Source of the DNA: Bradyrhizobium quebecense
Lineage (GTDB): Bacteria; Pseudomonadota; Alphaproteobacteria; Rhizobiales; Xanthobacteraceae
Direction of reading: 5' to 3'
DNA length: 64,000 nucleotides
NCBI RefSeq assembly: GCF_013373795.3
Contig: NZ_CP088022.1
Span: 5,394,001 to 5,458,000 of the forward strand
The notes under the pieces were generated by a model that worked only from the letters and a program-made list of their open reading frames with translations, did no database searches and was not told where the DNA came from. The position numbers and the translations under genes are program-made. Shown here one piece after another: positions 1 through 64,000 of the stretch (positions are counted from its first letter, which is position 1; the number at the start of each line of letters is the position of its first letter).

Positions 1-240
1 CGGCTTGTCGCCGAACTCGCGGCGCGGCGGACGGTCCTCGCGATCGCCGCGATAGGGCCGCTTTTCGCCATCGCCCTTGCCGGCAAACTTCTTGTCGCCA
101 AAGCCGCGCTTGGCAAATTTCTTGTCCGGTCCGCGGGCGGCGCCGGAGCGGCCCTTGCCACCGCCGGCGCGGCCCTGGCCACCGCCGGGCCGATCACGCC
201 GGCCGCGGGGATCGTTGTTTTTGTCGCTGTCGCGGGGCAT
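1..240 (-). CDS. Probable rRNA pseudouridine synthase, N-terminal arm only (partial)
   Basis: The frame opens with ATG at 240 on the minus strand and runs off the left edge, leaving 80 residues. They form a low-complexity basic arm rich in Gly, Arg, Lys and Asp, with near repeats such as KKFAKRGFGDKKF, and contain no catalytic domain. In Bradyrhizobium a 23S rRNA pseudouridine synthase of the RluB/RsuA family with a long disordered basic N-terminus lies head to head with tadA. The identity is inferred from that neighbourhood and the composition, not from a visible active site. It could instead be another RNA-binding protein with a basic arm, such as a DEAD-box helicase. Confidence 0.55.
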   Translation of the reverse strand, partial: MPRDSDKNNDPRGRRDRPGGGQGRAGGGKGRSGAARGPDKKFAKRGFGDKKFAGKGDGEKRPYRGDREDRPPRREFGDKP

Positions 241-369
241 GAATAATCTCGCTGGACGTTCAATTGGGGTGCAAGGGCAGCCGGGCGTACGCGCCCTGTT
301 GGCAGCGCATTTGACGCAAAACCGGCATCCACTTTTGCTGAAGGCGAAGCTACTAGCAGGTTTCTTCCG

Positions 370-828
370 ATGATACGAGGCATGTCAGCCCCTTCTTTCA
401 TGGATTTGGCGCTGAAAACGGCCGAAAACGCCGGAAAAGCCGGCGAAGTTCCGATCGGATGCGTGATTGTCCGGGGTTACGAGATCATCGCAACCGCCAG
501 CAATCGCACCCTCACCGACCGCGATCCGACCGCCCATGCCGAAGTCCTGGCGATCCGGCAGGCCGCCGAGGCCATCGGCACCGAGCGGCTGGTCGATTGC
601 GACCTCTACGTGACGCTGGAGCCCTGCACCATGTGCGCCGGCGCGATCTCCTTGGCCCGCATCCGCCGGCTGTATTACGGCGCCGCCGACCCCAAGGGCG
701 GCGCGGTCGAGTCAGGCGTGCGGTTCTTCGCGCAGCCGACCTGCCACCACGTCCCGGAGGTCTACGGCGCAGTCGGCGAGACCGAGTCCGCGCGCCTCCT
801 GCGCGAGTTCTTCAGGGAGCGGCGGTGA
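370..828 (+). CDS. tadA: tRNA-specific adenosine deaminase
   Basis: A 152-residue zinc-dependent deaminase of the cytidine/deoxycytidylate deaminase fold. It should convert adenosine-34 to inosine in the tRNA-Arg(ACG) wobble position. The catalytic HAE motif is at residues 56-58 and the second zinc motif PCTMC at 85-89, followed by the family's ARIRRLYYGA stretch. Length is normal for TadA. A second in-frame ATG at 382 (protein starting MSAPSF) is equally compatible with the domain; neither has a strong ribosome site. Divergent from the probable pseudouridine synthase, so both flanking genes act on RNA modification. Confidence 0.93.
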   Translation: MIRGMSAPSFMDLALKTAENAGKAGEVPIGCVIVRGYEIIATASNRTLTDRDPTAHAEVLAIRQAAEAIGTERLVDCDLYVTLEPCTMCAGAISLARIRRLYYGAADPKGGAVESGVRFFAQPTCHHVPEVYGAVGETESARLLREFFRERR

Positions 829-837
829 CGCTCCCTG

Positions 838-1053
838 AAGCGGGATGAAGTTAGGTTGAATCGGTTTGGCCGCGAATGCGGTTCACCTCTCCCCGGCGGG
901 GAGAGGTCGATTTGCGTAGCAAATCGGGTGAGGGGCCGCAGTACTAACGAGAGACCGTGATCCCTCACCCGGCGCTACGCGCCGACCTCTCCCAAGGGAG
1001 AGGTGAACTTCCGCTGCCGCTCCCAGACAAACCTGATCCCATCCCGCTCTAGC
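838..1053. repeat. 216-bp palindromic repeat, family A, copy 1
   Basis: This stretch is repeated as a near-identical reverse complement at 6597-6812, about 95% by eye. It is built from nested hairpins: CACCTCTCCCC/GGGGAGAGGT, GATTTGC/GCAAATC, GGCGC/GCGCC and CCTCTCCC/GGGAGAGG. The outer ends resemble the short element at 48288-48330. No reading frame is convincing. It fills most of the space between tadA and the dehalogenase gene. Confidence 0.9.
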
Positions 1054-1074
1054 CCGGATGAAGCTCCCTCTCAT

Positions 1075-1153
1075 CATTGCGAGCGAAGCGAAGCAATCCA
1101 TGTCTCGGCACGGGGGTCGAGTGGATTGCTTCGTCGCTTCGCTCCTCGCAATG
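1075..1153. repeat. Palindromic repeat, family B, copy 1
   Basis: An imperfect inverted repeat whose arms read CATTGCGAGCGAAGCGAAGC and GCTTCGTCGC...CTCGCAATG, with AAGCAATCCA/TGGATTGCTT inside. The same pattern recurs at 3418-3530 and 31014-31096. It lies directly after the stop of the fluoroacetate dehalogenase gene and could form a hairpin in that transcript. Confidence 0.85.
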
Positions 1154-1157
1154 ACCG

Positions 1158-2060
1158 CTACGCCAGGAAAAACTCCCGCAGCAGCTTCGCCGTCGCGTCC
1201 GGCGCCTCCTCGGGCAGGAAATGCCCCGATGCCACCGGCGCCCCGCTGACATTGGTCGCCCAGTTCTTCCAGGTGTCGAGCGGCGTGGTTGCCGCGCTGG
1301 CAACGCCGGCATCGCCCCACAATGCCAGCATCGGGATCGTGATCTTCCTGCCGGCATCGACGTCGGCCTTGTCGATCTCGTAGTCGGCATAGGCGCCGGC
1401 GCGGTAGTCCTCGCACATCGCATGAATGCGGGCGGGATCGCGGAACGGCGCAAGGTAATGCGCGAGCGCGCGCGGATCGATCGCCTCCAGCGTCTTGGTC
1501 CTGGTCTGGCTCGCCATCTTCTCCTTGAGGAAGAATTCGCCATTGTTGGAGATCAGCGTCTCAGGCAGCGGATAGGGCTGCGCCAGGAACGCCCAGTGGT
1601 AGATCTTCAGCGCCGAAAGCCGATTGAGCTTCTGCCAGTAGTCATAGGTCGGCGCGATATCGAGCACCGCAAGCTTGGACAGCCGGCCGGGATGATCGAG
1701 CGCCAGCCGGTATGAGACGCGGCCACCGCGGTCGTGACCGGCGAGCGCGAAATGCACATGGCCGAGCTGCTCCATCGCCTCGACCATGGTCTTGGCCCAG
1801 ACCCGCTTGGTGTAGGGCGTATGGTCCTTGTCGCTATCAGGCATGTCGGACCAGCCGTAGCCCGGCAGGTCGGCGATGATCAGCGTGAACTTGTCGTCAA
1901 GCTTCGGCGCGACCGTGTGCCACATCACATGCGTCGAGGAAAACCCGTGCAGCAACAGCAGCGGCGGCCCCTTGCCGCCGACGCGGGCGAAGATGCGGCC
2001 CTGCGAGGTGTTGAGCCATTTGGATTCATAGCCGGGAAAAAGATCAGCGAGATCAGGCAT
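1158..2060 (-). CDS. dehH: Fluoroacetate dehalogenase (haloacetate dehalogenase)
   Basis: A 300-residue alpha/beta hydrolase. Counted from the ATG at 2060, the residues fall on the positions known for Rhodopseudomonas palustris fluoroacetate dehalogenase: Asp110 nucleophile in GHDRGGR, Arg111 and Arg114 for the substrate carboxylate, acid Asp134, His155-Trp156 and Tyr219 as halide pocket, and His280 as general base in SGHFLPEE. It should hydrolyse fluoroacetate to glycolate and fluoride in the cytoplasm. The start at 2060 is preferred over an upstream frame because GGAG sits 6 bases before it and the numbering fits. It is divergent from an acyl-CoA dehydrogenase. The symbol follows the family (dehH1-like). 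Activity on other haloacetates is also possible. Confidence 0.9.
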
Positions 2061-2181
2061 CGGTGGCTCCTCCCGGTCGCGTGCGCCGTGCTTCAAACTT
2101 TGTTCGGCGTTGCCGCTGGCTCAGGCGAGGTTTATGCCATCCTCAAGCCCAACCAACAACAACACGAAACGAGGAAGTGCC

Positions 2182-3414
2182 ATGTCGATCGATTTCGAGA
2201 TTCCGGCCGAAGCCAAGGCGATCCGCGAGAAGGTCCGCAAATTCGTGCACGACGAGTGCATCCCGGCGGAAAAGGAACTCGACACCAAGCCGCTTGCCGA
2301 GGTGCTGGTGCCGCTGCGGAAGAAGGCCCGCGCGCAGGGCCTGTGGTGCCCCTTCGTGCCGAAGGAGTATGGCGGTATGGGCCTCGGCCCGCTCGCCAAC
2401 GCCCTGGTACAGATGGAGCTCGGCGAGAGCATGCTCGGCGCGCTCTCGATGAACACGCAGGGGCCGGACGACGCCTCGATGATGACGATCCTGGCGCACG
2501 GCACCGAGTATCAGAAGGAGAAATTCCTCAAGCCCCTGCTGAACGGCGAGAAGCGGATCTGCTTCTCGATGACCGAGAAGGCCGCCGGCGCCGACGCCAC
2601 CGGCATGCAGACCACTGCGGTGAAGGACGGCAACGAGAACTACATCCTCAACGGCGAGAAATGGTTCTCGTCGTCGGCGAGCGTCGCCGACCTCGCGCTT
2701 GTCATGGCGAAGACCGATCCGAACGCACCGCGCCACAAGCAGTACTCGACCTTCATCGTCGAACTGCCAAACCCCGGCTACCGCATCAAGCGCAACGTCG
2801 CCAACATGGCGATCGAGGGCCCGCACGATGACGTGATCCACGGCGGCCACTCCGAGATCGAGATCAAGGATCTCAAGGTACCGGCCGACAACCTGCTCGG
2901 CGGCGAAGGCAACGGCTTCAACATGGGCCAGCACCGCCTCGCCTACGGCCGGCTGCGCCACGGCATGCACAACGTCGCCAAGGCGCAGCGCGCGCTCGAC
3001 ATGGCGGCCGCGCACGTCACCAAGCGCTCGACCTTCGGCCAGCTGCTGGCCGACCGCCAGGCGGTGCAGTTCATGCTCGCCGATTGCGCGAGCGAGCTCT
3101 ATATCGGCCGGCTGATGCTGCTGCACATCGCCTACAAGGCGGAGAAGGGCCTCGACATCCGCCAGGAGAACTCGATCGCCAAGATCTTCCACGCCCACAT
3201 GGTGCACAAGGTGATCGACACCGCGATCCAGCTGCACGGCGCACTCGGCTTCAGCCAGGATACGCCGCTGGCGAAATGGTACACGCAGGTGCGCTCGCAG
3301 CGGCTGGTCGACGGTCCCGACGAAGTGCACAAGTGGAAGATCGGCAAGAACGTCATCAAGGCGTTCCGCGAGCACGGCACCACCGCGAGCGCGGCGGGTG
3401 GGGATTTGCTGTAA
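2182..3414 (+). CDS. Acyl-CoA dehydrogenase family protein
   Basis: A 410-residue flavoprotein that should oxidise an acyl-CoA to the enoyl-CoA, passing electrons to electron-transfer flavoprotein. The ATG at 2182 follows GAGGAAGTG. Visible family features are an all-helical N-terminal domain (KVRKFVHDECIPAEKEL), the central FAD-binding beta domain with RICFSMTEKAAGADATG at about residues 125-142 and the substrate-loop WFSSSAS, and a C-terminal helical domain with QLHGALGFSQDTPLAKWY and VRSQRLVDGPDEVH near the end. The long N-terminal region and the DGPDEVH ending resemble the ACAD10/11 and bacterial short/branched acyl group rather than the medium-chain enzymes. Substrate cannot be named from sequence. 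Encoded alone. Confidence 0.88.
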   Translation: MSIDFEIPAEAKAIREKVRKFVHDECIPAEKELDTKPLAEVLVPLRKKARAQGLWCPFVPKEYGGMGLGPLANALVQMELGESMLGALSMNTQGPDDASMMTILAHGTEYQKEKFLKPLLNGEKRICFSMTEKAAGADATGMQTTAVKDGNENYILNGEKWFSSSASVADLALVMAKTDPNAPRHKQYSTFIVELPNPGYRIKRNVANMAIEGPHDDVIHGGHSEIEIKDLKVPADNLLGGEGNGFNMGQHRLAYGRLRHGMHNVAKAQRALDMAAAHVTKRSTFGQLLADRQAVQFMLADCASELYIGRLMLLHIAYKAEKGLDIRQENSIAKIFHAHMVHKVIDTAIQLHGALGFSQDTPLAKWYTQVRSQRLVDGPDEVHKWKIGKNVIKAFREHGTTASAAGGDLL

Positions 3415-3417
3415 GCG

Positions 3418-3530
3418 TCATTGCGAGCGGAGCGAAGCAATCCACTTCTCCACACAGGGATAGATGGATTGCTTCGTCGCTTCAGCGCAAAATTGCTGTG
3501 CAATTTTGTCGCGAGCTCCTCGCAATGACG
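3418..3530. repeat. Palindromic repeat, family B, copy 2 (expanded)
   Basis: Begins four bases after the stop of the acyl-CoA dehydrogenase gene with GTCATTGCGAGCGGAGCGAA and ends CTCGCAATGACG. Compared with the other copies it carries an extra internal hairpin, CAAAATTGC/GCAATTTTG. It separates two convergent genes and could act as a bidirectional transcript end, although there is no clear U-run. Confidence 0.85.
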
Positions 3531-3537
3531 TGGCGAG

Positions 3538-4815
3538 TTAGCCCTTTTCCGCCTCCACCGCCTGCCAAGCGATGTCGCGGCGGCAGAATCCCTCCGGCCA
3601 TTTGATGCGATCGACCGCCTGGTAGGCGCGGTCGCGCGCTTCGGTGACCGTCTTGCCCATCGCGCAGACGTTCAGCACCCTGCCGCCATTGGCAAGGATT
3701 GCGCCATCCTGGGCCACCGTGCCGGCGTGGAAGATCTCGACGCCTTCGACCTTGGCGGCGTCATCGAGACCGTCGATCCGCGTGCCCTTGATGTAGTCGC
3801 CGGGATAGCCCTTGGCCGCCATCACCACCGTCAGCGCCGGGTCCGGGTACCAGCGCAGATCGAAATTCTTCAATTGCCCGTCGCAGGCAGCGAGCAGTGC
3901 CGGCACGATGTCCGACATCATCCGCAGCATCAGCACCTGGCACTCGGGATCGCCGAAGCGGACATTGTATTCGAACAGTTTTGGGCCCTGCGCCGTCAGC
4001 ATCACGCCGGCATAGAGCACGCCCTTGAACGGCGTGCCGCGGCTCTTCATCCCCGCAACCGTCGGCAGGATGATCCGCGCCATGATCTGGTCGTGCACCT
4101 CAGGCGTCACGAACGGCGTCGGCGAATAGGCGCCCATGCCGCCGGTGTTCGGCCCCTTGTCGTGATCGAACACGCGCTTGTGGTCCTGCGCGGACGCCAG
4201 CGGGATCGCGGTCTCACCGTCGCACAGCGCGAAGAAGCTGATCTCGCGGCCCAACAAGAACTCCTCGATCACGACCTCGGCGCCGGCCGAGCCGAATGCG
4301 CCCTCGAACATCATCGCAACAGCGGCTTCCGCCTCGAGCAAGGTCTGCGCCACCACGACGCCCTTGCCGGCGGCGAGCCCGTCGGCCTTGACCACGATCG
4401 GTGCGCCCTGGGCGCGGACATAGGCCACCGCGTCTTTCGCATTGTCGAAGCGGCGATAGGCGCCGGTCGGAATGTTGAACTCGCTGCAGAGGTCCTTCGT
4501 AAAGCCCTTGGAGCCCTCGAGCTGAGCGGCCTGCTTGCTCGGCCCGAACGCCTTGATGCCTGCGGCGGCGAGATCATCGACGATGCCGGCGGCGAGCGGC
4601 GTCTCCGGACCGACCACCACCAGATCGACCGTATTGCGCCGGCAGAACTCGATCACCGCGGCATGGTCGGCGACATCGAGCGCAACGCATTCGGCCTCGC
4701 GCGCGATCCCGGCATTGCCCGGCGCGCACCAGAGTTTGGTCACCAGCGGAGATGCGGCGATCTTCCACGCCAGCGCATGTTCGCGGCCGCCGGAACCGAG
4801 CAGGAGGATGTTCAT
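3538..4815 (-). CDS. purD: Phosphoribosylamine-glycine ligase (GAR synthetase)
   Basis: A 425-residue ATP-grasp enzyme for the second step of de novo purine synthesis, joining glycine to 5-phosphoribosylamine with ATP. The N-terminal [17 protein letters not shown] nucleotide-fold motif, GPETPLAAG near residue 73, the ATP-grasp lid [14 protein letters not shown] around 142-155, and [16 protein letters not shown] and [17 protein letters not shown] motif (here [13 protein letters not shown]) in the catalytic half are all present. Length matches the family. It is convergent with the acyl-CoA dehydrogenase gene and divergent from xseA, so it has its own promoter in the 165-base gap. Confidence 0.97.
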
Positions 4816-4980
4816 CTGTGTCGCCGATTAGAGGGGTTGTAACGCCGTTTCGTCCGGTTTAGCACGCTCCCGGACCGCAGCAACCAGCGGTTCGATCAGA
4901 TGTGGATATGTGATTCGACGCTTGAAACGAGGCGTCCGGACCTTGCACACGGGGTCGAAAACCCCGATTCTATAGGCCAG

Positions 4981-6600
4981 ATGACCGCTGCTCCGAATCT
5001 CGTCAACGCGCCCGAATTCACCGTCTCGGAACTCTCCTCCGCCCTGAAGCGGACGGTGGAGGACCGCTTCGGCCATGTCCGCGTCCGCGGCGAGATCTCC
5101 GGCTTCCGCGGCCCGCACTCCTCCGGCCACTGCTATTTCGCCCTGAAGGACGAGAGCGCCAAGATCGAGGCGGTGATCTGGAAGTTTGCCCACGCAAGGA
5201 TGCGCTTCAAGCCGCAGGAAGGGCTCGAGGTCATCGCCACCGGCAAGCTGACCACCTATCCGAACTCCTCGAAGTACCAGATCGTCATCGACTCGCTGGA
5301 GCCGGCCGGCGTCGGCGCGCTGATGGCGCTGATGGAGGAGCGCAAGAAGAAGCTGGCGGCCGAGGGGCTGTTCGACGAGGCCCGCAAGCAGCTCTTGCCC
5401 TGGCTGCCCGAGGTGATCGGCGTCGTCACCTCGCCGACCGGCGCCGTGATCCGCGACATCCTGCATCGCCTCGAGGATCGCTTTCCCCGCCGGGTGCTGG
5501 TCTGGCCGGTCAAGGTGCAGGGCGACGGCTCGGCCGAGCAGGTCGCGGCCGCGATCCGCGGCTTCAACGCGCTGCCGGAGGGCGGCAGGATCCCGCGGCC
5601 CGATCTGTTGATCGTCGCGCGCGGCGGCGGCTCGCTCGAGGACCTGTGGTCGTTCAACGAGGAGATCGTGGTCCGCGCCGCGGCCGAGAGCCATATCCCG
5701 CTGATCTCGGCGGTGGGCCACGAGACCGACATCACGCTGATCGACTTCGTCGCCGACAAGCGCGCGCCGACGCCGACGGCGGCCGCCGAAATGGCGGTGC
5801 CGGTGCGCAGCGAGCTGTTCGTCGAGGTCACAGCGCTCGCCCGCCGCACCATGGTGTGCTGGCAGCGCGGCCAGGAGGCGCGCCGCAACGAGCTGCGTGC
5901 CGCGGCGCGCGCGCTGCCGGCGGCGAACGAACTGCTGGCAATCCCGCGGCAGCGGCTCGATCATCTCGCAGCCGGGCTGCCGCGCGGACTGAAGGCCAAT
6001 ACGCACGCGCATTTCCGCCGCTTTGCCGCGTCGAGCTCGCGCCTCACCATCGGCGTGCTGCGCGGCCAGATCGCGCATGCGCGGCAGCGGCTGACCGTCT
6101 CGGGCGAACGCATCACGCTGTCGGCGCGCTCGCTGCTGCATCGCCGGCGCGAACGCTTCAGCGGGCTCGAGATCCGGCTCAAGGCCTCGAAGCTCGCCAA
6201 CGCGAAGGCCCAGCGCAACGCGATCGCGCGCGATCTCGAGCGCACCCACCGCCTCGCCGAGCGCGCCCGCCGCGCGCTGCTGACCACGCTGCAGCGGCTC
6301 GAGGCGCGTGTCGCCCATCGCAGCCAGCTGCTGTCGGCGTTGTCCTATCGCGGCGTGCTGGCGCGCGGCTTTGCGCTGGTGCGTGATGCGCAGGGACACG
6401 CGATCCATTCGGCCGCGGCGGTCGGCCCGAACGCCGGCCTGTCGATCGAGTTCGCCGACGGCCGCGTCGCTGCCACGACGGATGCCGATCAGCCCGCGGC
6501 GACGGCGTCGCCTGAGAGCCAGCCGAAGCCTCAGCGTGAGGCGAAACCGGCGGCGCCGAAGCGTGTCACCAAGCCGGTCGATCAGGGCAGCCTGTTCTAG
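4981..6600 (+). CDS. xseA: Exodeoxyribonuclease VII large subunit
   Basis: A 539-residue protein with an N-terminal OB-fold ([28 protein letters not shown], given here only as its span at residues 14-41), the central catalytic domain with [18 protein letters not shown], the [15 protein letters not shown] motif and [28 protein letters not shown], and a long helical region. With XseB it degrades single-stranded DNA to small fragments. The start at 4981 (MTAAPNL) is chosen because the domain begins at once and upstream sequence has no family resemblance. It is longer than the E. coli subunit owing to an Ala/Pro-rich C-terminal tail, usual in Rhizobiales. No xseB is in the window. The TAG stop lies inside the edge of a family A repeat. 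Confidence 0.96.
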
Positions 6601-6812
6601 AGCGGAATGGGATCAGGTTTGTCTGGAGCGGCAGCGGAAGTTTACCTCTCCCTTGGGAGAGGTCGGCGCGTAGCGCCGGGTGAGGGATCACGGTCTCTCG
6701 TTAGAACTGCGACCCCTCACCCGATTTGCTGCGCAAATCGACCTCTCCCGCCGGGGAGAGGTGAACCGCGTTCGTGGCCAAACCGATTCAACTTAACTTC
6801 ATCCCGCTTTAG
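6597..6812. repeat. 216-bp palindromic repeat, family A, copy 2 (inverted)
   Basis: Reverse-complement partner of 838-1053 with only scattered differences and the same length. It fills the convergent gap between xseA and the hydrolase gene completely. Its left edge CTAG contains the xseA stop TAG and its right edge CTTTAG contains the TAA stop of the minus-strand hydrolase gene. Confidence 0.92.
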
Positions 6813-7645
6813 CGCGACAGCCACTCGGCGACTTGCTTCTGCGCGTCCTTGCGCGCGCTCGCATCGGTGCCGACATGACCGGGTTCCGTGATGTCGACAT
6901 CGGACGAGGCCGCGACCGCGTGCAGCGGCAGGTTGGCGCGGTCGAAATCGTGATAGGCCTCGGGATAGACCACGATCCGCGCCAGCGCGCTGCGGCCGCG
7001 CGCGCCGTCGACCATCTGGTGGCAGGCCGACGATGACGTCACATCGTCGCGCGCGCCGATCAGGACCAGCGTCGGCACCCGCGCGCTCCAGCCAAGGCCC
7101 GACGACGTGCGGCAATCCGGATAGAACGCGACCGCCGAGCGGAAGTCCGGCTCGACATTGCGCGACCACATCTGCGGCCGCACCGCCCAGAGCAAGGCGG
7201 CCGCGCCGTTGCCCCAGCCGATCAGGCTGATGCGGCTCTTCGCCACCCATTTCTGCTGCACCAGCCATTGCCGCGCGGCGTTGATGTCGGCGACGCGCGC
7301 ACGGCGGGTCTGGACCTGATGCTCCTTGATGCGGCACTGGGGTCCGAGCTCGCGCGAGCCGTAGCTGTCGGGCAGCAGCACTGCATGGCCTGATGTGAGC
7401 AGTTGCTCGGCCCAGTCGCGATAGCGCGGTGCTACCTGCTCGGAACGGCCGGCAAGACCGCCGCAGCCATGCAGCGCGATGACCGTCGGGAACGGGCCAT
7501 CGCCGTCGGGCCGGTAGAGCTGCGCGTGCAGCGTCACATTGCCTTCGGGAATTTCGACCTGATGCGGGGCCGGAAGCGGCGCCGCCGCCACCGCGGCCGG
7601 CACGGCAAGCATGGCGAGGCATATGAAAACTGACTTGAGGCGCAT
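6809..7645 (-). CDS. Secreted dienelactone-hydrolase-like protein lacking the nucleophile
   Basis: A 278-residue alpha/beta hydrolase with a signal peptide (MRLKSVFICLAMLAVPAAVAA). The start at 7645 is chosen because it gives this export signal. The fold is clear: ALHGCGG oxyanion loop, PDSYGSRE, ISLIGWGNGAAAL at the nucleophile elbow, LIGARDD with the acid residue and EAYHDFD with the base histidine. The elbow reads G-W-G-N-G, so glycine stands where serine or cysteine is needed. The paralogue at 56964 has GFSQG there. Hence it is probably not a classical hydrolase; a binding role or altered chemistry is possible. The codon is GGC, one change from AGC for serine. Confidence 0.85.
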   Translation of the reverse strand: MRLKSVFICLAMLAVPAAVAAAPLPAPHQVEIPEGNVTLHAQLYRPDGDGPFPTVIALHGCGGLAGRSEQVAPRYRDWAEQLLTSGHAVLLPDSYGSRELGPQCRIKEHQVQTRRARVADINAARQWLVQQKWVAKSRISLIGWGNGAAALLWAVRPQMWSRNVEPDFRSAVAFYPDCRTSSGLGWSARVPTLVLIGARDDVTSSSACHQMVDGARGRSALARIVVYPEAYHDFDRANLPLHAVAASSDVDITEPGHVGTDASARKDAQKQVAEWLSR

Positions 7646-7831
7646 CCGATCCGGCCGGCTCGTTATGGCGCCGCAAACACAGCGGACCACAGCTGCAACG
7701 CTACCATGCGCGTCTGCCGCCAAATCATCACAAGTCGGTGGTTTAACGGGCGGACATGACCCCCTATCTGTGGTAGATGGCTTCATGAACATCCAGGTGG
7801 CCTCATCAGAGGCAAGGCGGAGAGTTCAAAC

Positions 7832-8059
7832 GTGCTGAACAAGTTCGGTCCCTCGGGCCATGGCGAAGCGCAGGTGCAATATCTCGACGGCGATTTCCGC
7901 GTGATCTCGCCCGGCACCTTTGTGCGTTGTGTCATCACCGACGTCCGGATTCCACTCGACGAGCTGAAGTACTGGAGCGTCGACCTGCAGGAGGCCTACG
8001 CCACCCCGACCGCCGTGCTGCAGCGCCACCATCCCGGCGTGCTCAAGCCGCAGGCCTGA
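7832..8059 (+). CDS. DUF2093 domain-containing protein
   Basis: A 75-residue cytoplasmic protein starting with GTG at 7832, preceded by GGAG at suitable distance. The family signature is complete: VQYLDGDFRVISPGTFVRC, then IPLDELKYWSVDLQEAYATP. DUF2093 is a small single-domain family common in Rhizobiales and has no assigned function. One Cys is present and there is no membrane segment. It converges on lpxK, with 14 bases between the two stops, an arrangement I believe is common in the group. Confidence 0.9.
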   Translation: MLNKFGPSGHGEAQVQYLDGDFRVISPGTFVRCVITDVRIPLDELKYWSVDLQEAYATPTAVLQRHHPGVLKPQA

Positions 8060-8073
8060 GCTCAACTCCAGGC

Positions 8074-9096
8074 TCATGTGCGCAGCCTCCTGTCCCGCGC
8101 CTTGAACAGCTGATCGGTCACCAGGCGCCGCAGCGCGGCAGCATCCTCGAATTGCAGCGTCACCGCGAACGGCACGATCGCCTGTGCCCAGGCCGGCATC
8201 CCGGCCGGACCACGCAAGCGCGCCAGATCCTTTTCTGTCGTCACCAGCGTCAGGGCGTCGCTTCGCCCGTCGGCGACGAGCTGTTCGATTTCATCCTTCG
8301 TGAAGGCATGATGATCGGGGAAGGCTCTGTTGCGCGCGACGTCGACGCCGCTTGCGCGCAGCGTGTTGAAGAAGCGCGCGGGATCGCCGATGCCGGCGAA
8401 GGCGAGTACGCGCTGACCGCGCAATGCGCTCCATGAGGCCTCATCGGGCCTCAGATGCGCCGGCAATATCGGCTTGCCACGGGACGCGAGATCGGCCGCA
8501 ATCGTTTTCGCTGCACTCCCCTCGCCGACCACGATCAGCGCGTCGGTGCGTTCTAGCTGCGGCGACAGCGGCGCGCGCAACGGTCCGGCCGGAATGACGC
8601 GGCCATTGCCGACGCCGCGCGTGCCGTCGATCACGATCAGGCAGGTGTCCTTGAGCACGGATGGATTCTGGAAGCCGTCGTCCATCAGGATCACGCTCGC
8701 GTCCTGCGCGCGCGCCAGCGCCAGGCCCGCGGCACGGTCGCGCGAGACCACGACCGGCAGGGTCGCCGCCATCATCAGCGGCTCGTCGCCGACATCGGCC
8801 GCCGTGTGGCGGTCACGATCGACCTTGACCGGCCCGGCAAGCCTGCCGCCATAGCCGCGGCTGAGCACCACCGGCCGCTCGTCGAGCTCGCGCAGCAGTT
8901 TTGCCAGCGCCAGCACGGTCGGCGTCTTGCCGGCGCCGCCGACATGGTAATTGCCGACGCAGATCACGGGAATGCCGGCATCGACGCCGGAGCCCTGCAT
9001 CCGCCGCGCGGCCACCGCGCCGTAGAGCGCGGCAAGCGGTCTCAACAATTGCGATGTCCAAGACGATGGCCGGTGCCAGAAGGCCGGCTCACGCAT
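8074..9096 (-). CDS. lpxK: Tetraacyldisaccharide 4'-kinase
   Basis: A 340-residue inner-membrane kinase that phosphorylates the 4' position of the lipid A disaccharide. It starts MREPAFWHRPSSWTSQLLRPLAALYG, an amphipathic membrane-anchoring N-terminus, followed by the P-loop GNYHVGGAGKTPTVLALAK near residues 48-66, then VLSRGYGG and ILMDDGFQN (Walker B-like) motifs typical of LpxK. Its ATG lies 8 bases inside the 3' end of waaA, so the two are translationally coupled. Last gene of the minus-strand envelope block. Confidence 0.96.
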   Translation of the reverse strand: MREPAFWHRPSSWTSQLLRPLAALYGAVAARRMQGSGVDAGIPVICVGNYHVGGAGKTPTVLALAKLLRELDERPVVLSRGYGGRLAGPVKVDRDRHTAADVGDEPLMMAATLPVVVSRDRAAGLALARAQDASVILMDDGFQNPSVLKDTCLIVIDGTRGVGNGRVIPAGPLRAPLSPQLERTDALIVVGEGSAAKTIAADLASRGKPILPAHLRPDEASWSALRGQRVLAFAGIGDPARFFNTLRASGVDVARNRAFPDHHAFTKDEIEQLVADGRSDALTLVTTEKDLARLRGPAGMPAWAQAIVPFAVTLQFEDAAALRRLVTDQLFKARDRRLRT

Positions 9097-10375
9097 TGGC
9101 GGCTCCCATCTCGAGCTGCAGCTGCAACAGATACGGCTCGAGAGCGGTCACCGTGCGCTCCAGCGCGCCACCGAGCTGTTCGACGACGCGCTCGGAGGCC
9201 GCAAGCGAGGCATCGCGTGCCGCGGGATCGGCGAGGAACTGGCCGAGCTGCTTGACCAGCGCTTCCAGATCGTCGGCGCGCCGCGCACCGCCGGCACGAT
9301 CGAGCGCGTCATAGACCTCGGTGAAGTTGAAGACGTGCGGGCCGTGCACAATCGCAGCGCCGAGCTTGATCGCCTCGATCGGGTTCTGGCCGCCATGCGC
9401 GACCAGCGAACCGCCCATGAACACGATCGGCGCCAGCCGGTAGAACAGGCCGAGCTCACCCATCGTGTCGGCGACATAGATATCGGTGGTCGCAACCGGC
9501 AGGTCCTCATGCGAGCGCAGCCCGGGGCGCAGGCCCGCTTCCGTCACGAGCCGCGCCACGGCCGCGCCGCGCGCGGCATGCCGCGGCACGATCACCGTGA
9601 GCAACCCGGGGAAGAATCCGGCAAGCGATTTGTGCGCCTCGATCAGGAGCTCTTCCTCGCCGGGATGGGTGGACGCGGCAACCACGATCGCGCGGCCGCG
9701 CGTCACCGACATCAGCCGCTCCAGCTTGGCGGGATCGGCCGGCGGCGCCGCGACGTCGAGCTTGAGGTTGCCGGTGACCATGACGTTTGGGCTGCCGAGC
9801 GCGGCAAAGCGTTCGGCATCAGTCTTCGACTGCGCGAGGCAGATGTCGAACCGCCCGAGCAGCGCTCCGATGGTGTTGGAGACCCGGCGCCAGCGCGGGA
9901 ACGAGCGCTGCGACATCCGCCCGTTGATCAAGACCATCGGCAGCCGCCGCGCGGCGCTCGACAGGATCAGGTTCGGCCACAGGTCGGACTCGATGAACAG
10001 CGCCAGCGACGGACGCCAATGATCGAGGAAGCGCGCGACATAGCGCGGCGAGTCATACGGCACGTATTGATGGATCACATCGGGCGGAAAGCGCTTGGCC
10101 ACGATCGCGGCCGAGGTCACCGTGCCGGACGTGAGCAGGATGCGCAGATTGAGCGCGCGCAGCCGCTCGATCAGCCCGACCGCCGCCAGCACCTCGCCGA
10201 CGCTCGCGCCGTGAATCCACACCAGCGGCCCCTGCGGCCGGACATCGCCGCTCATGCCGCGCCGCTCGCCGACCCGTTCGGGATCTTCCTTGCCGAGCTT
10301 GAGCCGCCGCTTGATCAGCGCAGGCGCGAGCGGCACCATCGCGGACGACAGCTTGCGGTAGACGCGCAACGTCAT
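9089..10375 (-). CDS. waaA: 3-deoxy-D-manno-octulosonic acid transferase
   Basis: A 428-residue GT30 enzyme (also called KdtA) that adds Kdo to lipid IVA at the inner membrane. The start at 10375 (MTLRVYRKLS) is the family start; the longer frame upstream lies over the acyltransferase gene. A short N-terminal hydrophobic stretch is followed by VWIHGASVGE with the catalytic Glu at residue 61, TSGTVTSA, IESDLWPNL, INGRMS, the C-terminal domain with GNLKLD and GGSLVAHGGQNPIE. It sits 10 bases after the acyltransferase stop and overlaps lpxK. Confidence 0.96.
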   Translation of the reverse strand: MTLRVYRKLSSAMVPLAPALIKRRLKLGKEDPERVGERRGMSGDVRPQGPLVWIHGASVGEVLAAVGLIERLRALNLRILLTSGTVTSAAIVAKRFPPDVIHQYVPYDSPRYVARFLDHWRPSLALFIESDLWPNLILSSAARRLPMVLINGRMSQRSFPRWRRVSNTIGALLGRFDICLAQSKTDAERFAALGSPNVMVTGNLKLDVAAPPADPAKLERLMSVTRGRAIVVAASTHPGEEELLIEAHKSLAGFFPGLLTVIVPRHAARGAAVARLVTEAGLRPGLRSHEDLPVATTDIYVADTMGELGLFYRLAPIVFMGGSLVAHGGQNPIEAIKLGAAIVHGPHVFNFTEVYDALDRAGGARRADDLEALVKQLGQFLADPAARDASLAASERVVEQLGGALERTVTALEPYLLQLQLEMGAANA

Positions 10376-10385
10376 CGGTAGCGAG

Positions 10386-11099
10386 CTAGCCAAGCGTTGC
10401 CTCCGGCCGCCCGACGGCTGCATAGGCGCGCCGGGTCGCTTCGTTGAGAAGATTCTCCACGTGCTGCCGAAGCTTTTCCATCGTCGCGGCATCGGCATCG
10501 GGCGGCACATAGACCGGCTCAATACCTACCACTGCGCCGCGTCCGAATGGCAAATTGATGGTCGTGGAATCCCAGTTTTTCAACCGGATGAATCGGCTGG
10601 TGACCATCGCAAAGGGGATGATCGGCCGGCCGGTTTCCCGCGCCAGCATGATGGCCCCGAGACCCGCCACCCGCGCCCGCTTCGGCACGTCGGCCGTGGT
10701 GGCCATGTTGCAGCCGCCTTCCAGCGTCCGAACCATCTCCAGGAAGGCGCCGACGCCGCCCTTGCGATGGAACGCGCCGGAATGGTCGCCGGAACCCCTG
10801 ATCGTGCCGATGCCGAGCCGCTCGACGGCGAGGGCGTTGAACTCGCCGTCGCGGTGGCGGGAGATCAGAACCTTGGCGCGGTAGCTGTCCTTGGTCTTGA
10901 TGAACGGCGTCATGAAGTGCTGGCCGTGCCAGAACACGAAGATCGCCGGCATCAAGGGCTCGACGATCCCGTATACGTCATGCGGCTGATAGATGAAGCG
11001 GTTGGTGTACCACACCAGCCGCAGATACTCGGCCGCAAGCACACCCAGCACGCGCTGCACGAAGCCGCTGCGCAGCAGATCGCGAAGAAGTCGTTTCAA
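10386..11099 (-). CDS. Lysophospholipid acyltransferase family protein (DUF374)
   Basis: A 237-residue putative acyltransferase. DUF374 motifs are visible: FVFWHGQHF (HX4 motif region), LISRHRDGEF, GIGTIRGSG, the conserved TTADVPKRARVAGLGAIMLA and GRPIIPFAMVTSRF. In Rhizobiales a DUF374 protein sits in the waaA-lpxK operon, suggesting a role in lipid A or other envelope lipid acylation; the substrate is not known to me. The only start that fits is TTG at 11099, which overlaps the TGA stop of the DUF4170 gene (TTGA), so translation is probably coupled to it. Confidence 0.88.
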   Translation of the reverse strand: MKRLLRDLLRSGFVQRVLGVLAAEYLRLVWYTNRFIYQPHDVYGIVEPLMPAIFVFWHGQHFMTPFIKTKDSYRAKVLISRHRDGEFNALAVERLGIGTIRGSGDHSGAFHRKGGVGAFLEMVRTLEGGCNMATTADVPKRARVAGLGAIMLARETGRPIIPFAMVTSRFIRLKNWDSTTINLPFGRGAVVGIEPVYVPPDADAATMEKLRQHVENLLNEATRRAYAAVGRPEATLG

Positions 11100-11344
11100 T
11101 GGGAGTGCTTTGTGTCCTGCTCAGGATCGAGCAACCGGTGGAGGTGAACAACGAAATAGCGCGTCTGGGCGTTGTCCACGGTCGCTTGCGCCTTCGCCTT
11201 CCAGGCCGCATAGGCGGTCGCATAGTTCGGGTAAACGCCGACGATCTCGACTTCGTCCAGGTTCTTGAAGGTGTTGTGCTCGAGATCGGTCAACTCACCG
11301 CCGATCACGAGGTGAAGCAGCTGTGGCTGGGCATTGTCTGACAT
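11096..11344 (-). CDS. DUF4170 domain-containing protein
   Basis: An 82-residue soluble protein starting MSDNAQPQLLHLVIGGELTD. The pattern HLVIGGEL...EIVGVYPNYATAYAAWKAKAQATVDNA and YFVVHLHRLLDP identifies DUF4170, a small alphaproteobacterial family of unknown function that regularly precedes the acyltransferase-waaA-lpxK genes. It is the first gene of that run. Its upstream region contains a 15-bp tandem repeat instead of ordinary promoter sequence. Confidence 0.9.
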   Translation of the reverse strand: MSDNAQPQLLHLVIGGELTDLEHNTFKNLDEVEIVGVYPNYATAYAAWKAKAQATVDNAQTRYFVVHLHRLLDPEQDTKHSH

Positions 11345-11385
11345 GATGGTTTTCCTAATGAGATGCCCAGCAAGCAAATGAAGTC

Positions 11386-11504
11386 GTGGTCGTCACAAGT
11401 CTGGTCGTCACGAGTCTGGTCGTCACGAGTCTGGTCGTTACAAGTCTGGTCGTTACAAGTCTGGTCGTCACAGGTTTGTCGTAACAAGTCTGGTCGTCAC
11501 AATC
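11386..11504. repeat. 15-bp tandem direct repeat, about eight units
   Basis: Consecutive units of consensus CTGGTCGTCACAAGT run from 11386. Variants are at position 9 (C/T) and 12-13 (AA/GA/AG); one unit at 11476-11489 is 14 bases and degenerate. The array occupies nearly all the gap between cysQ and DUF4170, starting 41 bases upstream of the DUF4170 start codon. Units are a multiple of three but no gene is believable in it. Confidence 0.97.
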
Positions 11505-11531
11505 GGAAACGCGGTACGGATCGGCGAGGCC

Positions 11532-12341
11532 TCACGGCAATGGACGGTTGCGAAAATGCTCGACAATGCGTGCATGACGTTCGCGTCCCGCTGCCACCAG
11601 CACCCCATGCGTCACCTCCCGGCGATTGTACTCAATCGCATCCCCCGAGAGCGCAGTCATCTTACCACCCGCTTCCTGCACGATCAAATTCGCGGCGGCA
11701 AGATCCCAGTCGCGGCTTTGCCCGCCTGCAAAGGCGGCGTCAAGTCGACCTTGTGCTACGCGGCACAACCGCAGGGCCAGCGATCCGATCCGCGGAAACA
11801 GCGTGATCTCGTCCGATGTCGGGCTGAGCCGCTGCACCAGCGGTTTCGGTCCGGCCATGCGGGGAAAATCGAAATCGGTGCCCGCGGTCGCGTGCACGCC
11901 GCTGTCGTTCAGGGTCGCGCCCTGGCCGCGGGCGGCAAAGAAGAATTCTTCGGTCACCGGCGCATACACCGCCGCGAGCACCGGCGATGCATTCTCAACC
12001 AGCGCCACACTGACGCACCAGTCCTCGCGGCCGGCGAGATAGGCGCGGGTGCCGTCGATCGGATCGACGATCCAGGTGAAGCGCCTGTCGAGCCGGGTCG
12101 CATTGTCGGCGCTTTCCTCCGACAACCAGCCGTAACCCGGCGTCGCCGAACGCAGCTGCTGCTCCAGGAGGTCGTTGACGGCGATGTCGGCCTCCGAGAC
12201 CGGCGAGGACGCGCCCTTGATCCAGTTCTTCAATTCGGTGCGGAACAGCGACGATGCGAGCCGGCCCGCCTCCTGCACCGATCTGGTCAGCAAGGCGGCG
12301 TCGCGCGCCTTGGTCCAGTCGTCCGTATCAGCGTCCGCCAA
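11532..12341 (-). CDS. cysQ: 3'(2'),5'-bisphosphate nucleotidase / inositol monophosphatase family
   Basis: A 269-residue magnesium-dependent, lithium-sensitive-type phosphatase. Metal-site motifs are present: EES in WLSEESADN (here GYGWLSEES), the signature WIVDPIDGTRAYLAG at about 91-105 and DWDLAAANLIVQEAGG near 212-227. The TRAYLAG ending and operon position favour CysQ (turnover of PAP from sulfate assimilation) over SuhB-type inositol monophosphatase, but substrate is inferred. The best start is TTG at 12341, 14 bases inside the pmbA 3' end. Confidence 0.85.
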   Translation of the reverse strand: MADADTDDWTKARDAALLTRSVQEAGRLASSLFRTELKNWIKGASSPVSEADIAVNDLLEQQLRSATPGYGWLSEESADNATRLDRRFTWIVDPIDGTRAYLAGREDWCVSVALVENASPVLAAVYAPVTEEFFFAARGQGATLNDSGVHATAGTDFDFPRMAGPKPLVQRLSPTSDEITLFPRIGSLALRLCRVAQGRLDAAFAGGQSRDWDLAAANLIVQEAGGKMTALSGDAIEYNRREVTHGVLVAAGRERHARIVEHFRNRPLP

Positions 12342-13716
12342 GCGTCAGGCCCTCGATGCGCAGCGTCGGCGAATTGACGCCGTAACGGAATTCCAGATCG
12401 TTGGCGGCGACCAGCGACTTGAACATCGGCAGCAGGTGGCCGGCGATGGTCACTTCGCTGACCGGATAGGTGATCTCGCCATTCTCGATCCAGAAGCCGG
12501 ACGCGCCGCGGCTGTAGTCGCCGGTCACGCCGTTGACGCCGGAGCCGATCAGGTCGGTGACATAGAAGCCCTGCTTGATGTCCGAGATCAGCTCCTTCGG
12601 CGTCACCGCACCCGGCTCGAGATGCAGATTATATGTTCCGGGCGACGGCGAGGACGACACGCCGCGATGCGCATGCCCGGTCGTGACCAGACCGAGCTCG
12701 CGCGCAGTCGCGGAGTCCAGCACCCAGGTGGTCAGCACGCCTTCGTCGATCAACGCGATCTTCTTCACCTTGACGCCCTCGGCGTCGAAGGTCTGCGAGC
12801 GCAGGCCGCGCACGCGCAAGGGATCGTCGATGATACGGATATCCCTGGAGAACAGTTGCTCGCCGAGCTTGTCCTTCAGGAAGCTGGTCTTGCGCGCGAT
12901 CGAGGCGCCGTTGATGGCGCCGACCAGATGGCCGACGATCGAGCCCGCAACCCGCGGATCGAACACCACAGGCACCTTGCAGGTCTCGACCTTGCGCGGA
13001 TTCGACCGCGCCACCGCGCGCTCGCCGGCCCTGCGGCCAACGGCCGTGGGTGAATCGAGATCGGACGCGTGTGGCGCGCTGGTGAAATCATAGTCGCGCT
13101 CCATGCCGGTGCCCTCACCGGAAATCGCCGTCGTCGAGATGCCGTGGCTGGAGCGCAGGTAAGAGCCGTGGAAGCCGGTCGACGTCACCAGCACCATGCC
13201 GCCGATCCCGGTCGAGGCCGATGCACCGCCGGATTTCGTGACGCCCTTGACCGCGAGTGCCGCAGCCTCCGCTTCGATGGCGCGCTGCTCGAGCTCGGCC
13301 GTGGTCGGGACGGTGCGGTCGAGCAGATCGAGATCGGGGAAATCATGCGCATGGAGCGCGGGATCGGCCAGACCGACATATTTGTCGTCAGGCGCCACGC
13401 GCGCCATCGCGACCGCGCGCTCGGCGAGCTTTGCGATCCCGTCGCCGCTGACGTCGTTGGTCGACACCACCGCCTGGCGCTGGCCGACAAACACCCGAAG
13501 TCCGACATCATCGCCCTCGGAGCGCTCGGTTTCCTCGACGCGGCCGTCGCGGACTTCGACGCCTTGCGAGACGCCGCGCACCGCGATGGCATCGGCCGCA
13601 TCGGCGCCGGCGCGCTTTGCGGCTTCGACCAGACGCTGCGCAAGGTCGCTCAGGCCGGACTGGTCGAACAGATCGGAGGTATCGCCGTGTCGCGATGCAG
13701 ATGGTGAAGAGTTCAC
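12328..13716 (-). CDS. pmbA: TldD/PmbA family metalloprotease
   Basis: A 462-residue PmbA-type protein. With TldD, PmbA forms a zinc metalloprotease that trims unfolded peptides, in E. coli microcin B17 precursor and CcdA. The PmbA pattern is visible: RGVSQGVEVRDGRVEETERSEG-type strand (about 46-67), GLRVFVGQRQAVVSTND, the long central domain and the C-terminal SGFWIENGEITYPVSEVTIAGHL. The HExxxH of TldD is absent, as expected for the PmbA subunit. Start is GTG at 13716 with AGGA 8 bases upstream. First gene of the block; tldD is not in the window. Confidence 0.92.
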   Translation of the reverse strand: MNSSPSASRHGDTSDLFDQSGLSDLAQRLVEAAKRAGADAADAIAVRGVSQGVEVRDGRVEETERSEGDDVGLRVFVGQRQAVVSTNDVSGDGIAKLAERAVAMARVAPDDKYVGLADPALHAHDFPDLDLLDRTVPTTAELEQRAIEAEAAALAVKGVTKSGGASASTGIGGMVLVTSTGFHGSYLRSSHGISTTAISGEGTGMERDYDFTSAPHASDLDSPTAVGRRAGERAVARSNPRKVETCKVPVVFDPRVAGSIVGHLVGAINGASIARKTSFLKDKLGEQLFSRDIRIIDDPLRVRGLRSQTFDAEGVKVKKIALIDEGVLTTWVLDSATARELGLVTTGHAHRGVSSSPSPGTYNLHLEPGAVTPKELISDIKQGFYVTDLIGSGVNGVTGDYSRGASGFWIENGEITYPVSEVTIAGHLLPMFKSLVAANDLEFRYGVNSPTLRIEGLTLGGR

Positions 13717-13992
13717 GAACGAATTCCTGCGGATTGAGGGGGGCCCGGAATGGCGTCGACAGACCTAACCAGATGTGCCGGATTCACAGGGAATTCAAGC
13801 ACTTTGCACCGGCGGGCAACAAAGATTTGAGTGATCGGCGCAAGGCTTCGTCAATCATGCGGGCCAACCTCTTGTCAATCATGGCGCCAGGTGAGGAGCG
13901 GTTAACCAGGCTTTTTAAGCCGAAACGGCCATCGCTCGGCTAGGCTCTCACACATCGACCGGGAACATAATCCCGGCGGGGAGACTAAGGCT

Positions 13993-14517
13993 TTGAGGCG
14001 TCAAACACCAACAAGCGGAATCAATTCCGCCGGGTCGAGCCGCGCATTGCGGCTCGACCCACTTTCCCTTCCGCTCAGCTTCCACGCGCAGGATGCGCGC
14101 GCGGATGGCGGCATGCGGCAGGTCGAGCTTCATCGCGAGCATGTCGTGCTGCGCCGCGCCGTTCTCGGCATGCGGATGGCGGTCAATGTTCGCGTCAGCG
14201 ATTTCCTCGGCGTCGCGCTGCGCGGCATCGACGACGCGCAGATGCTGGTGCTGGTTCACCGCGATCCCGCGCTCTCCATTCCGCTCGGCAGCAGTTCGGA
14301 TGCCGAAGAGATCAGCTCCGCCTGGCAGATGTGGAGCGACATCTTCCATCTCCCGCAACTGACCGAGCCGGCGCCGCGCCAGCCTGCCCCGCGCCGCCGC
14401 CGCCGCAACGCAATCCGTGCGCGCCGCCCGAAATTCCCGGTCCGCCGCCGCACCGGCGTCAGCCTCAACGGCACCAGCGTGCATCGCGACGAGCGCGAGA
14501 TCATCGCGCGGGATTGA
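13993..14517 (+). CDS. DUF6101 family protein
   Basis: A 174-residue soluble protein I recognise as the DUF6101 family of Bradyrhizobium and relatives, function unknown. It has a globular first half (LRLDPLSLPLSFHAQDARADG, then MAVNVRVSDFLGVALRGI and QMLVLVHRDPALSIPL) and a strongly basic Arg-rich tail (PRRRRRNAIRARRPKFPVRRR). The only start covering the family's N-terminus is TTG at 13993, just after GGGGAGACTAAGG. The basic tail might bind nucleic acid or ribosomes; that is inference. No gene partner. Confidence 0.75.
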   Translation: MRRQTPTSGINSAGSSRALRLDPLSLPLSFHAQDARADGGMRQVELHREHVVLRRAVLGMRMAVNVRVSDFLGVALRGIDDAQMLVLVHRDPALSIPLGSSSDAEEISSAWQMWSDIFHLPQLTEPAPRQPAPRRRRRNAIRARRPKFPVRRRTGVSLNGTSVHRDEREIIARD

Positions 14518-14552
14518 GTTCGTTTCGCTGCGCTCCACGCCTCTCACCTCTT

Positions 14553-14733
14553 TCGTCATCCTGGCGAAAGCCAGGACCCATAACCACCGCTTTCGGTGAC
14601 GGGCGTGATCGCGGCCCCAGCGTCGCACAACAATTGAGATTTGGGGTAATGGGTCCTGGCTTTCGCCAGGACGACACTGAGTAGGTGGCATTACCGACAT
14701 CCTCAAGCGTCGTCCCTGCTTTCGCAGGGACGA
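14553..14733. repeat. Palindromic repeats, family C (three arms)
   Basis: GTCATCCTGGCGAAAGCCAGGACCC at the left and its inverted copy GGGTCCTGGCTTTCGCCAGGACGAC at 14651-14675 flank about 70 bases with weaker hairpins. A third, separate hairpin GTCGTCCCTGCTTTCGCAGG lies at 14709-14733. A related single hairpin is at 23951-23976. This fills the 349-base gap between DUF6101 and ubiA (convergent), with no gene. Confidence 0.88.
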
Positions 14734-14866
14734 CACCGATCTTGTTGATCGGCTGGCGGGGCATACTCTCGCGTCCTCGCGACATGAATCGTCCGAGTCT
14801 TGCTCTTCTCGCTTCGCGAGCCCTCAGGTGCGCAATTGCGCTCCGGGGAATGGCGAGAGCGCGCCG

Positions 14867-15799
14867 CTACGCTGCGCGCAGCATCGCATCGACGACCAGG
14901 CTCGCGAACAGGATGAAGCCGGCGTCGCGGTTGGATTTGAAGATGCGCAGACAGAGTGCGGGGTCGCTGGTGTCGAGCCGGCGGACCTGCCAGGCGAGAT
15001 GCAGCGCGAACGCCGCCAGCCCAATCCAGGCCGGCCAGCGCGCGCCCGCGAGCGCGAAGGCCACGCCGATCAAGAGCACGGCGAGACCATAAAAGATCAC
15101 CAGCGCCCGATGGGTGCGTGCCCCGAACAGGCGCGCGGTGGATTTGACGCCGATCAGCGCATCATCCTCGGCGTCCTGATGGGCGTAGATGGTGTCGTAG
15201 GCGACCACCCAGGCGATCGATCCGGCGTAAAGCGCGACCGCGGCCGCATCGATGCGATCGAGCGTCACCGCAAATCCCATCAGGGCGCCGTAGGAAAAGG
15301 CGAGGCCGAGCACGACCTGCGGCCACCAGGTGATCCGCTTCATGAACGGATAGATCGCGACGATCACGAGCGAGGCGATGCCGGTCATCACCGCGAAGCG
15401 GTTGAACTGCAGCAGCACGAGAAGCCCGATCAGCGCCTGCAGGACCATGAAGACCACCGCCTGCGTCACCGTGACCTGCCCGGCCGGGATCGGCCGCGAC
15501 CGCGTACGCTCGACCTTGGCGTCGAGATCGCGATCGGTGATGTCGTTCCAGGTGCAGCCCGCGCCTCGCATCACGAAGGCGCCGATGAAGAACAACAGGA
15601 CGACGAGCGGGAGCGAGCGCACATCGTGCGCGACGCCGGCGGCGAGCGCCGCCGACCACCAGCACGGCATCAACAACAGCCAGGAGCCGATCGGCCGATC
15701 GTAGCGCGCAAGCCGCAGATAGGGCCGCGACCAGACCGGCGCATGGGTGTCCACCCAGTTGCCTGTGGAGTCGGCAACGCGGGCGGAGACATCGCTCAT
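14867..15799 (-). CDS. ubiA: 4-hydroxybenzoate polyprenyltransferase
   Basis: A 310-residue integral membrane prenyltransferase of ubiquinone synthesis. It attaches the polyprenyl chain to 4-hydroxybenzoate. The two Asp-rich, magnesium-binding motifs are present: GCTWNDITDRDLDAKVERTRSRP near residues 82-103 and AYDTIYAHQDAEDD near 201-214. About eight hydrophobic segments follow the family pattern. The N-terminus is soluble. It lies 25 bases upstream of nothing on its own strand except the preceding secreted-protein gene (15825-16559), so the two may share a transcript. Confidence 0.95.
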   Translation of the reverse strand: MSDVSARVADSTGNWVDTHAPVWSRPYLRLARYDRPIGSWLLLMPCWWSAALAAGVAHDVRSLPLVVLLFFIGAFVMRGAGCTWNDITDRDLDAKVERTRSRPIPAGQVTVTQAVVFMVLQALIGLLVLLQFNRFAVMTGIASLVIVAIYPFMKRITWWPQVVLGLAFSYGALMGFAVTLDRIDAAAVALYAGSIAWVVAYDTIYAHQDAEDDALIGVKSTARLFGARTHRALVIFYGLAVLLIGVAFALAGARWPAWIGLAAFALHLAWQVRRLDTSDPALCLRIFKSNRDAGFILFASLVVDAMLRAA

Positions 15800-15824
15800 G
15801 GCCGGTCAATCATCGGGCGCCCAA

Positions 15825-16559
15825 TCATCGGGTGAGAACGTTGCCGTTCAGCGTATCGAAGGTGCTGCCGCCCTTCTTGGTCGGCGTCGCTTCCGGCAGC
15901 GAGGCGGACGAGCCGAGCACGTCGCTCAGCGACGGCCCCGCGGGCCCGCGCGGCTGTGCCGCCGCCTGCTCCGCGACGTTGCAGACCTTCTTCAGCAAGG
16001 CCTCGGTATTCTTGTGACCGTCCTTGAGCTGGTTGGAGATCTGCGGCGGGATCCCGCACTTCGACGCGTTGGTGTCGACGTACTTGATCATCTTGACTTC
16101 GGCCTGGCTGTAATTGCCGATCAGCTTGCAGGCCTCCTGCGGGCTGGCGTGCCGGTCGCTCGCCGCCTTGATCGCCTTGCCGCGCTTTTCGGCTTCCTCG
16201 CGTAGCGGGACGAAATCCTTCATGCAGGCGTCACCGGCGGCGCCACCACCGGCGCCGGGCGGGGGCGGCGGAGACGACAGACCGCCGCCGGCGATCGGAG
16301 CCGCACCATTGCTCGGAAATGGCGACGGCGCGCCGCCGACCCTGGCCGCGGGGGCGCCGTTGACCGGCGGAAACGCCGGATCCGGTGCGGTGCTCGCCCG
16401 GCTCGGGCGCGCGCCGTTCACCGGCGGGAACGCGGGATCCGAGGCGGTGCCGGCCTGGCCTTGATTGGGCAACGGCGCCGGAAAGGCGCTCTGGGCCGCG
16501 GCGTGCCCCGCGGACAGGGCGGTCGCGGCAACGGTCAGCACGATCAGTCGGCGGATCAT
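15825..16559 (-). CDS. Secreted Pro/Ala-rich hypothetical protein
   Basis: A 244-residue protein with a cleavable signal peptide (MIRRLIVLTVAATALSAGHAAAQ). The start at 16559 gives this signal. Residues 40-70 contain two exact DPAFPPVNGA repeats in a Pro/Gly-rich linker, then PPPPPGAGGGAAG. The globular second half has four cysteines (ACMKDFVPLREEAEKRGKAIK, EACKLIGNY, SKCGIPP, KKVCNVAEQ), suggesting two disulfides in the periplasm. I recognise this as a conserved Bradyrhizobium hypothetical, no function. Precedes ubiA on the same strand with a 25-base gap. Confidence 0.75.
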   Translation of the reverse strand: MIRRLIVLTVAATALSAGHAAAQSAFPAPLPNQGQAGTASDPAFPPVNGARPSRASTAPDPAFPPVNGAPAARVGGAPSPFPSNGAAPIAGGGLSSPPPPPGAGGGAAGDACMKDFVPLREEAEKRGKAIKAASDRHASPQEACKLIGNYSQAEVKMIKYVDTNASKCGIPPQISNQLKDGHKNTEALLKKVCNVAEQAAAQPRGPAGPSLSDVLGSSASLPEATPTKKGGSTFDTLNGNVLTR

Positions 16560-16825
16560 CGAGGGTGTTTCTCCGGCAAAAGGTCCAGGCAACCCCAGCG
16601 CAACAAAACGAAGCAACGAAATTTGGGGGCGTTTTACGATTCCTGTGAGCCCTTAACAACCCGTGGATTTGGGCGACAGCGCGGCGTAGGGCCACACCGG
16701 CCACATTAAATTGTTCCCCGATTTGAAGCCTTTAGGCCGCGAACGGCGGTAAAACCGGACCATCACATGTGCCTGAACGGGATTTTCGGTGATCCTCAGC
16801 TCGAATATGCGGCCCCACACCGACC

Positions 16826-16960
16826 GAAAAACAAAAGGGGCCGCGTGCAAGCGACCCCTCGGACTTCAAAAATGACTTGGTGACAGAAGCAATATATCGA
16901 CACCACTGTAGTAGTTGGCCGGAGCGTTCCTGACGAGTCCGAGGGACTACGGTGTCACCC
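16826..16960 (-). ncRNA. Candidate structured RNA ending in an intrinsic terminator
   Basis: On the minus strand, GACACCGTAGT (16956-16946) pairs with ACTAC-AGT-GGTGTC (16912-16899), an 11-bp stem with a 3-base bulge. Its loop carries CCCTCGGACT (16945-16936), a perfect complement of AGTCCGAGGG (16865-16856). The latter overlaps the 5' arm of a terminator hairpin, AGGGGTCGC-TTGCAC-GCGGCCCCT, followed by TTTTGTTTTT. This could be a pseudoknotted small RNA or a terminator/antiterminator leader. The next minus-strand gene starts 267 bases downstream. No Rfam family recognised. Confidence 0.5.
16828..16860 (-). terminator. Intrinsic terminator of the candidate RNA
   Basis: Nine-pair hairpin (one G-T wobble) with a six-base loop and a TTTTGTTTTT tail on the minus strand. 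No minus-strand protein gene ends nearby, so it implies an untranslated minus-strand transcript. Confidence 0.75.
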
Positions 16961-17116
16961 GGTTTGGTTAACTTGCCCCGCCGCATTGAAGCCGCCTTAG
17001 CGTTGGCAGACGATGTCAGTCATTGGAATCTGACGATTCTCTCCGATCGTAATCAGCAGCAGTGGGCGATACTTGGCAGCACCGTTGGGCTAGAACGCGG
17101 CTCAGGAATCCAGGAC

Positions 17117-17869
17117 ATGCCTGAACTTGATTTTCGCAGCCCCCGCCTGTTTGTCGATGCCCCGCTCGGTGCCGGCACATCCGTTTCGCTCGAACGCGAC
17201 CAGAGCAACTATCTCGGCAACGTGCTGCGGCTTGGCGCCGGCGATACCGTGCTGGTGTTCAACGGGCGTGATGGCGAATGGCGCGCCGAGATTTCCGGCC
17301 GCAAGCGGGCCGACACGCTGACGATCACGACGCAGACCCGCCCGCAGGACCGCCTGCCCGACGTGACCTATGTGTTCGCGCCGCTGAAACATGCGCGGCT
17401 CGACTACATGGTGCAGAAGGCGGTCGAGATGGGCGCGGCACGGCTGGTGCCGGTGCTGACGCGCTTCACCCAGGTGTCGCGGGTCAACAGCGAACGGATG
17501 CGCGCCAATGTGGTCGAAGCCGCCGAGCAATGCGGGATCATCTCGCTCGCCGAGGTCGCCGATCCCCTCCCGCTCGAACGTTTCCTGGCGGGGCGCGATT
17601 CGGCGCGGCTTCTGGTGTTCTGCGACGAGGCGGCAGAAGTCGCGAATCCGGTGCAGGCGTTGCAGGCGGCGACCGCCGCAAACGGCGGGATCGACGTGCT
17701 GATCGGCCCCGAGGGCGGCTTTGCCGAGGAAGAGCGCGCGCTGCTGCTGCGCCAGCCCAACATCCTCCGTCTCGCACTCGGCCCGCGCATCCTGCGCGCC
17801 GACACCGCCGCCGTCGCCGCGCTGGCGCTGGTGCAGGCGGCACTGGGGGACTGGGGAGGAAAGGGCTAA
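17117..17869 (+). CDS. rsmE: 16S rRNA (uracil(1498)-N(3))-methyltransferase
   Basis: A 250-residue SPOUT-fold RNA methyltransferase. It starts MPELDFRSPRLFVDAPL at 17117, the normal N-terminus of Rhizobiales RsmE; 55 upstream in-frame residues have no family resemblance. The N-terminal PUA-like domain (LERDQSNYLGNVLRLGAGD) is followed by the SPOUT knot with PLKHARLDYMVQKAVEMGA, VLIGPEGGFAEEE and LALGPRILRADTAAVAAL. It uses S-adenosylmethionine to methylate U1498 of 16S rRNA. Encoded alone. Confidence 0.95.
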   Translation: MPELDFRSPRLFVDAPLGAGTSVSLERDQSNYLGNVLRLGAGDTVLVFNGRDGEWRAEISGRKRADTLTITTQTRPQDRLPDVTYVFAPLKHARLDYMVQKAVEMGAARLVPVLTRFTQVSRVNSERMRANVVEAAEQCGIISLAEVADPLPLERFLAGRDSARLLVFCDEAAEVANPVQALQAATAANGGIDVLIGPEGGFAEEERALLLRQPNILRLALGPRILRADTAAVAALALVQAALGDWGGKG

Positions 17870-17897
17870 CCGGAATGGCGGCCCGCGGGCCGGCGGT

Positions 17898-18200
17898 CTA
17901 TTCGCCTGACAAATCCAGCTCTCCAAGAGAGCGCGCGGCATCGATGACGCGCATGATGCGCACGCCGCCTAGGATAATCTCGTAAAAGCGCCAGCCACCG
18001 CGAAATCACGAGCATCCTCGCACCATCGGCAATGTCGGGACGCGTCGGCCCCGATTCAGGGAATTGCGCCAACTGGCCGCAGCGCGCTTCAATGCGATCG
18101 ATCCAATGATCTGCCGTCCAGGCCCATTGTCGGATGCGATGAGAAACCAGATTTCGGCGAGATCGCTCTGCGCGAGCCGAGAAAGGCGAACCTTTCCCAA
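17898..18200 (-). pseudogene. parE: ParE/RelE-family toxin, broken by two compensating frameshifts
   Basis: The gene follows parD after one base, starting TTG at 18200. Read in pieces it gives a full 100-residue ParE: VRLSRLAQSDLAEIWFLIA, then WTADHWIDRIEARCGQLAQF PESGPTRPDI, then GWRFYEIILGGVRIMRVIDAARS. Joining them needs one missing base near 18122 and one extra base near 17998; the total of 303 bases is still a multiple of three. As it stands the frame gives only 64 residues with an unrelated second half. The toxin is therefore probably inactive. Confidence 0.85.
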
Positions 18201-18201
18201 T

Positions 18202-18453
18202 TTACTTGCCCGCTGCCTTCAACCGGGCCCGTCCCTGCGCCTTGATTTCGGCAAAGTCAGCCGGACCCGCGTCGCCACTCGCCTGCCCCGCGGCCCAGGC
18301 ATTGCGAAGGAATGCCAATCGCGCCTCTTCCGTCTGCTCCATGATCCGCAGCGCCTCCCGCACGACCTCGCTTGCCGAGGTGTAACGGCCGCTCGCAACC
18401 TTGGTTTTGACGAACTCGCTCAACTCGTCGGTCAATGAGACGTTCATATTCAT
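18202..18453 (-). CDS. parD: ParD-family antitoxin
   Basis: An 83-residue type II antitoxin. It begins MNMNVSLTDELSEFVKTKV, then ASGRYTSASEVVREALRIME, a ribbon-helix-helix DNA-binding domain of the CopG/ParD type, and ends in a charged toxin-binding tail (ADFAEIKAQGRARLKAAGK). The ATG at 18453 follows GAGAGGG. Normally it neutralises ParE and represses the operon. Here the toxin gene is frameshifted, so the intact antitoxin may be a relic or may protect against incoming ParE homologues. Confidence 0.92.
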   Translation of the reverse strand: MNMNVSLTDELSEFVKTKVASGRYTSASEVVREALRIMEQTEEARLAFLRNAWAAGQASGDAGPADFAEIKAQGRARLKAAGK

Positions 18454-18687
18454 GATGGGACCCTCTCTCCCAATTATGGGAGCGACCACAGGCTTTAGCA
18501 ATGTTTGCCATAAGCCATCGAACGTTCCGGTTCCACCTAGCCAAGCCGTCGTAAAATCGTTAACGCACGCAATCATTAAGCCACTTGGTCGATCGCTGTC
18601 GAAACCGTGATACGGCCATGGTAAGGGCTGTCCGAACCACCCTTGGAACCAGTGCCGGTACCCGAATCCGGACCTTTGGACGTCGAG

Positions 18688-19866
18688 ATGAGCGAAGCTG
18701 CCGCACCACGACCCGCCGCCGGATCCGCCCCAGGAGCGGCTTCCTGGGCGGATGCGTTGCTGGCCTCGTTCGCGCAGGCCGGTTATCTCAGGTCCGAACC
18801 CGCCATCCTGCAGCCGGCCGAGCCGTTCCTCGACCTGTCCGGCGAGGACATCCGCAAGAGCCTGTATCTGACGACCGACCCGAGCGGCGAGGAGCTCTGC
18901 CTGCGCCCGGATCTCACGATCCCGGTGGCGCGCGATTACCTCGCCTCGCCCCGCGCCGGCCAGCCGGCCGGCTTCAGCTATCTCGGCCCGGTGTTCCGCT
19001 ATCGCGACGGCCAGCCGAGCCAGTTCCTGCAGGCCGGCATCGAATCCTTTGGGCGGCAGGATCGCGCCGCAGCGGACGCCGAGATGCTGGCGCTGGCGCT
19101 GGAGGCGACCACGGCCTTTGGGTTGAAGGATGTCGAGATCCGCACCGGCGACGTCGCGCTGTTCAACGCGCTGATCGATGCGCTCGAGCTCTATCCGGTG
19201 TGGCGGCGCCGGTTGATCAAGGATTTCAACCGCAAGGTTTCGCTGACCGACGACATCGAGCAGCTGACATTGGCGACTGCGCCGGGCCGCAACGAATATG
19301 AGGGCGTGCTCGCAGCCCTCGCCGGCTCCGACCGCAAGGCGGCGCTGGCGCTGGTCACCGATCTGATGTCGATCGCCGGCACCACCAATGTCGGCGGACG
19401 CACGGTCGCCGAGATCGCCGACCGCTTCCTCGAGCAATCGACGCTGAAGGGCGGCGCGCTGCCGCGCGATGCGCTCGCCACCATCAAGCGCTTCCTCGCC
19501 ATATCGGGTGATCCCGACGACGCAATCGCGCAGCTGCGCGCGCTGGCCTTCGACGCCAGGCTCGACCTTGCCGCGGCGATCGACCAGTTCGAGAGCCGGG
19601 TCGGCTTCATGGCCGCGCGCGGCATCGATATCCGGAAGACGCGGTTCTCGACCGCGTTCGGCCGCGGTCTCGACTATTACACCGGCTTCGAGTTCGAGCT
19701 GCACGCCAAGGGCAACGGCGCCGAGCCGCTGGTCGCGGGCGGCCGCTATGACGGGCTGATGACGCAGCTCGGCTCGGCCAGTCCGATCCCCGCGGTCGGC
19801 TTCTCGGTCTGGATCGAGGCGATGACGCGCCATGGTAAGGCCGGTGCCTCCGGAGCCGCCCAATGA
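18688..19866 (+). CDS. hisZ: ATP phosphoribosyltransferase regulatory subunit
   Basis: A 392-residue paralogue of histidyl-tRNA synthetase without tRNA-charging function; it forms a complex with HisG and is needed for the first step of histidine synthesis. The class II fold is visible in [45 protein letters not shown] and [15 protein letters not shown] with [15 protein letters not shown]. The start is ATG at 18688; a TTG 45 bases earlier is also in frame. It overlaps hisG by ATGA. Confidence 0.94.
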
Positions 19867-20840
19867 GCACGCCGTTCGTCGTCGCCGTTCCCTCCAAGGG
19901 GCGTTTGCAGGAAAACGCGGAAAGCTTCTTCGCCCGCGCCGGGCTGACCTTGTCGAAGGCCGGTGGCGCACGCGACTATCGCGGCACCATCGCGGGTGTC
20001 GACAATGTCGAGATCGCCTATCTGTCGGCCAGCGAGATCGCGGCCAATCTGGCGCGCGGCTCGGTGCATCTCGGCGTCACCGGCGAGGATCTGGTGCGCG
20101 AGAGCATTCCGGATGCCGACAAGCGCGTGCTGATGATCGAAGGCCTCGGCTTCGGCTATGCCAATGTCGTGGTCGCGGTGCCGCAGGCCTGGATCGACGT
20201 CCGCACCATGGCCGATCTCGACGACGTCGCGAGCGGCTTCCGCGAGCAGCACAATCACCGCATGCGGGTCGCGACCAAATACATCAATCTGACGCGCGGC
20301 TTCTTTGCGAAGCACGGCGTCGGCGACTACCGCATCGTGGAGAGCGCCGGCGCCACCGAGGGCGCGCCCGCGGCCGGCACCGCCGAGTTGATCGTCGACA
20401 TTACGACCACGGGCGCGACGCTTGCCGCCAACGGGCTCAAGGTGCTCGACGACGGCGTGATGCTGCGCAGCCAGGCCAACCTCGTCGCCTCCCGCGATGC
20501 CGACTGGTCGAATAGCGCCCGCGAGACCGCGCGCGTCATCCTCGACCACATCGCCGCGCGCGCCCGCGCCAGCAAATACCGCGAGGTGCGTACCCGGTTC
20601 GCCGGCTGCAACGATGCGCTGCTGTCCGAGGCGCATACCCGTTTCGGCGTGGTCGCCCCGTTCGGCAGCCCGACCTCGTCGGGCATGCTGACGCTGCACT
20701 GCCCACCGGGCAAGCTTTACGCGCTCGGCAGCTTCCTGCGCGAGCACGGCGCCGAAACCGTGTCGGTGGTGTCGCTGGACTACGTGTTCGACCGCGAGAA
20801 CCCGCTGTTCGCCAAGCTCGAGGCGTTCCTGCGACAATGA
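19863..20840 (+). CDS. hisG: ATP phosphoribosyltransferase catalytic subunit
   Basis: A 325-residue enzyme that condenses ATP and PRPP at the start of histidine synthesis. Periplasmic-binding-type fold motifs are present: [29 protein letters not shown], the [21 protein letters not shown] loop that binds PRPP phosphate and [12 protein letters not shown]. It is longer than the classic 210-residue short form, with a C-terminal extension from about residue 225, as seen in Bradyrhizobium. Coupled to hisZ by a 4-base overlap, which fits the need for both subunits. Confidence 0.95.
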
Positions 20841-20910
20841 GCAGGCGGGGCCGTTCATGTTGGCGACAGCCGGCCGTCGGTACCATATTGTGTTCATGAT
20901 CTCTCGTTGT

Positions 20911-20962
20911 GACGCGTTTTCTTTCACGCGAACCGGAACCCGATTTCGGTGGAAAACGCTCT
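20911..20962. repeat. Palindromic repeat, family E, copy 1
   Basis: Sequence of the form GACGCGTTTTCTTTCACGCG, AACCGG, then a degenerate right arm ending GGAAAACGCTCT. Arms GCGTTTTC and GAAAACGC are complementary. Further copies are at 22879-22950 and 59101-59152. Confidence 0.85.
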
Positions 20963-20980
20963 AGTTCTGGAACCTGACCG

Positions 20981-22027
20981 ATGATGCTGGGCTCTGACGT
21001 TTCCAGCCTGACGGCAACCGCCAAGACCGCCGCCGCGCAGGGTCTGTCCATCGTCGTGCCCGTCTACAACGAGGCCGCCGGGCTTGTGGCGCTGCACCAA
21101 CGGCTGATCGACCTCGCCAGCTCACTGCGCGCCCGTTACGGGCTCACTTGCGAAGTGGTCTATGTCGACGACGGCAGCGCGGACAACACGCTGGCGATCG
21201 CGCGTGGCCTGCCCGCCGACGGGCTCGACCTGCAGGTGGTGTCGCTGTCGCGCAATTTCGGCAAGGAGGCGGCGCTGATGGCCGGCCTCGACCATGCCCG
21301 CCGCGGCGCGGTGCTGTTCATGGATGGCGACGGCCAGCATCCGCCGACGCTGGTCGAGCAACTTGTCGCGCACTGGATCGATGACGGCTACGACGTAGTC
21401 TACACGGCGAAGGCGAACCGCGACAATGAATCGGCGTTGCGGCGGCTTTCCGTGCGCGGCTTCTACGCGCTGATCAACTGGGGCGCGCGGCAGAAGATCC
21501 CCGAGGATGCCGGCGACTTCCGCCTGCTGTCGCCGCGCGCGGCGCTGGCGCTGCGGCAATTGCCGGAGCGCAACCGTTTCTTCAAGGGCCTCGCGAGCTG
21601 GATCGGCTTCAGGCAGATCCGCGTCGACTACGAACCGGCACCGCGCGCGCATGGCGTCACCACCTTCAATGCCGGCCGGCTGATCGGCCTGTCGATCGAG
21701 GGCCTGACCTCTTTCTCGGTGGCGCCGCTGCGCTTCGCCAGCCTGCTCGGCGCGCTGCTCGCCGGCGCGGCGTTCCTGTTCGGCCTCTCGATCCTGTGGG
21801 AAGTGCTGACGACCGGCAAGCAGGTCCCCGGTTATCCGTCGCTGATGATCGGCGTGATGACGATCGGCGGCGTGCAGCTGATCATGATCGGCATCGTCGG
21901 CGAATATATCGGCAAGATCCTCTCCGAACTGAAGGCACGGCCGATCTACTTCGTCGCCGAGCATACCGAGAAGCACGCCGACGGCGGCGCGGCGCAGGGC
22001 GCCACCGAGCGGACCGCCGCCGAATGA
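20981..22027 (+). CDS. Family 2 glycosyltransferase with C-terminal membrane segments
   Basis: A 348-residue dolichol/undecaprenyl-phosphate sugar synthase-like protein (ArnC/GtrB/DPMS group). The GT2 domain has SIVVPVYNEAAGLVAL, VVYVDDGSADNT, SLSRNFGKEAALMAGL, FMDGDGQHPPTLVEQL and DAGDFRLLSPRAA motifs. Two membrane helices follow (about 253-275 and 285-315, ending VGEYIGKILSELKARPIYFV). It should load a sugar from a nucleotide donor onto a lipid carrier at the inner membrane. It overlaps the downstream deacetylase gene by ATGA, so the sugar moved may be an N-acetylated one that is then deacetylated. Confidence 0.88.
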   Translation: MMLGSDVSSLTATAKTAAAQGLSIVVPVYNEAAGLVALHQRLIDLASSLRARYGLTCEVVYVDDGSADNTLAIARGLPADGLDLQVVSLSRNFGKEAALMAGLDHARRGAVLFMDGDGQHPPTLVEQLVAHWIDDGYDVVYTAKANRDNESALRRLSVRGFYALINWGARQKIPEDAGDFRLLSPRAALALRQLPERNRFFKGLASWIGFRQIRVDYEPAPRAHGVTTFNAGRLIGLSIEGLTSFSVAPLRFASLLGALLAGAAFLFGLSILWEVLTTGKQVPGYPSLMIGVMTIGGVQLIMIGIVGEYIGKILSELKARPIYFVAEHTEKHADGGAAQGATERTAAE

Positions 22028-22866
22028 ACGAAAATTCGCCGCGCCGGATCTGGCTGTGTGCTGACGATTATGGCTTGAGCTGCGGCGTCAACCGCGCGAT
22101 CCGCGATCTGATCGAGCGCGGCCGTCTCAATGCGACGTCGGTGATGATGGTGACGCCGGCAATCGGCCGCGAGGCTGCGGCCGCGCTACAGGCTTCGGTC
22201 GCGAAAAGCCCGCGCTGCGCGATCGGGCTGCATGTGACGCTGACCGCGCCGTTCCGGCCGCTGACGATGCATTTCCGTCCGCTCGACGGCGACATGTTCC
22301 TGCCGTTCCCGCGGCTGTTGCGCGCCGGGCTGATGCATCGGCTCGATGCCGATCTGGTCCATGCCGAGGTGCTGGCGCAGCTCGACGCCTTCCACGATCT
22401 GTTCGGCCGTGCGCCCGATTTCGTCGATGGCCATCAGCACGCGCAGCTGTTCCCGCAGGTGCGCGACGGCTTCCTGCGTGCCGTGAAGGAGCGCGCGCCG
22501 GGCGCCTGGGTGCGTCAGTGCGGACGCGAGGGTCCGCTGGCACGCCAGCTGGCGGCGCCGAAGGCGTTGGTGCTGAACGTGCTCAGCACCCAATTCCGGA
22601 TCAAGGCCCAGCGATCGGGCCTGCACTTCAACCCGGCCTTCGCCGGCGCCTACGACTTTACGCGCGGCAGCGAATTCGCAGGCCTGATGCAGGGCTTTCT
22701 CGACGGCCTGCCGGAAGACGGGCTCGTGATGTGCCATCCCGGTTTCGTCGATGAAACCCTGAAAAACCTCGACCCGCTGACCACGCAGCGCGAGACCGAG
22801 CATGCCTATCTCGCAGGCGAGGATTTCCCCGCTTTGCTGGCCCTGAATAAAGTTACACTGACCTGA
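22024..22866 (+). CDS. ChbG/HpnK (YdjC-like) family deacetylase
   Basis: A 280-residue carbohydrate deacetylase. The metal-binding pattern is visible: LCADDYGLSCGVNRAIRDLI at residues 11-30, CAIGLHVTLTAPFRP and FVDGHQHAQLFPQVRDGFL, with VMCHPGFVDETL near the C-terminus. The family removes N-acetyl groups from sugars such as chitooligosaccharides or, for HpnK, a hopanoid-linked glucosamine. The pairing with a membrane GT2 suggests a lipid-linked aminosugar. True HpnK is usually with hpnI/hpnJ; no radical-SAM gene is here, so I do not assign hopanoid synthesis. Confidence 0.86.
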   Translation: MNENSPRRIWLCADDYGLSCGVNRAIRDLIERGRLNATSVMMVTPAIGREAAAALQASVAKSPRCAIGLHVTLTAPFRPLTMHFRPLDGDMFLPFPRLLRAGLMHRLDADLVHAEVLAQLDAFHDLFGRAPDFVDGHQHAQLFPQVRDGFLRAVKERAPGAWVRQCGREGPLARQLAAPKALVLNVLSTQFRIKAQRSGLHFNPAFAGAYDFTRGSEFAGLMQGFLDGLPEDGLVMCHPGFVDETLKNLDPLTTQRETEHAYLAGEDFPALLALNKVTLT

Positions 22867-22878
22867 GACCCTTGTTTT

Positions 22879-22950
22879 GACGCGTTTTCTTCACGCGAAC
22901 CGGGATCCACCCCGCATCAAGTGCGGAGCAGGCTTCGCTCGAAAACGCTT
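22879..22950. repeat. Palindromic repeat, family E, copy 2
   Basis: GACGCGTTTTCTTCACGCGA on the left and TTCGCTCGAAAACGCTT on the right, with an inserted CACCCCGCATCAAGTGCGGAG small hairpin between. It lies between the deacetylase gene and the DUF2076 gene. Confidence 0.85.
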
Positions 22951-23077
22951 CAGGTTCACGAAAACCGCCGGTCGTATTGTCGCATACAGAAATTTAATTC
23001 TGGCCCCCACTCCTTGCGCCACAAAGCCCGTCCTACATGAGCCGCGCGCCGATTCGATCGACGCGATGGAGAACGCC

Positions 23078-23896
23078 ATGACACCGCAAGAACGCCAACT
23101 GATTGACGATCTCTTCGACCGGCTCGCCAAGCTGGAGAATGCCCCGCGCGACGGCGAGGCCATGTCCGCGATCATGCAGGGCCTGCGCAGCGCGCCGAAT
23201 GCGGTTTACACGCTGGTGCAGACCGCGCTGGTGCAGGACGAGGCGCTGAAGCGCGCCCATGACCGAATCCAGGAGCTCGAGGCCGCGGTCGGCCAGCAGC
23301 AGGGAGCACAGCAGCAGGGCGGCGGTTTCCTCGATTCGATGCGCGATGCGATCTTCGGACAGGGCCAGCAGCAACCGCACGGCTCGGTGCCGCCGGTGCG
23401 CCCGCCGGATGTTGGCGGCAGCCGCCCGGTCTGGAACTCCGGCCAGGCGATGCAGCAGGCGGGCGGCTATGGCCAGCCGCCGCAGCAATACGGCCAGCCC
23501 TACGGCGGCCAGCAGCCCCCGCCCTTCGGCGGCGGCGTGCCCGGCGGCGGTGGCGGCTCGTTCCTCGGCACTGCGGCGGCGGCCGCGGCCGGCGTGGTCG
23601 GCGGCGGACTGCTGCTCTCCAGCATTCGCGGCATGATGGGTGGCGGCAGCCATCAATCACTGGCCGACGCCGGCGGCCTCGGCGGTGGTTCGCGTCCCTG
23701 GGGCGGCGACCAGTCGTCGAGCAACCTTGCCCGTGACGCCGGGATCAACGATGTCAGTTCGTCCGGTCGCGACAGTGATTCCGGCTCGCGCGCCGGCGCG
23801 TTCGACCAGGCGCAGGCCGACCAGGACAGTGACGATGATCAAGACGCCGACGACTTCGACGACAACGGCGGCGACGACAACAGCGATTACGCGTAA
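23078..23896 (+). CDS. DUF2076 domain-containing protein
   Basis: A 272-residue protein. The conserved N-terminal helical part (MTPQERQLIDDLFDRLAKLE, then AVYTLVQTALVQDEALKRAH DRIQELEAAV) is the DUF2076 signature, followed by a Gln/Gly/Pro-rich linker, one glycine/alanine-rich hydrophobic segment (FLGTAAAAAAGVVGGGLLLS, residues about 165-190) and a strongly acidic Asp-rich tail. DUF2076 proteins are presumed periplasmic or membrane-bound ligand-binding proteins; function unproven. The start at 23078 has GGAG 7 bases upstream. Followed by a strong terminator. Confidence 0.88.
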   Translation: MTPQERQLIDDLFDRLAKLENAPRDGEAMSAIMQGLRSAPNAVYTLVQTALVQDEALKRAHDRIQELEAAVGQQQGAQQQGGGFLDSMRDAIFGQGQQQPHGSVPPVRPPDVGGSRPVWNSGQAMQQAGGYGQPPQQYGQPYGGQQPPPFGGGVPGGGGGSFLGTAAAAAAGVVGGGLLLSSIRGMMGGGSHQSLADAGGLGGGSRPWGGDQSSSNLARDAGINDVSSSGRDSDSGSRAGAFDQAQADQDSDDDQDADDFDDNGGDDNSDYA

Positions 23897-23916
23897 ACGC
23901 GATCGCTGAAACGACG

Positions 23917-23945
23917 ACGGCCGCTCCAATCGAGCGGCCGTTTTG
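23917..23945 (+). terminator. Intrinsic terminator after the DUF2076 gene
   Basis: ACGGCCGCTC-CAAT-CGAGCGGCCGTTTTG: an uninterrupted GC-rich stem with a short loop and a T-run, 20 bases after the stop. Confidence 0.88.
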
Positions 23946-23950
23946 ATTCC

Positions 23951-23976
23951 GTCGTCCCGGCGAAAGCCGGGACGAC
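23951..23976. repeat. Palindromic repeat, family C, single hairpin
   Basis: GTCGTCCCGGCGAAAGCCGG followed by GACGAC: a perfect hairpin of the family seen at 14553-14733, directly behind the DUF2076 terminator. Confidence 0.85.
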
Positions 23977-24008
23977 ACCATCTTTAGGGCAGCTGCTTCA
24001 AAACCACC

Positions 24009-24818
24009 TCACATCACGACGACCTTGGCGCCGACATTGACGCGGCCATAGAGGTCGATCACGTCCTCGTTGCGCATCCGGATGCAGCCGGACGAAACGT
24101 TGGTGCCGATCGTCCAGGGCTCGTTGGAGCCGTGGATGCGGTAGAGCGAGGAGCCGAGATACATCGCACGGGCGCCGAGCGGATTCTCCGGGCCGCCTTC
24201 CATGTGCCGCGGCAGATCGGGACGGCGCGCCAGCATTTCCGGCGGCGGCGTCCAGGCCGGCCATTCCTTCTTCGCCGAGATCGTCTTGACGCCGGCCCAG
24301 GTGAAGCCAGGCCGCCCAACGCCGATGCCGTAGCGCAGCGCGCGGCCGTCGCCCTGCACCAGATAGAGGAACTTGTTCGGCGTATCGACGACGATGGTGC
24401 CGGCGCCTTCCTTGCCGCTGTAATCGACCAGCTGCTTTTCATATCTGTGATCGAACGGACGCTGCGTCGGATCGCCGGCCGCTTCTTCCTGCTGGCGGAT
24501 CATCTGCTGCTGCGGATCCATCGGCGGCAGCCCCTGGCGGTTGCCGTAATAGGCCGGCTGCTGCTGATACATCGGCTCTCGCGAATACCCCTGCGACGAC
24601 GGCGCATCGCCGAACAGGAATTCGATGAAGCCGCCGCCCATGTTGGAGCGCTGCGGCTGCACATAGGCGGTGCGCATCGGCGGCTGCGGTGCGCCCTGGT
24701 TGGCGTAGATCACGGTGGGCTCGGGCTGAGCCGACGCGTCGATCGCCATCGCATGATGGGGAACGGCAATAAGAGAAGAGGCGCCGGCGAGCAGCGCAAG
24801 CGTGGTTTTCCTGAACAT
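24009..24818 (-). CDS. L,D-transpeptidase (YkuD domain), exported
   Basis: A 269-residue periplasmic enzyme that cross-links peptidoglycan or links it to proteins using an active-site cysteine. The start at 24818 yields a signal peptide (MFRKTTLALLAGASSLIAVP). A Gln/Pro/Tyr-rich linker precedes the YkuD domain from about residue 140 (TIVVDTPNKFLYLVQGDG). The catalytic pattern IHGSNEPWTIG and SSGCIRMRNEDVIDLY ends the domain. Convergent with DUF2076. Single gene; members of this family are numerous in Bradyrhizobium. Confidence 0.92.
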   Translation of the reverse strand: MFRKTTLALLAGASSLIAVPHHAMAIDASAQPEPTVIYANQGAPQPPMRTAYVQPQRSNMGGGFIEFLFGDAPSSQGYSREPMYQQQPAYYGNRQGLPPMDPQQQMIRQQEEAAGDPTQRPFDHRYEKQLVDYSGKEGAGTIVVDTPNKFLYLVQGDGRALRYGIGVGRPGFTWAGVKTISAKKEWPAWTPPPEMLARRPDLPRHMEGGPENPLGARAMYLGSSLYRIHGSNEPWTIGTNVSSGCIRMRNEDVIDLYGRVNVGAKVVVM

Positions 24819-25126
24819 CGACGTACTCTGTACTGGTTTCGTCGTGACGTGTGACGTGGACGGAGCGCACAAGCCCCGTTGCACGTGGTCAATAAGCAAT
24901 GAAAACCGCATCGGTTTGGTAAACGGAATCGCGGTTTCGATTCACCACGTCGGCAATGCAGCGCGGTTTTGCCTGACAGCGTTTATTTTGCATGAACGCC
25001 GCGGCACCATGGTTAATCGCCGGTATCGCGGCGGTTGCGCGCTCGGCGCAAACTGTTCCCGCGTGAACCTGACGTTAAATCACCTCTCGCTAGAACGGAC
25101 TGCAGTGAAGGGGCGGGAATGAAATC
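24819..25126. other. Divergent intergenic region, no gene seen
   Basis: The 308 bases separate the L,D-transpeptidase and CheZ genes and must hold both promoters. It is less GC-rich than its flanks (for example CGTTTATTTTGCATGAAC near 24980). I could not define -35/-10 pairs with confidence, and no repeat family occurs here. Confidence 0.4.
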
Positions 25127-25903
25127 ATGTCAGTGAAGCGTAAGCGTTTTCGTGTCGAGCAGGGCATGGGCGAAGTCGTGATGCCGGAGCCGGAAATTGC
25201 CGGCGGCGCCGAACTCGGTCCGATGCATCGTGAGATCATGGCGGAGCTTCGCTCGATCCGCGCCCAGATGGCCGCGGCACCGGCGCAGCGCACCGGCGAC
25301 AGCGTCGATGCCGCCGTCGCCCGCGAAGTCGCCGAGACGCACGCGCTTCTCGAGACCTACCGCGCGCAGGTCGAACAGTGCGAGAAGCTCAAGGTCGAGC
25401 TCGACCTGATCCACGACGCGATCAGCCGCACCAAGCGCGAGATCGCCGTGCTGCACGGCAAGAGCTTCAACGGCGAGGAGATGGCCAAGGTCAATGGCGA
25501 GCTCGGCGCCGTGGTCGGCGGCACCGAACAGGCCACCCAGCAGATCCTCGAAGCGGTGGAAGCGATCGACCAGGCCGCGACCGCGCTGGCCAACAACGTC
25601 ACGCCCGACCAGCAGAAGCGGCTCAGCGAAGATATTCAGGAGCGCGTGGTCTCGATCTTCGAGGCCTGCAACTTCCAGGACCTCACCGGCCAGCGCATCA
25701 GCAAGGTGATGCAGACGATGAAGTTCATCGAGCAGCACATCAACGAGATGATGAGCATCTGGGGCGGTGTCGACGCGATCAAGTCGCACGTCCCGCCGAT
25801 CGTCGACACCCGCGAGGGCGATGCCCGCCTGCTCAACGGCCCGAAGCTCGACGGCGACGCCGGCCACGCCTCGCAGGACGACATCGACGCGATGTTCAAC
25901 TGA
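25127..25903 (+). CDS. cheZ: CheZ-like protein phosphatase
   Basis: A 258-residue helical protein. The catalytic pattern of CheZ is present as CNFQDLTGQRISKVMQTMKF, with Asp185 and Gln189 matching the E. coli catalytic pair Asp143/Gln147 that dephosphorylates CheY-P. Long amphipathic helices (about 60-210) fit the CheZ four-helix dimer. The last residues QDDIDAMF resemble the CheZ C-terminal CheY-binding peptide. ATG at 25127 follows GGGGCGGGAATG. No other chemotaxis gene is in the window, so it is an orphan. It is followed by a terminator, so it is a single-gene transcript. Confidence 0.88.
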   Translation: MSVKRKRFRVEQGMGEVVMPEPEIAGGAELGPMHREIMAELRSIRAQMAAAPAQRTGDSVDAAVAREVAETHALLETYRAQVEQCEKLKVELDLIHDAISRTKREIAVLHGKSFNGEEMAKVNGELGAVVGGTEQATQQILEAVEAIDQAATALANNVTPDQQKRLSEDIQERVVSIFEACNFQDLTGQRISKVMQTMKFIEQHINEMMSIWGGVDAIKSHVPPIVDTREGDARLLNGPKLDGDAGHASQDDIDAMFN

Positions 25904-25927
25904 GATCCGTCGGATCGAAAATGAAAG

Positions 25928-25953
25928 CGCCGGCCTTCGGGCCGGCGTTTCTG
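25928..25953 (+). terminator. Intrinsic terminator after cheZ
   Basis: CGCCGGCC-TTCG-GGCCGGCG followed by TTTCTGTTT: perfect stem with a stable tetraloop 25 bases after the stop. Confidence 0.9.
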
Positions 25954-26469
25954 TTTGGGGCGATGGTCCGCCCGCCCCGTAATCGATCGCCAGACAAAAT
26001 TGTCAGACCATCGCTGCCGCCGCTTCGCGAAGAGTGCGCTGTGGCTTTCCTTGCATGCACCTCGAGAGACACATCAGGCAGCACCTCTGTCTCGATCGCA
26101 TGCAGTTTGTGCCAGTTGCGACACTTGCAAATTTACTGGCAGGTTCGCTGTCGCGGGCGCATACTGGGTATGAAGAAAATTTTCATGCGTATGCCGGGTG
26201 CCAACATTGGGTGCCAGTTGCATCGGACTTCCGGAGTGAATCCGGTCGCCCCCGAGCGGGGCGTTATAGTTCCACAAGCATATAGTCACAGGTTCGCGGC
26301 GCGCATCAAACGAGCGCAATCCGGCTTTTCTCGGGCGCTGCAGGAACGCGACGCCGCATGCGAAGCTGTAACGACGCGCGGCGGGTTTCTTTCGCGCTGA
26401 TACGTACCGCCTTGTTATCGGATCACTGATCGGGGGCATCACTGGAGTACGCAACGCTGGAGATTGAAC
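25954..26469. other. Long intergenic region, no gene seen
   Basis: About 515 bases between the cheZ terminator and a small secreted-protein gene. Base composition is lower in GC than the surroundings around 26120-26290. Short frames exist but have neither a ribosome site nor a recognisable protein. No hairpin family or tRNA is visible. Confidence 0.4.
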
Positions 26470-26949
26470 ATGACGCAAGGAATTGTCAGAAATACTGCAA
26501 TTGCGCTCTCGACTTTCGCTTGTGCGACACTGTTGTCCATCACCTGGTCCGAGCAGGGCGGCATTTCGGCTTCGGTCGAAAGCGCCCAAGCGCGCATGGG
26601 CCGACCGCTGACGCCCATGAGCGCCGCGGGCGTTGCGCGTCGTCACACCCGGCGCGCCGCGTACGGGTACGGGGTCGGCGCGGGGATCGCCGCCACGGCC
26701 GCGGTCGCCACGGCGGCGGCTACCACGGCAGCCTATTCCGGCTGGGGCACAAATAACTGGACCGATGCATATGCAGCCCAGACGGATCCCCACTTTGGCC
26801 AGCCTTACTATCCGGCACGAGCCTACCACGGGGTCAGCCCGTATTACGGTTATGCCGGATGGGCAGACTACAAGGCAGCCAATGGTATCGGCTGCGAACC
26901 CGGTACGATGACGAAAATGTCTGACGGCCAGATGTACGTCTGTCAGTGA
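26470..26949 (+). CDS. Small secreted Ala/Tyr-rich hypothetical protein
   Basis: A 159-residue protein beginning at the ATG at 26470, with GGAG 7 bases upstream. The N-terminus is a signal-like hydrophobic segment (IVRNTAIALSTFACATLLSI). An RRHTRRAAYGYGVGAG turn is followed by a short Ala/Thr hydrophobic stretch (AATAAVATAAATTAAYSGW) that may be a second membrane segment or an aggregation-prone strand. The tail is Tyr-rich with two Cys (GIGCEPGTMTKMSDGQMYVC). I do not recognise the family; such small exported proteins are frequent in Bradyrhizobium. Confidence 0.65.
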   Translation: MTQGIVRNTAIALSTFACATLLSITWSEQGGISASVESAQARMGRPLTPMSAAGVARRHTRRAAYGYGVGAGIAATAAVATAAATTAAYSGWGTNNWTDAYAAQTDPHFGQPYYPARAYHGVSPYYGYAGWADYKAANGIGCEPGTMTKMSDGQMYVCQ

Positions 26950-27147
26950 AGTCCGCGCAGAGGCACCGCGAGAGGGCGGCTCCTCGAGCCGCCCTCTCGA
27001 CGAAGTCAATCGATCGCGCATGGCGGCAGGGCACGCCCGGCATTGATCCACATCAACATCACGCATCCTTTGCCACCGACGATGCGTTGGGTCGCATCTG
27101 CAGCGGCTCAATCACCATTCGGTTCACGTGCGATGAGGAGGATCACC

Positions 27148-27411
27148 ATGCGACAGATGAAAATTCTTTCGACCAAGTCAGTGACAGTTGCGGGAATTGC
27201 GGCCAGCCTCGTGCTGGGGTTTGCAGGTGTCACTCTCAGTCCGGCACCGGCCAAGGCCGTCGTTTATTGCCAGTACGTCGGGTATCCGGGGGGGTGCGTG
27301 GCGAGGGCGGGCGTCGTGCTCAGGCCTCGTCCGGTGGCGCGTACTGCGGTTCGTCATAACGCGGGCGGCAATATGAATGGCGGCGTCAATCGCGTCGGAG
27401 TGCGGCGGTAG
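27148..27411 (+). CDS. Small secreted basic hypothetical protein
   Basis: An 87-residue protein with an excellent ribosome site (AGGAGGATCACC before ATG at 27148). A signal peptide (MKILSTKSVTVAGIAASLVL plus GFAGVTLSPAPAKA) releases a short mature part beginning VVYCQYVGYPGGCVARAGVVL, with two cysteines, and ending in a basic Asn/Gly/Arg-rich tail. The YCxYVGYPxGCV pattern is one I associate with multicopy small proteins in Bradyrhizobium; role unknown. It follows another small secreted protein gene by 198 bases. Confidence 0.7.
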   Translation: MRQMKILSTKSVTVAGIAASLVLGFAGVTLSPAPAKAVVYCQYVGYPGGCVARAGVVLRPRPVARTAVRHNAGGNMNGGVNRVGVRR

Positions 27412-27471
27412 CGCGCCGGATGAGCGGTTGTCGCCGCTCACTCAAATCGCAAGAGGATCACCCGCGGACAG

Positions 27472-27534
27472 AGACCCCTCACCCGGATTGCATCTGGCGA
27501 TGCAATCCGACCTCTCCCACAAAGGGAGAGGTGC
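27472..27534. repeat. Short family A-like palindromic repeat
   Basis: GACCCCTCACCCGGATTGCA, TCTGGCGA, TGCAATCCGACCTCTCCC, then AAAGGGAGAGGT. It shares CCCCTCACCC, CCTCTCCC and GGGAGAGGT blocks with the family A copies but lacks their outer ends, so it is the inner module alone. Confidence 0.8.
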
Positions 27535-27575
27535 ACTGCCGATGCGGCACTATCTCATGCTGAAGGAGTTGGCCG

Positions 27576-28094
27576 TTACGCCCTTGGCGCGCAGCGGACG
27601 TAGACCATGTTGCCGTAGCGGGTGGCGGCGTCCTTGTCGACGAAGCGGGTGATCAACACCCGGCCGTCGAACGAGATGATCTCGCGGTCCTGCTCGCCGG
27701 GCACAGGTCCGGGCGGGCCGATATAGTTCTTGCCGCTCGGGGAACCTTTCAGCCGCAGTTCCTGCGGGGTGGCCTGGTCGGCCAGATGCATGATGACGCC
27801 GCCGTTCTGGCCGGCGCCGATCACGTAAGGCTGCTTGCACTGGCCGCGTGCGGCGGCCTCGGTGCGGGCGCGGTCGGCGGGATTCTGGAACGAGGCGAGG
27901 CCCCAGCGGCCAACGATCTCGTCGGGGCGGATGCTCGCCGGCATCTCCGGGGCGACCCCCGGTTCGACGGGCCCCGGCTCGGGGTTCGACGACAACGACG
28001 GCAGGCTCATGCTGCCGCACGCCCCCAAAAGTGTCGTCAGCGCCGAAACAGCCGCGAACCGTGCGACCAATCGCGCGTTGAGTGACCTGATCAT
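27576..28094 (-). CDS. Putative lipoprotein
   Basis: A 172-residue protein with a lipoprotein signal: basic N-terminus, hydrophobic stretch and the lipobox LLGACGS, with the acylated Cys at about residue 26. The mature part is Pro/Ser-rich at first, then has a compact domain (DEIVGRWGLASFQNPADRAR, QCKQPYVIGAGQNGGVIMHL, ISFDGRVLITRFVDKDAATR YGNMVYVRC). The start at 28094 has GGGGG six bases upstream. Conserved in Bradyrhizobium as far as I recall, function unknown. Divergent from groES. Confidence 0.78.
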   Translation of the reverse strand: MIRSLNARLVARFAAVSALTTLLGACGSMSLPSLSSNPEPGPVEPGVAPEMPASIRPDEIVGRWGLASFQNPADRARTEAAARGQCKQPYVIGAGQNGGVIMHLADQATPQELRLKGSPSGKNYIGPPGPVPGEQDREIISFDGRVLITRFVDKDAATRYGNMVYVRCAPRA

Positions 28095-28251
28095 ATGCAT
28101 CCCCCGAACTATCTCCCGGCCGCACCCGTCATGCAGCCAAGCGTAAAACTTAAGGCGGAGCAATGACGTCTGACAAAATTACGTCATCGCTACGATTTGG
28201 TTTCCGGTCCACCATCCTATATTGGCCTCACCAAGGCCTTAACCCGTTTGC

Positions 28252-28280
28252 TTGACAGAAACTGCGCCAAGCCATATTTC
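28252..28280 (+). promoter_or_regulatory. Sigma-70-like promoter of groESL
   Basis: TTGACA at 28252-28257 and TATTTC at 28275-28280 with 17 bases between. The following CIRCE operator lies just downstream of the -10, where HrcA binding would block initiation. Confidence 0.7.
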
Positions 28281-28291
28281 CCGGCGCACAA

Positions 28292-28318
28292 TTAGCACTC
28301 TCGCACCACGATTGCTAA
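28292..28318 (+). promoter_or_regulatory. CIRCE operator (HrcA repressor site)
   Basis: TTAGCACTC, nine bases, then GATTGCTAA. This matches the CIRCE inverted repeat TTAGCACTC-N9-GAGTGCTAA with one change in the right arm. It implies HrcA-controlled heat-shock regulation of this particular groESL copy, one of several in Bradyrhizobium. Confidence 0.93.
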
Positions 28319-28413
28319 ATGCGCCGGGCGTCCTGCCTGGCGCCGACCGGACCGGCATTCAACGCCGGTCTCGATGAACCGGACCTGAAACCGAGCCTCC
28401 AAGAGGGAACGTC

Positions 28414-28710
28414 ATGGCTAAATCCACCTTCCGCCCACTGCATGACCGCGTCGTGGTCAAGCGTATCGATGCCGAGGAGAAGTCCAAGGGCGGCATCATC
28501 ATTCCGGACTCGGCCAAGGAGAAGCCGTCGCAGGGCGAGATCGTCGCCGTCGGCCCGGGTGGCCGCGACGAGGCCGGCAAGCTGATCCCGATCGACCTCA
28601 AGGTCGGCGACCGCGTGCTGTTCGGCAAGTGGTCGGGCACCGAGGTCAAGCTCGACAACCAGGAGCTCCTCATCATGAAGGAGTCCGACATCATGGGCGT
28701 GCTGGCGTAA
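28414..28710 (+). CDS. groES: Co-chaperonin GroES
   Basis: A 98-residue Gro[35 protein letters not shown] with the mobile loop around residues 17-35, then [19 protein letters not shown] and a [18 protein letters not shown] ending. It caps GroEL during folding. Preceded by a TTGACA promoter and a CIRCE site, and followed by groEL after an unusually long 205-base gap that contains a palindromic repeat. Confidence 0.98.
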
Positions 28711-28750
28711 GGCCACGACCAATTCGAGAAACGCGACGCTCGCTCCGCTG

Positions 28751-30562
<1,812 letters not shown>

Positions 30563-30588
30563 GCCCCCGCCACATTCGCATCGAGATC

Positions 30589-30618
30589 GAAGGCCGCCTC
30601 CGGGCGGCCTTCTTTTTT
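30589..30618 (+). terminator. Intrinsic terminator after groEL
   Basis: AAGGCCGCC-TCC-GGGCGGCCTT followed by CTTTTTT, 27 bases after the groEL stop. Confidence 0.92.
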
Positions 30619-30655
30619 GGCAGTTTGATTACGATCAAGATCTAAGGATCATCTC

Positions 30656-30942
30656 ATGTCGCGCGACGCCAAATCGCTGACGTCAACGCTGGTGCTGTTC
30701 TACGCGATCGGCGCCGTGCTCGCGTTGGGCGCCTATGCCCTGTACAGCATCGATGATCTTGCGGTCGTCCTGACTGGATCAGGCAAACGACAACGTTCGC
30801 CGTCCTCGGCGCTGGTTATGGCCTCTACTACGTGATCTCCGGTTCTACCGGTCATCGTCCAAACGCGCCGCTGCGATTTCTGGACATATCGTTTCTGGCT
30901 GCTGCCGCCACGCTCGGGGTTGGCATGCTTGTGCATAGCTGA
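30656..30942 (+). pseudogene. Small three-helix membrane protein, frameshifted
   Basis: Starts at ATG 30656 with AAGGA seven bases upstream: MSRDAKSLTSTLVLFYAIGA, a membrane helix to about residue 30. Around 30770 the frame breaks; one base appears to be missing. The next frame continues DWIRQTTFAVLGAGYGLYYV and FLDISFLAAAATLGVGMLVH before its stop at 30942, giving a 95-residue, three-helix protein if repaired. In the actual frame it stops after about 60 residues. No family recognised. Confidence 0.7.
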
Positions 30943-31013
30943 GCGATTTTTGAGGGCGACATCCAAACCTCCCTTTTTTCCTTCGCGGACGTGCTGTGAT
31001 GCTTGGCACCACT

Positions 31014-31096
31014 GTCATTGCGAGGAGCGATAGCGACGAAGCAATCCATTTTTCCGCTTGCGGCCCGATGGATTGCTTCGCTTCGCTCGCAATGAC
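31014..31096. repeat. Palindromic repeat, family B, copy 3
   Basis: GTCATTGCGAGGAGCGATAG, CGACGAAGCAATCCA at left; TGGATTGCTTCGCTTCGCTC and GCAATGACG at right. Same design as 1075-1153. Confidence 0.87.
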
Positions 31097-31126
31097 GTGG
31101 ATAGGCCGGGATAGGCGGGTACGAAT

Positions 31127-31495
31127 TTAAGCCACGCAGATGTCAGCCACCGCGACCTTCTGGAACAGATGCGGCGACGCCACGGCCGAGGCCGGGTAGG
31201 CGGCGAGCTTGGCCCTGAACTCGGGATTGGCGAAGGCGGACCGGAAAGCCGCGGTCGACTCCCACACCGCGTAGTTCAGATAGGCCGGGCTGTCGCCGAG
31301 CGCGCGGTGCAGCTGGGTCGAGATGAAGCCGGGCTGCCGCTTCATGATGGCGGCGTCGGCCTGCCAGGCTTTCAGAAAAATCTCCTCGTCGGCCTTGTCG
31401 AGCGTGAAGACGTTGACGAGCACGATATTGCTGGCATCGACCGCGAGCTGACGGTCGATCGGGAATGCGGGGTCGAGGGGACGCATCTGCGGCAT
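31127..31495 (-). CDS. Antibiotic biosynthesis monooxygenase (ABM) domain protein
   Basis: A 122-residue dimeric alpha/beta-barrel protein. The ABM pattern is NIVLVNVFTLDKADEEIFLKAW, then MKRQPGFISTQLHRALGDSP AYLNYAVWES and AFRSAFANPEFRAKLAAYPA. Such proteins include quinol monooxygenases and small heme- or quinone-binding enzymes; the substrate is unknown. GGAG lies ahead of the ATG at 31495. It is divergent from a marR gene across a perfect palindrome, so it is probably the regulator's target and may detoxify the inducing phenolic or quinone. Confidence 0.85.
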   Translation of the reverse strand: MPQMRPLDPAFPIDRQLAVDASNIVLVNVFTLDKADEEIFLKAWQADAAIMKRQPGFISTQLHRALGDSPAYLNYAVWESTAAFRSAFANPEFRAKLAAYPASAVASPHLFQKVAVADICVA

Positions 31496-31554
31496 GGTTG
31501 GCTCCGTCGATTTGGTGCTATGATGTCATTCCGTTACAATGGATACATATCGTT

Positions 31555-31572
31555 TTGACATCATGATGTCAA
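31555..31572. promoter_or_regulatory. Perfect 18-bp palindrome, likely MarR operator
   Basis: TTGACATCATGATGTCAA is its own reverse complement. It lies 20 bases before the marR start and 60 bases from the divergent ABM start. A half-site, TGATGTCA, recurs at 31520-31528 nearer the ABM gene. Size and symmetry suit a MarR dimer; binding is inferred. Confidence 0.75.
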
Positions 31573-31591
31573 TATCAACTTATGGTGACAA

Positions 31592-32068
31592 ATGCCACAG
31601 ACCAAGCGAACGCCGGCCGGCGAAGCCCTGAGCAGCCTGATTCTCGACCTGTTCAGGCTCAACAGCCTGCTGTTCACCGCCGGCGACCGGATGGTGGCCG
31701 GGCTTGGCCTGACCAGCGCGCGCTGGCAGATCCTCGGCGCCATCGTCACCGCCGAGCGCCCGCAACCGGTCGCGTGGCTGGCGCGCGACCTCGGCGCTGC
31801 CAGACAAAACGTGCAGCGGATCGTCAACGACCTGCAACGGGACGGGCTCGTCACATTCGAGACCAATCCGCATCATCGCCGGGCCCAACTCGTCGTGCTG
31901 ACCGAGAAGGGACGGCACGCCTTCGAGGCGGCCATGCGCCTGCAGCTGCCCTGGGTGAACGGCCTCGCCGACGGATTGTCGATCAAGGACCTCGAATCCA
32001 CCAGCCGCGTCGTGAGTACGCTGCGCGGCAGGTTAGAGAGCGGCCAGGAACCGGACGACCGCGCATGA
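31592..32068 (+). CDS. MarR-family transcriptional regulator
   Basis: A 158-residue winged-helix repressor: N-terminal dimer helices (LSSLILDLFRLNSLLFTAGD), recognition region SARWQILGAIVTAERPQPVAWLARDLG and RQNVQRIVNDLQRDGLVTF, wing ETNPHHRRAQLVVLTEKGRHAF, and C-terminal dimer helices. It should bind the palindrome in its own promoter and control itself and the divergent ABM gene, with a small aromatic ligand as the usual inducer. Followed by an intrinsic terminator. Confidence 0.92.
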   Translation: MPQTKRTPAGEALSSLILDLFRLNSLLFTAGDRMVAGLGLTSARWQILGAIVTAERPQPVAWLARDLGAARQNVQRIVNDLQRDGLVTFETNPHHRRAQLVVLTEKGRHAFEAAMRLQLPWVNGLADGLSIKDLESTSRVVSTLRGRLESGQEPDDRA

Positions 32069-32083
32069 CAGCGATTCTGGAAG

Positions 32084-32112
32084 CGCCGCCGTTAGGCGGC
32101 CTTCTTTTTTGG
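32084..32112 (+). terminator. Intrinsic terminator after marR
   Basis: GCGCCGCC-GTTA-GGCGGC followed by CTTCTTTTTT, about 16 bases after the stop. Confidence 0.88.
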
Positions 32113-32174
32113 CCAATGACACGGAGGTTTGCTAGTTACGGCGGAACCGATTCTGCCCTTCGAGGACTTATCGT

Positions 32175-33374
32175 ATGCGCGCGCTCCCGCTCCTGCTGCT
32201 CGGTCTTGCCGTCGTCTCAGCACCTGCCCTCGCCCAGATGAAGCTGCAAACGAAGCCGGCGCCGTCGAACGGCCCCGAGACGCGCTATTTCACTTCGATC
32301 GACGGCCTGATGGACGGCAATGCCGACGTCGTGCTGAAGGAAACCCGCCAGGGCAAGACCGTGACCGCGGCCGTGCTCGACGTCTGCTATCCCGCCGACA
32401 AGAGTTCGGACCGCAAGGACCGCTTCGTCGCCAACCTGACCGTCAACGGCCAGACGCTGTCCGGCACCACCCAGAGCGTCGCCGACAAGCAGCCGATCAC
32501 GGTCAAGCTGAACCGCAAGCAGACCGGCGACAGCTTTGAGTTCCGCGGCCAGATCACGATCGGCCAGACCGTGACGGAGGTCGCCTCGACGGACAATTCC
32601 GATCTCAGCGAGAAGGAATTCCAGGACAACCAGGCCACCGAGGACGGCATCACGCCGCAGCCGAAGGACTTCACCGACGTCTCGCCGGAAGCGATCGGGG
32701 TGCGGGTGAAGCTCGATGCGGCGGCCGATTTCCTCAAGAGCCTGAAGGGCGAGGCCGCCGAGATCGGCACCTCCAGCCTCGCGGTGACCTGCGATGCGAT
32801 GCGCTCCGGCGAGCAGACCATCAACCTCACCGTCGATCCCGAGCACGCCGGCGCGCTGCTTGCGAAGGCGAAATCAGCGCCCGGCGTGACGGCGGCCGGC
32901 TGGACCAGCGGCGTGGTCGAGATGGACCGCACCATCCGCTTCGCCGCCGCCGACTGGCGTGATGGCGACAAGATCAACAAGGACAAGCTCGCAACCGCGA
33001 TCGCGGGCGTGCTGGCGAAGACGCTTTCCGCAAAGCCAGCCTCGGCGACTTGGAACGCGAATACCGGCAAGCTCAAGCTGGTGCTGAAGCGGCCGAGCGC
33101 GATCTACCCTGCGCTCGGCCTCACCCAGAATTACGAGGTCACCGCCCTCGTCTCGCCCGACAAGCCCGGCAGCTCGGACAAACTGATGCTTTGGGTCTCG
33201 AGCCCCACCGTCTCGACGTCGGACGACAGCGCCGGTGCCAAGCTCAATCTGTCCGACGATTCCAGCAGCGACGAGGAAGGCAGCGAGGCCAAGGACGACA
33301 ACGGCGCGATCGACGCGCTGGTCAAGGAGCTCAAAGGCCAGCGCTGGGACGCCGACAAGTCGGTGTGGCGGTAA
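32175..33374 (+). CDS. Exported hypothetical protein
   Basis: A 399-residue protein with a signal peptide (MRALPLLLLGLAVVSAPALA). The mature part looks like several beta-rich modules: VTAAVLDVCYPADKSSDRKD RFVANLTVNGQTL, later FEFRGQITIGQTVTEVAS, a repeat-like middle, and an acidic Ser/Asp-rich stretch (NLSDDSSSDEEGSEAKDDN) before a short end. There are two cysteines. I do not recognise a family. AGGA precedes the ATG. Probably periplasmic and stand-alone, between a terminator and a convergent small gene. Confidence 0.75.
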   Translation: MRALPLLLLGLAVVSAPALAQMKLQTKPAPSNGPETRYFTSIDGLMDGNADVVLKETRQGKTVTAAVLDVCYPADKSSDRKDRFVANLTVNGQTLSGTTQSVADKQPITVKLNRKQTGDSFEFRGQITIGQTVTEVASTDNSDLSEKEFQDNQATEDGITPQPKDFTDVSPEAIGVRVKLDAAADFLKSLKGEAAEIGTSSLAVTCDAMRSGEQTINLTVDPEHAGALLAKAKSAPGVTAAGWTSGVVEMDRTIRFAAADWRDGDKINKDKLATAIAGVLAKTLSAKPASATWNANTGKLKLVLKRPSAIYPALGLTQNYEVTALVSPDKPGSSDKLMLWVSSPTVSTSDDSAGAKLNLSDDSSSDEEGSEAKDDNGAIDALVKELKGQRWDADKSVWR

Positions 33375-33392
33375 GGCCGGCGCTCGCCTGAT

Positions 33393-33590
33393 TCACGCCG
33401 CCCTCGTCTTCAGCGGCACCACATTGTTGCGCACCGCCTTCGGAGCGGCGTCCGGACCGGACTGAAGCATCCCGTCGTCTCTGACGAACAATTCGGAACC
33501 AGGCTCGACCGCGGCGCGATCGAGCAGCGCCCGCAGCTCGGGACGAAGTCCGCCGCCGCGCAGCGCGGCGATCGCATCGAAGTTGCGCAT
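33393..33590 (-). CDS. Small hypothetical protein
   Basis: A 65-residue cytoplasmic protein: MRNFDAIAALRGGGLRPELR, then ALLDRAAVEPGSELFVRDDG. AGGAGAAC precedes the ATG at 33590, a good ribosome site that decides for this start over the longer frame. It has no Cys and no membrane segment. Function unknown; convergent with the exported protein gene. Confidence 0.6.
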   Translation of the reverse strand: MRNFDAIAALRGGGLRPELRALLDRAAVEPGSELFVRDDGMLQSGPDAAPKAVRNNVVPLKTRAA

Positions 33591-33836
33591 GATGTTCTCC
33601 TGTGTGACGGCGAAGACGTTCTCGCGCGCGTTGCGCGAACCACCCGCTTTCCGATTGCGCGACAGCGTTCGAGAAACGGCGTTAAGCGCCATGTCGACAA
33701 AGCGGAATCTCGCCTCCAACGCGCTCGCGCGCCCGATCCGGAATCGGGTGGCTCGACACACGTCTTCGAATGCCTATTGCGCGCATCGAGACAACGCCGG
33801 TCGCGATACCGGCAACGCGCAAATGGAGACGATCCG

Positions 33837-34301
33837 ATGTCAGAGGAAAACAAGACCATCGTAGGCCGGTGGTTCAAGGAGTTCTGGGGCAACCCCTGGA
33901 ATCCGCGCATCATCAACGAGCTCGCGACACCAGACATTGTCGTGCACTACCCGATGCACGAACCAAAGAAGGGCCGCGCCGCGGTCACAAAGTTCATGAC
34001 CGAGTTTCGCGAGGCGTTTCCGGATCTCAATTTCTGGGGCGTCGGCGATCTCGTCGCGGAAGGTGATCTCGTCGTCGGCCGCTGGGAAGGCGGCGGCACG
34101 CACACCGGGCCCGCCTTCAGCGACTTCCGGCTCGGCTCGCTGCCTGCGGCCTCCGGCCGCAAGATGACGTTCGCCGGCACGACCGTGCTGCGCGTGCGGG
34201 ACGGACGGATCGCCGAGGAGCTCGGACAGGAAGATGCGCTGACCGCCATGCTGCAGCTCGGCCTCATTCGCTTGCCTGAACAGAGTGGCTACGCCGGGTG
34301 A
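33837..34301 (+). CDS. SnoaL-like ester cyclase / polyketide cyclase family protein
   Basis: A 154-residue NTF2-fold protein. The pattern KTIVGRWFKEFWGNPWNPRI INELATPDIVVHYP, then AVTKFMTEFREAFPDLNFWG, GDLVVGRWEGGGTHTG and TFAGTTVLRVRDGRIAEEL is typical of SnoaL-like proteins, which share a cone-shaped pocket but have diverse roles. Catalysis as a cyclase is not supported by context. GGAG is upstream of the ATG at 33837. Stand-alone. Confidence 0.82.
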   Translation: MSEENKTIVGRWFKEFWGNPWNPRIINELATPDIVVHYPMHEPKKGRAAVTKFMTEFREAFPDLNFWGVGDLVAEGDLVVGRWEGGGTHTGPAFSDFRLGSLPAASGRKMTFAGTTVLRVRDGRIAEELGQEDALTAMLQLGLIRLPEQSGYAG

Positions 34302-34493
34302 ACCGGCGTTTCATCGACGATCGCATCGCGGCTACCCGAACGCACCTCCCTGCGCTCGGGTAGCGCAGACGATCGGCTCGGTGAAATCGAAGCGCTCTAA
34401 TCCGGAGGCTCACTGGACGTATTCCAATGTTGCCGCGCCGGCATCGCATCTCCTGATGCGGTGCCGGCGCAGGCTCTCCGCAGCGGCTCTTCA

Positions 34494-34961
34494 TCAAGCC
34501 GGAAAGATCAGGCACGTCGTCGTGCCATGCGCGAGCAGCCGCCCCTTCTCGTCGGTGACCCTGCCTTCCGCGGTGCCGATGCGGCGGCCGCAATTGAGCA
34601 CCTGGCCCTCGGCCCGGATCGGACCGGTGTCCGGCGTGATCGGCCGCACCAGCGAGATCTTGAATTCGAGCGTGGTCTGGCTCGTGCCGGCGTCGAGCGT
34701 CGACTGCACTGCAAGGCCCATGCAGCTATCGAGCAGTGTCGCGGTGAGCCCGCCATGCACGGTGCCTGCCGGATTGAGATGCGCATCCGTCGGCAGCAGC
34801 GTGACGACGACGCGGCCGTGCTCGGCTTCAGTGACGTCATAGCCGAGCGTCCGCGCGATGGTGTTGAGCGGCAACGCGCCGCTGGCGAGCCCCTGGACGA
34901 ATTCGAGGCCGCTCATCCTGAGTTTCTGTTCGGCACTGACGGTGCCGTAGTTCTTGGCCAT
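34494..34961 (-). CDS. PaaI-family hotdog thioesterase
   Basis: A 155-residue acyl-CoA thioesterase of the hotdog fold. The family pattern is clear: LLPTDAHLNPAGTVHGGLTATLLDSCMGLAV at about residues 56-86, with the catalytic Asp in LLDSCMG, TTLEFKISLVRPI and the C-terminal strands. It should hydrolyse an acyl- or aryl-acyl-CoA in the cytoplasm. It follows the Ada/AraC gene by 12 bases that include its GGAG site, so the two are cotranscribed, an odd partnership for a DNA-repair regulator. Confidence 0.88.
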   Translation of the reverse strand: MAKNYGTVSAEQKLRMSGLEFVQGLASGALPLNTIARTLGYDVTEAEHGRVVVTLLPTDAHLNPAGTVHGGLTATLLDSCMGLAVQSTLDAGTSQTTLEFKISLVRPITPDTGPIRAEGQVLNCGRRIGTAEGRVTDEKGRLLAHGTTTCLIFPA

Positions 34962-34973
34962 TGCTGATCTCCA

Positions 34974-35552
34974 TTATTGCATCGTGATGTCCGGCAGCCG
35001 CTTCCGTCGCAGCGAGACGGGCGAGCGGCCGTAGAGCTTTGTGAATGCGGCGTTCATGCGCCTTGTGCTGGAGAAGCCGGCGCGCTGCGCGACCAGACTG
35101 ATCGGGAGATCGCTGCCGTCGATCAGGCGCTTGGCGCGCTGCACGCGCAGCGAGAGCGCGACCTGCAACGGCGAGGCATCGAGATGCTCGGCGAACAGAC
35201 GCGACATATGCCGCGTGCCGATGCCGAGTCGATCGGCCAGCGCGGCGACATTGCCGCCGTCGAGGGCGCCCGCTTCGATCAGCGTCAGTGCGCGCTCGAC
35301 CGTCGTCCTGGTGCCCTTCCATGCCGGGCAGAACGGCGCCGCCTCGGGACGGCAGCGCAGACAGGGCCGGAAGCCGGCGCGCTCGGCCGACGCGGCGCTG
35401 CCGTAGAACCGCACATTGCGGGCGAGCGGCGTGCGCGCCCGGCACACCGGACGGCAATACACGCCCGTCGTCCTGACCGCGACGAACACGATGCCGTCCC
35501 AGGCCGGGTCGCGGCGCTGAAAGGCTGCATATTGGGCGGCGAAATCGAGCAT
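34974..35552 (-). CDS. Ada-type methylphosphotriester sensor with AraC domain
   Basis: A 192-residue two-domain protein like Bacillus AdaA. The N-terminal Ada zinc domain has the TTGVYCRPVCRARTP motif (methyl-accepting Cys33 then Cys37) and CLRCRPEAAP with two further zinc cysteines. The C-terminal AraC helix-turn-helix spans about residues 85-185 (DRLGIGTRHMSRLFAEHLDA, VAQRAGFSSTRRMNAAFTKL). No O6-methylguanine transferase or AlkA glycosylase domain is fused. It should sense DNA methylphosphotriesters and then activate transcription. Confidence 0.92.
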   Translation of the reverse strand: MLDFAAQYAAFQRRDPAWDGIVFVAVRTTGVYCRPVCRARTPLARNVRFYGSAASAERAGFRPCLRCRPEAAPFCPAWKGTRTTVERALTLIEAGALDGGNVAALADRLGIGTRHMSRLFAEHLDASPLQVALSLRVQRAKRLIDGSDLPISLVAQRAGFSSTRRMNAAFTKLYGRSPVSLRRKRLPDITMQ

Positions 35553-35628
35553 GCCATCGCTATAGCGGCGCCTAAGCGCCGCGACGACCCGCTTTGCGGT
35601 GACGGCGTCCGGAAACGACCGCTTGGAG

Positions 35629-36093
35629 TTAGAGCCGCTTGGTCAGGAACAGGCTGAGGGGATCGGGCGCGTAGCCCCCGAACGGCGGGCACTCCTGGTA
35701 GCCGGCGGCGCGATAGAGCCCGATCGCCTCCGGCTGCCGGATTCCGGTCTCCAGGCTGATGCGCGCGATCCGCCGGTCGCGCGCGGCGTCCTCCAGCGCG
35801 TCGAGCAGGCGGCGGCCGAGCCCGTGCCCGCGCGCGTCGGCACGCACGAACATTCGCTTCATCTCGGTATGACCGGGCGCGATCAGGCGGAAGGCGATCG
35901 ACCCGAGCACCTCGCCATCACGCCGCGCGACGAGGAAGACCGTATCCGGGACGGCAAGCGTCTCGACGGCGGCGAGGTGATTGCTATCAGGCGGATACAG
36001 CGCCTGCATGTGGGCGTCCGACAGATCGATCAGCTGCCGCACGTCGGGCTGCCGCGGGTCTTCGGGGGCGATGCTGATTTCAGGCTTGTGCAT
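35629..36093 (-). CDS. GNAT-family N-acetyltransferase
   Basis: A 154-residue acetyl-CoA-dependent transferase. Motif A is MKRMFVRADARGHGLGRRLLDALED (R/Q-x-x-G-x-G/A as RGHGLG at about 88-93), preceded by DTVFLVARRDGEVLGSIAFR and followed by SLETGIRQPEAIGLYRAAGY. The order is that of small-molecule or antibiotic acetyltransferases related to PanZ/YjhH-type proteins; substrate unknown. The frame ends with YAPDPLSLFLTKRL. Stand-alone on the minus strand. Confidence 0.9.
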   Translation of the reverse strand: MHKPEISIAPEDPRQPDVRQLIDLSDAHMQALYPPDSNHLAAVETLAVPDTVFLVARRDGEVLGSIAFRLIAPGHTEMKRMFVRADARGHGLGRRLLDALEDAARDRRIARISLETGIRQPEAIGLYRAAGYQECPPFGGYAPDPLSLFLTKRL

Positions 36094-36264
36094 CTCTGGC
36101 CCAATGCAGGGTCGTCGTCGCGATTGTCGGCCGCCCTCACCGCCCCGTCAATTTGCGGGGACTGCGACCAAAAGACTTCGTGCTGCCGCAGTTCGGTCAC
36201 CGAAAATTAAGGCTCGATTTAGTTTCGAGGATCATCCTTTGCGTCACCGAACACGGGTCACGCC

Positions 36265-36945
36265 ATGCAAGACCGCGAGCCGATCAGTCCTGGGAGCATC
36301 TGGCCAACGGATGTGACGGAGGGTCATTCGCCGGCGCAGACGGCGGACCTCTGGGACGTCTCAGGCGAGAACCACGACGCCGCCCTGCTGCTGCGGGAGC
36401 CGTTCGCCGATCGCATCGGCACCGCGCTGCTGGCAGCCACCGCACTGGCCGCAAGCTTCGTGCTGGGATGGACCGGCGGCGCCAACTGGCACGATTTTGC
36501 GGCTCCCGCGCCGGTCCCGGTGGTCCAGAGGGAAGCGCCGGTCCCGCATGTTGCCGAGACCCGGCCGAGCCCAAGAAGCGAATCGAGAGGCGAGCGCCGG
36601 ACCGCGTCCAATGCCGACCCCGCCGTCACCGGCAGCATTCCGAAGAACACCCCTGCCAGCCCGCGCCCGCTCGCTCTCGGCGCCGCGCCCACCACCCTGA
36701 ACGCGCAGGCCGCGGCGCTCGGGACGAAGCCGCCCGTGGCGGCGGCGGAGACCCGGCCAAGCACGATTCCCGGATGGTCGGTGGTCGAAGTCCGCGACGG
36801 CACCGCCGTGCTCGAGGGACCGGAGGGCGTCAAGATGGCCGCACGCGGCGACGTCGTCCCAGGCCTCGGCCGGGTCGATTCCATCGTGCGCTGGGGCAAT
36901 CGCTGGATCGTTGCCACCGCAAGCGGATTGGTCGCAACGCCCTGA
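36265..36945 (+). CDS. Single-pass membrane hypothetical protein
   Basis: A 226-residue protein with a cytoplasmic N-terminus, one membrane helix at about residues 50-68 (TALLAATALAASFVLGWTGG), a Pro/Ala/Arg-rich linker and a small folded C-terminus (WSVVEVRDGTAVLEGPEGVK, then GDVVPGLGRVDSIVRWGNRW). That end resembles the PilP/GspC HR-type beta domains used to dock secretion-system proteins; this is inference only. No secretion genes adjoin it. Confidence 0.65.
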   Translation: MQDREPISPGSIWPTDVTEGHSPAQTADLWDVSGENHDAALLLREPFADRIGTALLAATALAASFVLGWTGGANWHDFAAPAPVPVVQREAPVPHVAETRPSPRSESRGERRTASNADPAVTGSIPKNTPASPRPLALGAAPTTLNAQAAALGTKPPVAAAETRPSTIPGWSVVEVRDGTAVLEGPEGVKMAARGDVVPGLGRVDSIVRWGNRWIVATASGLVATP

Positions 36946-36993
36946 GCGCGCGTTCGACGCAGTAGCGCGATGAGTTCGTCACTTTTTGCTTGG

Positions 36994-37037
36994 GCATGAT
37001 CTTTCGGAAAACCGCTTCGCACTTTTCCGGATCATGC
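36994..37037. repeat. Palindromic repeat, family F, copy 1
   Basis: GCATGATCTTTCGGAAAACC and GCACTTTTCCGGATCATGC are near-perfect inverted arms (GCATGATC/GGATCATGC; CGGAAAA/TTTTCCG). The following CTAG contains the TAG stop of the minus-strand gene at 37039. Confidence 0.9.
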
Positions 37038-37038
37038 C

Positions 37039-37452
37039 CTAGTTGCTGTTGATCACGAAACGCAGCGACTTGCTTCCGACGAACGTGACCTGATCACCCT
37101 GCCGCCGCCAACTCGTCATCTCTCCGAGCGCGGTGAGCAGATCCTTGTCGGCCTGCGCCCGGTCCGGCGTGCAGTTGCGGTTCTCCATCGCGCCGGGAAC
37201 GAACACGATGGTGTTGCCGGCAACCGAGAACTGGCCCTTGCCGCCGTCGCACCACAGCTCGAGGATCACCTCGCCATTGTCGCCGACCTCGATCGAGGGA
37301 ATCCGCTTGGAGCCCGGCATGCGCGCGGCATCGAGCGTCATCACGAAGCCGAACGGGAATTCTTCCTGGGCCTGGACCGGCCCCGCGCCAAGCGCCGCTG
37401 CAACGACCACCAACGCGGCCATGCCGCCGTTCAGAATCCGCCTCATCGACAT
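37039..37452 (-). CDS. Exported META/HslJ-domain protein
   Basis: A 137-residue protein starting MSMRRILNGGMAALVVVAAA, a signal peptide cleaved near VQA. The mature domain has the HslJ/META pattern: IPSIEVGDNGEVILELWCDG GKGQF, FVPGAMENRNCTPDRAQADK (conserved Cys) and LTALGEMTSWRRQGDQVTFV. Such proteins are envelope stress or motility-linked in other bacteria. Its stop codon TAG is contributed by the edge of a family F repeat. Stand-alone, downstream of the lctP terminator. Confidence 0.78.
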   Translation of the reverse strand: MSMRRILNGGMAALVVVAAALGAGPVQAQEEFPFGFVMTLDAARMPGSKRIPSIEVGDNGEVILELWCDGGKGQFSVAGNTIVFVPGAMENRNCTPDRAQADKDLLTALGEMTSWRRQGDQVTFVGSKSLRFVINSN

Positions 37453-37542
37453 CACGCCATTCCCAGCAATTGCGACGCCGCCCTTGTATGGGACGAGGCT
37501 GCGATTGGCCAGAATGGCGGCGCGAGAAAAAGCACTTGAAAA

Positions 37543-37576
37543 GCAAAATCCCCGCAGGCTCGCACCCGCGGGGATC
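37543..37576 (-). terminator. Intrinsic terminator after lctP
   Basis: On the minus strand ATCCCCGC...GCGGGGAT, a perfect 8-bp stem with a 12-base loop, followed by TTTGCTTTT, 25 bases after the permease stop. Confidence 0.85.
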
Positions 37577-37601
37577 TTCGTTTGGGCGACGCCTCGCCGC
37601 G

Positions 37602-39272
37602 CTATTTCAGCACCAGCGTCGTGAACGGATAGACATAGGCCTGCAGGGTCACGAACAGACCGACCAGGCACGCCAGCACGATCGAGTGCAGGAACACGTA
37701 GCGCAGGATCGATCCTTCGTGGCCGTACCAGTTGGTCGCGGTGGAGGCGACCACGATCGATTGCGCGTCGATCATCTTGCCCATCACGCCGCCCGAGGAG
37801 TTCGCCGCCGCCATCAGGATCGGCGACAGGCCGAGCTGCTCGGAGGTGATCTTCTGCAGATTGCCGAACAGCACGTTCGATGCGGTATCCGATCCGGTCA
37901 GCGCCACGCCCAGCCAGCCGAGCAAGGTGCCGAAGAACGGGTACAGCACGCCGGTCGCCGCGAAGGCGAGGCCGAGCGTGGCATCGACGCCGGAGAGGCG
38001 GGTCAGCGTGCCGATCGCCAGCATCGCGGAGATCGTGATCAGCGAGATCGCGCAGAGACGGATGGTGCGGCCGTACTCGGCGATCAGCTTGAGCGGCGAG
38101 AAGCCCATCAGGAGGCCGGAGATGATCGCCGCGATCAGCATGCCGGTGCCGGTGAACGACAGATAGGTGAAGCTGAACACGGCGCCTTCCGGCGTCGGCT
38201 TGGCGGCTACCGGCGGCACCTTGAAGATCAGTTTGTCGAGCTCGGGCACCGCATAGTTCCAGGTGAAGTTGGCGTTCGCCCAGGTCTTGAAGGCGCCGTT
38301 GCCCCAGATCAGCATCAGGATGCAGACGATGATCCACGGCAGCAGCGCGCTCCATAATTCGCCCTGGGTCAACGGCGTCTTGTCGAGCGGCTTGGCTGCC
38401 GCCATCGTCGCCGCCGATTCATCGCGGCCGCGCAGCGCGGGCGACAGCCAGAGCTGACGCGGCTGCCAAACCTTCAGGAACAGGATCAGCGCGCCCATCG
38501 AGATCAGCGATGCGCCGATGTCGACGATCCAGGGGTTGATGTAATTCGAGATCACGAATTGCGGGACCGCGAACGACACGCCGGTGACCAGGATGGCCGG
38601 CCAGATTTCCTTCATGCCGCGCCAGCCCGCGAACGCCCACACCACCCAGAACGGCACGATCAGCGAGAACAGCGGCAGCTGCCGGCCGACCATGGCGCCC
38701 AGGATGTAGGGGTCGAGCCCGGTGACCGAGGCAAGCCCCTGGATCGGCGTGCCGAGCGCGCCGTAGGCCACCGGGGCGGTGTTGGCGATCAGCGACAGGC
38801 CGGAGGCCGCGAGCGGCGAGAAGCCGAGCCCGATCAGCACCGCGCCGGTGATCGCGACCGGCGTGCCGAAGCCCGAAGCGCCCTCGAAGAAGGCGCCGAA
38901 CGAGAACGCGATCAGGAGCAGCTGCAGGCGGCGATCCTCGGTGACGCCGCCGACCGCGCGCTTGAGCAGCTCGAACTTCCCGCACCTCACCGTGACCTGG
39001 TAGAGGAAGATGACGTTGAGCACGATCCAGCCGATCGGAAAGAATCCGGTGACGATGCCGAGGATCGATGCGCGGATCGACATGCCGGCCGGCATCGTGA
39101 ACACGAAGATCGTGATCAGGTTGGTCACGATGACGGCGACGATGGCGGCGATATGCGCCTTCACCTTGCCGCTGGCGATCAGCACCAACAGCGTGACCAC
39201 GGGAATGGCGGCCGCGATCGTCGACAGCCCGGCATTGCCGAGCGGATTGTAGATTTGATTCCAGGTGCTCAT
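37602..39272 (-). CDS. lctP: L-lactate (or glycolate) permease, LctP family
   Basis: A 556-residue inner-membrane transporter with about 12-14 hydrophobic segments. LctP landmarks are present: WNQIYNPLGNAGLSTIAAAI at the N-terminus, FEGASGFGTPVAITGAVLIG LGF, GLSLIANTAPVAYGALGTPI and ALTGSDTASNVLFGNLQKIT with ANSSGGVMGKMIDAQSI. The family imports lactate or glycolate with protons; GlcA of E. coli is the glycolate member. Glycolate oxidase genes lie 5-12 kb downstream, so glycolate is a fair alternative substrate. Divergent from the ABC gene. Confidence 0.93.
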   Translation of the reverse strand: MSTWNQIYNPLGNAGLSTIAAAIPVVTLLVLIASGKVKAHIAAIVAVIVTNLITIFVFTMPAGMSIRASILGIVTGFFPIGWIVLNVIFLYQVTVRCGKFELLKRAVGGVTEDRRLQLLLIAFSFGAFFEGASGFGTPVAITGAVLIGLGFSPLAASGLSLIANTAPVAYGALGTPIQGLASVTGLDPYILGAMVGRQLPLFSLIVPFWVVWAFAGWRGMKEIWPAILVTGVSFAVPQFVISNYINPWIVDIGASLISMGALILFLKVWQPRQLWLSPALRGRDESAATMAAAKPLDKTPLTQGELWSALLPWIIVCILMLIWGNGAFKTWANANFTWNYAVPELDKLIFKVPPVAAKPTPEGAVFSFTYLSFTGTGMLIAAIISGLLMGFSPLKLIAEYGRTIRLCAISLITISAMLAIGTLTRLSGVDATLGLAFAATGVLYPFFGTLLGWLGVALTGSDTASNVLFGNLQKITSEQLGLSPILMAAANSSGGVMGKMIDAQSIVVASTATNWYGHEGSILRYVFLHSIVLACLVGLFVTLQAYVYPFTTLVLK

Positions 39273-39580
39273 CTCGGGGTCCTTCCCACATTCTTATGCA
39301 GCGCCCCCGCCTCGGTGCAGGCAGGCGCGCTGGTGCGATTGCGGGAGTCCGTCGGAAAATTGCAGCCCCGGCCCGCGAATGAACGATCGGTAAGGATCGC
39401 TCACATCCTCGCGAAAAATCGAAGGTCCCCCGCCCCTCGCCGTTGTCGTCATGCTAGGGTTGACTCGATCGCCGGGACAAGCCAACGCTTGCATGCCAGA
39501 CCTACGACTTTAGTCGAGGACCACGCCGATTGTCCCGATTCTTCAGGCCGTTGCGGCCGCTTCCCCGGAGACGATAATCT
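39273..39580. other. Divergent intergenic region, promoters not resolved
   Basis: The 308 bases hold the start regions of lctP and the ABC gene. A TTGACT hexamer lies at 39460-39466 facing the ABC gene, but no good -10 follows at 16-18 bases. No repeat family is present. Confidence 0.4.
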
Positions 39581-41323
39581 GTGAACAACATTCGCTCGAC
39601 GCTCGCGACGGTGTGGCGCATCGCCTCACCCTATTTCAACTCCGACGACAAATGGGCAGGCCGCGGACTGTTGGCCGCGGTGGTGATCATCGAACTCGCC
39701 AGCGTGTTTCTGACCGTGCTGTTCAACCGCTGGAACAATGTTTTCTACAATGCGCTGCAGGAGCGTGATCAGGCGGTCTTCACCTATCAGATCGGTTACT
39801 TCTGCGTGCTCGCGGCGTTCTGGATCGGCCTGAAAGTCTACCAGCTCTATCTCAATCAGTGGCTGCAGATCCGCTGGCGGCGCTGGATGACCACGCGCTA
39901 TCTCGGCGGCTGGCTGAACGATGCCAACCACTATCGCATGCAGTTGCTCGGCGATGCCGCTGATAACCCCGACCAGCGTATCGCCGACGACAGCCAGCGC
40001 TTCGTCGAACAGACCCTGACGCTCGGGATCGGATTGTTGAGCTCCGTCGTGACGCTTGCTTCCTTCGTGTTCATCCTGTGGGGCCTTTCCAATCAGGCGC
40101 CGCTGCACCTGTTCGGCAGAGAGATCGGGATTCCCGGCTATCTGGTGTGGGGCGCGCTGATCTACGCGATCCTCGGAACGGTCTTGACCCACGTGATCGG
40201 CAGGCCGCTCGTCGACCTCAACTTCCGGCAGCAACGGTTCGAAGCCGATTTCCGTTTCAACCTGGTGCGGACCCGTGAGAACGCCGAGCAGATTGCACTG
40301 CTCCGCGGTGAACCGGCCGAGCGCACGCGATTGCTCGATCGCTTCGGATTCGTGGTCGGGAACTGGCTCGGCATCATGCAACGAACCAAGAAGCTGACCG
40401 CGTTCACCGCGACCTATTCGCAGGCCGCCGTGATCTTCCCCTACGTGCTCATCGCACCGGCCTATTTCGCCAACAAGATCCAGCTCGGCGGCATGATGCA
40501 GACCGCTTCCGCCTTCAGCAGCGTGCAGGATTCACTGTCGTTCTTCATCACGGCCTACCGGACGCTGGCTGAATGGCAATCGGTGGTCGCGCGTCTCGAT
40601 GGCTTCGAGAACTCGATCCGCGGTGGCGATGCGCTCGCGCAGCGGCAGGACATCATCCACGTCAAGCCCACAGCCGGCGACACGATCGATCTCGACGATC
40701 TCCTGGTCACCCTGCCGGACGGCAAGCCGCTGCTCGCGGCTGACGGCTTCAGCCTTCGCGACAATGAACGCACCCTGGTCACCGGTCCCTCCGGCGCCGG
40801 CAAGTCCACGCTGTTCCGCGCGGTGGCCGGCATCTGGCCGTTCGGCCGCGGCGCGGTCCATATCCCCGCCAATGCCAGCCTGATGATGCTGCCGCAACGT
40901 CCCTATCTGCCGATCGGCTCGCTGCATGGCGCGGTGGTCTATCCGGGCCAGGCTGCAAGCTACGATGCGGGACGGGTCCGCGAGGTCCTCACCGCCGTCG
41001 GACTGCCGCAGCTCGCGGCGCGGCTCGAGGAAGAAGCGCACTGGAACCGGATGCTGTCGCTCGGCGAGCAGCAGCGGCTCGGCATCGCCCGGGCGCTGTT
41101 GCATGCGCCGCAATTCCTGTTCCTCGACGAGGCGACGGCCTCGCTCGACGAGCCGTCGGAGGCCGCGCTGTACCGACTGATGACGGAGAAGCTGCCCGAC
41201 ACCACGGTGGTCTCGATCGGCCACCGTTCGACGCTCGACGCCTTCCACCAGCGCAACATTTCGCTGGTTCGCGACGGCGACCGCTTCACCTTGCGTGACA
41301 AGGTCGAGGCCGCCGCGTCGTAG
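39581..41323 (+). CDS. BacA/SbmA-like ABC transporter (fused membrane and ATPase domains)
   Basis: A 580-residue half-transporter starting GTG at 39581. The N-terminal SbmA/BacA-like domain has about six hydrophobic segments and the conserved RNRWN-type element FNRWNNVFYNALQERD, RWRRWMTTRYLGGWL and DNPDQRIADDSQRF. The ATPase domain has Walker A GPSGAGKST, signature LSLGEQQR, and Walker B FLFLDEATASLDEPSE with a final switch His. The architecture matches YddA and the Bradyrhizobium BclA group, linked to uptake of antimicrobial and NCR peptides. Bradyrhizobium has several such proteins, so I do not claim it is BclA itself. Confidence 0.9.
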   Translation: MNNIRSTLATVWRIASPYFNSDDKWAGRGLLAAVVIIELASVFLTVLFNRWNNVFYNALQERDQAVFTYQIGYFCVLAAFWIGLKVYQLYLNQWLQIRWRRWMTTRYLGGWLNDANHYRMQLLGDAADNPDQRIADDSQRFVEQTLTLGIGLLSSVVTLASFVFILWGLSNQAPLHLFGREIGIPGYLVWGALIYAILGTVLTHVIGRPLVDLNFRQQRFEADFRFNLVRTRENAEQIALLRGEPAERTRLLDRFGFVVGNWLGIMQRTKKLTAFTATYSQAAVIFPYVLIAPAYFANKIQLGGMMQTASAFSSVQDSLSFFITAYRTLAEWQSVVARLDGFENSIRGGDALAQRQDIIHVKPTAGDTIDLDDLLVTLPDGKPLLAADGFSLRDNERTLVTGPSGAGKSTLFRAVAGIWPFGRGAVHIPANASLMMLPQRPYLPIGSLHGAVVYPGQAASYDAGRVREVLTAVGLPQLAARLEEEAHWNRMLSLGEQQRLGIARALLHAPQFLFLDEATASLDEPSEAALYRLMTEKLPDTTVVSIGHRSTLDAFHQRNISLVRDGDRFTLRDKVEAAAS

Positions 41324-41370
41324 GCGAGCGAACTTAGCTGCGAACGCGAACAGCCAGGCCCGGAAGTCAC

Positions 41371-41472
41371 TCGGCTCCCTCTCCCGCTGCGGGGGAGGGT
41401 TGGGGTGGGGGCTCTCTCCACGAATCGCATTGTGGAGAGAGCCCCCACCCGCCGCAAGCGGGAGAGGTGAGC
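41371..41472. repeat. Large palindromic repeat, family G
   Basis: Nested inverted repeat between two convergent genes. The inner arms GGGGGCTCTCTCCAC and GTGGAGAGAGCCCCC are perfect, around a 12-base loop; the outer arms CTCGGCTCCCTCTCCCGC and GCGGGAGAGGTGAGCC are imperfect. The structure could stop transcripts from either side. Confidence 0.9.
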
Positions 41473-41509
41473 CGGTCCGCAGCTCCAGCCTCGTCATCAC
41501 CCGAGTCCG

Positions 41510-41547
41510 CAAAACAAAGGGGGCGGCAGATTGCTCTGCCGCCCCCC
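41510..41547 (-). terminator. Intrinsic terminator after the TorF porin gene
   Basis: Minus strand GGGGGCGGCAG-AGCAAT-CTGCCGCCCCC followed by TTTGTTTT, 20 bases after the porin stop. Confidence 0.93.
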
Positions 41548-41565
41548 GATCCTCGGAAGAGGAAA

Positions 41566-42555
41566 TTACTTCAGGTTGGACATCGCGGTCAGGTCGACCG
41601 AGAGCTTGGCGATACCGGCTGCGCCGCACCAGTTGGAGCCCGTGCCGCCCGGATTGATCGGGGTGACGTTGGTGGTTCCGCCCGCGGTGAAGTCGCTGGT
41701 GAAGGCGCTGCAATTGCCCTTCGACAGGTCGGTGTCGGAATAGCGCAGATCGAGCGTGAACACCTTGTAGGTGAAGCCGATGCCGATGTTCCAGGTGTTG
41801 TAGTCGGCATACTTGATGCCGTTCGGGAACGCCGGAACGCCGTAGAAGCTGTCGGAGGTGCCGAGCCACTGCCGACCGAACTCACCCGACACATACATGC
41901 CGACGCCGCTGGTGCCGAACACGGTGCTCGGCGCAGTGTACTTGCCGATGATCGAGGAGTAGTTGCCCCAGGCGCCGGTGTTGAGGAAGTTCGGCGAGTA
42001 GTACTCGTTGATGGTGAACGCCCAGTTGTCGTTGATGGTCCAGGTCGCCTTGCCGTAGACTTCGAAGAACGAGACGTCCTTCTTCATCACGTTGCCGTTC
42101 AGCAGGGCGTTGGCTGCGCACTCCGGGCTGAGCAGCTTGCCGGCAGTGTCGGTCGGCGCGCCGAAGTAGCAGGTTCCACCCGGATACAGGTAACCCCAGA
42201 CACCGATGTCGAAGGCGAAGGCGCCGAAGGTCGGACGGATACCGCCATAGACGTCGACCTCAGCCGCAGCGCGGTTGGCGAAGGAGATGCTTTCGGTCGA
42301 GGTGCCGATGTAGAGCTGCAGGTCCTTGTTGACGTTGTAGCGCGGCTCGAAATAGGCGGTGACCGACGGATTGTGGTTGGACTGGGTAACGCCGCGGAAG
42401 ATGTAGTCGCTCATGATGCCGGCGCCAAAGGCGACGTCCCAGGGATCGAACGGAGCCGGCGGCGGCGCCTTGACGGCCTTCACCGCCATGTCAGCTGCCA
42501 TTGCCGAGCTCGAAATCATTGCTAGCGCCGTTGCTAACAAAGCCAGTTTCTTCAT
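41566..42555 (-). CDS. TorF-family putative porin
   Basis: A 329-residue outer-membrane beta-barrel. The signal peptide is MKKLALLATALAMISSSAMA, and the start at 42555 has GGGGA ahead of it. After PPPPAPFDPWDVAFGAGIMS the typical SDYIFRGVTQSNHNPSVTAYFEP stretch identifies the TorF/Gcw_chp group. The rest alternates aromatic-rich strands (FEVYGKATWTINDNWAFTIN, TWNIGIGFTYKVFTLDLRYS DTDLS). It has five cysteines, unusual for a barrel, mostly in predicted loops. Substrate unknown. Closed by a strong terminator. Confidence 0.88.
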   Translation of the reverse strand: MKKLALLATALAMISSSAMAADMAVKAVKAPPPAPFDPWDVAFGAGIMSDYIFRGVTQSNHNPSVTAYFEPRYNVNKDLQLYIGTSTESISFANRAAAEVDVYGGIRPTFGAFAFDIGVWGYLYPGGTCYFGAPTDTAGKLLSPECAANALLNGNVMKKDVSFFEVYGKATWTINDNWAFTINEYYSPNFLNTGAWGNYSSIIGKYTAPSTVFGTSGVGMYVSGEFGRQWLGTSDSFYGVPAFPNGIKYADYNTWNIGIGFTYKVFTLDLRYSDTDLSKGNCSAFTSDFTAGGTTNVTPINPGGTGSNWCGAAGIAKLSVDLTAMSNLK

Positions 42556-42880
42556 GACGATCCCCATCTACTTTTCCAGACAGCCCAGCTCCGGTGGCCC
42601 CCAGGGCGCGCGATAACGGACTGCGACTAAATCGCGTGGGTTCAATCTGAAGCCCATGCACGGGACCGTGAAGCCAAAAAGACATGCATGTGCCGACTTT
42701 TTAGGCGTTCCAGCACTCTCGCCACACGTTGGTTGACGGGTGTTGCATTTGCACCACAAGACTCATGGCTCCCGCCCCGGTTGAGCGGCACGCAAAATCG
42801 GATTCGAGCAACAGTTCGACATGCTGCAGTCGGTATCGACGCGAATCGCGCCTCCGCAAAACTACGGACGGCCGATACGG
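42556..42880. other. Intergenic region upstream of the porin, no gene seen
   Basis: About 325 bases between the porin start and the terminator of the H1-like gene. It should hold the porin promoter and a long untranslated leader. It includes near palindrome CCCATGCACGGGACCGTG, but I cannot assign a site. Several short frames are not credible. Confidence 0.4.
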
Positions 42881-42910
42881 AAAAAGCCGCAGCGGCGTCC
42901 GCTGCGGCTT
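42881..42910 (-). terminator. Intrinsic terminator after the H1-like gene
   Basis: Minus strand AAGCCGCAGCGG-ACG-CCGCTGCGGCTT followed by TTT: a 12-bp perfect stem 28 bases after the stop. Confidence 0.93.
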
Positions 42911-42937
42911 CGATCAGGTGAACCGGTGCAGGTTCGG

Positions 42938-43339
42938 CTAGTGGTGCTCGCTGTCGGACGTGCCCCAGCTCGGCGCCGGCTCGTGGCTCGGCGTGGCCCA
43001 GCTCGGGGCCGGCTGCGGCGCGGGCTCGGACGCCGGGGGCGCTGCAACCGGGGCAGCCGGCTTCGGCGCGGCGGCCTTCTTCGGAGCGGTCTTCTTGGCG
43101 GCCTTCTTCGCAGCCGGCTTCGCGGCCTTCTTGGGCGCGGCCTTCTTCGGAGCAGCCTTCTTCGCAGCTTTCTTAGCGGTCTTCTTGGCTGACTTCTTCG
43201 CCGATTTCTTTGCAGACTTCTTCGCGGCCTTCTTCGCAGTCTTCTTGGCCGACTTCTTCGCGGACTTCTTCTTCGCCGCTACCGCCTTCTTGGCCTTTTT
43301 GGCCTTCTTGCTTTTCTTCGCCTTCTTCGACTTCGCCAT
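42938..43339 (-). CDS. Histone-H1-like Lys/Ala-rich protein
   Basis: A 133-residue protein. Residues 1-90 are almost only Lys, Ala, Ser, Thr and Pro in short repeats (AKKSAKK, AKKTAKKA, APKKAAPKK), like the C-terminal tail of eukaryotic H1 and the bacterial HC2/Bph1-type proteins. The last 40 residues are Pro/Ala-rich with two PAPSW repeats and end DSEHH. It should bind DNA nonspecifically through its basic tail. Low-complexity repeats make the gene prone to slippage. It is monocistronic with a strong terminator. Compare the H1-like tail of the nuclease pseudogene at 59800. Confidence 0.85.
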   Translation of the reverse strand: MAKSKKAKKSKKAKKAKKAVAAKKKSAKKSAKKTAKKAAKKSAKKSAKKSAKKTAKKAAKKAAPKKAAPKKAAKPAAKKAAKKTAPKKAAAPKPAAPVAAPPASEPAPQPAPSWATPSHEPAPSWGTSDSEHH

Positions 43340-43552
43340 CGTGGTCCTCCTGTTGCCGCTGATTTGAGTCCACCGCGTATTGAAGCGATCGCTTGCCGGT
43401 CAGCAGCTGCACCCCGAGGAGAGGCACCTTCCACTTCGCTTGTCGGGCATGATGGCCGCGCGATCGCTTCGCGTCTGTGGCAGGGAAGCGCCGGTCCTTC
43501 AGTTTGCGTCAGGGCAAGGCTGGGGTCCGGATCATGCTCGAATGGCAGTCGA

Positions 43553-44869
43553 TCAATTCAATCCTGGCCGGGGACCTCCTGTCGCCCAATCGAGAAGCTC
43601 AATCGTGTGCACCACAGGAACTGACGTACCGCCGGCAATCTGAACCATGCAACCAATATTGCCCGCAGCGATCATGTCCGGTTTGACAAGCGCAATATTG
43701 GCGACCTTGCGATCGCGCAATCTGCTCGCAATGTCGGGCTGGAGAATGTTGTAGGTCCCCGCCGAACCGCAACACAAATGGCTCTCGGGCACATCTTTCA
43801 CCACGAATCCATTCTTGGAAAGCAATTCTTTCGGAAGTTGAGTGATTTTCTGTCCATGCTGCAACGAACAAGCCGAGTGATAGGCGACGGTGATGTCGCC
43901 TTTCTGCGTTGAAGGCGCGAGCTCGAGGCCAGCGAGATACTCGGTGATATCCTTTGCCAGCGCCGAGATTCGCTCGGCCGCTTCCGCGAATGTTTTGTCC
44001 TCGCGCAACAGGTAGCCGTAGTCCTTGACGACTGTCCCACAGCCCGAGGTCGTCACCAGAATGGCGTCGAGCCCGTTCTGGTCCGCTTCCCTTTGCCACA
44101 CCGTGACGTTGGCCCGTGCGCGCGCCAGCGCGTCGGCGTCCTGTCCCATGTGATGGGTCAACGCGCCGCAGCATTGCTCGTCCTTGACCAGCACCACCTC
44201 GACGCCGTGCCGGGTCAGCACGTTGATCGCAGCCTGATTGATGCGTGGCGCCAGCACCTGCTGGGCGCAGCCCTGCAGCAGCGCGACCCGCCCGCGCCGG
44301 CGGCCGGTCGCCGCAAACACGGTTCCCGCAGCCGGACCCGGCGGCGGCAGGCCGCGCGGCGCCAGCGCCAGCATGGCCTTGATCCGCCGCAGCAGGCCCG
44401 GGCTCGCCGCACCGACCGACGGCGTTGGCAGCAGAGCTGTGAACGGACGGGCGAGCCCGGCCAGGATCATGCTGATCCGGAACAGGCCCGGCCGCGGCAG
44501 CACGAAAACGAGTACCGACCGCAGCAGCCGCTCGGTCAGCGGCCGCTCGTAATCCCGCTCGATCCTGACCCGGGCCTGGTCGACGAGGTGCATGTAGTTC
44601 ACTCCCGACGGACAGGTGGTCATGCAGGCGAGGCACGACAGGCAGCGGTCGATATGCTTGACCACGTCCGCCGTCGGCGGCTTGTCCTTCTCCAGCATCT
44701 CCTTGATCAGGTAGATGCGGCCGCGCGGGCTATCGAGTTCGTCGCCGAGCAGCACATAGGTCGGACAGGTCGCGGTACAGAAGCCGCAATGCACGCAGGC
44801 GCGCAGGATCTTGTCGGCTTCCTTGATGTCGGGATCGGCGAGCTGCGCCAGGGTAAACTCGGTCTTCAT
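43553..44869 (-). CDS. glcF: Glycolate oxidase iron-sulfur subunit
   Basis: A 438-residue subunit carrying two [4Fe-4S] clusters: CVHCGFCTATCPTY near residues 30-43 and CLSCLACMTTCPSGVNY near 81-97. Two CCG domains follow (EQCCGALTHHMGQDADALAR and LCCGSAGTYNILQP). It passes electrons from glycolate oxidation to the respiratory chain. It begins ATGA-overlapping glcE. glcD is not adjacent but lies at 48389-49882. Confidence 0.95.
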   Translation of the reverse strand: MKTEFTLAQLADPDIKEADKILRACVHCGFCTATCPTYVLLGDELDSPRGRIYLIKEMLEKDKPPTADVVKHIDRCLSCLACMTTCPSGVNYMHLVDQARVRIERDYERPLTERLLRSVLVFVLPRPGLFRISMILAGLARPFTALLPTPSVGAASPGLLRRIKAMLALAPRGLPPPGPAAGTVFAATGRRRGRVALLQGCAQQVLAPRINQAAINVLTRHGVEVVLVKDEQCCGALTHHMGQDADALARARANVTVWQREADQNGLDAILVTTSGCGTVVKDYGYLLREDKTFAEAAERISALAKDITEYLAGLELAPSTQKGDITVAYHSACSLQHGQKITQLPKELLSKNGFVVKDVPESHLCCGSAGTYNILQPDIASRLRDRKVANIALVKPDMIAAGNIGCMVQIAGGTSVPVVHTIELLDWATGGPRPGLN

Positions 44870-46104
44870 GCCCCCCCGCCTCGAATCATCCGGCCGCGGT
44901 TGAGGACCGACCTCGGATCGAAACTCGCCCGGACCCGTTCGCCGAGTGCGGCAAGCCCGGCCGGCTGCGGCTGGAACACGTCGACCGCACGGCGAACATC
45001 CTCGGTGGCGCGGATCAGGGTGGCGTGCCCGCCGACCGCCTCGACCTGGCCGCGGACCAGCGCGGCCTGCGCGTCGGCATTGGGCGGCACCGCGGCCCAG
45101 ATCAGCCCGCCACCCCAATCGTAGATCACGTCGCCGCCGGTGGCGCGCGACAACGCCTGACCGAGCGCGCCGCCTGAGGCCGGCGGGCAAACGATGCGCC
45201 ACACCGGCCAGGCCCCGAGCGCGCCGTTCGCCGCGAACGGCACCACGTCGCGCAGCGCACTCCAGATCAAGGCCGAGGCGTAGTCAGCCAGGCTGTCGAC
45301 CGTTCCATAGGAGGAGAGTGTCTGGCTGAGCGAGGCCGCCCGGTGCGCCGCCGACGCCGAAATGCCCTCAAGCCGCACCAGCGTGACCGGCTGGCCGGAG
45401 GCTGCGAGGCCGGCGAGCGCGCCGGTCCCGGACCGCAGCGCCGAACCAGGCAAATGCGCCGCGCCCGACACGTCGAAGGGCGAGCCCAGCGCTGCCGTCA
45501 TCGCCTTGTTGGCGGTGACGTCATCCAGCCCGCGCAGCACCAACGTCCGCTCGGCTTCCGGCTTCGGCATCACCTTGAGCGTCACTTCGGTCATGACGGC
45601 CAGCGTGCCCCAGGAACCGGTGAGCAGCTTGCAGAGATCGTAGCCGGTGACGTTCTTCACCACCCGCCCACCGGTCTTGAAACTGTCGCCGAATCCGGAC
45701 ACCGCGTGCGCCCCGAGCAGATGATCCCGGGCGCCGCCGGCCTTGATGCGGCGCGGCCCGGCAAGGCCGGCGCCGATCATGCCGCCGATCGTGCCGGCTC
45801 CCGCGCTGCCGAGCAGCACGGACATGTCCATCGGCTCGAAGGCGAATTGCTGGTTCTTGGCGTCGATCAGGGATTGCACGTCGGCGAGCGGCGCGCCGGC
45901 CTGCACGGTGACGATCAGCTCGTTCGGCTCATAGGAGCTGACCGCGTTCAGCACCGAGACGTCGAGCACCGCATTGGTCGCCATCGGATGGCCGATGGCG
46001 CGTTTCGATCCATGACCAATGACCTCAAGCGGCTGCTCGCTGGCGACAGCGGCGCGCACCACTTCTTCGACGTCCTTGACGTCTCTGACTTTCAGCGTTT
46101 CCAC
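44866..46104 (-). CDS. glcE: Glycolate oxidase FAD-binding subunit
   Basis: A 412-residue FAD-linked protein. The FAD-binding PCMH fold is visible in PLEVIGHGSKRAIGHPM, SVLLGSAGAGTIGGMIGAGL AGPRRI, KTGGRVVKNVTGYDLCKLLT GSWGTLAVMTEVTLKV, and the short ending FDPRSVLNRGRM. It partners GlcD and GlcF in glycolate dehydrogenase at the membrane. It overlaps glcF by 4 bases. The gap upstream holds an inverted repeat that may be a regulator site. Confidence 0.94.
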   Translation of the reverse strand: METLKVRDVKDVEEVVRAAVASEQPLEVIGHGSKRAIGHPMATNAVLDVSVLNAVSSYEPNELIVTVQAGAPLADVQSLIDAKNQQFAFEPMDMSVLLGSAGAGTIGGMIGAGLAGPRRIKAGGARDHLLGAHAVSGFGDSFKTGGRVVKNVTGYDLCKLLTGSWGTLAVMTEVTLKVMPKPEAERTLVLRGLDDVTANKAMTAALGSPFDVSGAAHLPGSALRSGTGALAGLAASGQPVTLVRLEGISASAAHRAASLSQTLSSYGTVDSLADYASALIWSALRDVVPFAANGALGAWPVWRIVCPPASGGALGQALSRATGGDVIYDWGGGLIWAAVPPNADAQAALVRGQVEAVGGHATLIRATEDVRRAVDVFQPQPAGLAALGERVRASFDPRSVLNRGRMIRGGGA

Positions 46105-46290
46105 ACGCTAGTCGGTAACGAAGTTTGGCTCCGAGATCAAATGCGACGAGCCCCACCCTCGCAATGCCGACGGAATGGTCCGGGAGCGGGGCTTGCCACC
46201 CAACAAAGGTGGGAAGGGCGGTCGGGCCACCCTGCTCGAGGTTTTGGCCACATCGCGCGTCCTGCGCAGGCGGAGACGTAACACTTCGAC

Positions 46291-46317
46291 CGATGTCGAA
46301 CCATTTTCACGACATCG
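46291..46317. promoter_or_regulatory. Inverted repeat in the glcE / Tat-ABM divergent region
   Basis: CGATGTCG at 46291-46298 and its exact complement CGACATCG at 46310-46317 are 11 bases apart. Around them lie TTCGAC...GTCGAA and a further TTCGAC. The 314-base region between glcE and the ABM gene has no gene; this is its only symmetric element. A dimeric regulator site is possible but unassigned. Confidence 0.45.
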
Positions 46318-46418
46318 ACATTTCGACCGTCGCCTAACCGAGTGCGCAGCACGATCCACTATTTCTCGCGGGCGGTTCGGCCGGCACGACGGTTGGCGCA
46401 CTTCATCTGGAGGCGATC

Positions 46419-46904
46419 ATGAAACGTTCGGACGTCACGACCACGACGATGATGCTCACCCGACGATCGGCCATCGGCTCGTTCGCCGCGATCATGACGA
46501 TCGCCGGCGTCTCGCCCTGGACCGGATCGCAAGCTCGATCGGAGCAAAGCAACGGAGGAATGCAAATGAAGCACTATGCGATGAGCACGAGAACCATCAG
46601 CGATGCGATCAACACATCAGGCCTGCTGGTGGTGGCGCAATGGGAAGCAAAGGAAGGCCAGGCCGACAAGGTCGCGGCAATCCTCGATGGCTTCCTGCCC
46701 GAGGCGCAGAAGGACCCCGGCACCAAGCTGTTCCTGATCGGCCGCGGCAAGGACAACCCGGCGCAATTCCTGTTCTACGAATTGTTCCAGGACGAAGCGG
46801 CATTCAAGGCGCATGCGGAGAGCGCCTACTTCAAGACCTACATCGCGGAGCAGGCACTGCCGCTGCTCGCCAAGCGCGAACGGATGCAATACGTATTGCT
46901 GTGA
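46419..46904 (+). CDS. Tat-exported ABM-domain (quinol monooxygenase-like) protein
   Basis: A 161-residue protein whose first 45 residues look like a twin-arginine signal: MLTRRSAIGSFAAIMTIAGV with RR, then a hydrophobic stretch and polar QARSEQ. The mature domain has the ABM/YgiN pattern LLVVAQWEAKEGQADKVAAI LDGFLPEAQ, GTKLFLIGRGKDNPAQFLFY ELFQDEAAFKAHAESAYFKT and a C-terminal strand. ABM proteins are usually cytosolic, so export is unusual. An internal ATG at 46566 would give a cytosolic form (MKHYAMST). Sits between glcE and the acyltransferase. Confidence 0.75.
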   Translation: MKRSDVTTTTMMLTRRSAIGSFAAIMTIAGVSPWTGSQARSEQSNGGMQMKHYAMSTRTISDAINTSGLLVVAQWEAKEGQADKVAAILDGFLPEAQKDPGTKLFLIGRGKDNPAQFLFYELFQDEAAFKAHAESAYFKTYIAEQALPLLAKRERMQYVLL

Positions 46905-46950
46905 TCGACGGCGCCGCGGGGAGGATACCAATCCTTCCCGCGCGCGCAGA

Positions 46951-48096
46951 TCAGATCGATGCGCTGCTGTTGCCGAGCCTTGCGCGCAACCCGACCCGCT
47001 CGGGCGACCTGCGCCAGAAGCCGATGATCGAAATCCGCGACAGGACCGCGGCCTCGAACGTCTCGACATGGCCGCGGAGCCGCAGCGCATGTTTTTCGAC
47101 GAGATGCCAGGACGCGACGGCGACGCCGAAGGCAAGCGGCAGGCTGATCAGGATATTCAGATACCAGTGCTGAACCGGCGGGCCGAACGCGGCAACGCAC
47201 TGCTGGATGACGAACCCATAGAGATAGAGCCCGTAGGAGTAATCGCCTGACGACACGATCCAGCTCCGCCGTGGATTCAGCAGGCCGAGATAGCACACGA
47301 CATAGGCGGCCGGCACCGGGGCCAGCGCGTCGCCGCGTCCCGTGGCCATGCCGGCGGTGCACAGCAGCAGCGCGATCAGGCAGGCCGTGCGGTTGTACGG
47401 CACCTTGTCGCGCCAGAGGTAGAAGCCGACACCGGCAAGGAAGCAGAACACCAGAAGATGCGGGCGAAGCTGGATCGGCACCTCCTCCCAGCGGTAGACG
47501 TCGTAGCTCACCAGCGCGACCTGAACGATCACCAGGAACACAAGGTACGCCACCCTGTTGAAGCAGATCGTGGTCACCGCGAGCAGCGCCAGGATGACGT
47601 AGCACCACAATTCATACGGCACCGTCCAGAGCTGGGCATTCACCACGTCCGGCAGCGGATTGTGCAGGAAGACGCCCGGCAGCTCGTAATGGATGTCGCC
47701 GATCATGTTGAGAAAATAGGCGTGGAATGTCGGGTCCGCGACATACTGCGCCAACGGCAGTTCGGTGAACACCGAGCCGATGATGACGGCCGACAGCGTC
47801 GTCTCGACCGCGAGCGCGGGTCCGATCCGAAGCACGCGCAGGCCGAGGAAGGAGATCAGGCTCTTGCACCGCTGCAGGCTCGCCGTCACCAGGAATCCGC
47901 TGAGCGAAAAGAACAGCGCGAGGATCATCGCGATGCCGATGCGGAACGAGCCCAATATTTCCAGCGCCCGGCCAAGCCCGAGCGTCACGTTCAGGCCGTG
48001 CAGGCAGATGATCGACACCGCCAGCGCAATCCGCATGTAGTCGAAACCTGCGGGCCGATTGCGCGCAAGAGCCAGCTGATCAGCCAGGCTGGGCAT
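46951..48096 (-). CDS. Acyltransferase family 3 membrane protein
   Basis: A 381-residue integral membrane protein with about ten hydrophobic segments. The start at 48096 has GGGAA upstream. Family features are RPAGFDYMRIALAVSIICLH GLNV (histidine of the active R/H region), SLSGFLVTASLQRCKSLISF LGLRVLRIGPAL and WTVPYELWCYVILALLAV. It likely transfers acetyl or other acyl groups to an exported polysaccharide, as OafA and NodX do. It lies between glcE and glcD and interrupts what is a single glcDEF operon in many bacteria. Confidence 0.88.
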   Translation of the reverse strand: MPSLADQLALARNRPAGFDYMRIALAVSIICLHGLNVTLGLGRALEILGSFRIGIAMILALFFSLSGFLVTASLQRCKSLISFLGLRVLRIGPALAVETTLSAVIIGSVFTELPLAQYVADPTFHAYFLNMIGDIHYELPGVFLHNPLPDVVNAQLWTVPYELWCYVILALLAVTTICFNRVAYLVFLVIVQVALVSYDVYRWEEVPIQLRPHLLVFCFLAGVGFYLWRDKVPYNRTACLIALLLCTAGMATGRGDALAPVPAAYVVCYLGLLNPRRSWIVSSGDYSYGLYLYGFVIQQCVAAFGPPVQHWYLNILISLPLAFGVAVASWHLVEKHALRLRGHVETFEAAVLSRISIIGFWRRSPERVGLRARLGNSSASI

Positions 48097-48287
48097 CGAT
48101 GTGTTCCCGAAGACATGCATCTTGAGAAAATACCGAGGAACAGTTGAAGGCCGTGTAAACGGTGGGTGGCCGCCGCAATTGCAGCGACGCGCAACGGCAG
48201 CCGTGACGACCTGCCACGGCCATCGCGGCAAGCATCGGTTAAGGTTATCGGCTGGCTAGCGCGATCGATCGAAATGTACCGATCGCC

Positions 48288-48330
48288 CTAAAGCGCGATG
48301 AGATCAGGTTGAATCGTCATCGCGCTTTAG
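48288..48330. repeat. 43-bp palindromic element with family A ends
   Basis: CTAAAGCGCGATGA and TCATCGCGCTTTAG are perfect 14-base inverted arms around 15 bases (GATCAGGTTGAATCG). The left part also matches the outer ends of the 216-bp family A copies, so this looks like the empty or ancestral form of family A. It is immediately followed by a family F copy. Confidence 0.8.
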
Positions 48331-48342
48331 CTCCTTGTTTGA

Positions 48343-48387
48343 GCATGATCTTTTCGGAAAACCGCTTCGCGCTTTTCCGGATCATGC
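48343..48387. repeat. Palindromic repeat, family F, copy 2
   Basis: GCATGATCTTTTCGGAAAAC and GCGCTTTTCCGGATCATGC arms. It ends exactly at the glcD stop: its last base before CTTTA supplies the TAA at 48389-48391 on the minus strand. Confidence 0.9.
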
Positions 48388-48388
48388 T

Positions 48389-49882
48389 TTAGAACCGCGG
48401 GATATCCGGGAAGGCCAGCTTGCCGGCGTGCACATGGACGCGACCGAGCTCGGCGCAGCGGTGCAGCGTGGGAAACACCTTGCCGGGGTTGAGCAGACCT
48501 TCCGCATCGAAGGCGCATTTCAGCCGCTGCTGCTGGTTGAGGTCGATCTCGGTGAACATTTCCGGCATCAGGTCGCGCTTCTCGATGCCGACGCCGTGCT
48601 CGCCTGTAAGCACGCCGCCGAGCTCGACGCAGCAACGCAGGATATCGGCACCGAACGCTTCGGCCTTCTCGATCTCGCCCGGCTTGTTGGCATCGTAGAG
48701 GATCAAGGGGTGCAGATTGCCGTCGCCGGCGTGGAACACATTGGCGACGCCGAGGCCGTATTTCTCCGAGAGTTCGCGGATCCGCGCCAACGCCTTCGGC
48801 AGCGCGCCGCGCGGGATGGTGCCGTCCATGCAGAGATAATCCGGCGAGATCCGCCCGACCGCGGGGAAAGCCGCCTTGCGACCGGCCCAGAACAGATTGC
48901 GCTCGGCCTCCGAGGTCGAGATCTGGCACGAGGTCGAGCCGCAGCCCTGCGCGATCGCCTCGACCCGCTTGATCAGCTCGTCGACCTCGACCTGGGGCCC
49001 GTCGAGCTCGATGATCAGGAGCGCCTCGACGTCGAGCGGATAGCCGGCATGGACGAAGGCTTCCGCGGCGTGGATCGCCGGCTTGTCCATCATCTCCATG
49101 CCGCCGGGGATGATGCCGGCGCCGATGATGGCGGCCACGCATTCGCCGGCCGCCTCGACCTCGGCGAAACCGACCATCAGCGCGCGCGCCGTCTCGGGCT
49201 TCTGCAAGATGCGCACCGTGATCTCGGTGATGACGCCGAGCAGCCCCTCCGAGCCGGTGATGATCCCCATCAGATCGTAGCCGGCGTTCTCGGCCGACTT
49301 GCCGCCGATGCGCAGGATCTCGCCACTCATCAGCACGATCTCGCAGCCCAGCACATTGTTGGTGGTCATGCCGTATTTCAGGCAGTGCACGCCGCCGGAA
49401 TTCTCCGCGACATTGCCGCCGATCGAGCAGGCGATCTGCGACGACGGATCGGGCGCGTAGTAGAAACCGGCATGGGCGACCGCCTGGCTGATCGCAAGGT
49501 TGGTGACGCCCGGCTCGGTGACGACAACGCGGTTGTCGAAGTCGATCTCGCGAATGCGCTTGAACTTGCCGAGCCCGAGCAAGACGCCGTCGGCAAGCGG
49601 CAGCGCGCCGCCGGACAACGAGGTGCCGGAGCCGCGCGGCACCACCTTGATACCCTGCTCCTGGCAATATTTGAGGACCTTCGCGACCTGCTCGGTGGTA
49701 TCGGGTAGCACCACGACCATCGGCGGCTGCCGATAAGCGGTCAGGCCGTCGGATTCATAGGCCAGCATTTCGGCGGCACTGTCGATCACGCCCTCGCCCG
49801 GGACGATTGCGCGCAAGGCGGCAACGATTTCGGCGCGGCGGGCAAGGACGGCCTGATCGGCCGCCGGCATCATGATGGACAT
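48389..49882 (-). CDS. glcD: Glycolate oxidase FAD-linked subunit (D-lactate dehydrogenase family)
   Basis: A 497-residue flavoprotein of the VAO/PCMH family. The FAD site shows KVVPRGSGTSLSGGALPLAD near residues 79-98, CSIGGNVAENSGGVHCLKYG, TGSEGLLGVITEITV and the C-terminal catalytic half with FHAGDGNLHPLILYD and LGGVLTGEHGVGIEKRDLM. It oxidises glycolate to glyoxylate together with GlcE and GlcF. AGGGAA precedes the ATG. The stop TAA lies on the edge of a family F repeat. glcEF are 2.3 kb downstream behind other genes. Confidence 0.93.
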   Translation of the reverse strand: MSIMMPAADQAVLARRAEIVAALRAIVPGEGVIDSAAEMLAYESDGLTAYRQPPMVVVLPDTTEQVAKVLKYCQEQGIKVVPRGSGTSLSGGALPLADGVLLGLGKFKRIREIDFDNRVVVTEPGVTNLAISQAVAHAGFYYAPDPSSQIACSIGGNVAENSGGVHCLKYGMTTNNVLGCEIVLMSGEILRIGGKSAENAGYDLMGIITGSEGLLGVITEITVRILQKPETARALMVGFAEVEAAGECVAAIIGAGIIPGGMEMMDKPAIHAAEAFVHAGYPLDVEALLIIELDGPQVEVDELIKRVEAIAQGCGSTSCQISTSEAERNLFWAGRKAAFPAVGRISPDYLCMDGTIPRGALPKALARIRELSEKYGLGVANVFHAGDGNLHPLILYDANKPGEIEKAEAFGADILRCCVELGGVLTGEHGVGIEKRDLMPEMFTEIDLNQQQRLKCAFDAEGLLNPGKVFPTLHRCAELGRVHVHAGKLAFPDIPRF

Positions 49883-50130
49883 CGGTGTTCCCTCGGAGCG
49901 CTGTGCGCTTTGCCGATTTGTTACGACAAATCAATCAGGTCTGCACCTGTTTCAGTCACCCTGTTTCAGCCACCCGGCCGAAGGTCGGATTGCCCCGCCC
50001 CGCAATGCCGAGTTCTCTCTCGGACAAGCGGACGGCCATGAAACCTGTCAAAGTTTCGTGGCTTGTCCTGTCCAAGCCGGACATGCCACAAACCAAACGC
50101 TACCCCCCGGGACGAAACGAAGAGAACCCC

Positions 50131-50523
50131 ATGAACCTAAAGACCTTGAGCGCGCTGGCGGTCGTCACATCGCTGGCCACCGCATCCTCGGCGCTGGCGC
50201 AGGACGCCGCCGCCGGCAAGACCTCGTTCAACAAATGCCTCGCCTGCCACGCGATCGGTGAAGGCGCCAAGAACAAGGTCGGCCCCGAGCTCAACGGCCT
50301 CGACGGCCGCCACTCCGGCACCGCGCCCGACTACAGTTATTCCGATGCCAACAAGAATTCCGGCATCACCTGGAACAAGGAAACGTTCCTCGAATACATC
50401 AAGGATCCAAAGGCCAAGATCCCCGGCACCAAGATGGCCTTCGCCGGCATCAAGAACGAGACCGAGGCCAACAATCTATGGGCCTACGTGTCGTCGTTCG
50501 ACAAGGACGGCAAGCAGAAGTAA
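50131..50523 (+). CDS. Periplasmic class I c-type cytochrome
   Basis: A 130-residue protein with a signal peptide (MNLKTLSALAVVTSLATASS ALAQ). The heme is held by KCLACH (Cys36, Cys39, His40) and the distal Met102 in PGTKMAFAGI. WNKETFLEYIKDPKAKIPG and NLWAYVSSFD are typical of cytochrome c2/c550. It should shuttle electrons in the periplasm, close to CycA-like proteins of Bradyrhizobium. The ATG at 50131 gives the signal peptide. Stand-alone, with a hairpin behind it. Confidence 0.92.
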   Translation: MNLKTLSALAVVTSLATASSALAQDAAAGKTSFNKCLACHAIGEGAKNKVGPELNGLDGRHSGTAPDYSYSDANKNSGITWNKETFLEYIKDPKAKIPGTKMAFAGIKNETEANNLWAYVSSFDKDGKQK

Positions 50524-50541
50524 AGCCGCTCGACACTCCCT

Positions 50542-50569
50542 CACAACGCCCGCAACGCGGGCGTTGTGA
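50542..50569 (+). terminator. Hairpin terminator after the cytochrome gene
   Basis: CACAACGCCCGC-AAC-GCGGGCGTTGTG followed by ATTTTG: a perfect 11- to 12-bp stem with a short T-rich tail. Confidence 0.8.
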
Positions 50570-50593
50570 TTTTGTACCACCGTGTGGTACAAT
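50564..50593 (+). promoter_or_regulatory. higBA promoter with overlapping operator palindrome
   Basis: TTGTGA (50564-50569) and TACAAT (50588-50593) are spaced 18 bases. The palindrome TGTACCAC-CGT-GTGGTACA at 50573-50591 covers the spacer and the first four bases of the -10. This is the classic layout for autorepression by the HigA dimer or HigBA complex. Confidence 0.85.
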
Positions 50594-50617
50594 GGGTCAT
50601 CGAGGGGGCTGCGTCCG

Positions 50618-50914
50618 ATGATCCTGAGCTTCCGGGACGAATGGCTGTGCGCTTTCTTCACGGAGGACGCGAAATCGCGAAACATCCCGTCGGATCTTGA
50701 AGACCGTTTGTTTCGCAAGCTGCAGATGCTCGATGATGCGACGACTGATCAGGACCTGCGGGTGCCGCCGAGCAATCATTTTGAGAAACTCCGGGGCAAT
50801 CTTGCGGGGCTTCATTCCATTCGCGTCAACAAGCAATGGCGCCTTGTCTTTCGGTGGTCGGGCGCGCGAGGCGAAGCACAAGGCGTCTACCTCGACGACC
50901 ACAGTTACAGATGA
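50618..50914 (+). CDS. higB: HigB-family toxin
   Basis: A 98-residue RelE-superfamily mRNA interferase. It starts at ATG 50618 (MILSFRDEWLCAFFTEDAKS) behind GAGGGGG. The motif order LFRKLQMLDDATTDQDLRVP PSNHFEKLRGNLAGLHSIRV NKQWRLVFRW is that of HigB (GhoT-unrelated; HigB-type with Lys/His/Arg near the centre). It should cleave mRNA at the ribosome unless bound by HigA. Toxin precedes antitoxin, as is usual for higBA. Confidence 0.94.
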   Translation: MILSFRDEWLCAFFTEDAKSRNIPSDLEDRLFRKLQMLDDATTDQDLRVPPSNHFEKLRGNLAGLHSIRVNKQWRLVFRWSGARGEAQGVYLDDHSYR

Positions 50915-50929
50915 CGGAGGATCAGGGTC

Positions 50930-51238
50930 ATGCTGACGACCAAGCGCAAGCCCGCCACGTTGGGCGAGATTCTCAGGGAAGAATTCATGGCACCGTTGGG
51001 GCTGACCCAAGGCGCCTTGGCCGAGGCCATGGGAGTTCAGCGCAAGCATGTCAATGAATTGTGCAATGATCGCCGGAACGTCACCGCGGCAACCGCGCTG
51101 ATTCTTGCCCGCGTATTCGGCAACAGCCCGGAGTTCTGGCTGAACGTCCAGCGACGCACTGACCTTTGGCAAGCCATGAACTCGCCGAGCGAGCGGAAGC
51201 GCATCGAACGCGCGAAGCCGCTTGGAAGGGCCGCTTGA
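50930..51238 (+). CDS. higA: HigA-family antitoxin (XRE helix-turn-helix)
   Basis: A 102-residue antitoxin 15 bases after higB, with GGAGG ahead of its ATG. The HTH reads GLTQGALAEAMGVQRKHVNE LCNDRRNVTAATALILARVF and NSPEFWLNVQRRTDLW follows. It neutralises HigB and represses the shared promoter through the palindrome at 50573-50591. Both reading frames are intact, so this TA pair is likely functional. Confidence 0.95.
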   Translation: MLTTKRKPATLGEILREEFMAPLGLTQGALAEAMGVQRKHVNELCNDRRNVTAATALILARVFGNSPEFWLNVQRRTDLWQAMNSPSERKRIERAKPLGRAA

Positions 51239-51257
51239 TTTTGTGCGTCCGCCGCGA

Positions 51258-52994
51258 TCAGCGCGGCAACAGATTGGTCTTGGCGAGATCGACCACCTCG
51301 TCGCCGCGGCCACTCATCACGGCGCGCAGCACCCACAGGCTGAAGCCCTTCACCTGTTCCAGCGTGATGGTCGGCGGCATCGACAATTCCTGCGTCGCGG
51401 TCACGACGTCGAGCACGGCCGGGCCGTCATGTGCGAGCACGCCGCGGATCGCGCCCTCGAGCTCGCCGGGATCCTCCACCCTGACGCCGTGAATGCCCAT
51501 GGCGCGGGCCATCGCCGCGAAATCGGGATTCCTCAGGTCGACCCCGGTCTCGATGAAGCCGGCGGCCTTCATCTCCAGCGCGACGAAGCCGAGCACGCTG
51601 TTATTGAAGATCACGACCTTCACCGGCAGCTTGGCCTGCGTCAGCGTGATCAAATCGCCCATCAGCATCGCAAAGCCGCCGTCGCCGGACATCGACACCA
51701 CCTGACGCCCCGGCTGCGCCGCCTGTGCGCCGATCGCATGCGCCATCGCGTTGGCCATCGAGCCGTGCACCCAGGAGCCGACCAGACGGCGGCGGCCATT
51801 CATTTTCAAATAACGCGCAGCCCAGATCGTCGGCGTGCCGACGTCGGCGGTGAACACCGCATTCTCGGTCGCCTGCTCGCTGAGCAGGCGCGCCAGATAT
51901 TGCGGATGGATCGGCTTTTGCCCCGGCTTGCCGCGGGCAAGATCGTCGAGTCCGGCGCGGGCGTCCTTGTAGTGCGCGAGGCTGGCGTCGAGAAACTTGC
52001 GCTCGGTCTTGACCGTCAGCTTCGGCAGCAGCGCGGCGATGGTCTCGCCGACGTCGCCGACGATGCCGAGATCGAGCTTGCAGCGGCGTCCGAGATTTTC
52101 CGGACGGAGATCGACCTGCGCGATGCTGATGCCGGTCGGGAAGAACTGCTTGTAGGGAAAGTCGGTGCCCAGCATCAGCAGCACGTCGCAGCCGTGCATC
52201 GCGGCATAGCCCGAGGAGAAGCCGATGAAGCCGGTCATGCCGACATCGTAGGGATTGTCGTACTCGACATATTCCTTGCCGCCGAGCGCATGCACGATCG
52301 GGCTCTTCAGCGTCTCGGCGAGCTTGATCAGGCCGGCATGCGCGCCGGCGCAACCGCGGCCGCAGAACAGCGTGACGCGCTTTGCGCCATTGAGCAGCGC
52401 GGCCAGCGCGTTCAATTCGGCCTCGGCGGGACGCACCACCGGCACGGGCGGCAGCAGGCCGGCATTCGGTGCGATGTCGCGCTTCGGCGCCGGCCGCATC
52501 GCAACGTCGCCCGGTAGCACCAAGACGGCCACGCCGCGCTTGCCGACCGCGGCGCGGATCGCATTCTCCAGCATGTAGGGCAGCTGCGCCGGATCCGATA
52601 CCAGCTCGCAATAATGGCTGCATTCGCGGAACAGGTCCTGCGGATGGGTCTCCTGGAAATAGCCGCCGCCGATCTCGGCTGACGGAATCTGTGCTGCGAT
52701 CGCCAGCACCGGCGTGCGGCTGCGATGCGCGTCGAACAGGCCGTTGATGAGATGGAGATTGCCCGGGCCGCAGGAGCCCGCGCACACCGCAAGGTCGCCC
52801 GTGATCTGGGATTCGGCCGCGGCGGCGAAGGCCGCGACCTCCTCGTGGCGCACATGCAGCCAGTCGATCGTGCCGCGCTTGCGCAGCGCCTCGGTCAAGC
52901 CGTTGAGACTGTCGCCGACGACACCGTAGATGCGCTTCACGCCGGCCTGGGCGAGGGTTTCAGCGATGAGGTCGGCGATGTTGTCGATCCGCAT
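51258..52994 (-). CDS. poxB: Ubiquinone-dependent pyruvate dehydrogenase
   Basis: A 578-residue ThDP- and FAD-dependent enzyme that decarboxylates pyruvate to acetate and CO2, feeding electrons to ubiquinone. The N-terminal Pyr domain has [14 protein letters not shown] and [20 protein letters not shown] (catalytic Glu in HEE), the central domain binds FAD, and the PP domain has [23 protein letters not shown]-like ThDP motif (here [20 protein letters not shown]). The C-terminus [20 protein letters not shown] resembles the PoxB membrane-binding helix. Start at 52994 has AGGA upstream. Stand-alone. Confidence 0.93.
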
Positions 52995-53077
52995 GGGGCC
53001 TGTCCTTTGGATGTTATCTGTCGAGCCACGCAGCCGCATGATGTTCGGCAGGCTCCAACCGCGCAAGCCTCACCGGA

Positions 53078-54061
53078 TCACAGATTCGCGGGCGCAATCT
53101 TGTCCGCTGTTGCTGCCGGTTGGACCAACCGGTCAGCCATCGCCTCGATCTCGGACGCCACGAGATCGGACGCCGCATACTGCACCATGTGGCCGACACC
53201 CGGCAGCACGATGAGCCTGGCGTTCGGCGCTGACGCTGCAAGCGGCCGCAAATGGATTCCGGTCGAGACCGTCTTGTCGACATCGCCCGAAATGATGGAC
53301 ACCGGCGCCTTGATCTCCGCATAGCGCGGCGCCTGTTCGACCACGGCGGCCTTGAGCGTGACGAGGTCGCGCGCATTGGCGATGAATTCGCGCGGGCGCA
53401 GCAAGAGCAATGTCTCGCTGTCGCGGACGAAATCGGCCGGCATCGGCTGCGGCGCAAACACCCCGCGCGCGCCCGAATTGGCGACGAGGCAACCGAGCGG
53501 CAGCGTGACTGTGTGCGCCAGCAACGGTCCGATCAAAGGCGTCGAGATCACATCATTGTAGCGGCCGGCGCCGCCGCGCCAGGGATAGGCGACGGGCGCG
53601 AGCAGCGCGAGGCCCGCCACGCGATCCGGATGATCTAGTGCCATGCGCAGGGCAAGCGCGCCGGCCCAGGAATGCGCCACAACGATCGCCCGGTCGATAC
53701 CGAGCCTGGTCAGCACTTCCGCGAGCATCCGGCCCTGGATCGCCGGCGTCGAATCCGCGACGCGCGCGCGCGTGCTCCAGCCATGGCCCGGCCGGTCGAT
53801 CAGGATCACCCGGCGCGTTTTGGCAATGCGGTCGCTGAGCGGCTGCATTGCCCGCAGGTTGGAGCTTGCGCCATGCAGCAGCACGACCGGCGCCCCCGCG
53901 GCATCGCGCGGGCCGAGCTCGACGACATGCAGACGCGCGCCGGATACCTCGATCATTCGCCCCTGCGGAGGAAAGGCGCGCTGGATCAGCTGGACGCCGA
54001 TTTGCGTCGCCAAGGCCAGTGCCAGCCCTGCGGCCGCCAGTGCGATGATCGCGATTAACAT
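53078..54061 (-). CDS. Alpha/beta hydrolase with N-terminal membrane anchor
   Basis: A 327-residue hydrolase. The start at 54061 gives an uncleaved hydrophobic segment (LIAIIALAAAGLALALATQI). Motifs: VVLLHGASSNLRAM (oxyanion), DRPGHGWSTR, VVAHSWAGALALRMALDHPD with the nucleophile Ser in HSWAG, ISGDVDKTV with the acid Asp and PGVGHMVQY with the base His. The full triad is present. Substrate unknown. It faces poxB from 84 bases upstream on the same strand but has its own leader; cotranscription is possible. Confidence 0.85.
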   Translation of the reverse strand: MLIAIIALAAAGLALALATQIGVQLIQRAFPPQGRMIEVSGARLHVVELGPRDAAGAPVVLLHGASSNLRAMQPLSDRIAKTRRVILIDRPGHGWSTRARVADSTPAIQGRMLAEVLTRLGIDRAIVVAHSWAGALALRMALDHPDRVAGLALLAPVAYPWRGGAGRYNDVISTPLIGPLLAHTVTLPLGCLVANSGARGVFAPQPMPADFVRDSETLLLLRPREFIANARDLVTLKAAVVEQAPRYAEIKAPVSIISGDVDKTVSTGIHLRPLAASAPNARLIVLPGVGHMVQYAASDLVASEIEAMADRLVQPAATADKIAPANL

Positions 54062-54220
54062 CGAGGGGGTCCGAAGGGTCTTGGGTAGTTGAAGCGTCTT
54101 GGGCACCCGAAAATTACGACGAAGGCGAAGCCAGGTTTCGCGTGGATTTGCCCGCAGCCCTGGGATGCCCTTGTTCGGAAAGCCAATTTTCGGTTGTCCG
54201 GTTCGCGCCCCGGGGCGCAG

Positions 54221-54375
54221 TTGTCCACAATCCGCCCAGCCTGTGGATAGCGGGTTCATCCCACCGTCATTAGTAATTCCATAGATTGCCGGTGGCAATT
54301 TCGCCATCAGAGGCGAGGCTTCATCGAAACCGGGACGCTACCGGGATCCTTCTTGGCTTGTGCACTGTATCCACA
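54221..54375. promoter_or_regulatory. Three DnaA-box-like nonamers
   Basis: TTGTCCACA (54221), TGTGGATAG (54242, other strand) and GTATCCACA (54367) each differ by one base from TTATCCACA. They lie in the 365-base divergent gap between the hydrolase and a small gene, which has no other recognised content. Three in 155 bases of GC-rich DNA is noteworthy, but each has a mismatch and there is no replication gene nearby. Confidence 0.35.
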
Positions 54376-54426
54376 GGAACCTGCGTCCGCACGACAAGTT
54401 CAACGGGAAGTAATCGGAGGAGTACC

Positions 54427-54603
54427 ATGATTTCCGACCCTAGCGATGCGGCCATCGATCAGATCGTGGCAAGCTGCAATGGTGACCTGCGTGGCGCCCT
54501 GAAGGCACTGTTGCTCGTGAATGAGCACCTGGAGGCGGAGCTTCAGCAATTCTATGCTGCTGTCGCCCAGGACAGCGCATCCCGCGGCAAGTTCCTGCAC
54601 TAG
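54427..54603 (+). CDS. Small helical hypothetical protein
   Basis: A 58-residue protein with an excellent ribosome site (GGAGGAGTACC before ATG at 54427). Sequence is mostly amphipathic helix: SDAAIDQIVASCNGDLRGAL KALLLVNEHLEAELQQFYAA. No signal, one Cys. I recall similar short proteins in Bradyrhizobium but no function. Its upstream region carries the DnaA-box-like sites. Confidence 0.75.
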   Translation: MISDPSDAAIDQIVASCNGDLRGALKALLLVNEHLEAELQQFYAAVAQDSASRGKFLH

Positions 54604-54679
54604 TCTCCTGTGCCGGACCGTATCGCGAGCAAGCATCAAGCTCGCGCGCAACGTGTCCCCTCGCGTCAATCGCACGCAA

Positions 54680-55351
54680 TCAGATGTCGCGGCCTTCGAC
54701 CTTCTCGGTCAGCTGCTTGACGATCTGCGGCACCTTCTCGAGATAGGGATCGACAGCCAGCGCCTTGCGGAAGGCGTCCAGCGCGCGCTTGTCGTCGCCC
54801 ATGTCCTGCATGATCATGCCGACACCCGCCAGCGCGCCGAAATGGCGGGGCTCATGGGTCAACACCTGCTGCAGGTCTCCCAGCGAACGGACGTAGTCGT
54901 TCTTGAGATAATAGATCGTCGCGCGCCGGTTCCAGGCCTCGACATAGTCGGGCCGGAGCTTGATCACTGCGTCGAGAAGCTTCAGCGCCACATCGATATT
55001 CTGCGCATCGAGCGCAGCCTTGGCGCGCACCATCAAGAGCGCCGCGGTATCGCTCGGGGTTTGCAGCCACAGCGCCCAGATCCGCGCCTCGACGTGGCGG
55101 GCGCTGTCCTCATCGGGCGCAGCCTTCAGGGCGCCGAACAGGAAATCCAGCCCGCGGGTACGGTCGGCCGGAACCTTCGGCAACTTGGTCGGGGCCTCGG
55201 GCAGTTTCTTCTGGGCCTTCGGCGGCGGGACCACCCGCGGATCGTCCTGCGCGGCGGCGGCGACAGGCATGGCCAAGACCGGCACGGCAAGCAGCGCGGC
55301 GATCAGGATCGCCGGCCGGCGGTTGCCAGGTCCAAGGAAGTTGAATCCCAT
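54680..55351 (-). CDS. Exported tetratricopeptide-repeat protein
   Basis: A 223-residue protein. The start at 55351 gives a signal-anchor (ILIAALLAVPVLAMPVAAAA). After a Pro/Lys-rich linker, TPR units occupy about residues 75-215: ALDAQNIDVALKLLDAVIKL RPDYVEAWNRRATIYYLKND, YVRSLGDLQQVLTHEPRHFG ALAGVGMIMQDMGDDKRALD, AFRKALAVDPYLEKVPQIVK. Periplasmic scaffold by inference. Convergent with the small helical gene, divergent from nothing close; rpmJ lies just upstream on the same strand. Confidence 0.85.
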   Translation of the reverse strand: MGFNFLGPGNRRPAILIAALLAVPVLAMPVAAAAQDDPRVVPPPKAQKKLPEAPTKLPKVPADRTRGLDFLFGALKAAPDEDSARHVEARIWALWLQTPSDTAALLMVRAKAALDAQNIDVALKLLDAVIKLRPDYVEAWNRRATIYYLKNDYVRSLGDLQQVLTHEPRHFGALAGVGMIMQDMGDDKRALDAFRKALAVDPYLEKVPQIVKQLTEKVEGRDI

Positions 55352-55456
55352 GGACCGAAGTCTAGACGCACAACGCCGCGCTGCAAAGCAGCACGGCGTC
55401 AAAGACCTGTGAAAGAGATGTGTTGGGATCGGCGCAATCGGCCGACCCGCGCCGGA

Positions 55457-55582
55457 TCAACCCTGGCGCGCCTTGAAGCGGCGCTGGACCTTGTTGATCA
55501 CGTAGACGCGGCCCTTGCGGCGGACCAGACGGTTGTTGCGATGGCGGCCGCGCAGCGACTTCAGCGAGTTACGGACCTTCAT
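55457..55582 (-). CDS. rpmJ: 50S ribosomal protein L36 (zinc-free type)
   Basis: A 41-residue protein, [41 protein letters not shown]. It matches the alternative bL36 of Rhizobiales and lacks the CxxC...C...H zinc ribbon of the major form, so it does not depend on zinc. ATG at 55582. Separate from the ribosomal operons, as usual for this paralogue. Confidence 0.93.
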
Positions 55583-56042
55583 GGGACAATCCTGTTACTT
55601 CGAAAGGCCCGTGTTGGAGGCCGTACCTGATTAATGCCAATGGATGGCAAAATGGGATTATCCCGACAAGCGGCCGACCGCGCGGGACGGCCGGGTTCTA
55701 AGCCATCGGACCGTTGAATGTCAACCGAGATGGGCCGATTTTCGGCCATATCGCGGCCCGGAACCGGTGTCGCTCACCCTGCCACGCCATTGAGATCACA
55801 TCAGAAACGGCGACCGTCGCGATATCCAGCGCCAAGCCCCGATCCCGTCGCGGCGCCCTGACGGTGGATTCATGGCCAGCGAATCGTGCTCGCACGCAGT
55901 GCTCGCGCCCACCCAAGGACCACTTCGCGGCCGAACCGAGCCCGCTTCGCCATCGCGTCCCATCAACTCAGACCGCTTGCGAAAATTGTTATATCATATA
56001 ATTATTTTCCATCACCAACAAACACGCCGCCGAGGAAGCCGG
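55583..56042. other. Divergent intergenic region with an AT-rich operator-like patch
   Basis: The 460 bases separate rpmJ and the amidohydrolase gene. Most is GC-rich without features. At 55983-56010 lies a sharply AT-rich patch containing the palindrome TTATATCATATAA and TATAAT (55997-56002), 41 bases ahead of the amidohydrolase start. It is probably that operon's promoter and an operator of a GntR- or TetR-type regulator; neither is proven. Confidence 0.5.
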
Positions 56043-56927
56043 ATGCCCAAGCTCAAACTGCCCGACATCGAAAAGGTCACAGCGATCGACATCCACACCC
56101 ATGCCGAGGAGCCGTGCGGCATGCATGGCGACGACGGCTATGACGATTTCCAGGCGCAGATGGCCGACTATTTCAAGTCGCCGCACAAGCATCCGCCGAC
56201 CGTGCCGGAGACCGCGGCCTATTACCGCGCCAAGAACATCGCCGCGGTGATCTTCCCGGTCGACGCCGAACGTGAGACCGGTTTCCGCCGGTACAAGAAT
56301 GAGGAGATGCTGGAGATCGCCTCCGACCATCTCGACGTTCTGATCCCGTTCGTCTCGATCGACCCGCACAAGGGCAAGCTCGGCGTCCGCGAGGCGCGCA
56401 AGCTGATCGAGGACTACGGCGTGCGCGGCTTCAAATTCCATCCGACCATGCAGGGCTTCTACGCCAACGACCGCATGGCCTATCCGCTCTATGAGGCGAT
56501 CAACGAGGGCGGCGCGATCGCGCTGTTCCATACCGGCCAGACCGGCGTCGGCTCGGGCATGCCGGGCGGCATGGGGATGCGGCTGAAATACTCCAACCCG
56601 ATGTACATGGACGATGTCGCGGCCGATTTTCCCGACCTCAAGATCATCCTCGCGCATCCCTCCTTCCCCTGGCAGGAAGAGGCGCTGTCGGTCGCGACCC
56701 ACAAGCCGAATGTCTATATCGACCTGTCCGGCTGGTCGCCGAAATATTTCCCGCCGATCCTGGTGCGCTACATCAACTCGATTTTGCAGGACAAGATGCT
56801 GTTCGGCTCGGACTGGCCGGTCATCACGCCGGACCGCTGGCTCGCCGACTTCGCCAAGCTCGATATCCGCGAGGAGATCCGGCCAAAGGTCCTGAAGGCC
56901 AACGCGCGCAAGATTTTGGGGATCTAA
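56043..56927 (+). CDS. Amidohydrolase family protein (ACMSD-like)
   Basis: A 294-residue metal-dependent hydrolase or decarboxylase. The metal motif is IDIHTHAEEPCGM at residues 15-27, then RGFKFHPTMQGFYANDRMAY, LFHTGQTGVGSG, ILAHPSFPWQEEALSVA and FGSDWPVITPDRWL with the conserved Asp. This matches the 2-amino-3-carboxymuconate-semialdehyde decarboxylase-like group (amidohydrolase_2), often used on aromatic ring-cleavage products. GAGGAAG precedes the ATG. First gene of a run with a hydrolase, a dehalogenase and a YbaK protein. Confidence 0.88.
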   Translation: MPKLKLPDIEKVTAIDIHTHAEEPCGMHGDDGYDDFQAQMADYFKSPHKHPPTVPETAAYYRAKNIAAVIFPVDAERETGFRRYKNEEMLEIASDHLDVLIPFVSIDPHKGKLGVREARKLIEDYGVRGFKFHPTMQGFYANDRMAYPLYEAINEGGAIALFHTGQTGVGSGMPGGMGMRLKYSNPMYMDDVAADFPDLKIILAHPSFPWQEEALSVATHKPNVYIDLSGWSPKYFPPILVRYINSILQDKMLFGSDWPVITPDRWLADFAKLDIREEIRPKVLKANARKILGI

Positions 56928-56963
56928 GGGAGTATCGTCGGCCGCACGCTTGCGGGGCGGCCG

Positions 56964-57806
56964 ATGACGAACCGGGCCGGACTTGCCACCCTCCTCGCCG
57001 TGCTCCTGGTCGGGAGCGCGGACGGCAAGCCTGCGGCAGCAGCCGAAGCGCCCTCTGTGCTGGTCGAGTTCGAAAGCCCGCTCAACAACGCGCAGCCACT
57101 GCAGGGCCTGTTGCGGCGGCCGGAGCGACCGGGTCTCCTGCCCGCCGTGGTGTTGCTGCATGGCTGCAGCGGGCAGTGGCGAGAACTCGACGAGCGCTGG
57201 GGCAAACGGCTCGCGGCCTGGGGCTATGTCACGCTCACCGTGGACCGGTTCGGCCCGCGTGGCATCAGCAACACCTGCACCGGCGATGTCCCTGCCGCAA
57301 CGGTTCACGACGCCTACCGCGCGCTGAGCTTCCTGAGCCGACAATCCATGGTCGATCCGACACGCATTGCGGTGATCGGCTTTTCGCAAGGCGGATGGCT
57401 CGCATTGTTCTCTGTCGAGCATGGCGCGATCGAGGTCAACGCGACGGAAAAATTTCGCGCCGCCGTCGCCTTCTATCCGCGCTGCCTCGGCATCAAGGGC
57501 AACATGACCGTGCCGACCCTGATCATGGTCGGCGAACTCGACGACTGGACGCCGGCGCAAGAGTGCCGGAACCTGGCGGAAGGCCGCGACGATGACGGCA
57601 TCTCGCGGCAGCAGGGCCTTGGTTATCCGATCGAGCTGATCGTCTATCCCGGCGCCCATCACGATTTTGACGTGCCGCAATATCGCACACCGGGGCGGCT
57701 GCTCAGTCATCACCTCGAATTCAACGAGCAGGCTCGGGATCAGTCCATCGACGCACTCAGGAAATTCCTGTATGCGACGATCGGCGGGCAAGAGAGACCA
57801 CGATGA
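56964..57806 (+). CDS. Exported dienelactone hydrolase family protein
   Basis: A 280-residue alpha/beta hydrolase with a signal peptide (LATLLAVLLVGSADGKPAAA A). Motifs: VVLLHGCSGQWREL, DRFGPRGISNTC, RIAVIGFSQGGWLALFSVEH with Ser as nucleophile, MVGELDDWTP and YPGAHHDFDVPQY. It is a paralogue of the protein at 6809-7645 but keeps the nucleophile. It starts 36 bases after the amidohydrolase and overlaps the dehalogenase by ATGA. Probable esterase or lactonase in the periplasm. Confidence 0.9.
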   Translation: MTNRAGLATLLAVLLVGSADGKPAAAAEAPSVLVEFESPLNNAQPLQGLLRRPERPGLLPAVVLLHGCSGQWRELDERWGKRLAAWGYVTLTVDRFGPRGISNTCTGDVPAATVHDAYRALSFLSRQSMVDPTRIAVIGFSQGGWLALFSVEHGAIEVNATEKFRAAVAFYPRCLGIKGNMTVPTLIMVGELDDWTPAQECRNLAEGRDDDGISRQQGLGYPIELIVYPGAHHDFDVPQYRTPGRLLSHHLEFNEQARDQSIDALRKFLYATIGGQERPR

Positions 57807-58546
57807 CAATCAAAGCAATCGTCTTCGACGCCTATGGCACGCTCTACGATGTCCAGTCGGTGGCCGAAATCACCGAGGATGCATTCCCCGGCTATGGTGA
57901 CATCATCACCCAGGTCTGGCGCATCAAGCAGCTCGAATACTCCTGGCTGCGCACGCTGATGCGGCGCTACCAGGATTTCGCCACAGCGACCCGCGATTCC
58001 CTCGCCTACACGCTGCGCTGCCTTGGCCTGCAATATGACGAAGCGACCTTTGGGCGCATCATCGACAAGTATCAGCATCTTGCGCTGTATCCGGATGCCG
58101 TCGCCGCGCTCGAGGCGATGAAAGACAAGAAGCTCGCGATCCTCTCCAACGGCAGCCCTGACATGCTGAACGCGCTGGTGCGCAATTCGGGGCTCGACCG
58201 CCTGCTCGATGCGACCATCAGCGTCGATGCCCACAAGGTGTTCAAGCCGGCGCCCGAGGCCTACACGCTGATCGAGGAGGTGCTGAACGTGCCGCCCGCG
58301 GAGGTGCTGTTCATCTCCTCCAATCCGTGGGACGCCTGCGGCGCCAAGGCGTTTGGACTCAATGTCGCCTGGATCGAGCGGGTGACGCCGGAGGCGATGG
58401 CGCTCGTCTGCGTTGAGAGCGAGACGGTCGCCCCATTGACGATGTTCAAGGCCCTGCGTACCCAGATGGACGAGCTCGGCGTCGTGCCCGATCACCGGAT
58501 CCACGGCCTCTCCGAGCTTCCCGCCCTGGTGTCTGCCAGATCCTGA
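57803..58546 (+). CDS. Haloacid dehalogenase, type II
   Basis: A 247-residue HAD-superfamily enzyme. Residues match L-2-haloacid dehalogenase with a shift of one to three: Asp9 and Thr13 in VFDAYGTL, Arg40 in the cap, Ser115-Asn116 in ILSNGSPDML, Lys148 and Tyr154 in VFKPAPEAY, and SSNPWD with Ser172, Asn174, Asp177. It should replace the halogen of L-2-haloacids by hydroxyl through an ester at Asp9. Coupled to the hydrolase gene. With 1158-2060 this gives two unrelated dehalogenases. Confidence 0.94.
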   Translation: MTIKAIVFDAYGTLYDVQSVAEITEDAFPGYGDIITQVWRIKQLEYSWLRTLMRRYQDFATATRDSLAYTLRCLGLQYDEATFGRIIDKYQHLALYPDAVAALEAMKDKKLAILSNGSPDMLNALVRNSGLDRLLDATISVDAHKVFKPAPEAYTLIEEVLNVPPAEVLFISSNPWDACGAKAFGLNVAWIERVTPEAMALVCVESETVAPLTMFKALRTQMDELGVVPDHRIHGLSELPALVSARS

Positions 58547-58566
58547 CTAGCAAGGTCCTGAACGTC

Positions 58567-59052
58567 ATGAGTCTCGCCTCCGTCCGCGCCTTCTTCGCCG
58601 AGAAGGCGCCAGATATCTCCGTGATCGAATCCGCTGTGAGCTCTGCGACCGTCGCGCTGGCCGCAGAGGCCTATGGCGTCGAGCCGGCACGGATCGCCAA
58701 GACGCTGAGCCTGCGGGTCGGCGATCGCGTCGTGCTGATCGTCGCCGCCGGCACGTCGCGGATGGACAACAAGAAGGTGAAGGCAACCTTCGGCGGCAAG
58801 CCGAAGATGCTCGGCCTCGACGAGGTTGCCGACATCACCGGCCACGAAGTCGGCGGCGTCTGCCCGTTCGGCCTGAAGACGCCGCTGCCGGTGTATTGCG
58901 ATGTGTCGCTGAAGGCATTCGACGTCGTGGTGCCGGCCGCAGGCTCGACCCACAGCGCGGTGCGCATCACGCCCGACCGGATGGCCGAGCTGACCGCGGC
59001 CAAATGGGTCGACGTCTGCGAAGTCAGGTCTCAGACAGAAGTCAGTGCGTAG
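58567..59052 (+). CDS. YbaK/EbsC-type aminoacyl-tRNA deacylase
   Basis: A 161-residue protein of the YbaK/ProX editing family. It has VALAAEAYGVEPARIAKTLS, VLIVAAGTSRMDNKKVKATF GGKPKML and GHEVGGVCPFGLKTPLPVYC DVSLKAFDVVVPAAGSTHSA, the fold's conserved core. It should clear mischarged tRNAs such as Cys-tRNA-Pro or Ala-tRNA-Pro in trans. 20 bases after the dehalogenase gene, so cotranscribed; no functional link is evident. Confidence 0.93.
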   Translation: MSLASVRAFFAEKAPDISVIESAVSSATVALAAEAYGVEPARIAKTLSLRVGDRVVLIVAAGTSRMDNKKVKATFGGKPKMLGLDEVADITGHEVGGVCPFGLKTPLPVYCDVSLKAFDVVVPAAGSTHSAVRITPDRMAELTAAKWVDVCEVRSQTEVSA

Positions 59053-59100
59053 AGCTTCGGGTCTGATTGAATCAGAACCGAAGCTCGAGAATCTTGTTTT

Positions 59101-59152
59101 GACGCGTTTTCTTCACGCGAACCGGTGTCCACTTCGCTCGAAAACGCTCTAG
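59101..59152. repeat. Palindromic repeat, family E, copy 3
   Basis: GACGCGTTTTCTTCACGCGA, ACCGG, then GCTCGAAAACGCTCT. Just upstream is another hairpin (GAGCTTCGG...CCGAAGCTC, 59052-59087) with GATTCTGATT-like inner arms that may serve as a transcript end for ybaK. Confidence 0.85.
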
Positions 59153-59155
59153 ACA

Positions 59156-59512
59156 CTAATCCTCATCATCGTCGGGCCGCGGCGGCGCAACCGGGGCCGG
59201 CTGCATCTGCTGCGCGCGCGGCCGCTGCATCGTCTGCGGCTGCGGTGCACGCCCCTGCGTTTGTGCCTGTTGTTGCGCATTCGACTCGAACACCGCACGG
59301 CAGGAACTGCCAAGCAGCGCCGTGTTCTGCCGCAGGCAGGCGACGATCCGGTTGGTGTCGGGAATCTGATCGCTGCACAGCCGCATCACGTCAGGCGTGC
59401 ACGCCATCTGCTGTTCCCAGGTGCCGCGATACTCCTGCGACAACGCAGGCGCCGCGGCGCCAAGGCCGCCGATCGCGATCGCTAAGCTCAGGACAATCCG
59501 CTCCGTCTGCAT
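59156..59512 (-). CDS. Exported Cys-rich repeat protein
   Basis: A 118-residue protein with a signal peptide (IVLSLAIAIGGLGAAAPALS). The mature part has four spaced cysteines in CTPDVMRLCSDQIPDTNRIV ACLRQNTALLGSSC, which matches the small Cys-rich repeat family of Rhizobiales, and a Gln/Pro/Arg-rich tail ending PRPDDDED. The start at 59512 (MQTERIV) is preferred; an upstream ATG would add 16 polar residues. Periplasmic, function unknown. Confidence 0.8.
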   Translation of the reverse strand: MQTERIVLSLAIAIGGLGAAAPALSQEYRGTWEQQMACTPDVMRLCSDQIPDTNRIVACLRQNTALLGSSCRAVFESNAQQQAQTQGRAPQPQTMQRPRAQQMQPAPVAPPRPDDDED

Positions 59513-59799
59513 GCCCAGTGCCCTTGTTCGTTGAGTTCGGTTCGTTGAGTTCGATTTCATCCGCGCGCACGGGTTCCGCGCGGCGACTTGCTTCAAAAAT
59601 GGCAAATGAATGCGGCCAAGGATCGTTCGCGCAGACAACAAAATGTGAAGGCCAATGAGCCCAAGTTCCCGTCCGCATGATGCAGGAGCGGGACGCTTAT
59701 CTGGAGCTCCCGCGTGTCGCAGCCGATGCGCTTCAGCTCGCCCCGCGTGCGGGGAGAGGGAGCGCAGTGCCGTCGCGGTCGACCTAGTCTCGGTATGCT

Positions 59800-60989
59800 T
59801 TAGTGCTTGCGCGCCGCCTTGCGCGTCTTTCCAACCGACCGCTTCCTGGCCGCGCCGCGCTTGGTCGCGGTCTTCTTGCTTGCGGCTGCGCGGCGGACGG
59901 GCGCGGCTGCTGCCGGACGCTTGCGTGCCACGGCCTTCTTGACCGCTTTCCTCGCCGAACTCTTGGCTGCCTTCTTCGCCGCCTTCTTCGCGGCTTGCGG
60001 GCGCGCGCGCCGTACCGTCGACGCGCTCCGACGACGTGCTCCACCTCCCCCAACGGGAACGATGTGGTCGTCCGCATCGAGTGTGAGCTGCTGGAGCGGA
60101 TATGCAGGAAGGAAGCTCGGATCGTTGTAGAGCTTGCTCAAACTGTTCTGATCGAACTTGCCGCCCTGCCCGCGGTCCTCGCCCGCACCGGCGCGCCAGG
60201 CCGCTTCCCAGACCCGGGCAAGCGTCTTGGCGCCGTCCTGCATGCAGGCCGCGGTGGCGTCCTTCAGCTTCGACCACATCACATCGACCTGGCCGCTTCC
60301 CATGTGGGAGTTGAACAGGTTGACGATCGTCATCGGCGGCAGCCGCTTCACGGTTCGCTGCATCAGCGCGACCACGGCGACCGCAGCATCGCGCCCGGTC
60401 GGCGTGCCGCCTGCAACGATCTCCGCGACGTCGCTGGTCCGGGCGTCGGGGATCATCTTGATGAGATCCTTGCCGTGACGGCCGATCATCGTGGTCTCGT
60501 ACACGCTGTGCACCTTGGCGTGCGCCTTGTCGTTCGGATCTAGGCCATGGTGGAATTGCGAGATGTGCAAGCGGCTGGCAGGCATCGCCGATGTAATGCT
60601 CGACGATCCCCGCGGCACAGACGAATTCCAGCTTCTTGTTGGCGGCGGCATATTCGACCATCTGGTCGAAGATCTGCCAGACCCGAAACGGCAACGCGCC
60701 GCGGCGGTCCTCGCCGATCCCTTCGTAATAGTCGTTCCAGACTTTCGGATCGACGTTGCGCGTCGACTCGGCGCAAAGATCCAGCAGCGTCTTGCCGTCC
60801 TTGCCTGGCTTGTCCATGTCGGCGAAATGGTTCGGTCGCGTTGCGGTCGCTGTCCCGGATCAGATAGCGGCCGATCGCCGTGGCGTAGACCGACTGCAGA
60901 TGGGCCAGATGCACGTGATAGGCCTCGCGGGCATCGAGCAGATCCTTCACCGACAATGACGTGAAATCGTGCTTGGTCAGATCAATCAT
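59800..60989 (-). pseudogene. S1/P1-like nuclease with histone-H1-like tail, broken by two frameshifts
   Basis: Three frames join into one 395-residue protein. The first starts MIDLTKHDFTSLSVKDLLDA at 60989 and fails near 60824 at one extra base. The second carries MDKPGKDGKTLLDLCAEST through GIVEHYIGDACQPL and fails near 60570, again one extra base. The third continues HISQFHHGLDPNDKAHAKVH to the end. EHYIGDACQPLHIS matches the metal-binding motif HxxGDxxxPLH of S1/P1 nucleases or zinc phospholipase C. The last 80 residues are Lys/Ala/Arg-rich (AAKKAAKKAAKSSARKAVKK). Total length minus two bases is divisible by three. No signal peptide. Confidence 0.8.
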
Positions 60990-61175
60990 CTGGTTCCTCC
61001 GAAAATGCGCGTTGCGGCAACAGGTTCAGGACGCAGAAATAGACGATCGCGGCGGCCCACGATCATGGGTTAGTTCACACAACTTATACAATTTAAAAGG
61101 GATGACACGAATGTGACGGGTCGCACGGCCGTCGGCCTGCGTGTGGGCCTCTCCTATTTCGGTGAGCGCGGCTAT

Positions 61176-62090
61176 CTATTTCCGCTGGGCGCGGCCTTTG
61201 GCGAAATGGCTGGCGAGGAAATCCGCCAGCACCTCGACACGGGCGGGGCGCGGGCCGCCGGGCGGGGTGACGAGATGCACGGAGCCTTCGGGCTGCTTCC
61301 AGCCTTTCAGGATCACTTCGACCTCGCCGCGCGCGATCGCCTCGCCGACGATGAAGTCGGGCAAATCGGCGATGCCGAGGCCGGCGAGCAGCGCGGGCAT
61401 CACGGCCTCGCCATTGTTGACCCGCAATTGGCCGGCGGGACGCACGCTCGCCCGTTCGCCCGACGCATTGGTGTAGTGCCAGACGCCTTGGGTCGAGAGA
61501 TAGGCGTAGCCGAAGCATTTGTGCTCGGCGAGATGCATCGGATGGGTCGGCCGGCCGTGGCGCTTCAGATAGGACGGCGCCGCCACCGTATAGCGCGGCA
61601 TGCCGCACAGCCGCCGCGCGATCAGTGAGGAATCCGGCAGCCGCGCGATGCGCAGGCCGGCATCAAAGCCTTCGCCGATCAGATCGACCGTGGCGTCGCT
61701 CAGATGCAGATCGATCGCGACCTCCGGATAGGCCTCCATGAATTCCGGCAGCAGCGGCGCCACGGTCTTGATGCCGAAACTCATCGGCACGGCGAGCCGC
61801 ACCAGGCCACGCGGCGTGGTCGATTGCGCCAGCGCCTCGCTTTCGGCGGCCTCGCCGTCGGCCAGCAGCCGCGCGGCGCGCTCCGACAATTTCTGACCGG
61901 CATCGGTCAGCGCCAGCCGCCGCGAGGTGCGGTTGAACAGCCGCGCGCCGAGCCGCTCCTCCAGCCGGCTGACCGCCTTCGAGACCGTCGCCTTGGACAG
62001 CGAGAGCTCGGTCGCCGCCGCCGCAAACGACCGTAATTCCACGACTTTTGCGAAGATCGCGAGCGCCTCGAAGTCCGGCAGTTTCGACAT
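61176..62090 (-). CDS. LysR-family transcriptional regulator
   Basis: A 304-residue LTTR. The start at 62090 (MSKLPDFEALAIFAKVVELR) gives the standard N-terminus. The HTH is SFAAAATELSLSKATVSKAV SRLEERLGARLFNRTSRRLA, followed by the effector domain (RLAVPMSFGIKTVAPLLPEF, CGMPRYTVAAPSYLKRHGRP). It belongs to the CrgA-like group. It is divergent from an SDR gene, and probably controls SDR, pirin and wrbA in response to an electrophile or quinone. GAAAC-N5-GTTTC lies in the shared promoter. Confidence 0.94.
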   Translation of the reverse strand: MSKLPDFEALAIFAKVVELRSFAAAATELSLSKATVSKAVSRLEERLGARLFNRTSRRLALTDAGQKLSERAARLLADGEAAESEALAQSTTPRGLVRLAVPMSFGIKTVAPLLPEFMEAYPEVAIDLHLSDATVDLIGEGFDAGLRIARLPDSSLIARRLCGMPRYTVAAPSYLKRHGRPTHPMHLAEHKCFGYAYLSTQGVWHYTNASGERASVRPAGQLRVNNGEAVMPALLAGLGIADLPDFIVGEAIARGEVEVILKGWKQPEGSVHLVTPPGGPRPARVEVLADFLASHFAKGRAQRK

Positions 62091-62117
62091 GGGCCGTTGT
62101 CCTGATCGCTCAATTTG

Positions 62118-62141
62118 GAAACAATGAGTTTCGATAGTTTC
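62118..62141. promoter_or_regulatory. Likely LysR operator between the regulator and SDR genes
   Basis: GAAAC-AATGA-GTTTC at 62118-62132 is a short dyad, followed by another GTTTC at 62137-62141. It lies 28 bases from the lysR start and 65 from the SDR start. Position and spacing suit an LTTR site; the T-N11-A rule is met loosely. Confidence 0.5.
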
Positions 62142-62205
62142 TATTTCTATACCACAGCCGGAGGCATATCCAAGTGCCGTCAATTTCAATCGGTGGAGAA
62201 ATCCA

Positions 62206-62958
62206 ATGACCAAGAAGCTCTCGGGCAAGGTTGCACTCGTCACGGGCGGTTCACGCGGCATCGGCGCGGCCAGCGCCCGCGCACTCGCCGCGGAAGGTGC
62301 CAGCGTCGCGATCAGCTACGTCGCGTCTCCCGAAAAGGCGGAAGCCGTCGTCGCCGAGTTGAAGGGCAAGGGCGTCAATGCCCGCGCCTACAAGGCCGAC
62401 CAGGCCTCGTCATCCGATGTCGATCAGCTGGTGAAGACCGTCGCCAAGGATTTTGGCCGGCTCGACATCCTCGTCAACAACGCCGGCGTCGCATCCGGCG
62501 GTGCCGTCGACGATCCGAAGGCCGACACCGCGACACTCGCCCGCCAGGAGGCCATCAACGTCGACGGCGTCATCACCGCGATCCGCACCGCCTCGAAGCT
62601 GATGGGTGAAGGCGGCCGCATCGTCACCGTCGGTTCGATGCTCGCCGATCGCGCCTCGTTCCCGGGGCTTGCCGACTACGTCGCCAGCAAGGCGGCCGTC
62701 GTCGGCTACACCAAGGGTGCGGCGCGCGACCTCGGACCGCGCGGCATCACCGTCAACGTGGTGCAGCCGGGCTCGATCGACACCGACATGAACCCGAGGG
62801 ACGGCGGCGAGTTTGCCGAGACGCAACGCTTGCAGCACGCGCTGCAGCGCTTCGGCCGCCCGGAGGAAGTCGCGGCGGGCGTCGTGTTCCTGGCAAGCCC
62901 GGAAGCCTCCTTCGTGACCGGCACCGTGCTCAACGTCGACGGCGGCTTCGGCGCCTGA
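62206..62958 (+). CDS. Short-chain dehydrogenase/reductase
   Basis: A 250-residue classical SDR. Cofactor motif VTGGSRGIGAASARAL at residues 13-28, NNAGVAS near 91, catalytic Ser in VGSMLADRASFPG and YVASK (Tyr-x-x-x-Lys) near 161, and PGSIDTDMNP. It should be an NADPH-dependent oxidoreductase of the FabG-like group, substrate unknown. Divergent from the LysR gene and followed by pirin and wrbA, a set commonly linked to quinone and aldehyde stress. Confidence 0.94.
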   Translation: MTKKLSGKVALVTGGSRGIGAASARALAAEGASVAISYVASPEKAEAVVAELKGKGVNARAYKADQASSSDVDQLVKTVAKDFGRLDILVNNAGVASGGAVDDPKADTATLARQEAINVDGVITAIRTASKLMGEGGRIVTVGSMLADRASFPGLADYVASKAAVVGYTKGAARDLGPRGITVNVVQPGSIDTDMNPRDGGEFAETQRLQHALQRFGRPEEVAAGVVFLASPEASFVTGTVLNVDGGFGA

Positions 62959-63023
62959 TCGCAATCAACGCCGGGCGTAGAGGCCCGGCGACCGTGCAAC
63001 ATCTAAATCAAGGGGAAATCACC

Positions 63024-63722
63024 ATGATCGAACTCAGACCATTCGCAGAGCTCGGCGGTGCGGACCATGGCTGGCTGAAGGCCAAGCACCACTTCTCGTT
63101 CGCGAGCTACTACGATCCCGCCAATGTCAGCCACGGCGCGCTGCGGGTGTGGAACGACGACGAGATCGCGCCGAACTCCGGCTTCCCGGCGCATCCGCAT
63201 GCCAACATGGAGATCATCACCTATGTTCGCGAAGGCGCGATCACGCATCAGGACTCGCTCGGCAACAAGGGACGCACCGAAGCCGGCGACGTGCAGGTGA
63301 TGAGCGCCGGCAGCGGCATCCGTCACTCCGAGTACAATCTGGAACCGTCCAAGACCAAGATCTTCCAGATCTGGATCGAGCCGACGACGAAGGGCGGTCA
63401 CCCGACCTGGGGCTCGAAGCCGTTCCCGAAGGCGGACCGCTCGGGCAAGCTCGTCACCATCGCCTCCGGCATCGCCGGCGACAACGACGCGCTGCCGATC
63501 CGCGCCGATGCGCGGGTGCTCGCCACCACGCTGAGGGCCGGCGAGAGCGCGGAATACGCCGCCGACAAGGCCCGCCACCTCTATCTGGTGCCGGCGGCCG
63601 GCAGCATCGAGGTCAACGGCGTTCGCGTCAATGCGCGCGACGGTGCCGCGATCCGCGATGAAGCCAAGCTGAAGATCACCGCGCTCGAGGACGCCGAGCT
63701 CGTGCTCGTCGACGCGGCGTAG
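63024..63722 (+). CDS. Pirin family protein (quercetin dioxygenase-like)
   Basis: A 232-residue bicupin. The first cupin has the metal ligands HPHANMEIITYV (His-x-His) and GIRHSEYN, as in YhhW, which oxidises quercetin. AGGGGAAATCACC precedes the ATG at 63024. The C-terminal cupin is degenerate. It lies 65 bases after the SDR gene. Function here is probably in flavonoid or quinone metabolism; other pirins are regulators. Confidence 0.93.
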   Translation: MIELRPFAELGGADHGWLKAKHHFSFASYYDPANVSHGALRVWNDDEIAPNSGFPAHPHANMEIITYVREGAITHQDSLGNKGRTEAGDVQVMSAGSGIRHSEYNLEPSKTKIFQIWIEPTTKGGHPTWGSKPFPKADRSGKLVTIASGIAGDNDALPIRADARVLATTLRAGESAEYAADKARHLYLVPAAGSIEVNGVRVNARDGAAIRDEAKLKITALEDAELVLVDAA

Positions 63723-63738
63723 TCAAGACCTCCACTCG

Positions 63739-63850
63739 TCATGCCCGGGCAAAAGCGCGAAGCGCGTCTTCAAGCAGAAGCCCGGGCATCCATCGAGCTT
63801 CGCAAAAAGCTTTCGTCTGATGGATTGCCGGGTCAAGCCCGGCAATGACG
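63739..63850. repeat. Palindromic repeat, family D, copy 2
   Basis: GTCATGCCCGGGCAAAAGCG and CCCGGGCATCCATC at left; GATGGATTGCCGGGTCAAGC and CCGGCAATGACGG at right, with AAGCGCGAAGCGCGTCTT inside. Compare 28751-28865. It sits between pirin and wrbA in the same transcript. Confidence 0.87.
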
Positions 63851-63895
63851 GCCCCAAAACCAACTCCCCCACCTCAACCCCCAAAGGAGGCCATC

Positions 63896-64000
63896 ATGGC
63901 CAAGGTTCTCGTCCTCTATTACTCCGCCTACGGTCACATCGAAGCGATGGCCAATGCCGTCGCGGAAGGCGCGCGCGAAGCCGGCGCCACCGTCGATATC
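63896..64000 (+). CDS. wrbA: NAD(P)H:quinone oxidoreductase WrbA (partial, 5' end)
   Basis: The ATG at 63896 follows AAAGGAGGCC, a perfect ribosome site. The 35 residues present, [20 protein letters not shown] then [15 protein letters not shown], are the flavodoxin-like N-terminus of WrbA with the FMN phosphate loop SAYGHIE. The rest is beyond the right edge. It should reduce quinones by two electrons and completes the LysR-controlled set. Confidence 0.9.

Follow-up and report, generated by a model that had tools for sequence, protein, structure and literature searches.

The genus Bradyrhizobium includes the main soybean symbionts. In the window analysed here, a stretch of 64,000 nucleotides from the 9.17 Mb genome of Bradyrhizobium quebecense, an intrinsic terminator lies between rsmE and its divergent neighbour, on the strand opposite rsmE. 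As had been observed from the sequence alone, this terminator is not convincingly the end of any minus-strand protein gene in the window genome and would otherwise be unexplained. The sequence-only reading proposed a pseudoknot or attenuator-like RNA in this region, which has the following features:

17117-17869, plus strand: rsmE, the divergent neighbour, with Pfam domains Methyltrans_RNA and PUA_4
15825-16559, minus strand: downstream gene for a small protein with a signal-peptide-like start, an open reading frame with tblastn matches in other loci
16835-16860, minus strand: intrinsic terminator stem-loop followed by a T tract, called from its conservation
16899-16956, minus strand: bulged stem and loop of the sequence-only reading, whose bases are present but which is unsupported as an RNA structure

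The product of the 15825-16559 gene matched no Pfam family at E ≤ 0.001.

The bases of the proposed fold are as described. On the minus strand an 11-pair stem with a 3-nt bulge can be drawn between GACACC+GTAGT (16956-16946) and ACTAC+(AGT)+GGTGTC (16912-16899), its loop CCCTCGGACT (16945-16936) is perfectly complementary to AGTCCGAGGG (16865-16856), and the latter segment shares 5 nt with the terminator stem GAGGGGTCGC/GCGGCCCCTT (16860-16851 / 16844-16835). When the 135 nt concerned were shuffled 500 times, 2 shuffles had a 10-bp complement at such a distance; among 500 random stretches of the window, 12 had one. The minimum-free-energy fold of these 135 nt differs from the proposed one, and is weakly better than shuffles (z -1.52; 15/200 equally stable). 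The earlier reading had recognised no RNA family, and Rfam 15 likewise gave no match over 16700-17100, either at gathering score or at E ≤ 10. On the plus strand CTGACGAGTCCGAGGGAC (16928-16946) resembles part of a hammerhead ribozyme core; it has no Rfam match and its CTGA is not retained in all relatives, and the resemblance was set aside as chance.

A DNA search of 265 genomes of the same genus gave a match in 23, of which 22 are counted as carriers; G025 was left out as its match consists of 33 bases of the terminator only. A sequence-only model recovered the same 22 carriers at E ≤ 1.7e-31 and added a divergent copy in G105 (46 bits) as well as weaker matches, which gives 30 of the 265 genomes in total at E ≤ 0.1. 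A core pattern searched in a named genome collection hit 17 stretches, 16 of them from Bradyrhizobium (species including B. tropiciagri, B. embrapense, B. pachyrhizi, B. viridifuturi, B. mercantei and B. macuxiense) and one from Pedobacter, which was taken as chance. Plasmid records contained no match. An rsmE tree built with the 22 carriers and 27 sampled non-carriers separates the two sets at a single branch (support 94/81); the RNA gene is confined to this one clade, and its distribution on the tree suggests a single gain.

Conservation was studied in an alignment of 21 of the 22 carriers, L023 being omitted for a 20-nt insertion. It is concentrated in two blocks, 16957-16928 and 16901-16834, with a variable stretch between them. 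Mean identity is 0.93 at 16957-16928, drops to 0.81 at 16927-16915 and 0.74 at 16914-16902, and then amounts to 0.97 at 16901-16870, where 26 of 32 positions are invariant, 0.86 at 16869-16860 and 0.99 at 16859-16834. Single-base indels between relatives argue against a coding frame through the RNA.

The same 21 sequences allowed the covariance check that had been proposed. Over the whole structure of the earlier reading 76.2% of cells are paired and no pair is changed on both sides. The bulged stem is paired in 70.5% and 62.9% of cells (10 of the 11 pairs tested), and the half of the complement that competes with the terminator in 72.4%, one of its pairs being retained in 3 of the 21 relatives. 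The GGACT/AGTCC half is paired in 99.0% of cells, without covariation, and the terminator in 99.5%. With stem and competing pairs poorly conserved and none covarying, the pseudoknot is not a conserved structure, and the switch-like competition attributed to it is not supported.

This bears directly on the idea that the RNA is an attenuator or riboswitch leader acting on the 16559 gene. Such a leader would account for the terminator's place after the RNA and before that gene, all on one strand, and for the gene standing beside the RNA in carrier loci. We nevertheless consider it very improbable: the competing pairs are not conserved, four aligned species that lack the RNA still have a conserved region upstream of the 16559 gene, and operator-linked sRNA genes elsewhere (see below) have other neighbours.

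The locus also carries traces of a tandem duplication:

16769-16789, plus strand: relict of the rsmE start, left as a scar by the duplication; 17/21 bases match, 348 nt upstream of the rsmE start

Genes of the 15825-16559 type are apparently duplicated in tandem in several species. Among 30 fetched rsmE loci, 3 with and 27 without the RNA, rsmE and the divergent neighbour gene are 203-213 nt apart in 20 of the 27 non-carriers and 456-572 nt apart in the three carriers, while seven non-carriers have a spacer of 560-1007 nt in which a second neighbour-type gene is recognizable by eye. A relict of the rsmE start (15-18 of 21 bases) lies within 700 nt upstream in 21 of the 22 carriers. In the carrier L017 it is found at 816 nt (17/21 bases), and the RNA has this relict on one side and the end of a second neighbour gene on the other. 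L061 is the only one of the 27 non-carriers that shows the relict (20/21), again with a second neighbour gene between. A mobile unit that generated a 20-bp target-site duplication at the rsmE start was considered and dropped, because in L061 and L017 the extra start copy accompanies a tandemly duplicated neighbour gene. Around 49 other loci, direct repeats followed no consistent pattern.

The duplication opens another way to explain the terminator, namely as a functionless remnant, left where a second copy of the neighbour gene, since lost, once ended. The second copy in L017 does end just upstream of the RNA, and the scar persists in the window. Yet L061 retains the duplicate and shows no such RNA, and both upstream block and predicted transcript are still conserved in carriers that have lost the duplicate, hence we give this explanation the lowest probability of those weighed here.

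The reading we favour, and consider probable on the comparative evidence, is that the terminator belongs to a free-standing minus-strand sRNA gene of about 72 nt under an operator-like site shared with other sRNA genes. Its predicted parts are:

16935-16954, minus strand: operator-like site CACCGTAGTCCCTCGGACTC, within the best PWM match of the window and upstream of the predicted start
16908-16913, minus strand: putative -10 element TACTAC (TAnnAA in many relatives)
16830-16901, minus strand: putative small RNA of about 72 nt, its start placed by alignment to a family that contains BjsR7a/b; a conserved block begins there
16871-16892, minus strand: conserved, mostly unpaired core TTGCTTCTGTCACCAAGTCATT, the proposed pairing region according to conservation and fold

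The gene is intergenic, with its own conserved promoter-like region and an intrinsic terminator, as expected for a trans-encoded sRNA. The compact small RNA envisaged by the sequence-only reading thus survives as a predicted sRNA gene with an intrinsic terminator, but not with the pseudoknot as its fold, nor with the length of 110-140 nt. The predicted 72-nt RNA folds at -22.1 kcal/mol (z -2.19): its 5' part is open apart from a weak stem, which is not conserved among the relatives, and the terminator follows. A simple terminator scan of 15700-18000 found 1 terminator-like site against a shuffle mean of 2.0, and the terminator call therefore rests on conservation. The putative -10 element lies at -12 to -7 relative to 16901, and no base of the variable stretch 16914-16902 other than its T and A is invariant. 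It was not detected by a sigma-70 scan, which gave one sigma-70-like site in 15700-18000, on the minus strand at 17157-17130.

Weak matches of a sequence model elsewhere share one layout, consisting of CACCGTAGTTnnnCGGAATCC, a variable spacer with TA, GCCGGGGCTGG...CCGGC and a GGGGYCGC terminator. This dispersed family was first spotted through its resemblance to the window RNA. A DNA search with one dispersed member returned 16 matches, 14 of which span only the transcribed half or less; the upstream motif is visible by eye in most of these 14. Model R2 matched 183 of the 265 genus genomes at E ≤ 0.01 and about 150 at E ≤ 1e-10, often with several copies per genome and also on secondary contigs. 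Its E-values are too good, since 35 of 248 genomes drawn from the bacterial family match at E ≤ 0.01. Of these, 11 belong to the genus, and the other 24 reach at most 30.6 bits (six inspected look like ordinary terminators), so that the weakest of the 183 positive genomes may be noise. R2 spans the full length of the window RNA with 36.5 bits (9.4e-6 for the genome) and scores the other 21 rsmE-linked copies at 24.9-33.9 bits, several of them below the out-of-genus maximum. The body GCCGGGGCUGG...CCGGC before the terminator was not found in the window RNA, where the model of the transcribed part, R3, matches mostly the terminator (27.2 bits from 16890), so that the case for a common origin does not extend to the RNA bodies.

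The dispersed family can be tied to known transcripts. BjsR7a and BjsR7b are Northern-validated sRNAs of Bradyrhizobium japonicum USDA 110, with published starts at 8,455,582 (+) and 5,736,937 (+), respectively; the same source (PMC5082802) gives a 5' end of BjsR8 at 1,929,431, at the nifH end. The coordinates of genome G080 fit those of USDA 110, as its nifH at 1,928,579-1,929,397 agrees with this BjsR8 end. Of 10 R2 matches in G080 at E ≤ 10, two that are weak by themselves, 8,455,583-8,455,666 (+; E 0.18) and 5,736,889-5,737,033 (+; E 0.2), meet the published starts of BjsR7a and BjsR7b on the same strand. The R3 match begins at 8,455,583 and exactly at 5,736,937, and from the latter start the BjsR7b transcript begins with GCCGGGGCTGGC. 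In these RNA genes the transcript accordingly starts at GCCGGGG, and the CACCGTAGTT...CGGAATCC block therefore falls upstream of the start, as promoter or operator DNA. Because the DNA upstream of BjsR7a/b is without the operator motif, the start of the block-bearing genes was carried over by alignment; for the window RNA it is predicted near 16901, at 40 nt counted from CGGA as in the dispersed RNA genes.

BjsR7a/b and the window RNA are alike in being intergenic sRNAs of similar layout that end in a G+C-rich terminator (PMC5082802 for the former). They differ in that BjsR7a/b start with AUCCGGGG/GCCGGGG and pair their 5' end with CCCGGA before the terminator, whereas the window RNA is predicted to start with GUCGAUAU and shows no such stem, its 5' end being neither ACCGGGG nor GCCGGGG paired with a pre-terminator CCGG. 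BjsR1-6, 9 and 10 are also small intergenic RNAs of the genus, and by eye the sequences at their published coordinates are unlike the window RNA. BjsR1 in particular was rejected as its counterpart, as the sequence at 1,134,665 of G080 differs; model R1 gave no match on the fetched BjsR1 stretch. A third BjsR7-like sequence, ACCGGGGCTGGCGACATTTGATCC..., was noticed in G080 at C1:5179109-5179256 (-) (L150).

The placement of the start also weighs on a longer sRNA, of at least about 110-140 nt and with a start upstream of 16957, in which the 5' block GGACU would pair with AGUCC beside the terminator stem. The preservation of GGACT/AGTCC described above would suit such an RNA, and the sigma-70-like site upstream could drive it. 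Against it, this pairing lacks covariation, the stem that holds the loop is broken in most relatives, the 5' block precedes by alignment the published starts of the related RNAs, and in the dispersed family this block is not complementary to the pre-terminator region beyond CCGG. We regard the longer RNA as unlikely. The 5' arm and loop that had been read as RNA overlap an operator-like motif common to other RNA genes, upstream of the predicted start, and are better seen as DNA of the short sRNA gene.

An operator PWM was built from 49 searched loci, which yielded 44 sites, 33 of them non-redundant and other than that of the window. Its best match in the window is 16929-16954 with 18.0 bits and its second 42844-42869 with 13.4 bits, against best scores of 7.3-11.8 bits in five shuffled windows. 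The site ranks first in all 22 carrier loci (10.3-18.2 bits), although two loci, L003 with 10.3 and L020 with 10.9, stay below the highest-scoring shuffled window. A perfect palindrome is seen in the best case, ATTCCGTA-GTAT-TACGGAAT in L166. The operator-linked set is defined by a CACCGTAGTT-n-CGGAATCC site about 36-57 nt before the start, and the window gene, which has such a site with 2 mismatches, belongs to it.

In the whole genome the pattern occurs at 23 sites with ≤3 mismatches, most of which are noise since the reversed control gives 17. Three have ≤2 mismatches: that of a recA-linked RNA gene (0), that of the window (2) and one within a long open frame (2). Sixteen of the 23 sites were inspected for terminators, and 5 of these (C1:4001690, the window, C1:3926708, C1:7682194 and C1:3231650) are followed by an intrinsic terminator at a distance of 94-125 nt. 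For comparison, a terminator at 85-130 nt was seen for 28 among 1500 random positions of the window and for 17 among 1150 of the fetched loci. The first four of the five sites were already R2 matches, and C1:3231650 is newly found.

We propose that transcription of the window gene, from about 16901, is controlled by a regulator bound at the palindrome-like site 16954-16935. In the resulting RNA about 40 nt, mostly unpaired and with the strongly conserved UUGCUUCUGUCACCAAGUCAUU core, would be followed by the terminator with its U tract. This RNA would most likely act in trans, its UUGCUUCUGUCACCAAGUC core pairing with mRNAs, perhaps with the involvement of Hfq, and the window gene would be one of at least five in its genome that combine an operator-like site with a terminator 94-125 nt downstream. 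One regulator may control scattered Bradyrhizobium sRNA genes together. A regulon made largely of sRNAs, with several dispersed sibling genes, different pairing cores, one palindromic operator and one regulator, and with the window RNA private to one clade, is a further reading that we hold tentatively, at slightly less than even chances. Several sRNA genes of one kind per genome are likewise found among sibling sRNAs such as the csrB copies (PMC6262261). The Bradyrhizobium sRNA literature consulted, with passages of PMC4842269, yielded no description of this operator-linked set, and one paper in it names BjsR7. An orphan structure thus becomes a testable sRNA gene, two Northern-validated but unexplained sRNAs, BjsR7a and BjsR7b, are tied to RNA genes across much of the genus, and the shared DNA motif offers a handle for finding the controlling regulator.

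Some minor observations concern single loci. The second PWM match of the window, 42844-42869 (-), lies just past the terminator of a lysine/alanine-rich histone-like open reading frame (42938-43339, -), and no RNA-like terminator was seen behind it by eye. The newly found gene at C1:3231650-3231670 (-) of the window genome (L217) is a more divergent sRNA-like gene with operator site, TGCCGG...CCGGCA and terminator, and was missed by R2. Rfam gave only a group II intron on ten dispersed loci; in L087 an intron domain (RF02001, 42 bits) at 1301-1412 (-) starts about 90 nt past the RNA terminator. The window-type copy before recA in G105 (L045) was rejected as a positional link, since the recA-linked copy in the window genome is at another position. 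Copies upstream of recA occur at varied distances in seven loci (L045, L092, L105, L107, L114, L118 and L126). Fifteen other loci share a common site, beside a gene that in two of the loci was seen to be preceded by GAAC-N7-GAAC, which resembles a LexA box.
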